A stretch of DNA of 34,428 nt from a virus, in IMG/VR virus record IMGVR_UViG_3300020469_000133, positions 1-34,428 of that record. One strand, given 5' to 3'. This document shows positions 1-34,428 of this stretch, one piece after another. The notes under the pieces were generated by a model. That model made no database searches and was not told where the DNA came from. It saw nothing but the letters and a program-made list of their open reading frames with translations. A program made the position numbers and the translations under genes. Position 1 is the first letter of the stretch; every line of letters begins with the position of its first letter.

Positions 1-570
1 CTCTTCAAACTCACAGAGATAATCCCAGTTATCTTTGACTGCTCTCTTAGCGCCTTGTGCGCCTTGCGGTAGAGAGACAACAGCCCATCGATGGTTCTGT
101 ATCTGTGAGACAGACATACAATCGATCTCACCTTCTGTTATCACAAGCTTCTTACCGTAATTCCATAAGTGCTGACCAAAGAAAGTCATATTCTTACCGT
201 CACCACGGATGCTGAACTTCTTGTCTTGCGTCCTAATCTTTTGCGCTACGATAGCACCGTCTTTGTTGCGGTACTGTGCTGCGTAGACTGTTCCTTCTGA
301 TACGTTGCAAGTGAGGTATGAAAACTTGCGACAGGTTTCTTCTGACAGGCCACGGTTACGGACACCCTGAGCAATGCCTTTGTAAAAACTAGGATTCAAC
401 TTAGGCATCCTTTCTATAGATTGTTGATCGTCAGTGGCACGTCCATAAGTGTCGCAAGCAAAGCAGTAGCTACTACCATTTGAGTAGATAGCTTTAGCGT
501 CTGATGAGCCGCAGTTTTCGCAAGCCTCGTGCCTGAGAAATGTAGAGTCGTCTTGCTGTAAATCTTTCAT
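1..570 (-). CDS. T7 gp4-like DNA primase-helicase, N-terminal part (cut by window edge)
   Basis: Translating the minus strand from the ATG at 570 gives 190 open residues running off the window start. Cysteines at residues 17, 20, 36 and 39 (CENC and CFAC) match the spacing of the T7 gp4 zinc-binding domain that reads the primase recognition site. A TOPRIM-type strand follows near residues 141-153 (LVITEGEIDCMSV), the catalytic core of RNA primer synthesis. The RecA-like helicase domain expected after it lies outside the window. A GGAG ribosome binding site sits about 9 bases before the ATG. It is the next gene after endonuclease I in the same direction, as in T7. Identification as primase is secure; helicase fusion is inferred from the family. 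Confidence 0.93.
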   Translation of the reverse strand, partial: MKDLQQDDSTFLRHEACENCGSSDAKAIYSNGSSYCFACDTYGRATDDQQSIERMPKLNPSFYKGIAQGVRNRGLSEETCRKFSYLTCNVSEGTVYAAQYRNKDGAIVAQKIRTQDKKFSIRGDGKNMTFFGQHLWNYGKKLVITEGEIDCMSVSQIQNHRWAVVSLPQGAQGAKRAVKDNWDYLCEFEE

Positions 571-610
571 GAGATGTCTCCTTTTTATGTGTCCCCAAGT
601 TTAGGGAGTC

Positions 611-646
611 GGACGGCAGTAACTGGAGGAGATCTGCCGCCCGTCC
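611..646 (-). other. Stem-loop between endonuclease I and primase genes
   Basis: The plus-strand arm GGACGGCAG (611-619) pairs with CTGCC (634-638) and GTCC (643-646), leaving a four-base bulge and a 14-base loop. It lies in the roughly 100-base gap between the two genes. No U-tract follows on either strand, so it does not look like an intrinsic terminator. It could be an RNA-processing or stability element, as T7-like phages often have between genes, but that role is inferred. Confidence 0.4.
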
Positions 647-670
647 CAAGGCCTATTCTGAGGGGGTAAG

Positions 671-1111
671 TTAAGCCTTCTTTGAGTCAGGCGTGGGAGA
701 CGTCCCTGACACAAACCATTGCTCTGGGATCAGCTTGTCAGCGTATTGGAATCCGTGCTTCTCGCACCAATCGGCATACGATGTTGGGCTTTTCTTGTAG
801 AGCTTTGTCCTGCTGTTGCTAAATACAAAACGTAAATCTATATCAGGGTGTTGCTCTCTGACTAGAATATGTTTCTGCCTGTCAGATACTGAAAAGATAC
901 CTTTTGTTTCTACATAAAACCACGACCCGTCTCCTAGTGTGATTTTAAAATCAGGTGTGTAAGTAGCGTTGCGAGAAGGTACTACATACTTCAGCTTCTC
1001 TTGCTCGTAGATGACCTGTAAACCTTTGTCACCTATCTGCGTTGCTACTTTGTCCTCTAAACCTGATCGATAGCCTTTAAGGTAGGCAGACCTATAAGTA
1101 CGATGGCGCAT
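671..1111 (-). CDS. T7 gp3-like endonuclease I (Holliday-junction resolvase)
   Basis: This protein of 146 residues is close to the 149 of T7 gp3. The family's metal-binding catalytic residues are visible as E19 (SGLED), D54 (YTPDF), E68 and K70 (YVETKG), matching T7 E20, D55, E65 and K67. The enzyme resolves branched DNA and degrades host DNA to supply nucleotides. I place the start at the ATG at 1111, with GAGG about 12 bases upstream, not at the upstream non-ATG start. This gives a 20-base overlap with the SSB gene. The order SSB, endonuclease I, primase is the T7 order. High confidence. Confidence 0.93.
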   Translation of the reverse strand: MRHRTYRSAYLKGYRSGLEDKVATQIGDKGLQVIYEQEKLKYVVPSRNATYTPDFKITLGDGSWFYVETKGIFSVSDRQKHILVREQHPDIDLRFVFSNSRTKLYKKSPTSYADWCEKHGFQYADKLIPEQWFVSGTSPTPDSKKA

Positions 1112-1643
1112 CCGATGAGGAATCCTCGAAGCTTCCGCTCTCTTCAACAGAAGCAACAAAGCCGCCCTCTACGGCTTCAAAACCAGACTCACCCTGTCCG
1201 TCACCACTTGATGGCCCTTGAGCTTCAACGATCATAACTCTCATGAGTTGCAACGTGATACCCATCTTGCCGTTCTTGTTCCAAGGCGCAATCCACCCTG
1301 CAAGCTTTAACTTACTACCGCCCCAGATTTCAGGGATGTTAGCCTCAATGACTGGGTTGCCTTGGCTGTCCCAGAACTTAGGCAAGTAACCTGACTTGGT
1401 TTTAAAAATGATATCGCCAGTCTCTTCATCAGTTTCAATTGGCATCATTGCTTTCGCAGCTTTAGAACCAAACGTGTCCTCTGCAACCTTGTTAATCTTA
1501 TCAACAAGTGGCTGAGCTGATGTTGGGTCAAGGATAAGCATACACTTATATGACTCTTGACCAAACGCAGTGTCAGGTTCTTTAAGCCACGGGTATCGTG
1601 CTGTTCCAATGTCAGTACTGAATGTCTCTTTCTGTGTCTTCAT
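1092..1643 (-). CDS. T7 gp2.5-like single-stranded DNA-binding protein
   Basis: Encodes 183 residues, shorter than T7 gp2.5 (232). The N-terminal part has an OB-fold-like pattern including KCMLILDP and KSGYLPKFWDSQGNPV. The tail is acidic and Ser/Glu-rich and ends in SYL, resembling the acidic, aromatic-ended tail that gp2.5 uses to contact polymerase and primase-helicase. The ATG at 1643 is preferred over one 24 bases upstream because GGAGAG lies 8 bases before it. The gene overlaps the preceding small gene by 32 bases and the endonuclease by 20, suggesting coupled translation. The assignment rests on position between RNA polymerase and endonuclease I as well as sequence. Confidence 0.85.
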   Translation of the reverse strand: MKTQKETFSTDIGTARYPWLKEPDTAFGQESYKCMLILDPTSAQPLVDKINKVAEDTFGSKAAKAMMPIETDEETGDIIFKTKSGYLPKFWDSQGNPVIEANIPEIWGGSKLKLAGWIAPWNKNGKMGITLQLMRVMIVEAQGPSSGDGQGESGFEAVEGGFVASVEESGSFEDSSSDAPSYL

Positions 1644-1824
1644 CGTATAGTCTCTCCGATTCTTCATCTGTGATTAATGGTTGTTCGATAGTGGTCGGTG
1701 GTTCAGAAAACTCTGAAACGTCCAAACCATACCTGTCGAGTTCCGCTAGAACATCTAACGGGACTTGTTCTCCCTTGCGTTTTGCTAAAAGTGCTACCCC
1801 TAACACCCTCTCTCGTGGGTGCAT
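1612..1824 (-). CDS. Small acidic protein, unknown function
   Basis: Seventy residues; the N-terminal half is basic (RERV, KRKGE) and the C-terminal half strongly acidic (ITDEESERLYDEDTERD). GAGGA about 7 bases before the ATG supports the start. The gene sits between RNA polymerase (18-base gap) and SSB (32-base overlap). T7 encodes its host RNA polymerase inhibitor, gp2, in a comparable interval, but I see no sequence match to it. No domain recognised. Confidence 0.6.
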   Translation of the reverse strand: MHPRERVLGVALLAKRKGEQVPLDVLAELDRYGLDVSEFSEPPTTIEQPLITDEESERLYDEDTERDIQY

Positions 1825-1842
1825 CGGTTGTCCTCTTGTTAA

Positions 1843-4329
1843 TTAACTGAAGCAGTATTTGCTTTCAGCGATTTGAGCTAATTGAAGCTCTCCTGACTCT
1901 GGTGGCTCTGGTACTCGATAGCTTTCACTATCATCCAGTTGCCGTTTACCCTGAGCTAGTAAGTTTTCGTACCAGTTCTCACTGTCGTACATATCGATAA
2001 AGGTAGATCTTATTACCTCGTACATCTTCTGTGTCTGTGCCGCAGTTGTCGCGAAACTATCGTGAATCAGAAAGAATGACATCTGATCATCGTCTTCTAT
2101 GCAGTTTAGCACAGTTTTAAGAAGGTGAGAGCTATCAAGAGAATGTATCACGTTAGGCGACACAGCAGTTTTACTCTTGCGTTTATCCACCCTGTTACTG
2201 TCAGGCTCACGTAAGGTCACCTGAGATCGCTGAGGCATCTTCGCTTCACGATCATACATATAGATCTTTATCTTCTTATAACGTGTCGTAGGGTAGAACT
2301 GGGCGGCAGGAAATCCTGACGGTGTTATCCAGTACATATGTTTACCTTCGTGCGCCAAAGCTCCACACAACTGTTGGAAGAATGACATACCCTGCTGAGC
2401 AGAACTTATGACTTTGTTAACCGCTTCCCAACTATGACCAGCTAAGTACTTTGCCGCTGCATAGCCGTGATCATCACCGAATGGATGCTTATCAAGCTTA
2501 CCTGTTAAGACATCATCGGTTAGTGGGTTCATCAAGTCTTCACGGATCTGTTCAAAGAAACCATACTGCTTTGATGAGTAACCATAGGTCATCACGTTCC
2601 GCTTAACAGTCTTCCGATTGATACCGTAGTTCTTCCACTGACTAGCCTCATCACAAGGGTCGTCCTCGATCTGCTTGATGACCTCGTCAGCTACTCGTTG
2701 GTAGATGTCTTGTGGTTTATCAGCAGGTACTAAGTTAACCAGCCCAGCGTCATCCACGTTCTTCGATAGTGCGCTGAAGTGTTGGATGCCTGAGTTCGTA
2801 CCGTCAAGCGCCACTGGTAAACCTGAGTAATAATCAACACCGTCAAGCTGTGCATCCCAGTAGTCAGCTAATTCAAAACAAGCAGCCAAGAACTCAAACG
2901 GCTTATCGGCCTGTGACCAGTAATCAACAGTTCCTTGCCAGTCGAGGGCAACACCAATGATGTTCTCTCGGTTTAACGCAACCCAAAGCTCACGATCATC
3001 AAAGCTTTCCTTGCTGACCTTGTTGAAGTCACCAGTGTTAGCACAGTGTATCGCAAGCCACCTTGCGCCTTCCTCAGTCACTAGCTCCATGTTCTTCAGA
3101 TAAAACATAGACTTCACATGACTATCTCGGTGATGACAGAAGTGAGGTATCGGGTAGATACGACCACGAAAGTCATAGTTGTGTGGCAAGTAGAACTCTT
3201 CAAACATAGCCATTTCATTAGCCGTGTTTAAATCTTGAGACATCACAGCCCTAGCACCATCGATCTGTCGATTGCGAACCACGACATCTCTTGCAGATAT
3301 ACGCCATAGCTTCTTGTCTTCAGGATCAAGGTATTCCCAGTTCTCAGGGAACTCAGGACGTTTGACATAGGCTCTTCGAGGAAAGCTAGGGATCTCAATG
3401 TCGTTAGTCCAAGCCCATGTAACAGCCTCTAAGATGTCCTCATTGATAACAAACGGAGTCGATTGCACTGCATTCAATGCACGAACATAAGGCTCTTTGC
3501 TAATGTCCTTGCCTCGTAGGTGTTTCTTCTGCCAAGGACTTGCGAAGCGGATGAGATCAACCTGCGCTCGTAAGCCATCATCAATGTAAGCACCCGTATC
3601 CAAGCTTTCCCAGTCCCGTGGTGGAACAATCATAGGGCTGAACACAGGCTGACACCAAGACTCATCAGCTTGTAGCTCTGCGATTAACGCACTAGCTTCA
3701 CCTGTTAAGCCTATGGATCTCTTGGTTTTTCCTGAGACAACCACTGACCATATCTCGAAGCATCCACTGTGTTCCAAGATGGCATTTAACACTGGTGATG
3801 CAGCCTTGACTCTACGTTCGTCAGACCACTTCTCGCGCTCAAAACCACCCTTACGAGCAATAGCACTAGCCGCCTTCAAACGATATCTCTCAGACGAATG
3901 GTCTTGAGGGACTTTCGCCTCGATACGCTCGAAGAGTCTTGCGTCATACTCACGTAGCTCTTTAGCCCACGCCTCAAGCTCTATGCGCTTGCCGATCTTG
4001 GTTAACACCCAAGTCATCGACTTAGCCATACCAACACCATCCATACACGTAGTCAGTCCAAGATAACTTATGAGGTCTATGTCAACACTCGTAAGATCCT
4101 TGACCCATGAAAAAGGACGACCCTTGCCTTTCGGTGTCAGGTCGCCAAGCTTCTCATGTAGCGATGATGAAACTAACGGTAGTGCATCCTTGATTAACTT
4201 ATGAGGTATATTCTTGATAGACATTTGAGAGACCTTGCCATCACGGTCAAAGTATTTCTCACGCCCTTTATCAATGCTATTAAACTCACGTAATAGCTCG
4301 TCTGTCTCTGTCCCATGAATCTTTGTCAT
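1843..4329 (-). CDS. T7-type single-subunit DNA-directed RNA polymerase
   Basis: An 828-residue polymerase that transcribes phage genes from phage promoters. Motifs in order: YDFRGRIYP; LDGTNSGIQHF with catalytic D509 (T7 D537); KRNVMTYGYSSKQYGF with K576 and Y584 (T7 K631 and Y639); and HDSFATT with the second metal aspartate D757 (T7 D812). The C-terminus is KYCFS rather than T7's FAFA. T7 RNAP is 883 residues, so the N-terminal promoter-recognition region is somewhat shorter. The ribosome binding site (AAGG about 11 bases from the ATG) is weak, and the leader carries a 9-bp hairpin at 4364-4385, both consistent with controlled expression. It lies downstream of the integrase in the early unit. 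Confidence 0.98.
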   Translation of the reverse strand: MTKIHGTETDELLREFNSIDKGREKYFDRDGKVSQMSIKNIPHKLIKDALPLVSSSLHEKLGDLTPKGKGRPFSWVKDLTSVDIDLISYLGLTTCMDGVGMAKSMTWVLTKIGKRIELEAWAKELREYDARLFERIEAKVPQDHSSERYRLKAASAIARKGGFEREKWSDERRVKAASPVLNAILEHSGCFEIWSVVVSGKTKRSIGLTGEASALIAELQADESWCQPVFSPMIVPPRDWESLDTGAYIDDGLRAQVDLIRFASPWQKKHLRGKDISKEPYVRALNAVQSTPFVINEDILEAVTWAWTNDIEIPSFPRRAYVKRPEFPENWEYLDPEDKKLWRISARDVVVRNRQIDGARAVMSQDLNTANEMAMFEEFYLPHNYDFRGRIYPIPHFCHHRDSHVKSMFYLKNMELVTEEGARWLAIHCANTGDFNKVSKESFDDRELWVALNRENIIGVALDWQGTVDYWSQADKPFEFLAACFELADYWDAQLDGVDYYSGLPVALDGTNSGIQHFSALSKNVDDAGLVNLVPADKPQDIYQRVADEVIKQIEDDPCDEASQWKNYGINRKTVKRNVMTYGYSSKQYGFFEQIREDLMNPLTDDVLTGKLDKHPFGDDHGYAAAKYLAGHSWEAVNKVISSAQQGMSFFQQLCGALAHEGKHMYWITPSGFPAAQFYPTTRYKKIKIYMYDREAKMPQRSQVTLREPDSNRVDKRKSKTAVSPNVIHSLDSSHLLKTVLNCIEDDDQMSFFLIHDSFATTAAQTQKMYEVIRSTFIDMYDSENWYENLLAQGKRQLDDSESYRVPEPPESGELQLAQIAESKYCFS

Positions 4330-4363
4330 GAATCAAACGCCTTTTCTAATGAAGTATCTCAAT

Positions 4364-4385
4364 GGGTGGACACAAATGTCTACCC
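4364..4385. promoter_or_regulatory. Near-perfect palindrome in the RNA polymerase leader (operator or RNA hairpin)
   Basis: Arms GGGTGGACA (4364-4372) and TGTCTACCC (4377-4385) are complementary except one position that can wobble in RNA, around a 4-base loop. It lies 35 bases upstream of the RNAP start codon. The first 12 bases, GGGTGGACACAA, recur exactly at 7058-7069, just upstream of the early promoter. A shared protein-binding site or an attenuator-like hairpin is inferred. No U-tract follows. Confidence 0.5.
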
Positions 4386-4410
4386 TCGAAATGGATCAAT
4401 TATTGAGCGT

Positions 4411-4722
4411 TTATTCGTCTAGCCTTGCTATGTATCCCAAGGCACTCTTGATCATGTATTCACCAACTTGCTTGGCTATACTGTCTTTGAGTGGCGAAGG
4501 GAACTCATCACGGTTGTAATCGACAATCATGGCTCTGAGCCATTGTTCCCGTTCCTTGAGTCCTTTGCTTTCAAGCTCCATAAACTCTTTGCGGATGTCT
4601 GCTTTCCAGAGGTGGTCTCTCAGCTCGTCAAGCTTGGGTGTGCTAAAGCTATCGTAGAAGCTTATTGCTTCACCAAAAGTAACGTGGTCGCTTAAAGCTT
4701 CCATTAGTTTGTACTTGTCCAT
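4411..4722 (-). CDS. Early hypothetical protein, 103 residues
   Basis: Predicted mostly helical and charged, with no membrane segment and no recognised domain. Two GGAG sequences precede the ATG; the one 8 bases away is the better ribosome binding site. It is the gene immediately before RNA polymerase in the early unit, separated from it by an 81-base leader carrying the palindrome. Position suggests an early host-modifying or regulatory role, but nothing in the sequence proves it. Confidence 0.65.
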   Translation of the reverse strand: MDKYKLMEALSDHVTFGEAISFYDSFSTPKLDELRDHLWKADIRKEFMELESKGLKEREQWLRAMIVDYNRDEFPSPLKDSIAKQVGEYMIKSALGYIARLDE

Positions 4723-4761
4723 ACTCCTTTCTCCTAGTAGTCAGGGTTAATAGTCTTGGGG

Positions 4762-5166
4762 TTACTCTGGGGTATACTGGGTCGCATAAGAAACACCGTT
4801 CTTAGCTGCCCACTGGGTTATAGCGTCAATAACGTCTTCAGAAACTTCTAAAGCTTCAGTCTCTCGTGCCTCATGTGTAAGACATCCAGACTTCTGAAGC
4901 TCATCAAGAGAGTCACTGAAGTGTCCCCATCTTGCGCTGAACCGTGAGACCTCACAGGTGAGAATCCAATTGTCATTCACGGCTTCATACTTGTCAGGAT
5001 AAATGCTTGCCGTGTATAGCGTGTAGCCTCTTTCAGACTTGCCAAAGACCTCAACCTTTCCAGTTGGGATTGGCTCATGCACTGGTTTCGTAAAGATGCG
5101 ATCCCAGTTTGCTTGTACGCTATTGTCATCGGCCTGTTGTGGCCGTCTTCCGCTACCTTTGCTCAT
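4762..5166 (-). CDS. Conserved-looking early hypothetical protein (SKGSGRRP N-terminus)
   Basis: I choose the ATG at 5166 because GAGGAG lies about 8 bases upstream; this gives 134 residues starting MSKGSGRRPQ. The N-terminus (SKGSGRRP followed by a QANWDRIF segment) resembles small uncharacterised proteins I recall from other phages, but I know no function. The middle is rich in aromatic and beta-type residues and the C-terminus is acidic. It overlaps the upstream gene by 14 bases, so the two are probably translationally coupled. Confidence 0.65.
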   Translation of the reverse strand: MSKGSGRRPQQADDNSVQANWDRIFTKPVHEPIPTGKVEVFGKSERGYTLYTASIYPDKYEAVNDNWILTCEVSRFSARWGHFSDSLDELQKSGCLTHEARETEALEVSEDVIDAITQWAAKNGVSYATQYTPE

Positions 5167-5365
5167 TGCTGCTCTCCTCACCGTAAACAAAAAGATCTAA
5201 CTCATCACAGATTCTTACAAATGCCTTGTGCTGAGTGCTGCTAAGGCGGTCTAACCAATCTTTAGCAGTCCCCTGCTGCGAAAAGATGACCGCCCTGCTT
5301 AACACTTCAAGCTCAGTGCGTGATAACGACATTGCTAAGCCCTTTCGGGCATTCTTGATTCTCAT
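5153..5365 (-). CDS. Early hypothetical protein, 70 residues
   Basis: Small, mostly helical protein with a basic start and acidic end. AGGAG lies 4 bases before the ATG at 5365. A second in-frame ATG at 5332 is possible but has a poorer ribosome binding site. The gene follows the integrase after a 14-base gap and overlaps the next gene. The length and helical pattern would suit a small DNA-binding or anti-host protein, but I cannot identify a helix-turn-helix with confidence. Confidence 0.55.
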   Translation of the reverse strand: MRIKNARKGLAMSLSRTELEVLSRAVIFSQQGTAKDWLDRLSSTQHKAFVRICDELDLFVYGEESSNEQR

Positions 5366-5379
5366 ACGTCTCCTTTTTA

Positions 5380-6210
5380 TTAAGCTACTTTCTCTAACAG
5401 TTTAGCGTACTCTTGAAGAGTTGCCCCTTTAGCCTTCACATACTTGGCTGTAGTCGCTTGAGAGCGGTGACCAAGCATCTTACCAATGACCAGCGTTTGC
5501 GCTCCAAGGTCGTTAGCCAAGCGTGTCGCACAGGTGTGGCGGCATACGTGAAAGACGAACTCTTTGTCGTTCTTGGCTACCTTGTATCGGCAGTCTTCCC
5601 ATGCGTCATAAAAGGTGCGATGGGAGTAGTGGTCTATGACACGCCCTCCAAGCTCCTGTATCGCCTTCTGAGCGGCTTTATTAAGAGGGACATACCTTTC
5701 GTCACCGTTCTTCGTTTGTGGCAGGTAGACCCATTTAGAGCCGTCTGAGTCGATCTGTACTGGAGCAGTGTCACCGATCTGGGTAATCTCGCCTAAGCGC
5801 ATCCCAGTATTGATGCCGATGATAAACAATTGCTTCATCCAAGAGTGCTTATGAGCATCAAAGAACTCGATGACTTGTTGGCACTCGCTGTCAGTGAAAT
5901 AGCGCAACCGAGCAGTCTTGGTCTTAAACCATTTGAACTTAGGAGCGTGGTTGATCACCTCCTCTTCGACAGCGTGTTTGAAGATAGCGGATATCGCTGA
6001 GTTATAACGGTTGACCGTAGACTTCTTAAGACCAGCCTCAAGCAGCGAGTCTTGGAACAAGTGAATGTCACGAGGCTTGAAGTCACCAAGGTCACGCTGA
6101 CCGTAGTCGTTGAAGGCACAGAAGCGTCCGAGTTGGAATCGAACGTCTTTCAGGTGCTTGCCTTCCCAGAGCCGTGATGCTTCTTCAGATATGAATTGAG
6201 TAATATTCAT
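5380..6210 (-). CDS. int: Tyrosine recombinase / phage integrase
   Basis: A 276-residue recombinase with all catalytic residues visible: R138 (GMRLGEI), K167 (TKNGDER), H221 and R224 (HVCRHT), H247 (LGHRS) and nucleophile Y257 (TAKYV). The first 95 or so residues form a SAM-like core-binding domain. It would recombine phage attP with a bacterial attB, here probably a tRNA-Asn gene. The ATG at 6210 overlaps the upstream stop as ATGA, implying coupled translation; a GTG three codons earlier is the alternative. Its position between attP and RNA polymerase recalls integrase-bearing T7-like marine phages such as cyanophage P-SSP7. No excisionase is recognisable nearby. Confidence 0.96.
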   Translation of the reverse strand: MNITQFISEEASRLWEGKHLKDVRFQLGRFCAFNDYGQRDLGDFKPRDIHLFQDSLLEAGLKKSTVNRYNSAISAIFKHAVEEEVINHAPKFKWFKTKTARLRYFTDSECQQVIEFFDAHKHSWMKQLFIIGINTGMRLGEITQIGDTAPVQIDSDGSKWVYLPQTKNGDERYVPLNKAAQKAIQELGGRVIDHYSHRTFYDAWEDCRYKVAKNDKEFVFHVCRHTCATRLANDLGAQTLVIGKMLGHRSQATTAKYVKAKGATLQEYAKLLEKVA

Positions 6211-6398
6211 CGTTTCCACCCCACTACCTTACCGTTGACTTGGGCGTTACGCTCGTTGATGTAAGCCGCAATCTCTGATGCGGTTGCAGGGCCATCGATA
6301 ACTTTGATGTCTTCTGCCTTAACTCGGACAGACCAGTGAAACTGCTTCTTGTCAGTGAACACTGTGTCCAGATAGTTTTGCTTAATTAGCTTAGGCAT
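6207..6398 (-). CDS. Early hypothetical protein, 63 residues
   Basis: The ATG at 6398 is chosen because GGGAG followed by ACACACATAT precedes it. The product starts MPKLIKQNYL and ends VVGWKR. It is small and basic, with a beta-rich middle and one helical segment (ATASEIAAYINERNAQ). Its stop overlaps the integrase ATG as ATGA. An excisionase or recombination-directionality factor would fit this position and size, but that is purely positional; no Xis-type motif is evident. Confidence 0.6.
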   Translation of the reverse strand: MPKLIKQNYLDTVFTDKKQFHWSVRVKAEDIKVIDGPATASEIAAYINERNAQVNGKVVGWKR

Positions 6399-6424
6399 AT
6401 ATGTGTGTCTCCCTAGTTGGTTGA

Positions 6425-6625
6425 TTAAACCCATTCTTTAACATTAATTACATCGTCAGTAATAAAACGACCGCCCGTGTTATAGACGTGTATCTCAACC
6501 GTTTTATGATCCGTGCTAAGGTACATACTACCGATGTAATAGTTACATGGCTTCAAACCTAAGTCAGCGAGAATCTCGTTAGATTTTGCGTTAATAGCAT
6601 CGTAAACTTCTGAGCTTGTATTCAT
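6425..6625 (-). CDS. Early hypothetical protein, 66 residues
   Basis: The ATG at 6625 (MNTSSEVYDAINAKSNEI) is favoured by TGGAGACACACAC directly upstream, the same leader as in the flanking genes. An N-terminal helix is followed by beta-type segments (NYYIGSMYLS, KTVEIHVYN). No domain recognised. It belongs to a cluster of three very small genes at the head of the early transcript, where T7-like phages usually keep host-takeover proteins. Confidence 0.6.
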   Translation of the reverse strand: MNTSSEVYDAINAKSNEILADLGLKPCNYYIGSMYLSTDHKTVEIHVYNTGGRFITDDVINVKEWV

Positions 6626-6652
6626 GTGTGTGTCTCCAGTTGTTTGCATAAG

Positions 6653-6684
6653 ACGCCTTCTCAGGCGTTTCGGCTATTGAAGCC
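6653..6684 (-). other. Tandem stem-loops between the first two early genes
   Basis: ACGCCT (6653-6658) pairs with AGGCGT (6663-6668) across a 4-base loop, and GGCT (6672-6675) pairs with AGCC (6681-6684). They sit in the 66-base gap between the genes starting at 6871 and 6625. Neither has a good U-tract, so RNA processing or partial attenuation is more likely than termination. Function inferred. Confidence 0.4.
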
Positions 6685-6691
6685 TCGTCAG

Positions 6692-6871
6692 TTATGCTTC
6701 GTACATTTCTTTAGTTTCTAATTTGTTTAAGAACTCACTATACCCATATACTAAATAGTCGTGTGGGTTACCTTCGGCTTCGAGGTATACGATCATGCCC
6801 TTAAGGTATAAGTCAAAAGTAATGCTCTCATCTGCTGAGTGCTTGAACTTCATGCCGTTTGATAATTCTTT
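6692..6871 (-). CDS. First early gene, hypothetical protein, 59 residues
   Basis: The ATG at 6871 (MKELSNGMKFKHSADESI) follows CGGAGACACACATC, the shared early ribosome-binding leader; an upstream start at 6904 lacks this. The protein is a small soluble acidic polypeptide with beta-type segments (TFDLYLKGMIVYLEA). It is the first gene after the early promoter, the position of immediate-early host-modifying proteins in T7-like phages. No known family recognised. Confidence 0.6.
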   Translation of the reverse strand, partial: KELSNGMKFKHSADESITFDLYLKGMIVYLEAEGNPHDYLVYGYSEFLNKLETKEMYEA

Positions 6872-6903
6872 CATGATGTGTGTCTCCGATTGTGTGATGT
6901 CCA

Positions 6904-6932
6904 TTGACCCCTCAATGAACTTGGTTTATGTC
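6904..6932 (+). promoter_or_regulatory. Weak possible plus-strand promoter ahead of the tRNA fragment
   Basis: TTGACC (6904-6909), a 17-base spacer and TATGTC (6927-6932) lie 11 bases before the first base of the tRNA-Asn fragment, in its direction. The -10 is poor. It would be useful if the phage must transcribe the hybrid tRNA after integration. Speculative. Confidence 0.2.
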
Positions 6933-7011
6933 GAAGATCGTAATCCGGCGTAGCTCAGCGGTAGAGCAGTTGACTGTTAATCAGATGACGAGCGCCAACA
7001 AACCTTCGACA
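6929..7011. repeat. 8-bp inverted repeat bracketing the tRNA fragment
   Basis: TGTCGAAG (6929-6936) is the exact reverse complement of CTTCGACA (7004-7011), separated by 67 bases that contain the tRNA-Asn fragment. The right arm coincides with the expected start of the early transcript, so the two arms could close a stem in the early leader RNA. They could also be integrase arm-type sites. Both roles are inferred. Confidence 0.5.
6944..6985 (+). other. 5' part of a tRNA-Asn(GUU) gene: probable attP core
   Basis: The sequence reads as a tRNA-Asn from its first base through the anticodon arm: acceptor 5' strand TCCGGCG (6944-6950), D-arm GCTC/GAGC (6953-6956, 6964-6967), then anticodon loop CTGTTAA (6974-6980) with GTT at 6976-6978. 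The similarity stops just after the loop: no variable loop, T-arm or acceptor 3' strand follows, so it is not a working tRNA. A partial tRNA copy close to a tyrosine integrase gene is the usual signature of attP. It is on the strand opposite to the phage genes. The usual arrangement carries the tRNA 3' part; here it is the 5' part. Confidence 0.75.
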
Positions 7012-7016
7012 GGTGT

Positions 7017-7046
7017 ATTATACAACTAGCTGAGAATCGATGTCAA
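7017..7046 (-). promoter_or_regulatory. Strong sigma70 early promoter
   Basis: On the minus strand a perfect -35 TTGACA (7046-7041) and perfect -10 TATAAT (7022-7017) are separated by 18 bases. The start would be near 7010. It lies between the late-unit terminator and the first early gene, so host RNA polymerase can transcribe the early genes through integrase and phage RNA polymerase. The 12-mer GGGTGGACACAA lies just upstream (7058-7069), a possible regulator site. Confidence 0.85.
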
Positions 7047-7057
7047 CACTTGTACTA

Positions 7058-7069
7058 GGGTGGACACAA
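7058..7069. promoter_or_regulatory. 12-base element repeated in the RNA polymerase leader
   Basis: GGGTGGACACAA is identical to 4364-4375 in the RNAP leader. Both copies are intergenic. This one lies 12 bases upstream of the early -35 box and lacks the second palindromic arm. Candidate operator or phage-specific element; role inferred. Confidence 0.4.
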
Positions 7070-7105
7070 TTAGAAAGGTCAATTGATAACTACTTGAGAG
7101 ACCTC

Positions 7106-7138
7106 GAAAAAACACCGATCCACTTATGAATCGATGCT
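7106..7138 (-). terminator. Intrinsic terminator of the late (structural and lysis) unit
   Basis: On the minus strand CATCGAT (7136-7130) pairs with ATCGGTG (7119-7113), with one G-U and possible extension to 9 pairs, around a 10-base loop. A run of six T follows (7112-7107). It lies 23 bases past the holin-like stop and upstream of the early promoter, so it separates late from early transcription. Confidence 0.75.
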
Positions 7139-7160
7139 TATGAGGGGCAGTTGGTATTAT

Positions 7161-7550
7161 TTACTTTTTACCGCCAAACTGGGAAACCGCCCACCTGATA
7201 CCCATGCTTGCAGCAATCGATGCCATAAACATATAGCTGTACCATTCAGGGGCGTGAGCGTTCAGGTGAATCCACCCTTGCGCCACATAATCTTGAGTCC
7301 ACGGGAGAAACGATCCCACGAAAGGCGCTAGAATGACCACGAGAGCCACTTCGTCTTTCCATGAGTATTGCGTCTGCCTCATCGCTTCGAGGTCGTAGTC
7401 AACCTCTGCGGAAGCCTGACGCTCGATCTGAGAGATCTGCGCCTTTACTTTAGCAGTCTCGATCTCGGCCTTGGCTTGAGCTTTAATCTTACGCCCTTCC
7501 ATGTACTGACCTGCGACACCACTGACTGCCTGTAACACCATGTTAAGCAT
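7161..7550 (-). CDS. Holin-like membrane protein
   Basis: The start at 7550 is chosen for GGAGAC followed by AGTCTC before the ATG; it overlaps the lysozyme stop by 8 bases. Of 129 residues, the first 60 or so form a helical, charged segment (KIKAQAKAEIETAKVKAQI) of coiled-coil type. Two hydrophobic segments follow (VALVVILAPFVGSFLPW and SYMFMASIAASMGIRW), ending in a basic GGKK tail. This resembles phage holins of the GTA/T7-like type with an amphipathic helix and C-terminal membrane hairpin. Position directly after the endolysin supports a lysis role. No biochemical motif proves it. Confidence 0.65.
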   Translation of the reverse strand: MLNMVLQAVSGVAGQYMEGRKIKAQAKAEIETAKVKAQISQIERQASAEVDYDLEAMRQTQYSWKDEVALVVILAPFVGSFLPWTQDYVAQGWIHLNAHAPEWYSYMFMASIAASMGIRWAVSQFGGKK

Positions 7551-7959
7551 GAGACTGTCTCCTGAGAACTCCTGCGAGTTCCTCTGCACGAGAGCCGACT
7601 TGCCGAGCCCATTTCGAGTCTAGGGCTTCATTGGCGGCAGTTGACCACGATCCTTCTTCGATGGCAGCAAACATATTCTTAAACTGCATCAATCGGGTGA
7701 TACCTAAGTTAAAACACATATTTACGAGGACTTCTTGAGCTTCCTCAGGGAGGTCGTCAAAGAACATTACGTTCCTGCGTAGCTCTTCGACTGCAATAAT
7801 AATGTCGTCTTCGAGCATGAGATCAATCACACGATCAGACAGTGGTTGAGTCATTGCATGGCCTACGCCAACCGTATCCACTCCGACAGAACACTTGTAC
7901 ATCATGTGTCGCTTGCCTTCGTGTCTCGTCAGGGTCTGCTTTAGTCTCTCGTAATTCAT
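7543..7959 (-). CDS. T4-type lysozyme (GH24 endolysin)
   Basis: A 138-residue muramidase that cleaves peptidoglycan at the end of infection. The family triad spacing (Glu, 8 residues, Asp or Cys, 5 residues, Thr) is present as E14 (RHEGK), C23 (YKCSVG) and T29 (DTVGVGH). The position equivalent to T4 Asp20 is Cys, a variant known to be active in engineered T4 lysozyme and found in other phage endolysins. There is no signal peptide or SAR-type N-terminal segment, so export should depend on a holin, here the next gene. AAGGA lies about 10 bases before the ATG. Confidence 0.92.
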   Translation of the reverse strand: MNYERLKQTLTRHEGKRHMMYKCSVGVDTVGVGHAMTQPLSDRVIDLMLEDDIIIAVEELRRNVMFFDDLPEEAQEVLVNMCFNLGITRLMQFKNMFAAIEEGSWSTAANEALDSKWARQVGSRAEELAGVLRRQSHA

Positions 7960-8008
7960 AGTATTACTTTCCTTTTGGCTTACCTTTTTTATATCCCATC
8001 TCTAATTC

Positions 8009-8389
8009 CTAAAGCAGTGGTTTGCTTGCGTCTTTTAACTTCTCAACCTGTTCCATCTGGCCTTTAAGCTGTTCTTCAATGCTATCAACTTTACTTTGCA
8101 ATAAACGGACATCAGTTTTAATTGCGCTAGTGCTAGGTACACGTATCCTCGAAACTTTATCGCCAAGCGCTTCAAGATCGCCCCTAATTGTTTGAATTTC
8201 AGAACCAATGTGTCCCAGATCTGCGTCATCTGATCTTACCTCTAGTTTAGTTAATCGGGATTCCAAGTGAGTAGCGTCCGTGCTTTTCTCAAGCGTAGAC
8301 ACCTTCTCGGTTAGTGTACCATATCCTACGGCCACCCCAGCAATACTAGAGGCTATACCAATCCAAACAGCTACGTCTTTTGCTTCCAT
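8009..8389 (-). CDS. N-terminal membrane plus coiled-coil protein (possible i-spanin)
   Basis: Of 126 residues, 7-24 are hydrophobic (VAVWIGIASSIAGVAVGY) and could anchor the protein in the inner membrane. The remainder is a heptad-rich coiled coil (EKVSTLEKS, LESRLTKLEV, VDSIEEQLKGQMEQVEKL). That topology, next to lysozyme and holin, resembles inner-membrane spanins that link to an outer-membrane partner and disrupt the outer membrane. No lipoprotein partner with a clear lipobox is visible, so the spanin call is inference. A GGAG overlapping the upstream stop serves as ribosome binding site. A structural coiled-coil protein is the alternative. Confidence 0.5.
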   Translation of the reverse strand: MEAKDVAVWIGIASSIAGVAVGYGTLTEKVSTLEKSTDATHLESRLTKLEVRSDDADLGHIGSEIQTIRGDLEALGDKVSRIRVPSTSAIKTDVRLLQSKVDSIEEQLKGQMEQVEKLKDASKPLL

Positions 8390-8394
8390 TATTC

Positions 8395-9231
8395 TTATTC
8401 TCCTAATACTGGCTGTGGTCTAGGCATTGGTACTATCTCATAACCTTCGTCATAAAACGGAACGTCAGCGTACATATCAAACATGATACTTTGGACACCG
8501 ACTGACATCTGTGACCACTCTAGGTTTAACGTGGTGTGGTTCATTGCATCTATAGAAACAACCGAGGTGTCGAAGAAATCCATGATGGTTTCTGTCGCCA
8601 TAAATGCAGTTGCAATAGTATCGACAACAAAGACATCTTGAGAGTAAACCTCGATCATGTTCTTGGTTGCACTGGCCTCAACCATCTCTGTCACCGAGTT
8701 ATTAAACTGGTCAACAGATCCTTGATCAATCGCTGTAAGGTTGTTTTCAGTAGCGTAAGACTCTGCGGCAATCTTAGTTTCTTGATCACCTGTTACAAGC
8801 ATATCAGCTATAGCAGTGACAGTAGATATCTCTGTTGCAGCATCCTCTAGCTCTTGCTTTTGTTCTTCATAGACTTGTTGCTCTATGTCGATCATATCGT
8901 TGAGCTTAACAACTGTCAGTGCTTGGGCTGTAGAGTTAGCAAGCCCGTCTGTATAAGCTTGGTTAAACGCATCAACCTGATCTTGCGTAAGTAAAAACTT
9001 TTCACCCGTATCAGGGCTTAAGATCATCATTGATCCGTCAGGCATTGTCTCTGAGGTGAGACCAATGAAGTCTTGCATCTTAGTCGTTATTACATTGTTT
9101 ATCGCTGACGTAGCGTTTGCGAGTGGTGTCATATCGTAGTCGTTGTTCGCACTCACGATGCACGGAAGGGCGATCAGGCACGAGACGCTGACCCTCTTCA
9201 GATTTGTAGTATTCAATAGCTTTTTCTCCAA
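8395..9231 (-). CDS. Probable secreted hypothetical protein, start uncertain
   Basis: The longest reading uses a TTG at 9231 and gives 278 residues with a good signal peptide (RVSVSCLIALPCIVSA then NND; predicted cut after VSA). It would overlap the upstream gene by 152 bases, so its signal is encoded inside that gene's C-terminus. No ribosome binding site is visible before the TTG. The alternative ATG at 9078 begins one base after the upstream stop (TAAGATG), ideal for coupled reinitiation, but would give a cytoplasmic protein. The mature part is acidic, Ala/Thr-rich and helical, with no recognised domain, and ends Pro-rich (VPMPRPQP). Position beside the lysis genes hints at an envelope role. 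Confidence 0.55.
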   Translation of the reverse strand: MEKKLLNTTNLKRVSVSCLIALPCIVSANNDYDMTPLANATSAINNVITTKMQDFIGLTSETMPDGSMMILSPDTGEKFLLTQDQVDAFNQAYTDGLANSTAQALTVVKLNDMIDIEQQVYEEQKQELEDAATEISTVTAIADMLVTGDQETKIAAESYATENNLTAIDQGSVDQFNNSVTEMVEASATKNMIEVYSQDVFVVDTIATAFMATETIMDFFDTSVVSIDAMNHTTLNLEWSQMSVGVQSIMFDMYADVPFYDEGYEIVPMPRPQPVLGE

Positions 9232-9649
9232 TGAGACCGTTCACGGGACAAGGCGTTTTTGCATCCATCATCGCGTGAAACACGATTGGCGAAGAACAAA
9301 GTACGCTTGCGGCTGCGACCTTCAAATTTAAGTCACTCAGTTGTCGAGAGAGCTTAAGGAGACGACAGGTTTCATCAACGGTAGTCTTACCGAAGCTCAA
9401 GCCTATCTGGAGTGTTTGTGCGCCTACGCCACTTGAGATGACGCATACGTCCTGAGTGTACGAGGGCGAACTGGGAGATACAGCAGTGCTTACTGGAGTA
9501 CCTTTGTTGTTTACAGTTGTGGAAGTCGTTGTGGTGATTGTCTCAGCTTGCTGGTTACTGCTAAAGTCACCCACTGAGGCATCGTTTGCGTTAACTGCTG
9601 ATGAACCTATCAACAACACCAACGCTAATAAGTAGTATGTATAAACCAA
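9080..9649 (-). CDS. Secreted cysteine-containing hypothetical protein
   Basis: Starts at TTG 9649 with GGAGAG 8 bases upstream; no in-frame ATG precedes the conserved-looking part. Of 189 residues, the first 21 form a signal peptide (YYLLALVLLIGSSAVNA). A Thr/Ser-rich linker follows, then a cysteine-bearing domain (DVCVISSGVGAQTLQIGLSFG, ETCRLLKLSRQL, KVAAASVLCSSP, CPVNGLIGEKA). I recall similar unnamed proteins in marine podoviruses, but cannot give a function. Paired cysteines would suit the periplasm. It overlaps its upstream neighbour by 59 bases and its downstream neighbour by up to 152. Confidence 0.65.
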   Translation of the reverse strand: MVYTYYLLALVLLIGSSAVNANDASVGDFSSNQQAETITTTTSTTVNNKGTPVSTAVSPSSPSYTQDVCVISSGVGAQTLQIGLSFGKTTVDETCRLLKLSRQLSDLNLKVAAASVLCSSPIVFHAMMDAKTPCPVNGLIGEKAIEYYKSEEGQRLVPDRPSVHRECEQRLRYDTTRKRYVSDKQCNND

Positions 9650-9785
9650 TGATTAAACTCTCCAAACGTATAAAGCGCTTGTTACCTTCCTCCATGCGCC
9701 TATGTAGGTTATCCCACCGAACAGCACACTCACGTTCGTGCGCCTTAATCTCTTGCATTGCTTTTGAATCTTCTGTGTCAGGCAT
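9591..9785 (-). CDS. Small C-terminally anchored membrane protein
   Basis: Sixty-four residues: a charged helical N-terminal half (QEIKAHERECAVRWDNLHRR) and one membrane segment near 44-58 (LIIGLYILLISVGVV). The composition is like small membrane proteins common in marine phages, of unknown role. Its membrane-coding part overlaps, in another frame, the signal peptide of the next gene. It stands at the head of the lysis-proximal gene group, so a holin or antiholin is possible but unproven. Confidence 0.6.
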   Translation of the reverse strand: MPDTEDSKAMQEIKAHERECAVRWDNLHRRMEEGNKRFIRLESLIIGLYILLISVGVVDRFISS

Positions 9786-9798
9786 TGGCAGTCTCTAT

Positions 9799-10278
9799 TT
9801 AATAAGTGTATTTTGTCCCATTGTAGGTAACTCCATTTTGCTCTGCCGTTCCAGTTTCTACGCCAGAATAATCATTTTCATTAATTACTCCTGCAAAACA
9901 ATTATCAATAGATGACCCGTTAATAGTTGTAAAATTAAATTCTGTGAAATTAGTTTCGTTAGATTTAAAATGATTTAACGCAGAACTCCAGTTAGGATCA
10001 TAAACATAACTTTTACTTCCAGATGCATTTTTCCCGAAGTATGCTGAAACTATAAAAACCTTGTTATCATTCTCTATACCAGCCTCTATAAATATTAAGT
10101 AATCGTCTTCATAAACACCTAGAACGTAATTCATTCTTTCAATGCGACTCTTTTGTTTAGTCAAAGATTCTTCTTGTGTAAATTGTTTATGATGTGCAGG
10201 AAGTTTTTCCCATGAGTCATTAAAAAGCCTAGCAAATTCATCATCACTGTAAGTAGGGTTTAATACGCAAGAGTACAT
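9799..10278 (-). CDS. Hypothetical protein, AT-rich, 159 residues
   Basis: No domain recognised. The protein is rich in Asn, Tyr, Phe and Glu with beta-type segments (YLIFIEAG, KVFIVSAYFG). The DNA is visibly more AT-rich than the flanking structural genes, suggesting separate acquisition. Its ATG overlaps the preceding stop as TAATG. Located downstream of the S74 fibre, it may belong to a variable fibre-accessory set. A chaperone, acetyltransferase-like or cap protein for the fibre are all possible; none is supported by a motif. Confidence 0.6.
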   Translation of the reverse strand: MYSCVLNPTYSDDEFARLFNDSWEKLPAHHKQFTQEESLTKQKSRIERMNYVLGVYEDDYLIFIEAGIENDNKVFIVSAYFGKNASGSKSYVYDPNWSSALNHFKSNETNFTEFNFTTINGSSIDNCFAGVINENDYSGVETGTAEQNGVTYNGTKYTY

Positions 10279-10886
10279 TAGTCGCTCCTTAGTTGGACTT
10301 TAATTACGTGTCCTGCTGTTAAATTCAAAGCTGTAGGGGTTATTGTGAAATACACACGATACCCAGTTCCAGAAGTGGCTGGATAACCCTGAAATGTCAT
10401 ATCGCTTCTTAGAAATGTAGTTTCTGTCCCTAAATTATTGTTAATAACTTTAATGCTTTTAAAGAAATTAGCATCAGTATTAGCTGGTACTGACGCTGCC
10501 GCATCTGGAAACAGTGCCATAAAACTTAAATAATTATCCCCTCCATCGTCAGGATCTGTTTCCTGAAATTGTGGTGATGCAAAACCTAAAGATTGTAATG
10601 CTGGGCCATCTGCATCAGCAACATCACCGTTTGCTATGGTAAAAGTATCTGGGCTAACGCTGCCAAAAGGTGGGAAAAAAAGTGATCTTTGGTAGCCTCT
10701 ATAGACATCTTTAAGATAGGGATTTGTTGCTTGGCCTACAGTTACGACAAACTCACTGATTAAGCCAGCGTCTCCTCCCGCAGACCTCATAAAAAACCCA
10801 CCGCCTAAACTAGCGTTACTGGGGGCAATGATGTTAGTAATAGTGTTAGTGATAGAGGGTTGAGCGGGGTTCTTAACTATGCTCAT
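10278..10886 (-). CDS. Hypothetical virion-type protein, 202 residues
   Basis: Beta-rich, low-charge protein with Gly, Asn, Ser and Pro throughout (LGGGFFMRSAGGDAG, YRGYQRSLFFPPFGS), a composition typical of phage tail or fibre proteins. GAGG lies 10 bases before the ATG. It is part of the AT-rich group downstream of the S74 fibre and overlaps the next gene by one base. No catalytic motif or family recognised. Confidence 0.6.
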   Translation of the reverse strand: MSIVKNPAQPSITNTITNIIAPSNASLGGGFFMRSAGGDAGLISEFVVTVGQATNPYLKDVYRGYQRSLFFPPFGSVSPDTFTIANGDVADADGPALQSLGFASPQFQETDPDDGGDNYLSFMALFPDAAASVPANTDANFFKSIKVINNNLGTETTFLRSDMTFQGYPATSGTGYRVYFTITPTALNLTAGHVIKVQLRSD

Positions 10887-10891
10887 CTTTA

Positions 10892-11167
10892 CTACCTCGT
10901 TTCATCTATAAAGACTGTAGTCCCTGCGTCCACATTACCAGTTATTGTCCCATCGTTAGCAGAAGCTATAAGCAGATAAGGACATAAAGCTACTTCTTTA
11001 ATTTCACTAGCAGTAAACTCGTGGATTAAAGCGTAGTTAGTCCCGTTAACACTTCCGTATAACGAGGCATTGTTAGAGCCATCATGTACGCATTGGACTA
11101 CGCCACGAGAACCTAAGCCCAACATTGGTTTAAAAGGGGTGTTGTCGTTTGGGATTTGTGCAGCCAT
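10892..11167 (-). CDS. Small beta-rich probable structural protein
   Basis: Ninety-one residues, Gly, Asn and Thr rich with alternating beta segments (GVVQCVHDGSNNASLYGSV, GNVDAGTTVFIDE), no membrane segment. AGGA about 11 bases before the ATG supports the start. It is directly downstream of the S74-type fibre, so a fibre accessory or decoration protein is plausible; not recognised as a named family. Confidence 0.55.
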   Translation of the reverse strand: MAAQIPNDNTPFKPMLGLGSRGVVQCVHDGSNNASLYGSVNGTNYALIHEFTASEIKEVALCPYLLIASANDGTITGNVDAGTTVFIDETR

Positions 11168-11196
11168 TGTGTTAATTCCTGTGATTTCTAGTTAGT

Positions 11197-13527
11197 TTAA
11201 GCTTCTAATGCTGTGATACGTGCTTCGAGTTCTTGAATGGTTGCCACGAGTAGAGGCACGAGTTTAGCTTGGTCGATACCTTGGTACTCTGGGACACTAC
11301 GAGTACCCATGACAGCCTCTGTAACCACGTTGTCATCGTCATCTAGGACTGCTGGAGTAACTTCGTACTCTTCGTCCTTCATTGCATCCTTAGTGCCTGT
11401 GACTGACTCAGGGACAACCTCCTGTGCTTCGTGTGCTAGGAAGCCATCGACCCTAGTACCGTCTGCAATCCATTGGAAGTTCACTGGGTTGAGAGCCTTG
11501 AGACGAGCAGTTGCGCCTGTCATTGGCTGTGCGTCAGTCTTTAGGCGGTAGTCTGAAGTGGTGTTGTAGGATGTTGATGACGAGTTGCTTGTTATACTTC
11601 CTTTAAGAGCGTTCAGTTTGTAGAAAGCTATCTGAGTGCATAAGGTTCCTATACTATTATCATGTAGCTCAAGACCGGTAAAGCCAGCATGAGAAGAATA
11701 TTCAACAAATGCTTTTGAAATACCACTTTCTGATGCTGTAGCCCCCACAAGCACGTTAGAGTTACCGTCTATAACAAAAGCTGGATCAGTAGCACCATTA
11801 CCTATGTGAAACAGACCAGAGCCTATAACTCCCGCACTAATGTCAAAAGCACGAACTCCGTAGTGGTTTAGGGTAACTGTCGATTTGTCATTTGAAGCAT
11901 TTCCTCGAAGATAAACTTGGTTAACATTGCTGTTTGTTGAAGCAGGATTCAACTGAATGTCTACAGCATCTGGGCCTATTTTTAACCCACTTCTGGCAGT
12001 TACAGTGCCATCTACGGTTATACCGTTTTTGTTCACCTCTAAAATAGTCGTAAGCGTTCCAGCAACACTCGGTCGAAAAAGAAAAGAACCATCTTCATCG
12101 TTTTCAGTATAATCTGTTGCTCTGCCATATATTTCAGCATATGTTGAAGTACCACCAGAAGAGTTTTCTGCATCAAAATGTACTTGCCCTACGTTAGAAG
12201 CACCGCCTACTACCCTGTTGCCTGTCCTTTTAAACGCTAGATCAGGAGAAGCTCCCGTACTCGTATTGCTACTTACTATCTCTAGTCCCGTATTATTTCC
12301 ACTGCCTTCAATTTTAACAGCCTTGTCCGCGTTACCAGTTTCGAAAGTCACAGAACCATCTACATTAAGACCATCAGCAGTTACAGTGCCACCTACGGTT
12401 ATACCGTCTTTGTATATTTCAAGTACATCAGTTGAAGTAGCTGTACCGCTAGAGGAATGTTGAATCCTTGCAACAATTCTACCTTTTTCATTACCATCAC
12501 TTACATCTTGTGCAGTTGCAAACAGTTTAGCGTATATGTAATTTTGGGGGGACGCATTATCGTTTAACCCTTTGAAGTTAATGACTCCAAGAATATCATT
12601 GTTAGCAACATCGCTAGGTTGATTACAGTAAAGAGTTAAATCTGGAGCGCCTTCTAAATTAGAACCACCGTTATTGTTTTCAATTAAAAACTGCTCGCCA
12701 AGATTTGTTGACTTAAAATGCACCGTGTTAGTACCAGTATCAACATCAAATATAGTATTTCCTGTATCAATGTCTACTGTGCCGTCAATGTCTAAAGCAT
12801 CAGCAGTTACAGTGCCTGTTACGTCTATGCCTGTAGCTGTGGTAGCTAACTTATAATCGCCACTACCTGAAGGCTGTCCGTGATAAAGCAAAACCTGATT
12901 ACTAGCTCCGTCACCTTGACATACAACTTGGTATTCGTTTGATCCTGTAGCATTCTTTACGACAAAGTTAGCCGCCCTAACATCTAAGCCGCCTGTAGTG
13001 TGAGTTTCGGATATTGTAGTGTAGTTACTGGTACTGTTATGGGAGATAGTAAAACCATTACCAGCTCCTATGCTTAAAGTCTTATCATCTCCTAAAGAAA
13101 GACCATCAGCAGTTACAGTGTCGTTGACTGTCAAGGCGTTAGAAAACGTCTTTGCGCCAGCAATAGTCTGCGCTCCTGTGAGTAACACAGAGTTATTATT
13201 AGCAGCAATAGCAGCGTCTCTATAGAGCAGAGCATTAGCAGTAGCTGCCTGAGCGTCTGTCTTTGCTTGTGTAGCTATTCCTGCTTGTTGAGTTGCTGTA
13301 GATTCACTGCCAGTAGCTGAGGTTGCCGATGCTTCGGCCTTGGCCGCATGGTGTAACGCAGAGTAACCAGTGGTAGTATTATCGCTGAGGGTAAACTGAG
13401 AATCCTCAGGGTTAATCGCCAGCTTCTGTGCGTCAGCTTTTGAATTAGCAGACGCTGTGAGATCGTTAGAAATAGTCTCACGCTCCGCTGCGCTGCCACC
13501 TGTGTTTACGAAAAAGCTTGATGACAT
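11197..13527 (-). CDS. Tail fibre/spike with C-terminal S74 intramolecular chaperone
   Basis: A 776-residue protein. The N-terminal 100 or so residues are Ala/Thr/Ser-rich and helical (possible tail attachment). The middle repeats DGTVTADGL-type segments in a beta-rich shaft. The last 119 residues are an endosialidase-type chaperone: SDYRLK begins at Ser658, giving the Ser-Lys dyad (S658, K663) of peptidase S74, which releases itself by cutting just before the Ser; a coiled coil (LVATIQELEARITALEA) ends the protein. Such fibres bind host surface glycans and trimerise with the chaperone's help. DNA repeats encode the shaft repeats. It follows the adaptor gene by 4 bases. Confidence 0.9.
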   Translation of the reverse strand: MSSSFFVNTGGSAAERETISNDLTASANSKADAQKLAINPEDSQFTLSDNTTTGYSALHHAAKAEASATSATGSESTATQQAGIATQAKTDAQAATANALLYRDAAIAANNNSVLLTGAQTIAGAKTFSNALTVNDTVTADGLSLGDDKTLSIGAGNGFTISHNSTSNYTTISETHTTGGLDVRAANFVVKNATGSNEYQVVCQGDGASNQVLLYHGQPSGSGDYKLATTATGIDVTGTVTADALDIDGTVDIDTGNTIFDVDTGTNTVHFKSTNLGEQFLIENNNGGSNLEGAPDLTLYCNQPSDVANNDILGVINFKGLNDNASPQNYIYAKLFATAQDVSDGNEKGRIVARIQHSSSGTATSTDVLEIYKDGITVGGTVTADGLNVDGSVTFETGNADKAVKIEGSGNNTGLEIVSSNTSTGASPDLAFKRTGNRVVGGASNVGQVHFDAENSSGGTSTYAEIYGRATDYTENDEDGSFLFRPSVAGTLTTILEVNKNGITVDGTVTARSGLKIGPDAVDIQLNPASTNSNVNQVYLRGNASNDKSTVTLNHYGVRAFDISAGVIGSGLFHIGNGATDPAFVIDGNSNVLVGATASESGISKAFVEYSSHAGFTGLELHDNSIGTLCTQIAFYKLNALKGSITSNSSSTSYNTTSDYRLKTDAQPMTGATARLKALNPVNFQWIADGTRVDGFLAHEAQEVVPESVTGTKDAMKDEEYEVTPAVLDDDDNVVTEAVMGTRSVPEYQGIDQAKLVPLLVATIQELEARITALEA
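11996..12407. repeat. Pair of 31-base repeats in the fibre shaft
   Basis: Positions 11996-12026 and 12377-12407 match over 31 bases with one mismatch. Shorter 12-14 base copies of the core GCAGTTACAGTG occur at 12803-12816 and 13109-13120. They encode the recurring TVTA motif of the shaft. They could promote recombination between fibre segments. Confidence 0.75.
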
Positions 13528-13531
13528 CTAA

Positions 13532-14176
13532 TTAGTCCTCATAAATGTAAGTTGGGTTCATTACTTGAGTGCCACCTGAGATCTCTTGATCATCTGCTTG
13601 TGACTGTAACTCGCTAAAGAGCATCCGATACTTCTCTTCAAATGTCGTCTCACGCTCATCTAGATAATACAAAGCGGCATACGTTAGAGCCGCATAGATT
13701 AGAAGGTCAGGCGCAATCTTGGTCAATGTTGTTTCATTGTCACCATCGTTTACTGCATCGTAGCTAGTCTTATTGTCATAGAGCGACTCAAACTCACCGT
13801 AGTAATTCAATGTTATTGTCCCAGACTCTGGGAACGGGTATATCAAGAAGTCACCTTGTTCACGGGTGTAATACTTTGGGCTTCCTATTTCACCGAGAGG
13901 TCGTAAGCCAGCCATCTTGGACATAGGTATTCTATCGAGTAAGTTACCAGCACTGTGGTACATATCGATTGTTTCTAAGAACACATTCGGTACATCAAGT
14001 TTCTTAGTACCACCTGAAGACATTGTGTAAATCTCACGGTGTTCCATTGCTGGGACTCGTAGCAACCGAGCAATCCTACGATTGCCCTGCTCAATGAACT
14101 TCGTGACTAGGTCTTCAGTAATATCTGTGCGGTTCAATAGCTCTTTAAAATGAGTCCTAATTTCTCCGTAGTTCAT
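13532..14176 (-). CDS. SU10-type head-to-tail adaptor protein
   Basis: A 214-residue protein with the layout of phage SU10-type adaptors: an N-terminal helical start (MNYGEIRTHFKELLNRTD), then LVTKFIEQGNRRIARLLRVPAM, a beta middle with a PKYYTREQGDFLIYPFP segment, and a C-terminal helical pair (PDLLIYAALTYAALYYL). Such adaptors form a ring below the portal and link it to the tail. The gene sits between the capsid region and the fibre. AGGATTGAGAT before the ATG serves as ribosome binding site. Family call from pattern memory; no search was run. Confidence 0.75.
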   Translation of the reverse strand: MNYGEIRTHFKELLNRTDITEDLVTKFIEQGNRRIARLLRVPAMEHREIYTMSSGGTKKLDVPNVFLETIDMYHSAGNLLDRIPMSKMAGLRPLGEIGSPKYYTREQGDFLIYPFPESGTITLNYYGEFESLYDNKTSYDAVNDGDNETTLTKIAPDLLIYAALTYAALYYLDERETTFEEKYRMLFSELQSQADDQEISGGTQVMNPTYIYED

Positions 14177-14188
14177 ATCTCAATCCTG

Positions 14189-14497
14189 CTAGAGTCTTTT
14201 GTTGGTAGCGATGAATGCGTCAAGGTTTTCTGCCTTGAGCTTCGCAATTACTTTCTTGTGAGGCTCTTTGAAAAGGTCAAAGCCTTCTCTCAGCCACTTC
14301 TCATGAACAACCACGGGTATCGAGGCAACTCTCATGTATTCGCCTTCACGGTTATCGTGTGATGCGTATCGTGAGTCTCGAAGGTCATCTATGAATGCGC
14401 TTGTGATGTGTTGTTCGCTTTTAATAGTGAAGTTCTTGTCGTCCATATCAATGAAGTCAGTCTCAGCACTCAAAAGCTGTTTCTCAAAGTCTTTCAT
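14189..14497 (-). CDS. Small virion-region protein, 102 residues
   Basis: The reading frame extends upstream to a TTG at 14539, but the ATG at 14497 (MKDFEKQLL) is preferred because the TTG lies inside the stem-loop that follows the capsid gene. The product is charged and helical, with a segment FTIKSEQHITSAFIDDLRDSR and C-terminal KVIAKLKAENLDAFIATNKR. No family recognised; position between capsid and adaptor suggests a head-completion or related role. The ribosome binding site is weak. Confidence 0.6.
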   Translation of the reverse strand: MKDFEKQLLSAETDFIDMDDKNFTIKSEQHITSAFIDDLRDSRYASHDNREGEYMRVASIPVVVHEKWLREGFDLFKEPHKKVIAKLKAENLDAFIATNKRL

Positions 14498-14535
14498 AAT
14501 ATATGCAATCCAATTGGTTTTATCAGGATAGTAAA

Positions 14536-14586
14536 GCAAGGAGGGGGCAGAGGAAGGAGAGCGAAACCTCTACCGCTCCTCCCTGC
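14536..14586 (-). terminator. Extended stem-loop directly after the major capsid gene
   Basis: GCAAGGAGG (14536-14544) pairs with CCTCCCTGC (14578-14586) with one mismatch, and AGAGG (14549-14553) pairs with CCTCT (14567-14571) inside it. It begins 20 bases past the capsid stop and is followed on the minus strand by a T-rich TTTACTAT. T7 has its phage terminator at the same place, after gene 10, so partial termination that keeps capsid in excess is a reasonable inference. The U-tract is imperfect. Confidence 0.5.
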
Positions 14587-14606
14587 AATACTAAAGTTTT
14601 AAGCGA

Positions 14607-15509
14607 TTAGCTGCTTAAGCCAGTGATCATTCCAGAGTCAGCGAATGATTTATGCTTTAAGCCAACTTCGCCCACAATCATGTGAGAGTCATTGTCGCCA
14701 TTTTTAGCCAACAGCGTTCTTGTGAACGGACGCAGTGTAGTAGTACTAAACATTGTCGGGTCAATTAAGAAAGCTCGGTCGGCTGCTTGGTGACGGTTGA
14801 TTACAACTCGGTACTCACCGAAGGGAGTCACTAGCAATTCAATGGCGTTAACCAAAGTTTTGCTTTGTTGAATCTCACGGTTACGACCAGCAGTAGTGTT
14901 AACAAAACCAGCAACCAATAACGCATCAGCAGGTTTGATCATTAACATAGTTGGCTCAGAGCCAGCTTCGTAACAGCCTTGGCCTAACTCAAGCAACTTA
15001 CCTTCTGAAAGAGCGGCGCTTGAACCACTACCAGCAGCAACAGCACGAGTGATCATCTGGCTTGCAGATTTAAACTCACGAGCAGTTGGGCCTGAGTCGT
15101 TACCAACTTCAATAGCGTTATCAATTCCAACGCAAGCACGTTCGTAGTCACGCTTGATCTCTTTTAACTTCTTACCTAACTGGTAAGCAGTCTCTTTAGC
15201 ACGGCCATAAGTAGCAACCGCATCCGCAGTGCCAGACACTTTAACAGTCTTCATTAAGATCTGCGTGGTGTTGTTTTGCATTGTGGTAGGAGTTTGATCA
15301 GCAGCAATAGCGTCTGCGCCCTCTACTTGAGCATTCGCCGCAGCGGTAGCAAGAGCGTCTTCTTGCCATTCGTATGTACGAGCGTTGACTTTCTCGTTTT
15401 TGAGTGAAGATACAAAAGGAGTATCTGTTGGTGAGATGTCAGTGATGATATCACTAACGTCTTCTTTTTGACCTATTTGGTCGTAGGTAGTAAATTTAGA
15501 TCCAGACAT
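14607..15509 (-). CDS. Major capsid protein, SU10 / DUF5309 type
   Basis: A 300-residue coat protein. The N-terminal pattern (TTYDQIGQKEDVSDIITDISPTDTPFVSSL) followed by a YEWQEDAL segment and a conserved late segment (TPFGEYRVVINRH) matches the DUF5309 family that includes the SU10 head protein, an HK97-fold capsid. This is different from the T7 gp10 family. It follows the scaffold gene by 30 bases and precedes a strong stem-loop. GAGA before the ATG is a modest ribosome binding site. No decoration domain or frameshift extension is visible. Confidence 0.88.
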   Translation of the reverse strand: MSGSKFTTYDQIGQKEDVSDIITDISPTDTPFVSSLKNEKVNARTYEWQEDALATAAANAQVEGADAIAADQTPTTMQNNTTQILMKTVKVSGTADAVATYGRAKETAYQLGKKLKEIKRDYERACVGIDNAIEVGNDSGPTAREFKSASQMITRAVAAGSGSSAALSEGKLLELGQGCYEAGSEPTMLMIKPADALLVAGFVNTTAGRNREIQQSKTLVNAIELLVTPFGEYRVVINRHQAADRAFLIDPTMFSTTTLRPFTRTLLAKNGDNDSHMIVGEVGLKHKSFADSGMITGLSS

Positions 15510-15539
15510 AATATATTCTCTTAGTTAGATGGTTTAAGT

Positions 15540-16562
15540 TTACTCTTCCCAGCGCCCTAAAATGACTGAAGCAATATCATCGAAATCATTGCCTCCTGAA
15601 TCCCGTAAAGCCTGTCTTGCTTGCTGCGTCTTTTGAGCCTTCACAGACCTAGCAGATGCAGGAGCTTTCTTAGACTTCATGGTTTTCGTAGCTTTCTTGC
15701 GCTTCACAGTCGCAACCTTCTTACCTTCATCATACAGACGAGCTTTGTTAAGCGTCATAATGACATTAGGATCAACAATCTGATTGACGTTATCTTCAGG
15801 TAAGCCTTGTGATACGGCATACGCTCGGATGTCATCATACAGTTTGTTATTCCAATCGGGTATTTGCTCCTGAAGTACACTTACGCAGTTCTTAGCAGCA
15901 TCCTGCATAGCCTTTTGTTGCTCGGCTTTCAGGCTACCGTAAAACTGGTCAGCTTCTTGTTGGAGAAAACGTAGGTCTTGTTCTGCTGTTTGCGCTTCTT
16001 TGCGTAAGAGGGCAAAGTCTTCGTTAGACATAGTCTTACTCGCAACGAGCATATCTACATCTTGGTAAGGCTTAAACTTCTCTTGCGCTTTATCAAGCAT
16101 ACGTCTCAGGACGACATCGGATTTACCAATGGCCTCCTCAGCACTTTTTCGCTGGGTAGCGAGTTCTTGAGACTTGCGAGTTAGCGATGCTTCCTGCCCG
16201 TATAACCGCTTCAGATTCTTGATAGATGCTTGCTTGGTCTCACCGTCAACTACGATTTCAACTTCAGTGTCATCCGTAAACTCTACTTGCGAGCTTTCGT
16301 CTGCTTCTTCAGCTTCTTGATCTTCGTCTTCGGATGAGTACTCTTCTTCAAGGTCTTCATCATCTTCATCGGTTGATACCTCAGTATCGTCTTCGCTATT
16401 TTCCAGTTGATCGTCAGTAGTCTCAACATCTGAATCTTCAACTGTCGCCTCGTCACTTTCGTCTGATAGATTCTCATCGTCAGACCATCTAGCTAAAAGG
16501 GCATCTGCCGCATCATCGGTATCGAGTGCGGTTCTTTCTTGAGTAGGCACGTTGTCAGACAT
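15540..16562 (-). CDS. Scaffolding protein
   Basis: A 340-residue protein directly upstream of the capsid gene. Residues about 25-100 are extremely acidic (runs of Asp/Glu/Ser). The centre is a helical coiled-coil region (EDFALLRKEAQTAEQDLRFLQ). Residues about 280-320 are strongly basic (KRKKATKTMKSKKA). The acidic N-terminus, coiled coil and basic capsid-binding tail are the usual architecture of podovirus scaffolds, which guide procapsid assembly and then leave. Assignment rests on architecture and position. Confidence 0.8.
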   Translation of the reverse strand: MSDNVPTQERTALDTDDAADALLARWSDDENLSDESDEATVEDSDVETTDDQLENSEDDTEVSTDEDDEDLEEEYSSEDEDQEAEEADESSQVEFTDDTEVEIVVDGETKQASIKNLKRLYGQEASLTRKSQELATQRKSAEEAIGKSDVVLRRMLDKAQEKFKPYQDVDMLVASKTMSNEDFALLRKEAQTAEQDLRFLQQEADQFYGSLKAEQQKAMQDAAKNCVSVLQEQIPDWNNKLYDDIRAYAVSQGLPEDNVNQIVDPNVIMTLNKARLYDEGKKVATVKRKKATKTMKSKKAPASARSVKAQKTQQARQALRDSGGNDFDDIASVILGRWEE

Positions 16563-16568
16563 GGTGCT

Positions 16569-16847
16569 TTAATCCTCTTGGTCGCTATTACCAGTGGTGT
16601 TATCTTCGTCATTCTTGGTATTAATCTCATCACGCACCGCAATCTGCTGGCGTAGTGTGTTAGTAATATCCACTAATGCTCGATAGTGTGAGTAAGAACG
16701 CTCTCGTCCTGCATTGTCTTCAGGCTCTGTATTTACAAAGGCTTGAAAACTTGCGTCAACAAGTGTGTTAATTACACGGGTGAAAGAGCCGCTGTTAAGT
16801 AGGCTCTCTGAGTCATCGCCCAAAGCGATAAGTTCTTCTTCTGTCAT
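16569..16847 (-). CDS. Small acidic protein between portal and scaffold genes
   Basis: Ninety-two residues, helical and acidic, ending NDEDNTTGNSDQED. A clear GGAGAG lies about 6 bases before the ATG. No membrane segment and no recognised family. It sits 6 bases from the scaffold gene in the head-assembly block, so a head-assembly accessory is likely; anything more precise would be a guess. Confidence 0.6.
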   Translation of the reverse strand: MTEEELIALGDDSESLLNSGSFTRVINTLVDASFQAFVNTEPEDNAGRERSYSHYRALVDITNTLRQQIAVRDEINTKNDEDNTTGNSDQED

Positions 16848-16870
16848 CGGTTGCTCTCCGAGGTGGGGGT

Positions 16871-17143
16871 TTACACAAGAACAGTCTGTAGCTGTTCCAC
16901 TTTAATGACCCATGAGTTAGGAATAGCGATGTGACCACCGCCTTCTTTTAACTCAGGGCTATCTTCGACAATCCGAGAACGCATAAGCACAAGCTTATCT
17001 TCGTCTCGATGAACCATCCATCCTACATCTTGGCAGGTCGCAAGTTCGTGACTGACAATGTCTTCTACTAAAGTCCAACAGCCATCGCTATCTTGAGCGT
17101 CTTGCCAAGTAACTCTGACCATTGGAATTAAGTCCATATCCAT
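16871..17143 (-). CDS. Small protein downstream of the portal gene
   Basis: Ninety residues with beta-type segments and Trp-rich stretches (VRVTWQDAQDSDGCWTLVED, CQDVGWMVHRDEDKLVLM), ending SWVIKVEQLQTVLV. The pattern resembles small proteins found beside portals in other phages, of unknown role. AGGA lies about 8 bases before the ATG, with a second ATG two codons on. It is 13 bases past the portal stop. Confidence 0.6.
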   Translation of the reverse strand: MDMDLIPMVRVTWQDAQDSDGCWTLVEDIVSHELATCQDVGWMVHRDEDKLVLMRSRIVEDSPELKEGGGHIAIPNSWVIKVEQLQTVLV

Positions 17144-17156
17144 AAGCTTTATCCTG

Positions 17157-19187
17157 TTATGGTGAAGCTATGCCTCTAACGTCTTCAGCGTTTCTAAGAA
17201 TCTCAAGCTCGGCCTTATCAAGTTCAACCTGATGCTCAAACTGGTCTTCTTTAAGTTGCTGTTGATCAGCTTTAATAAATCCATCTTCTTGGAATTTAGT
17301 TGCAGCCAATTCAGCTTTAGCCTTCTCAACTCTAGCTTGGATTTGATTCTTCTGCTCCGCAACCGCAGTCTGCCTTTCGCTAAGCTCAAGTTGTTTCTGA
17401 GCCATCTGCATTTGCATCTGCTGTGCAGGATCTGGTTGTGCAGGAGGTATCTGGTCAGGAGGTGTTAAGTACTCCTCGACATTCATAATACCTTGAGCCT
17501 TCAACGCATCCTTCATAAGCGCATAAGCATTCTGAGCTTGATACATAGGTGCAAGCTTAGGATCTTGAGAAAACATCTGGTGAAGTCCTAAGAACTTCTG
17601 AGCGTCTTTCTCTTGCTCACCGTAGCCAAGCCGTAGCTGAACCATGATGTCACGCTTTTCCATAAAGTTCGTTGGATCGACTTCAACGTAGTTCCCTGCA
17701 ACCTCGACAACCTTATCGTACTCTTCGTTCTCAGCAACCAAGCAATACACCTCGTTAAACAAAGGCTTCATGAACTGGTTGGCAAAGTGACGAGCGATAA
17801 TCTTCTGTCGCTGTTGTGACATAGTCGCAAGCTGCTCAATCATTGCAGCAGAGTTCTGCTTGCTGACAGCGTCTTTGTTTGTGCCTTGAGACATACGAGA
17901 TACACCCGTGGTGTCCTCTTTGTCCTCGTCAAGCATCTTGATCGTCTGAAATACAAACGGGTTCAGAGGCGCTTGTGGCATAGGCATAATAGCGTCTGGT
18001 CGTGTTACGTTGACCAAGCCACCTACACGGCCATCGATAAGCTCTTTAGGGTTCGTGAGACCGCCCTTAGTGACCATATAGCGAGGTGCGTTAGTCACAG
18101 CCGCATGATCCAGTATCGAGCGTGTAAGCACTGTACGGGCGTTCTGAGTGGCTATGATCTTCTCAGCAAAGTTGCTTCCGTAGAATGCGTGTGCAATCGG
18201 GATTGGAGCAAATGAGATAAACGGGATGCGATCAACACGATCACATGAAAGAATAGAGTTACCAGCCTTTAGAACACGGTAGAGATAGGTAACACCCTCG
18301 CCTTCCTTGTCCAAGTTAATGTAAGCCTCATAGACCATAACCTTACGGACTTGGTCTTGGTATCCACCAGCGTCAAACCCACGAGAACCGCCAGCACCTT
18401 CGTGTCGTGCGAGTATCTCAGGTGAGCTTTCCATTTCAACGTCTTCGTGATCACCTATGTTATCAATAAGCTTATCATCGAAGCCCATCTCACGTAATTC
18501 AGAGATAGTCTTTTGAGTACGTTGGGCGCAAAAGTTAATGTAGTCAAAGTCTAACGATTTAGCTTGGCTTTCAATAATGAACTCTTCAGGAGCTACAGCT
18601 TCGATTGAGACCTTACTACGGTCAGTAGCGATAGAGATTGTGCCTGTGTTAAATCCAAAGTCATCTTCTTCGTTTTCAACTAGCTCAACGTCTTCCTGAG
18701 CCAGTAGCATATCGAGCTCGTCTGCCTGTAGGTCTTCGTAGTCTTCTTCTACTTTATCGTACTGCTCGTCCCAGTATACTTTTGCAATACCAACACGAGA
18801 TGTTAGACCATCGTGTATGACATTGTTCATGACTGTCATTAGGTCATTCTGACGAAAGCTTACGAAGTCCGTGTAGGTTGTGCAGATCTCTGCCTTCTCT
18901 ACGTCCTCAGGCCCTTGTGGTGCAAACTTGCAGATCTGACTTCCTGCCGAAAAGGTCTCAAGTAGTGCTGCTTTCATCGACTCTACGGCATCGTAGACAT
19001 CCATAGAAACATACTTGGATTTACCTTCTGGCGCTTTAGGTTTTGAGCCGTTGTAATACTCAATAACCTTCTGCCGTTCAGAACTGATCTCGCTATCGTA
19101 ATAACCAACTGAACGCTTGATGTTGTTCTCAAGTAGAACAGCGATCTCCGAGTCCGACAGTTGTTTATAATCTTTGGTTTTAGCCAT
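17157..19187 (-). CDS. Portal protein (P22-type)
   Basis: A 676-residue portal forming the dodecameric DNA channel at one capsid vertex. Pattern features include an N-terminal helical arm (DSEIAVLLENNIKRSVGYYD), the SMDVYDAVESMKAALLETF segment, the wing region, DTTGVSRMSQGTNKD, and a long C-terminal Gln/Glu/Lys coiled coil (about 580-660), as in large P22-like portals with a C-terminal barrel. T7 gp8 is shorter (536) and different. The start overlaps the terminase stop by one base (TAATG). It lies next to terminase, as expected. High confidence on role, moderate on subfamily. Confidence 0.9.
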   Translation of the reverse strand: MAKTKDYKQLSDSEIAVLLENNIKRSVGYYDSEISSERQKVIEYYNGSKPKAPEGKSKYVSMDVYDAVESMKAALLETFSAGSQICKFAPQGPEDVEKAEICTTYTDFVSFRQNDLMTVMNNVIHDGLTSRVGIAKVYWDEQYDKVEEDYEDLQADELDMLLAQEDVELVENEEDDFGFNTGTISIATDRSKVSIEAVAPEEFIIESQAKSLDFDYINFCAQRTQKTISELREMGFDDKLIDNIGDHEDVEMESSPEILARHEGAGGSRGFDAGGYQDQVRKVMVYEAYINLDKEGEGVTYLYRVLKAGNSILSCDRVDRIPFISFAPIPIAHAFYGSNFAEKIIATQNARTVLTRSILDHAAVTNAPRYMVTKGGLTNPKELIDGRVGGLVNVTRPDAIMPMPQAPLNPFVFQTIKMLDEDKEDTTGVSRMSQGTNKDAVSKQNSAAMIEQLATMSQQRQKIIARHFANQFMKPLFNEVYCLVAENEEYDKVVEVAGNYVEVDPTNFMEKRDIMVQLRLGYGEQEKDAQKFLGLHQMFSQDPKLAPMYQAQNAYALMKDALKAQGIMNVEEYLTPPDQIPPAQPDPAQQMQMQMAQKQLELSERQTAVAEQKNQIQARVEKAKAELAATKFQEDGFIKADQQQLKEDQFEHQVELDKAELEILRNAEDVRGIASP

Positions 19188-20767
19188 TACACCATTTCCT
19201 GATAATAATCATCGGTTGATTCAATAGGCTGCCATGCGCCCTCGTGGACGTAGTTAGCCAGTGCTAAAGACATTACACAGTCATCGTGGCATCCATGCTC
19301 AGCTTCCATAGATCCCGTATCGGTCACTACATAAGTAAGCATTTCTCGTATGGTCACTTTGTCATTAACCTCAATCTCGGCATCTCGGACAGCAGCCCTG
19401 AGATGATCAATGATAAGAGGTTTAGTCTTTGCTGTGGTTGTGAAGCCTAGTTTCACCGTTTCTTTGTCTGTAAGTTTATCAATAACAACTTCAGTGTAAA
19501 AGTTAGGGTAAGCGTAGTCCTTTCCTAATCTGGTACACGTTAAAATGCCGTGACCGTTGTTTTCTACGATAACCAATGCTTCGTTATAATAGAATCCTAA
19601 CGCCTGAAGTATCTCAGCAAAGTAATCAGGGTGAACCCTGCCTCGCCAAGTTGCTACCTGTCGTTTCTTACTATCGAGTACCTGAGCAACACTGTAGTCG
19701 CCTTGGTTAATACCCATCGCAACGTCAGCACCAATCACGTACTGTTCGCCAGAGTTATGCTTAAGATAAGTCGTAAGCTCTCCTCGGCTGTGAGGAACAA
19801 ACGCATCTTGCTCAAGCGCAAGCCTCTCTTCAACGTCTCTTGTGTGATTCAAGGCTTTATTGACTTGCTCAAGATTAAACACAGGACGACCCGTGGTTAA
19901 GAACGCTTCTTCAGGCTCTGATGGATACTCCTGTTTAAAGAGATCCAAGCCATTCTGAGCGACCTTACGCCTTCTGAACATTAGCTGCTCATCGTCTAAG
20001 TCATAGAGTTCTGATAGCTCTTCTTCGTCAGGAGTTCGCTCGAAACCTTCTGTGACCTTTTCTCGATAAGTAGGGTCGGTGTACCAAGGGATGAAGACAG
20101 GTACGAAGCCGTTCTTGCCCTCAACAGCCCCTCTCCAGAGGTCGTAATAGACACCACTAACACCATTGGCAGTACTCTCGACAAACACCGCTGTGCCGTC
20201 TTCGTTTGGCACGGCTTGGAGTAGACCGTTCCAGAGATCTCCTGCTGATGACTTAGGCCAGAAGGCAAGCTCCGATGCGTGGACGTGGGTAAGGGTTTCA
20301 CCTCGGCCAACAGCTTCTGATCCTGCTGTTCCGACAACAAACGAGCTATCAAGTACATCAAAACTAAGTTCTCTTCGTGAGGAGTATTTCGTGTGTGGTT
20401 TAAGTATTGCAGGACAATGCTCATGATATCTCTTGGTCATATCAAACAGCGCACGGGTTGAGTCAGCGTGGTGTGTTATTACCATCGCCTTTCGTGCTTT
20501 CTGCTGTGATACAGAGAAGTATAAGTAACCGCCTGTGTAGGTACTCAGTCCCTGCTGTCGGGCTTTGAGTATGATAATGCGAACCTTGCCCTCTGCTTCC
20601 TGTTGAGCCGTCACGGCCTCGTCTAGGATTATCTGGGCAGGGTTTAGTTCTAAAGGACGTATCTCACCCTTCTTAGTTCGGATCTTTAACGCTGCTCTCG
20701 AATAGTAACTAAAGTCAGTGTAAAGGCGTTTCCTCACTTTCAGTAGTAGCTGGTTGTTCTTTGACAC
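19187..20767 (-). CDS. terL: Terminase large subunit (packaging ATPase and nuclease)
   Basis: A 526-residue packaging motor. The ATPase P-loop is the variant KARQQGLST (residues 68-76) and the Walker B-type segment is LTHVHASELAF with E166. The RNase H-like nuclease acids are D348 (VIGADVAMG), E402 (LVIVENNGHG) and D496 (HDDCVMSLAL). A GTG at 20767 is the likely start, overlapping the small-subunit gene by 53 bases with AGGA about 10 bases upstream; no ATG occurs until well into the ATPase domain. It drives DNA into the portal encoded by the next gene. A headful mechanism is suggested by the head type but not shown. Confidence 0.95.
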   Translation of the reverse strand: MSKNNQLLLKVRKRLYTDFSYYSRAALKIRTKKGEIRPLELNPAQIILDEAVTAQQEAEGKVRIIILKARQQGLSTYTGGYLYFSVSQQKARKAMVITHHADSTRALFDMTKRYHEHCPAILKPHTKYSSRRELSFDVLDSSFVVGTAGSEAVGRGETLTHVHASELAFWPKSSAGDLWNGLLQAVPNEDGTAVFVESTANGVSGVYYDLWRGAVEGKNGFVPVFIPWYTDPTYREKVTEGFERTPDEEELSELYDLDDEQLMFRRRKVAQNGLDLFKQEYPSEPEEAFLTTGRPVFNLEQVNKALNHTRDVEERLALEQDAFVPHSRGELTTYLKHNSGEQYVIGADVAMGINQGDYSVAQVLDSKKRQVATWRGRVHPDYFAEILQALGFYYNEALVIVENNGHGILTCTRLGKDYAYPNFYTEVVIDKLTDKETVKLGFTTTAKTKPLIIDHLRAAVRDAEIEVNDKVTIREMLTYVVTDTGSMEAEHGCHDDCVMSLALANYVHEGAWQPIESTDDYYQEMV

Positions 20768-21200
20768 TATGCTCTTCCTCAGCCAACAGACCTTCTAAGA
20801 AGTCTTCGGCTTTTCCTACAGTTACATCGGACTTCGTAACTGGCTTTTGCTTAGTGAAGTCTAGCACAAGTCTGGCGGCTGCGAGTCGATCTCGTGTACC
20901 ACCTTCGGTACGCATGATCTCAACAGCAGACTCCATCGCCTCCTTGGCATACTTGTCCTCGAACTTCTCTCCATTGTCTTCCATATATTGTACCACCCGT
21001 TTCGCTTCTTCTTTTGCCTTGTCTCGCAAGGGAGCAATAGTTTCCTTAGTGTGTCCGTGAGGGACACCAGCAGGTCTGCCAGCATTCTTGCGAGGTTTGT
21101 TTGACCACTCTTTGCGGAGCGCCCGACCTTCTTCGGTTTTTGCAAGTTCAGCGAAGTAGTTCTTCTTGGGCGCTCTTTGAGGATAACGCTTCTTGGTCAT
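20715..21200 (-). CDS. terS: Terminase small subunit
   Basis: A 161-residue protein immediately upstream of TerL and overlapping it by 53 bases. A basic N-terminal part (KKRYPQRAPKKN, NKPRKNAGRPAGVPHGH) could contact DNA. A central helical oligomerisation segment follows (AKEEAKRVVQYMEDNGEKF, TRDRLAAARLVLDF) and then an acidic tail (EDFLEGLLAEEEH) that could contact TerL. The ATG overlaps the stop of the giant gene as ATGA. Identification rests on context and architecture. Confidence 0.8.
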   Translation of the reverse strand: MTKKRYPQRAPKKNYFAELAKTEEGRALRKEWSNKPRKNAGRPAGVPHGHTKETIAPLRDKAKEEAKRVVQYMEDNGEKFEDKYAKEAMESAVEIMRTEGGTRDRLAAARLVLDFTKQKPVTKSDVTVGKAEDFLEGLLAEEEHSVKEQPATTESEETPLH

Positions 21201-24200
21201 ACCATTGCCAATGCGCCCTGCCCTTGAGGACTAAGCGCTCCTTGTGCCATCATATTGCGTTCGTCCTCTTCGTCTTCCATGTTCAACATCATTAACATTG
21301 GCAGGATGATCGATAGGAACTTAGGCCCGTCTTTACTATTGAAAAACTCTTGAAGCATTTTGTAAAACTGAGGGCTAACTTCTTTAGCTTGTTTAGGGTT
21401 ACTAATCGCAAGCATAATAGGATCAACGACAATCTCTCGTAGATTCCATTGGTACTTTCTAATGTGCTTTTTAAGCTTTTCACGTTTAGATTTTAAACGA
21501 GACAAATCGTAATCATCCAGACTGCTGTCGTTAAACCTCAGTCCTGTAACAGAGCTTTTTAAGATATCACCGTCTTGCAATACTTCTTGCCTTTCAAACA
21601 GATCAAAGAGTCCTTTACCCATTGAAGGCCCAAATTCTCCTTTTGAATCACGCTTATCAAAATCTAGGTAGTTATCTAGGCTAGTATTATTTCTTATCTT
21701 GGCTTCATAAGCGTCTAAGCGAGGTCTTAAAGACTGTAGTTCTTTGTTAAGAGCTTTAAGTTCTTTTTCTCTGCGCTTAATGTTTTCTGTCAAAAGATTG
21801 TCAGCGGTCATCGAGCTAATTAACGGCTCACCTTCGTGTACTGACATTGGACGATAGGCTTCCCTTCTATCAGGGAAAACGTCAGTGTTAAAATCAGTTC
21901 GATCTTGAACGGCCTTAACTTCAGCAATAAAAGCTTTTCTATCTTTGTCAGACATTTCCCTAATTCTGTTATAGAAAAAGTTAACAAACGTGTTTCCAAT
22001 TGTGTATTCGCCAACCGAAGTGTTGTTGAAGGGGTTTTTAATTGGATATGGATTGAAAAGTACGCCAATCTCAGCGTTGACTAAAGAAATTGCGTGAGCA
22101 ACCTCATGGAATGCTGATCTTGGAATACCCTCTTTATCAACTAAATCTCCTGTCTTTACTACCGCAAGACCAGCTACACCGTCTCTGTAAACAAGGTTTC
22201 CATTAGGTATGATAACCGACTGACTTAGTGGGATAAAAAAGGCATTAGACGAACCATTAAACCTTGGAGCTTTGTAATTAGTAATGCCGTAGTCTTGCCA
22301 TAACTGCTGTATATCGGCATCGTTAGTTACATAAGCTATATCAGTATTAAAAGCACGAGCAAGAAGCGTCAAAGAATGCATATCTCTTACAGGTTTATCG
22401 TCTGATATTTCTGTGATGATGTCCCTAGCTTCTTCTAATTCTAACTTAGATGGGTCAGGTATGTCTTGCGAGGTAGAACCCTTAGTGGGCGTTGGTATAC
22501 CTCCGACTTCAGGGCCAGTTGCTTGTGCAAGGGCTGGGGACGCTTCGTCTGCTAAGAGGTCGCTTGAGTCCTGTTTGCTTGGATCTACTTGGGCAGATCC
22601 TTGAAGTCGTCCGGAAGCAGTTCCTGCTCCTCTGGTGTCAGCTCCTTGATTGACTCTGCTCTGTTCTCCGTCATCACGGCTATATAAAGCCCCTGACTGG
22701 GCTTCAGATCCGAGTCCCGACACATCTCGTGAAACATCTCCAATTCCGTACTCTGGGAAGTCAAAGCCGCCTGCTTGTTTGACAATTTCATTTTGCGCTT
22801 TCCTCAATGATAGTTTCTTGTTGTCGTACTTAGTCCAAATGTCAGCAAAAGCTTTTCTATTACCGTCTAATTCTGCCGCTTTAAACAGTGATCTTATACC
22901 TTCCCAAGTAATAGATTGCAACTCTCTCGGAAGAATTCCTAAGTCGTCTGCAAGCTCTTTGTAAGCCTGTGCGTGAAGGGCGTAAGTACCTTGCAAGCCC
23001 ACAGGCCCACGAGAAGCCCCTGATATTCCCAATGCCTCTGCTACGGCAGGAACATTAGCATTCATAAGACCTGCTCTTACTGCGTGTGTGTCTATTGTAA
23101 CATCGCCCTGATCTGATCTTGGGGATAAAATGTTATTGTAAAAGTTTCGTATCTTGTGCTTTGATCCTAGCTCAGTGCTGATCATTTCACGAGAACCGTC
23201 ATTTAATACTTTAATAGATTTCCGTATAGAAAGAAAAGTTCCCCATGCGGCAGTTGCAGGAGTTCCATCTGCGCTTAGTTCAAAGTCTAGTTTATCTCCT
23301 GACGGCGAGTATACAGGAATACGCCTGTCGTTGTAAGCTTCATCATAAAACCTTATAAAATATGACTGGCTTTTTTCATCAAGATCGCTAAGACGTTTGC
23401 CAAGAATGTTGTTTATTATTTCTTCGTGAGCTTTTAAACCTGCGGCTTTCTTCGGAGTAGTTGCAAGTCTTCTAGTGTTTTCTAAGAAAAGATCGGCTCT
23501 TGCCTTCATTGCATCATCAAAAACAGTATCTTGCTGGCCTGAATAAATATCTAAAATCCGCTGACCCCTATATATGTTGGTAAACCAAGGTGTTTGCGGA
23601 GAGTTAAGAGCCATAACAGCGGCAACCTGCGGTAGAGAGAGGTTGTACTGCTCTGCAAACTCCTGCGACATCTTTTGAGCGCCGTCATACCACAGTTTGT
23701 ATTCGTTCCGTAGTCGGTCGGGAATAGCATCATAAATAAACTTTAGATTGCTTTTAACGTGGTTTATAAACACACGCTCCATAGGAGTTTTAGATCCCTT
23801 ACGCTTAGAGCCTTTAACACCTTCGTATTGGGCAACCTGCTGTTTAATTTTATCTTGGAAAACCTTATGAGCCTTCTTGGTAGCGTCCGTTTTAAATAAG
23901 CCTTCTGCTTCGTACTCAGGCAGACCAATAGTCAGGGGTGTGCCTTCCATAGGGTTAGCGGTAGGCGTACCTTTTTGGGAAGGCTGACGCACAGAAACTC
24001 GCATAGGGTCATTTAAGGGTGCGCTATTGTTACTATCATTAGTGCGGTCATCCACAGCAAGCTCACCGCCTTTAGGAACAATAGAAACCTTGTCATAGAC
24101 AGGATGCGGCTTACCACGAACACTGATAGTACCAACCTTGTTACCAAGGACAGCTTCGCCATAAGTTGACGGACGTAAGCGTGGCTCACTCTTCTGATTA

Positions 24201-26956
24201 GGGTACGTCTCAAGTGTAACTGGTGTCTGAAAGTCAGTAGCCAGTGAGTAGTGATGCTTACCACGAGTTTCAGTAGATACGATTGTCTCTTCTGTGCGTG
24301 GCGAGTCTACCCATGACCATCCTGCTTTCTTTTTAAATAAGTTAACTTTAGCCTTCCAGCCTGTATCTTTTGTAGCAGGATCAGAAGGTATGTTGTTAGT
24401 CTCTAAGACAGGCTTGCCGTCCACAATTGCAACAGTACCGCCTGTATAGCTTGTGCCTGTTACATCTGCGTTGTTATCGTCCAAGTTAATGTAGTTACCG
24501 CCAAGTGTAGGCTCAGTAACACCGAATGCATCTTGCATACGCTTGTTGTTGTAAGGAACAGGAACAACACGATCTTCTATAACCTCTTGAGGTACGTCAG
24601 GCTTTGGTTGTTGCTTGGCAACACGGTCAGCGTAAGGAGCAATGTACTTCTGTATTAACTCTTGCGAGACACCTGCGTCCTGTAACTCTTTTACGGTACT
24701 TTGGATAGCACCTAGAGGGTCTTTAGGCAGATTAGACTGTAAGTAAGTTAAAGCAGTGCCAAGCTTAGCCTTAATAACTGGGGAAATGCTTCTGTCAGCG
24801 TTCATTGCTTTTAAAAGGTCACTGCCAGCTTTTTGATTAGCAGCGATACCTCTGCGATATCCTTCGGTCAGCTTGTAGGCTTCTGTTTGATCACGCTGGA
24901 CTTGCTGTTGCTCTACGCCTGTATCAGGCTGGGCTACTCGCTGGATAAACTGAGGATTATCGTTCGCTGCCGAGTTTACAAAGCGTATCAGAGGACTAAG
25001 ATTAGGGACTTTACCGCCAGTGTCGATAGTCTTTCTATAGCCATCGATAGCCTTACGAACGCCTACAGGTGTACTGGGCATACGCTCAAGCATACGAAGT
25101 GCCATAGCGACACCGTTCTTATCTAGCCCTGTAGCCGTCTCCATCGTCCACTGTGGGCTTTCTAAAGTAGGAGGGGCATTGCGTTGCCCAGCTACTCGAT
25201 TGGCTTCAGCGGTCTCCTGTGCGTTCTGAGACTGTTGCTGAGCATCGGCATCAGCTTGGGCTTGTTTCTGGGCTTCCTCTGCGGCAACTCTAGCGATTTC
25301 ATCTTGCTCTGCTTGGAACTGATCTTCTCGAAGGGATGGCCCTGAGGCGGTCAAAGGTCTGCCGCCTTGGTTATCGTTTACGAACTTATTGACACGAGAT
25401 CTGCTACCCGTCACTGCATCGACTGCTCGTGCGCCACCAACTGCGCCTAACTGAGCACCAATAGTTGCACCGCCTGTTGCAGAGCCTGCCGCTGCTGATA
25501 AGCCTATACGACCTACAGTCTCAAGAGAGCTACGGTCGCCATATCCAGCTTGTGACTTAAAAGGGTTTAGACCTTCAGTGTACTGGCTTAAGCCACCAAC
25601 GTATCCTTTATTGTGTAAGCTTGTGAGCATCTGAGACTCACGCAATAGGTTGAGAAGCTCTTGTCCTTCACGGGTATCGCCAACAAGTCTTTCAACAGCT
25701 TTGTAGCCGCCTGTTGTGATTGCTGACTTAGTTTTATTCTTACTGCTTCGTAGCTCTGCGGCAGACAGGACTACGTCATTGTCTTTAATCTCAACATACT
25801 CGCCTAGCGCACCAAGCTCTCTTTCAAAGTCAGCACGTTCTTTACCACTAAGCTTGTCTCGAAGAACTTTAGATAACTCTTTTATCTCTGTAGCAATACG
25901 GGTATGGGCTACGTCCATCACGGCTCTAGCACCGTTGTCAGACATACGATCTACATCGTTGAGGTTAAACGGCACAAGGCCATTGTCAGTCGGTTGGCCT
26001 TCTTTAGCGATTCTATCGAGACGCTGAGCAAATGTCGCTGCGGCAGTCTGTTGCTGGATAGACTCACCTGAGACGTTATCGCCAGTACCGACCAGCGCTT
26101 TAACACCGCTAGAAGCTACAGACTGTCCTGCGCCCATTCCTGAGCCAACAACAAATGAGTCTATGTTCTTGTTGATGACCTCACCGAGATTGTAATCAGC
26201 GCCTTGTAGTGCAGCACCTGTCATGATTACGTTTTCTTGTGCGGCTTCAGTTGCGCCTTCTTTGACGGCTTTCTTGGTTACAGTCTTGACTAGCTCACTT
26301 GCAGCGTTTGTGTAGCCTTTTGATACAAGCTCATCGACAAGCTCTTTGCCTGTCATGTTAGCAATCTTGTCTTTAGGTATCTTCGCACCGAAACGGTCTA
26401 AGAACGCTACGATACCGCCAGTCGCTAATGCACCACCTGCGCTGTAATCGCCTGTCTTTTCTTCGGCTTCTAATGCAGCTTCACCTGTAGACATCACAAG
26501 GTTAGTACCGAGTGTTGCACCGCCTATAAGAGTAGCGGCTGGAGCAGAGAACGGAGCAGCGGCAAGTGCGGCTACTGAGCCACCTAGAGCTACGCCTGAG
26601 GTAGCGAGGTTTTCAACGATCTTCTCACCAGCCCAACCTAGCTTATTCATCACGCCATCTTGGTCAGTGAAGCTTCCTTGGTAGTCAGAAACGTATCGAC
26701 CTTCAGCAAGGTCTTTCTCTTGTTGCTCTACTACGCCTGAACCATAGTTTTCTAAGGCATCAATACCAGTAAAACGACCGAGCGCTTCAGCGCCTTTGCC
26801 GAGCATCTTCTGGGCGTTATCTACAGAGTATCCTAGTGATCCTTGGCGTGTGGCTTCGTGTGTGGCATATATCTCTTCTATAGCTTGTTCTAAAACGTCT
26901 TGAGGCAAGCCTGTAGGAAGGGTGTAACGACCCTTGCCAATCTTATAAGTAGCCAT
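21197..26956 (-). CDS. Giant multidomain virion/ejection-type (polyvalent) protein
   Basis: A 1919-residue protein, the largest here. Residues about 115-160 form Gly/Ala-rich hydrophobic helices that could insert into membrane; 540-620 is Ala/Gln coiled coil. Residues 1057-1350 form a compact domain with MALNSPQTPW (Q1121) and VTIDTHAVRA (D1289), a pattern I compare with DUF7178-like phage domains and with endonuclease III-type glycosylases. HEVAH at 1617-1621 is a zinc-metallopeptidase motif; E1650 is a possible third ligand. Size and location among ejection-type genes suggest a protein injected with DNA, like T7 gp16, but I see no lytic transglycosylase motif. AAGGA precedes the ATG; the stop overlaps TerS. 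Confidence 0.8.
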   Translation of the reverse strand: MATYKIGKGRYTLPTGLPQDVLEQAIEEIYATHEATRQGSLGYSVDNAQKMLGKGAEALGRFTGIDALENYGSGVVEQQEKDLAEGRYVSDYQGSFTDQDGVMNKLGWAGEKIVENLATSGVALGGSVAALAAAPFSAPAATLIGGATLGTNLVMSTGEAALEAEEKTGDYSAGGALATGGIVAFLDRFGAKIPKDKIANMTGKELVDELVSKGYTNAASELVKTVTKKAVKEGATEAAQENVIMTGAALQGADYNLGEVINKNIDSFVVGSGMGAGQSVASSGVKALVGTGDNVSGESIQQQTAAATFAQRLDRIAKEGQPTDNGLVPFNLNDVDRMSDNGARAVMDVAHTRIATEIKELSKVLRDKLSGKERADFERELGALGEYVEIKDNDVVLSAAELRSSKNKTKSAITTGGYKAVERLVGDTREGQELLNLLRESQMLTSLHNKGYVGGLSQYTEGLNPFKSQAGYGDRSSLETVGRIGLSAAAGSATGGATIGAQLGAVGGARAVDAVTGSRSRVNKFVNDNQGGRPLTASGPSLREDQFQAEQDEIARVAAEEAQKQAQADADAQQQSQNAQETAEANRVAGQRNAPPTLESPQWTMETATGLDKNGVAMALRMLERMPSTPVGVRKAIDGYRKTIDTGGKVPNLSPLIRFVNSAANDNPQFIQRVAQPDTGVEQQQVQRDQTEAYKLTEGYRRGIAANQKAGSDLLKAMNADRSISPVIKAKLGTALTYLQSNLPKDPLGAIQSTVKELQDAGVSQELIQKYIAPYADRVAKQQPKPDVPQEVIEDRVVPVPYNNKRMQDAFGVTEPTLGGNYINLDDNNADVTGTSYTGGTVAIVDGKPVLETNNIPSDPATKDTGWKAKVNLFKKKAGWSWVDSPRTEETIVSTETRGKHHYSLATDFQTPVTLETYPNQKSEPRLRPSTYGEAVLGNKVGTISVRGKPHPVYDKVSIVPKGGELAVDDRTNDSNNSAPLNDPMRVSVRQPSQKGTPTANPMEGTPLTIGLPEYEAEGLFKTDATKKAHKVFQDKIKQQVAQYEGVKGSKRKGSKTPMERVFINHVKSNLKFIYDAIPDRLRNEYKLWYDGAQKMSQEFAEQYNLSLPQVAAVMALNSPQTPWFTNIYRGQRILDIYSGQQDTVFDDAMKARADLFLENTRRLATTPKKAAGLKAHEEIINNILGKRLSDLDEKSQSYFIRFYDEAYNDRRIPVYSPSGDKLDFELSADGTPATAAWGTFLSIRKSIKVLNDGSREMISTELGSKHKIRNFYNNILSPRSDQGDVTIDTHAVRAGLMNANVPAVAEALGISGASRGPVGLQGTYALHAQAYKELADDLGILPRELQSITWEGIRSLFKAAELDGNRKAFADIWTKYDNKKLSLRKAQNEIVKQAGGFDFPEYGIGDVSRDVSGLGSEAQSGALYSRDDGEQSRVNQGADTRGAGTASGRLQGSAQVDPSKQDSSDLLADEASPALAQATGPEVGGIPTPTKGSTSQDIPDPSKLELEEARDIITEISDDKPVRDMHSLTLLARAFNTDIAYVTNDADIQQLWQDYGITNYKAPRFNGSSNAFFIPLSQSVIIPNGNLVYRDGVAGLAVVKTGDLVDKEGIPRSAFHEVAHAISLVNAEIGVLFNPYPIKNPFNNTSVGEYTIGNTFVNFFYNRIREMSDKDRKAFIAEVKAVQDRTDFNTDVFPDRREAYRPMSVHEGEPLISSMTADNLLTENIKRREKELKALNKELQSLRPRLDAYEAKIRNNTSLDNYLDFDKRDSKGEFGPSMGKGLFDLFERQEVLQDGDILKSSVTGLRFNDSSLDDYDLSRLKSKREKLKKHIRKYQWNLREIVVDPIMLAISNPKQAKEVSPQFYKMLQEFFNSKDGPKFLSIILPMLMMLNMEDEEDERNMMAQGALSPQGQGALAMV

Positions 26957-26976
26957 GTAATTTCCTTAGAGGAGGT

Positions 26977-28095
26977 TTATTCTACCGTGTAACTAACGCC
27001 ACCCGAAGTGGTCTGTTCTTTAGGCTTAGAAGCAGAAGATGTATTACCACCACTGCTTTGCTGAGGAGAGCTACCGCTTATCAGACTGTCAACATTGCCC
27101 CAATCGTTTCTAGCGTAAGGCTGTCTAACACCGCTCTCTATCTCTTCGAGGTTTTGTATAACCGTAGCCATTGCCTCAATTTGTCCGTCAATCCACGCTG
27201 CCCACTGAGCTTCAGAGTTGTTCATTGACATCGTACCTGAAGCGAACATTGCCATCTCTCTATCCGAGATTGCGCCTTTAGTTTTTGCAGTCTTAAGTAA
27301 CGTGTAATCAACACCAAGGTCGTTAAGTATTTTACGAGTTACTTCTCGCTCTGCTGCGGCTGGATCGTTGTTCATCAAATCCCTAATACGTTTTGATTCA
27401 AACATCCCAGTAATATCTTCTTTAAGCTCATTAGGGTTGTCATACAGACGAGCTTTAGCATTTCTCAACTTATCTACTTGAGCATACAAAGGCGATATTT
27501 CTTGTTGGAAAGCCTTTCTTCTTTCATTTTGCTTCTTAACAGCGGCATCATATCGGGCAACACCGTCTTCATACTGCTTCATCTCAGCGTTATACGTGTT
27601 TAGATCAGCGTTGTATTGTGATTGCTTACCTTCGTTATAACCCTGAGCCATCCCTGCAAGCATAGCAGGGCCACCTTGAGCCGCTGCCGCCTGACTACGG
27701 GCAAACATTTGCGCTCCTACGTTACCGCCATAAGTTGGCGCATTTGGTGCTGTAGGTCGTTGTAGTGCGCCCTGCTGAGGCTGTATTCCTTGGTTGGAAA
27801 GCGCTGGAGGTACTGAGGTAGCAGATTGCTGTACCTGTTGCTGATCAGAAGCTAAAACAGGAGTATTCGTAGCTGCCGTGTTTGGTGCTACGTTAGCTAA
27901 AGCAGGATCAACCGATGGCTTTTGGTAGTTAGGGTTCGGCACTTGCTTGTAACTACTGGGTTGCCCTCGTCCGTTTAAGATAGGGACTGAAATAAACTCA
28001 TCTGTAGTGTTTACAGGTGTTTGCGAGTTTGAAGCCATACTCCGATCAACGGCTGATGCTCCAACAAGAAAAGGTAGTGATAGTACTGGATTCAT
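26977..28095 (-). CDS. Internal virion / DNA ejection-type protein, 372 residues
   Basis: The N-terminal 100 residues are low-complexity, rich in Pro, Asn and Gln (LSNQGIQPQQGALQRP). A Gly/Ala segment follows (QAAAAQGGPAMLAGMAQGY), then a long helical region (LNTYNAEMKQYEDGVARYD, EISPLYAQVDKLRNAKARL) and a Ser/Gly-rich tail. Such Ala/Gln helical proteins between tail and terminase genes are typical of ejected core proteins in podoviruses (P22 gp7, gp16, gp20; T7 gp14, gp15). No enzyme motif seen. Name given from context. Confidence 0.65.
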   Translation of the reverse strand: MNPVLSLPFLVGASAVDRSMASNSQTPVNTTDEFISVPILNGRGQPSSYKQVPNPNYQKPSVDPALANVAPNTAATNTPVLASDQQQVQQSATSVPPALSNQGIQPQQGALQRPTAPNAPTYGGNVGAQMFARSQAAAAQGGPAMLAGMAQGYNEGKQSQYNADLNTYNAEMKQYEDGVARYDAAVKKQNERRKAFQQEISPLYAQVDKLRNAKARLYDNPNELKEDITGMFESKRIRDLMNNDPAAAEREVTRKILNDLGVDYTLLKTAKTKGAISDREMAMFASGTMSMNNSEAQWAAWIDGQIEAMATVIQNLEEIESGVRQPYARNDWGNVDSLISGSSPQQSSGGNTSSASKPKEQTTSGGVSYTVE

Positions 28096-28107
28096 GTTTT
28101 TATATCT

Positions 28108-29748
28108 CTAGTTTAAGCCGAATGGATTTGAGCCATACAACGAACCTACATTACCGCTTGCGCTTGGAACGCCAATGCCGCCTGTGATATCAAAAGTAGT
28201 CGTTGGATTGAACGTAGCCGCTTGGTTGTTTCCAAAGAGGCTGGGGCTACCCAACATTTGATACGCACCCATACCAGCGCTAATACCGCCTGTAAGACCT
28301 GCCGTTGATGGGTCATAGAAATTAGGCTTTTGGTAATACGGGCTAGGAGCAGTTCCGCTTTGAGGCGCACCGCTCATAATATTAGCCTGTTGGCCGTATA
28401 TGCCCATGTTGAAGCCACCGTTTTGCTCTAAGTACCTTCTTTGAGCCTCGTTGTAGCCAGCTTGAGTATCAGCCTGAAAACGATTACCTACGTTAACCAT
28501 GTTACCAGCCGCACTATCGGCCAAAGTTGAAGCGTTACCGTAGATACTGCCCATGTTATTATTGGCAGTCGTCATATCAGAATACTGTTGCCCAGCGCTG
28601 TTTGTATAAGAGTCTCTCATGTCTCTTTGATTGTTCAGGTAGGTTTTAGTATTAAACTGGGAGCTGTCTGTGTACATATCTGACGCATTCTGCTGAGCGT
28701 CCATGTAGTCGCCTGAAACATCTCTTCGGTTATCGATGAAACGATCCGCTTGGGTGTCTCTGTTGTCAATAAAGCGGTCTGCCTGAGATTCTCGGTCACC
28801 TAAGAACTGCTCAGAGAGAGTATCTCGGTTACCTAAGTACTGAGTCATCAGTTTATCTTGAATCCCAGCGGCAACATCAGCCGATCTATCGTCATAGCTG
28901 CGTTGTGCTATTGCATCAGCAATACCAGCCCGTGAGCTGTTCATGTTACCTGAGCCAGAGGCGCTTGCATCAATACCTGTAAGCGTCTGCTCGGTTAGCT
29001 GTCGATACGGGTCACGCATTGCGGCAGAAACCATGCTGTCAAGGCGATCGCCAGAGGCATAATCTAAAGCACCTTGCATATTGTCTTGGTTAGCAAACGC
29101 AAGAGCGTCTTGGACGTTCGTACTGCCAGCCGCAAATGCGTTAGCATCTTGGACGTTTCTATTGTTAGCGGCAAATGCGTTAGCATCTTGGACGTTTCTA
29201 TTGTTAGCGGCAAAGTTGTAAGCATCGCCAACGGTGTTATTCGCTTGGCCGAAATTCATTGCGTCTTGAGCAGAGTTGTTAGCTTTTGAGAAGTCCAATG
29301 CGCCACTTATGTCGTTTTGACCTGCGAAAGTCATTCCACCTGCTAAGCGATCCGTGTTTGCAGCGTTGTTGTAAAGATTGTTAGCGTTGTTAGCAAAGCC
29401 ACCCGTTGCGCCCATAGCGTCATTAGCAAAACCAGCGTTGTTTGCGGCATAGTTATACTGACGATTAAGGCCGTCTAGCGTCCTTGGATCCATGCCAGCA
29501 AGAGTTTCGCCTTGGTAAGGGCCATTCTGTACTGCTGCGTTTGCTGCATCACTTGCACCACCGTAGATGTCTTGAAAGTACGGCTTCGCCATATCAAAGC
29601 CTTCACGCTGGAAATCTAAAGCTGCGTTTGATGCTGCTGTGTTTGCGGCTGTGGCTTTGTCTTGTGATTTTGCGGCTGATTTTGCTGCCTTATTAGCGCT
29701 GTAGCCACCAATTACCGCACTTCCTCCTATTGCTGCACCTACGGGCAT
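28108..29748 (-). CDS. Repeat-rich ejection-type virion protein, 546 residues
   Basis: The N-terminus is glycine-rich and hydrophobic (VGAAIGGSAVIGGYSANKAA), resembling membrane-active ejection proteins. Residues about 175-225 repeat a 13-residue unit around NFAANNRNVQDA. Residues about 300-345 repeat an 11-residue unit around FIDNRDTQADR. The rest is Asn/Ala/Gln rich and ends in a Gly/Phe segment. Its size and place between the tail hub region and the giant protein match P22- or T7-type internal proteins. GAGG lies 7 bases before the ATG. Two of the 13-residue repeats are identical in DNA. Confidence 0.7.
   Translation of the reverse strand: MPVGAAIGGSAVIGGYSANKAAKSAAKSQDKATAANTAASNAALDFQREGFDMAKPYFQDIYGGASDAANAAVQNGPYQGETLAGMDPRTLDGLNRQYNYAANNAGFANDAMGATGGFANNANNLYNNAANTDRLAGGMTFAGQNDISGALDFSKANNSAQDAMNFGQANNTVGDAYNFAANNRNVQDANAFAANNRNVQDANAFAAGSTNVQDALAFANQDNMQGALDYASGDRLDSMVSAAMRDPYRQLTEQTLTGIDASASGSGNMNSSRAGIADAIAQRSYDDRSADVAAGIQDKLMTQYLGNRDTLSEQFLGDRESQADRFIDNRDTQADRFIDNRRDVSGDYMDAQQNASDMYTDSSQFNTKTYLNNQRDMRDSYTNSAGQQYSDMTTANNNMGSIYGNASTLADSAAGNMVNVGNRFQADTQAGYNEAQRRYLEQNGGFNMGIYGQQANIMSGAPQSGTAPSPYYQKPNFYDPSTAGLTGGISAGMGAYQMLGSPSLFGNNQAATFNPTTTFDITGGIGVPSASGNVGSLYGSNPFGLN
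29132..29209. repeat. Exact 39-base tandem duplication inside the ejection-protein gene
   Basis: Positions 29132-29170 and 29171-29209 are identical over 39 bases (13 codons). Flanking sequence carries further diverged copies encoding related VQDA-type units. Exact identity shows a recent in-frame duplication or copy-number change. Confidence 0.9.
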
Positions 29749-30461
29749 ATTACACCTCTTATTTCCTGTAAATTATCGGTAAGCTTTATAGTCATGTATC
29801 CAGCTATTATTGAGTTAGTTTCTTGGTCATACCTAATCGGAGCGTATCCTGACAATGATGCCCACTTATTGTAGACTCTTTGGGCTTTTTCTATATTACC
29901 AGCTTTTATCATACTGATAGCCGCCCCCACATATCTGTCATGTATTGGGTCGTCTTCATGGTCAGTTGTTTCTTCCACAAGCTTGTGAAAATCACCGCCA
30001 ACACGTTGTAAAAAGTCGTTGTTAATAATGTAGTCATCAATAGTTAACCTACACATCCGTTGTTTCTTTCCTTTGACAAACCGACTTGGGCTGTCAAATA
30101 GTGGAGTAAATCCGTTTTTCCTCATTAAGCGATAAGCTGCTGGATTAGACTGACAAGCGCTGGAAGTCAGATCAAAAACATCAAGCTCTATAAAACTTAG
30201 CCATGTTGACTTCTTAGCAGTTTCCATGACTACGTTAGGAGGAGTCTTGCGATTAAATAAAGTATGAACAACGTAGCTTTCATAGTCACTTTGAGCTAGT
30301 ACAAAACACCCATAAGGATCATTTTCAAAAATAATACATTGATCGCTATCTACTAGCGGCTGAAGATCTATTTTATCGTCTGTCCAACTAACGTATGGGA
30401 AAACATCTGGTAGGTTTGCTATTTTGTTAGCCATCTCCGCAGTCTTGGCAAGTCTTATCAT
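29739..30461 (-). CDS. GNAT-like protein of the tail region (DUF2824-like)
   Basis: I choose the ATG at 30461, which overlaps the previous stop as ATGA, giving 240 residues. The middle reads as a GNAT-type fold: YESYVVHTLFN, then helix AKKSTWLSFIELDV, and the acetyltransferase-like SNPAAYRLMRKNGFTPL. The C-terminal 100 residues (DRYVGAAISMIKAGNIEKAQ, YNKWASLSGYAPIRY) are a helical extension I recall in related podovirus proteins near tail genes. Acetyl-CoA binding residues cannot be confirmed by eye; the usual Q/RxxGxG/A loop is not evident. A head/tail assembly or modification role is inferred. It overlaps the next gene by 10 bases. Confidence 0.6.
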   Translation of the reverse strand: MIRLAKTAEMANKIANLPDVFPYVSWTDDKIDLQPLVDSDQCIIFENDPYGCFVLAQSDYESYVVHTLFNRKTPPNVVMETAKKSTWLSFIELDVFDLTSSACQSNPAAYRLMRKNGFTPLFDSPSRFVKGKKQRMCRLTIDDYIINNDFLQRVGGDFHKLVEETTDHEDDPIHDRYVGAAISMIKAGNIEKAQRVYNKWASLSGYAPIRYDQETNSIIAGYMTIKLTDNLQEIRGVICP

Positions 30462-30745
30462 ACCAACGCCCACGCATTGCCCGTGTAAACAACAAGACCA
30501 GTGTCTCCAGATGTTACACTCGACACAGGAAACCACGGATCTACCGCATATCTCACCATGCCTCGCTTAGGATTAACTACCGCACTATCTGCAACGGTAA
30601 TCGTTAGCTCGGTCGCTGTCTTACAGTAGGTATCAATCTTGAGCAGCTCCTGAGGCATAAACCTGTGAGCCTCATCGCCACTCGCAGGATACATACCTCG
30701 TGAGTAACTCGACAGAACACTGTCGGTCTTTGTATTAACTGCCAT
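30458..30745 (-). CDS. Small tail-region protein, 95 residues
   Basis: Begins MAVNTKTDSVLSSYSRGMYP and continues in a mainly beta pattern (ELTITVADSAVVN, RGMVRYAVDPWFPVSS, GLVVYTGNAWALV). GAGG lies 9 bases before the ATG. It sits between the tail hub and the GNAT-like gene in the tail block, so a minor structural protein is likely. Not a family I can name. Confidence 0.55.
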   Translation of the reverse strand: MAVNTKTDSVLSSYSRGMYPASGDEAHRFMPQELLKIDTYCKTATELTITVADSAVVNPKRGMVRYAVDPWFPVSSVTSGDTGLVVYTGNAWALV

Positions 30746-30751
30746 TGTTGC

Positions 30752-32482
30752 TTACCTCTTGGATGTCATAAGGAAGTCAGCATCGAACCCTGTGAACTCA
30801 AAATGACTTTCTGGGTCAGTTGTTGATACCTTGTAACTTAAGTACCTACCTGCGGCTCTTGTGTTGACCTGATAGGCAGTGCTTGGTGAGAAGCTTGTGA
30901 CAGTGCTGTAGTTAGGTGCGTTATTCGGGAGATCCGCTGCGCCTACACTAAATGATATCGTTGAGTTACTTGCAGAAACCATCTGAGGATACAAGTTAGT
31001 TAAGCTCTTGTAGGCTCTTAAGTTCTGCCCTGTCTCATCAAGGTCTATCCCAGTTCTCTCAAGTGTTGCTCCTGCATTCTGCCCAGCTTGGTAAGAAGCA
31101 ACCACACGAGGGTCAGTGAGGGAGTCTAGCGCAAGTAAGTTAGTCTTGGTAAAACCGTGGTATGCATCGGCAGAGGCCACAGGATAAGCTGAGGTACTGC
31201 TTGGTGACTCAATGCGTTGTACTGCGTTGATAAACAATGACTGCCTAGAAAATGACGCAATCGAGTCTTGGTAGTTACCACCGAGAGACTCGTAAGTAGG
31301 AGCGCCAGCTTCATCGTAAGTAATCTCGTTAGCACTGAGGTTACCAACACCAGAAGCAGTTACGTTAGGCAGATCCATGAAAGACCATGTGCCTTCTTCG
31401 TAGTTGTAGACGGCTGCTTTATTGCAATGCTCAGCGTGGTCAAACTTTGCGTTACCGTCACCAGAGTTATAACAAAACATAACGATGTTAAAACGCTCTG
31501 AGTGGTGAACAAAGTTTACGTGGTTGCTATTAGAGTTCATGTTGTTAAAGATAAAATCACGGACTTTACCAGATGCTATCGATTGCTTCTCTGTACCGTT
31601 GTGGGCATAGATGTCATCGTTACCAAATACATAGTGAGCGCTACCAACCTCGACAACACAGTTAGCGTTGATAATACCGATGTCACTGTAGAGTCGTCTA
31701 AAGTTAAACACGAACTGACCACCAACAAAGTCCATGAGCCACACTTGGTCACGGCTGTAGATAACGAACTGGTTACCTAGAGATAGTCCATCGATAATAC
31801 CACCGTCCAATTGGACAAGATCGTTGAATCCAGCAAGGGTGGTTGCATCAGAGGCATCCCATTTAACTGCTGCTTCGTTTGCTAACACAGGGTCACACCA
31901 ACGCACTCGTGCTGGCTTTTCGACACCACCCTCGTTCATGCCTAGAGCAATTAAGAAGTCACCGTAGGAACGTAGCGATTGGCACGTCCAGACATCTGAG
32001 GATGAACCCCAAGTTGACGTAGGACTATTGGGTGCGCCAGCCTTCGGATATAACTCTCGAAAGAAAGCCTCCGTAGGAAGCTTATAGATTGGTCGGTTGT
32101 CAGGCTTACTAAAGTAAACAACATCAGCAAGTGTCGTTCCTGTGACAGGCACTGTGGGAGTAGAGAGTGCGGTTACTGTTTGATATACAACATTGTACTG
32201 GGCTATAAAATTAGGGTATGACCACTTGCTTACACTGTAGCCTCGGTCACACACAAAAAACGAGTCAACACCAGCAGTCTCTGTCTGAGAAACCATAGCC
32301 CCTATAAGCGCCTCATAGGTTGGCTCAGCATAAACACTCTTAAAGATAGGCGCACGTTCAGCCTTGCCGTCTTTGAAAACTACGTTGTCGCCTCGTGAGA
32401 AGGCACTGATGGGCAGGTTATACGGGCTAACATCAGCTACAACTCCGACAGATCCAAGGTCTCTCACGGGTAATATAGGCAT
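30752..32482 (-). CDS. Tail hub / DNA-stabilisation protein (beta-propeller type, P22 gp10-like)
   Basis: A 576-residue protein. The N-terminal pattern (SVGVVADVSPYNLPISAFSRG, GDNVVFKDGKAERAPIFKSV) is typical of podovirus tail proteins that stack under the adaptor, related in role to P22 gp10 and T7 gp12. The body shows repeated beta-blade segments (LSLGNQFVIYSRDQVWLMDF, EVGSAHYVFGNDDIYAHNGT). Such proteins seal packaged DNA and connect head to tail needle or fibres. GGAGAC precedes the ATG. It is the second gene of the late unit. Subfamily uncertain. Confidence 0.75.
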   Translation of the reverse strand: MPILPVRDLGSVGVVADVSPYNLPISAFSRGDNVVFKDGKAERAPIFKSVYAEPTYEALIGAMVSQTETAGVDSFFVCDRGYSVSKWSYPNFIAQYNVVYQTVTALSTPTVPVTGTTLADVVYFSKPDNRPIYKLPTEAFFRELYPKAGAPNSPTSTWGSSSDVWTCQSLRSYGDFLIALGMNEGGVEKPARVRWCDPVLANEAAVKWDASDATTLAGFNDLVQLDGGIIDGLSLGNQFVIYSRDQVWLMDFVGGQFVFNFRRLYSDIGIINANCVVEVGSAHYVFGNDDIYAHNGTEKQSIASGKVRDFIFNNMNSNSNHVNFVHHSERFNIVMFCYNSGDGNAKFDHAEHCNKAAVYNYEEGTWSFMDLPNVTASGVGNLSANEITYDEAGAPTYESLGGNYQDSIASFSRQSLFINAVQRIESPSSTSAYPVASADAYHGFTKTNLLALDSLTDPRVVASYQAGQNAGATLERTGIDLDETGQNLRAYKSLTNLYPQMVSASNSTISFSVGAADLPNNAPNYSTVTSFSPSTAYQVNTRAAGRYLSYKVSTTDPESHFEFTGFDADFLMTSKR

Positions 32483-32503
32483 ATCGGGGGTGTCTCCAAA
32501 GCT

Positions 32504-34018
32504 CTATGCTGTACGCTTCCAGATGTAACTTACGATGTAGGGCTGGGTGTTGTTGTGTGCTGTTACTGTTTCGCCAGTAATGTTTCTGTTGTTGTCTGTA
32601 AACATATCTATAGTCATGCTGCCACCAGATCCAGATGTAACACCTACAGCATCTGCGTATGCATTAAATGTCTTACCATGCGTTCCTTCACTTGTGCATC
32701 TAATTGACCTATCTCCCCCTGCACTGTTATCGTAAACAAGATGGTTATGATTCATCTCTGCTTGTGAAAGCGTATGGTTAGAAGCACCGCCAGCCCTGCC
32801 AACTGTATTAAACTGCCCAATACCTACATTACCAATAGCATCGGTTATCGTCACAGAAGACAGAAGCGAACCTGTTGGAACTGCATAGGTTATAGTCGTA
32901 GATGTTACAGAGGTCACTGTTAGATTAGTACCGTTCATCTCAGCAGGAGCAAGGTTAGCGACATTTATAATGTCTCCTACGCCATACGGATGAGAAGCGC
33001 CTTGTGTGCCATTATACTCGCCCTCTTCTCTGGCAAAGGTCAATGTCACTGAGTCGTTAGCAGGTATAGACGCTGCTGTAGATAGTCTTCCCTGATCAAC
33101 ACCAACAATCGTTCTACCTTTTGCGTAGCGTATAAACTGAGCGCTCGCAGGAAGACCTAAGGCTGTTGCTACCGCTGCACCGTTGCTGCCAGCGCTGTAG
33201 TTAGCTGTGGTCATAAAGATAGAGCCAACTGGGTGTACCTTCTCAGCGAGAGCTTCCATGACATTCTGTACGAATGCTGTGGTAGCAATCTGGGTAGTAT
33301 CTACAGTAGCAGATGCTGTTGGGGCTGTAGGAGTCCCAGTCAAAGTTGGTGATGCTTTGGTCGCAAAAGAAGTAGCAACAAAAGCAGTCGTAGCAATCTT
33401 AGTAGAGTTATCACCAGCCGTAGCGGTTGGCGCAGTTGCGGTTGTAGTAAACGCAGGACTATCCAGTGGTGCTTTATTAGGCAAAGAATTCTCAACAGTA
33501 GTAACCCTACCTGACAAGTCAGTCAAGTTCTGGCTAGTGGGTATACCTGACACTTTAGCAGTAACGTAGGCAGTCGTGGCAATCTTGGTCGAGTTGTCAC
33601 TACTAGTGAGGGTTACTGATCGAGGAGTCCCTGTAAACGTAGGTGACACAAGTGGTGCTTTAGCAGCCAACGAGGTCGTGGTGTTCGCAGGTAGGTTTGC
33701 TGTGTAATTAAGCTGAGTAGCAGTCGCAGTAACACTAGCAAGCTTAGCAATATCAGCGGTAGATAAACCTGAGGTTACAGCACCAGATAAAGTGTTGAGG
33801 TCGCCAGTTGTACCTGTGTAGCCATCTAGGATGTTTAGCTCGGTAGCGCTTGAAGTCACGTTGACGTTTGCTTCACCGTTGACACCTGAGAAGGTAGTCT
33901 TCAGTACGTCCTTGATGAGTCTTATGTGATCGTCTGCTTGAGAGATCGGGTCTGCTGAAGAGGGGTTATTATCGTTAAGCTCTGACAGATGCTTGTTCGT
34001 GGAGGTCTCTAAGGCCAT
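32504..34018 (-). CDS. Tail fibre / receptor-binding protein with tail-fibre repeats
   Basis: A 504-residue fibre. The N-terminus (HLSELNDNNPSSADPISQAD) is of the kind that attaches fibres to the tail. Residues about 130-240 contain three phage tail-fibre repeats of the form SPTFTGTP...DNSTKIATTAYV. The C-terminal half resembles tail collar receptor-binding domains: KVHPVGSIFMT, GGASNHTLSQAEMNHNH and a terminal TQPYIVSYIWKR. It probably binds the host surface. It is the first gene of the late unit; AGG lies about 10 bases before the ATG and a 400-base gene-poor stretch precedes it. Confidence 0.85.
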   Translation of the reverse strand: MALETSTNKHLSELNDNNPSSADPISQADDHIRLIKDVLKTTFSGVNGEANVNVTSSATELNILDGYTGTTGDLNTLSGAVTSGLSTADIAKLASVTATATQLNYTANLPANTTTSLAAKAPLVSPTFTGTPRSVTLTSSDNSTKIATTAYVTAKVSGIPTSQNLTDLSGRVTTVENSLPNKAPLDSPAFTTTATAPTATAGDNSTKIATTAFVATSFATKASPTLTGTPTAPTASATVDTTQIATTAFVQNVMEALAEKVHPVGSIFMTTANYSAGSNGAAVATALGLPASAQFIRYAKGRTIVGVDQGRLSTAASIPANDSVTLTFAREEGEYNGTQGASHPYGVGDIINVANLAPAEMNGTNLTVTSVTSTTITYAVPTGSLLSSVTITDAIGNVGIGQFNTVGRAGGASNHTLSQAEMNHNHLVYDNSAGGDRSIRCTSEGTHGKTFNAYADAVGVTSGSGGSMTIDMFTDNNRNITGETVTAHNNTQPYIVSYIWKRTA

Positions 34019-34323
34019 TGGTTAATACCTGTGCAATATCTGATGTGTGGAAATCTTGGGGGTTACTCAAGAAAGCCTAATAACAACAACAACAAGCCGA
34101 ACCCTTTAAGGTCATTTTTGAAGTCATTGATTGATTTACCCATAGGGGGTCGAATTCTCGCTAGGAGTCCCTGAATTCTCAGGAGATGATCAGCGTACAC
34201 GACCTAAGTGATTGTTATTACTCATGTTCTTAGGTCATCGGATGTTATATCTGCTGATGTCTTGCGCTCTCTCATGACCCTCATGGTGATCATGTGAAAA
34301 TTGATGGTGAAGGCCATTATTCA
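34019..34323. other. Gene-poor region upstream of the late unit
   Basis: No convincing gene is seen. The region contains (AAC)4 at 34082-34095 in the fibre leader, a CCTGA/TCAGG hairpin around 34170-34182, and an 8-bp perfect inverted repeat GACCTAAG (34201-34208) and CTTAGGTC (34229-34236) with a 20-base loop. CGACCCCCTATGGG on the minus strand (34153-34140) partly resembles a T7-type promoter core. A 29-codon His-rich frame (34324-34235) starts on the preceding possible stop but is too short to trust. A promoter for the late unit is expected here. Confidence 0.5.
34140..34153 (-). promoter_or_regulatory. Possible phage RNA polymerase late promoter
   Basis: The minus strand reads CGACCCCCTATGGG about 122 bases before the tail fibre start, compared with the T7 core CGACTCACTATAGGG. 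The interval before the primase gene contains CGACTCCCTA, sharing 9 of 10 bases with it. Only two sites and an imperfect match, so tentative. Confidence 0.25.
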
Positions 34324-34428
34324 TTAGTTGCAAATCGGGACATTCGATACACCCAAGATTACACCCAAGACTTCACTCATGCCTACACTTGAGACTTCAC
34401 TCATGCCTACACCTAAGCCTCTACTCAT
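34324..34428 (-). CDS. Possible C-terminal end of a repeat-bearing protein (partial)
   Basis: On the minus strand the frame starting at the window edge is open for 34 codons to a TAA at 34326-34324. The 24-base repeats translate as an 8-residue unit of the type GMSEVSSV, and the frame ends SNVPICN. The multiple-of-three period and open frame are compatible with coding, but the upstream part is not in the window and the piece is short. The alternative is a non-coding repeat array. Confidence 0.3.
   Translation of the reverse strand: MSRGLGVGMSEVSSVGMSEVLGVILGVSNVPICN
34348..34428. repeat. 24-base direct repeats reaching the window end
   Basis: Unit TACACYYRAGACTTCACTCATGCC occurs at 34360-34383 and 34384-34407, a 21-base diverged copy at 34408-34428 is cut by the window edge, and a half unit lies at 34348-34359. 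The array may continue outside. It could be iteron-like DNA or a coding repeat, since 24 is a multiple of 3. Confidence 0.8.

Follow-up and report, generated by a model that had tools for sequence, protein, structure and literature searches.

Can the 5' half of a tRNA gene, carried by a T7-like phage close to its integrase gene, serve as the phage attachment site (attP), and from which promoter would the tRNA then be transcribed in a lysogen? According to a review, bacterial tRNA genes that have been rebuilt are still read from their own promoter "with very few exceptions" (PMC8371274). In Islander, a 5' fragment is recorded for 159 islands and a 3' fragment for 3760, i.e., 159/3919 in total (PMC4383910). 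The locus studied here is located in IMG/VR virus record IMGVR_UViG_3300020469_000133. All 34,428 nucleotides of it are called the window in the following. The features are compiled in Table 1.

Table 1. Features of the attP region in the window and coordinates of compared phage and prophages
Feature	Position	Strand	Remarks
T7-like single-subunit RNA polymerase (RNAP)	1843..4329	-	phrog_414 1e-190; downstream of int, same direction
Tyrosine integrase (int), 277 aa	5380..6213	-	PHROG integrase 4.7e-41; Pfam PF00589 2.8e-19; GTG at 6219 also possible as start
Further small ORFs between attP and int	6425-6649; 6207-6434	-	
First small ORF of the int operon	6692..6874	-	no family
Palindrome CATTGA-CCCC-TCAATG	6902..6917	.	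GGGG-loop hairpin in minus-strand leader RNA
Candidate tRNA promoter TTGACC-17-TATGTC	6904..6932	+	TTGACC 6904-6909, TATGTC 6927-6932
Inverted repeat TGTCGAAG / CTTCGACA	6929..7011	.	arms 6929-6936 and 7004-7011; flanks core
attP core, 5' half of tRNA-Asn(GTT), TCCGGCGTAGCTCAGCGGTAGAGCAGTTGACTGTTAATCA	6944..6983	+	40-bp host identity
Anticodon loop CTGTTAA, 7 bp	6974-6980	+	likely crossover (overlap) region
P_L, TTGACA-18-TATAAT	7017..7046	-	12/12 sigma-70 consensus; reads across attP into int/RNAP operon
Candidate phage RNAP promoter TTGTGTCCACCCTA	7056..7069	-	repeated motif
Putative rho-independent terminator CATCGATTC-ATAAGT-GGATCGGTG-TTTTTT	7107..7136	-	by eye; after lysis genes
L043, tRNA-Asn 5' half	7902-7940	-	int 6892-7770; RNAP 2917-5403
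G623 prophage	C1 about 384.6-424.6 kb		L228, L229
G720 T7-like prophage	C1 about 77.6-118.3 kb		L226, L227

The tRNA-Asn half and its phage surroundings

The window belongs to a T7-like phage. All assigned genes are located on the minus strand and encode terminase, portal, scaffold, capsid, tail and lysis proteins, followed by integrase, RNAP, SSB and endonuclease. This is the layout of temperate T7-like phages of the HTVC019P, P-SSP7 or LUZ100 type, in which int lies upstream of the RNAP gene and the SSB and endonuclease genes lie downstream. A MarR regulator directly upstream of int is usual, not universal, in such phages. Among the small ORFs between attP and the RNAP gene, PHROG and Pfam gave no MarR-like gene, and ProddE likewise has none.

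The segment named attP core in Table 1 comprises the acceptor 5' strand, the D-arm and the anticodon arm of tRNA-Asn(GTT) and has phage DNA on either side. The exact 40-mer was found in at least 120 bacterial contigs by a pattern scan. Those with informative names all belong to the Rhodobacterales, and nearly all of the contigs run on into the tRNA-Asn 3' half ATTGGTCGTAGGTTCGATCCCTACCGCCGGAGCCA. The part that the phage does not carry starts with ATTGGTCGTAGG. A 40-bp match of this kind by chance can be regarded as out of the question. Host identity begins at tRNA nt 1 and breaks off in the anticodon stem, within its 3' arm; the first mismatch (A in the host, G in the phage) follows just past 6983. 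The core block therefore comprises 40 bp and not 42, so that the stretch 6944-6985 of the original prediction, which was to be identical in host tRNA-Asn genes, is right in its start and two bp too long at its end. The match to Rfam RF00005 begins precisely at 6944 (25.2 bits, E 0.0037 in 351 bp searched, below gathering), and ARAGORN reported no complete tRNA. A degenerate full-length tRNA at 6944-7014 (Rfam, 25 bits) was dismissed because the acceptor 3' strand finds no pairing.

The tRNA identity predicted for this segment, tRNA-Asn(GUU), is thus confirmed by the exact match to Rhodobacterales genes. The same holds for its orientation, opposite to int, RNAP and every other assigned gene. 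The core was also proposed to be an attP-type fragment used by an integrase, and a tyrosine integrase gene lies 0.7 kb away, with attP outside of it. Its catalytic set R139-K168-H222xxR225-H249-Y258 is intact in the alignment. With the element giving the 5' part and the host the 3' part, the core falls into the Islander class with a 5' tDNA fragment.

Conservation in related phages

The 39-mer is unchanged in four phage contigs, i.e., the window, L033, L047 and the truncated contig L023, while both flanks have diverged. The flanks of attP are common to the window, L033 and L047, whose integrases are 89% (L033) and 71% (L047) identical to that of the window. The same tRNA-Asn 5' half is present in the more distant T7-like phage L043 (integrase 35% identical), which we regard as an independent recurrence. 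Here the half points in the same direction as int. In L043 lysogens, the host tRNA promoter would come to lie upstream of int, and phage early sequence upstream of the rebuilt tRNA. A search of viral contigs with RNAP gave nothing usable. Most IMG/VR contigs with the 39-mer (L002-L042) hold a complete tRNA-Asn, many at the contig end or in tRNA clusters, and some of them may be bacterial DNA or prophage edges and not phage genes.

In the window, L033, L047 and L043, identity to the host extends from nt 1 to just past the anticodon loop (39 to 44 bp). Such an end point fits a probable crossover in the 7-bp anticodon loop, which is flanked by the stem arms. Taken together, a temperate T7-like phage of Rhodobacterales (roseobacter-type marine bacteria) most likely has its attP at 6944-6983.

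The segment might also be a relic, either an old attP or a piece of host tRNA from imprecise excision that no longer serves integration. In the LUZ100 study, imprecise excision is offered as the origin of a tRNA-Leu beside int (PMC10134795), and lysogens were found neither in the genome collection nor in the 394 family genomes. However, the 39 bp are invariant in four phage contigs with diverged flanks, the catalytic residues of the integrase are intact, and the arrangement recurs independently in L043. A relic appears very improbable to us.

Host target and search for lysogens

For the copy number of the 40-mer, 149 genomes of the host family were sampled. It is held by 123 of them, as one exact copy in 111 and as two copies in 12. 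Genomes with two copies (G054, G055, G091, G102, G209, G216 and others) were considered as lysogens and rejected, as the copies read are complete tRNAs with host-type promoters. Searches for integrase relatives, run without a positive control, gave none in the bacterial genome collection and none in 394 genomes of the host family. Prophages of the window phage or of a close relative with attL and attR in the anticodon loop, as the original prediction suggested looking for, were accordingly not found in these searches.

Proposed integration and candidate promoter of the rebuilt tRNA

For an active attP, the following course can be assumed. The integrase would recombine attP and the host tRNA-Asn gene, acting on the anticodon-loop region of each. 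The host promoter and the cut-off host 5' half would remain at one prophage end. At the int-side end, the 5' half from the phage would join the 3' half from the host to rebuild a complete tRNA-Asn. Since the phage carries the 5' part, the intact tRNA of the lysogen would have phage DNA upstream. A promoter on the plus strand would be expected between about 6875 and 6943, because the phage genes there run the other way, and TTGACC-17-TATGTC is the only visible candidate. The early promoters (7017-7069) would land at the prophage end opposite int and RNAP, so that expression of both should fall in the lysogen. The tRNA half, the integrase, their orientation, the conserved arrangement and a lysogen with 5'-half geometry (G623, see below) can be read directly from the sequences. 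From these we infer that the site is used, where the crossover falls, which promoter serves the tRNA and that the early operon is silenced. We hold the explanation as a whole, with an attP core, a tRNA-Asn rebuilt on the phage 5' half and an int/RNAP operon cut from its early promoters, to be highly probable.

A phage promoter for the rebuilt tRNA-Asn is likely by logic. The candidate was described in the original prediction as weak and correctly oriented, and it is present as stated. It ends 11 nt before tRNA nt 1, and its -35 element lies at about the distance found in host genes, which have their own promoter CTCTGGAC-spacer-TGCTATAC just upstream of tRNA-Asn. Its weakness is evident from an E. 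coli sigma-70 matrix, by which 10% of the flanking positions score as high (fraction 0.10). This fraction is 0.37 in L033 and 0.14 in L047; in P-SSP7 the match is a strong one (0.0005). With a host matrix, for which 122 upstream regions of host tRNA-Asn genes served as training set, the fractions are 0.016 for the window, 0.010 for L047 and 0.14 for L033, and the candidate of the window is host-like to a modest degree. This matrix is of limited reach, as it gives 0.089 for the rebuilt tRNA of G623 and 0.946 for the host copy of G623. Among the relatives, the -35 part is conserved and the -10 part is not; it is not kept in L033. The candidate -35 is overlapped by the palindrome in Table 1, which shows compensatory changes in L047, and this conserved palindrome may have another role. 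TTGACC-17-TATGTC is thus a weak and unproven candidate for the actual tRNA promoter.

The phage could also do without a dedicated promoter, if lysogens live on a second tRNA-Asn copy or on transcription from elsewhere. The 12 of 123 family genomes with two exact copies and the low rank of the candidate by the E. coli matrix are in line with this. On the other side, 111 of the 123 hold a single exact copy, and read-through is unlikely because the upstream phage genes run away from the tRNA. The identity starts at mature nt 1, in keeping with the requirement that a complete tRNA be formed, and the host-matrix fractions of the window and L047 are low. We consider the lack of a dedicated promoter rather unlikely and retain a phage promoter as the preferred reading.

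Predicted early promoters and possible leader RNA of the int/RNAP operon

Newly noted here is that two predicted promoters point across attP into int and RNAP, i.e., P_L, the sole 12/12 sigma-70 match in 4300-7250, and a phage-type promoter upstream of it. Transcription from P_L is antisense to the tRNA half. P_L is conserved in L033 and L023 and variant in L047. The second element contains the motif TTGTGTCCACCC (7069-7056), which is also located before the RNAP gene (about 4362-4375, minus), in related phages and at further places in G001 and G002. It is probably a promoter of the phage RNAP. Between the lysis genes and the early promoters, a terminator-like hairpin with a T-run is kept in 4/4 phages; a terminator scan reported none at this position. 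As both promoters read across attP, integration should sever the operon from them. Weaker promoter matches are present downstream of attP at 4997 and 4382, and RNAP parted from P_L may therefore not be fully silenced.

A state-dependent int promoter is known from ICEKp1. As long as the element is excised, its int is transcribed from a promoter on the other side of attP; after integration a different promoter takes over, and stem-loops in the integrase leader attenuate int (PMC13023037). A predicted promoter on the far side of attP, as in the ICEKp1/ICEclc-type layout, is present in the window, and from its position it may drive int only in the unintegrated state. In contrast to the window, ICEKp1 targets the 3' end of a tRNA, and the tRNA promoter drives int after integration; the tRNA of the window runs away from int.

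Moreover, the int/RNAP mRNA could have a regulatory leader, built from the antisense tRNA half together with the inverted repeat and the hairpin with its GGGG loop. P_L starts near the right arm of the inverted repeat in 3/3 phages. In minus-strand RNA, the predicted 5' end would pair with sequence just past the antisense tRNA half, and in L033 and L047 the letters of the repeat differ and pairing is predicted again. Minus-strand leader folds beat shuffles (z -1.5, -2.2 and -2.9), those of the plus strand do not (z +1.2), and three hairpin pairs are altered on both sides in L047. The leader stem-loops of ICEKp1 provide a parallel. These points are weakened by the number of usable sequences, as three are too few to decide on a leader function. 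RNAalifold on the three leaders did not align the 5' stem. The inverted repeat exceeds shuffles only in L047 (0/60), not in the window (25/60) or L033. The repeats flanking the core could also be integrase arm sites, as in pelagiphages. A regulatory leader is thus a tentative reading, possible and somewhat on the unlikely side; it does not exclude the attP role and is compatible with it.

Inverted repeats that look like integrase arm-binding sites are present in pelagiphage attP regions (L183, L184, L191, L192, L208, L213), for instance GRATAGTTG or GTAGGAGCGGA; they precede tRNA nt 1 by about 40 bp and follow it at about 100 bp. A family-wide conserved arm site is a less probable reading of the inverted repeat of the window, since its sequence differs between the window, L033 and L047, unlike the pelagiphage arms.

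5' halves in other T7-like phages and integrative elements

The int regions of 23 T7-like phages were surveyed for tRNA halves by a script. A 5' half was found in 12, a whole tRNA-Leu in six and neither in five; a 3' half alone did not occur (0/23). The 5' halves derive from tRNA-Cys on the opposite strand (HTVC201P, HTVC121P, HTVC131P, Jormungand), tRNA-Arg (HTVC134P, HTVC120P, Bylgja) and tRNA-Leu (S35-C6, HTVC109P, HTVC105P, P-SSP7, S-CBP1). Host identity of the halves was taken from the literature for P-SSP7 (PMC8776855) and an HTVC019P-like Mediterranean phage (PMC3861242). Many of the surveyed phages are close kin, so the counts do not represent independent events; the tRNAs concerned are of four types, and the phages belong to at least two lineages. 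The 5'-half attP, presented as unusual in the original prediction, is a minority mode overall, as the Islander counts show, but the most frequent attP form in temperate T7-like phages related to the window. With 12 of 23 relatives carrying a 5' half, the window fits the pattern of its phage type. The attP of most relatives is placed between int and RNAP, and integration would part upstream early promoters from RNAP.

The tRNA-Cys pelagiphages resemble the window. They are Autographiviridae-type phages with a related integrase (about 33% identical) and a 5'-half attP opposite to int and RNAP. Unlike the window, they have attP between int and RNAP, a MarR gene before int, and another tRNA and host. 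Integration of HTVC022P at tRNA-Cys was reported by Zhao et al. (2019), as cited in PMC12753301. For P-SSP7 and S-TIP37, integration at tRNA-Leu was demonstrated experimentally, with int and attP needed in S-TIP37; related cyanophages integrate, and no stable lysogens were obtained (PMC8776855). Like the window, P-SSP7 has its tRNA 5' half beside int, with RNAP further downstream. The half is, however, on the gene strand and downstream of int, with a strong TATAAT upstream. In pTN3-like archaeal integrative elements, attB is a tRNA 5' half, and transcription of the rebuilt tRNA starts from a promoter of the element (PMC8371274). These archaeal elements differ from the window in their suicidal integrase with att inside the gene; int of the window is intact and separate, and its gene does not contain att.

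Natural prophages with split tRNA genes

For T7-like prophages, RNA polymerase family phrog_414 was searched against 385 alphaproteobacterial genomes, three of which matched. In G623, a prophage of about 40 kb lies between the copies of a 50-bp direct repeat that contains the 5' half of tRNA-Lys(TTT). The displaced half has stayed with its host neighbours (gyrA, coaD), and int comes next. At the other prophage end, the tRNA-Lys is complete again and lies downstream of the endolysin gene of the phage. The genome has no further tRNA-Lys(TTT) match, and this one has phage DNA upstream. G623 is thus a natural precedent for a lysogen with 5'-half geometry in which an essential tRNA has phage DNA upstream, as in the arrangement proposed for the window. 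It differs in that the half points in the same direction as int, as in L043, and that the upstream endolysin gene is co-directional with the tRNA. The predicted lysogen tRNA with phage DNA upstream is therefore seen in a related prophage and not in a lysogen of the window phage, of which none was found.

In G720, the host tRNA-Leu(CAA) is split in the anticodon loop and stays split. Next to int, the phage supplies a complete tRNA-Leu(CAA) of its own, and a rebuilt tRNA-Leu was rejected for this genome, as the complete gene is a different, phage-borne one. Such an arrangement was also described for a Fonsibacter prophage (PMC6811365). G623 and G720 are two solutions to the same problem.

Implications for lysogeny of T7-like phages

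The window adds a good new case to an attP type that is known, though in the minority. The placement of attP might even act as a lysogeny switch, by which tRNA-Asn passes to a phage promoter and int and RNAP are cut from the only strong host-type promoter. The lytic programme would then be silenced without a dedicated repressor, no MarR gene having been found, with a structured leader that includes the antisense tRNA half tuning the operon before integration. We regard this extended reading as doubtful. Temperate T7-like phages, which are abundant in the sea, seem to be a systematic exception to the rule that rebuilt tRNAs keep their own promoter. Because many of them carry a 5' half or a whole tRNA, their lysogens would depend on phage DNA for an essential tRNA. 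Such dependence would give a selective reason for reliance of the host on its prophage, and it bears on how T7-like phages, mostly regarded as lytic, manage lysogeny.
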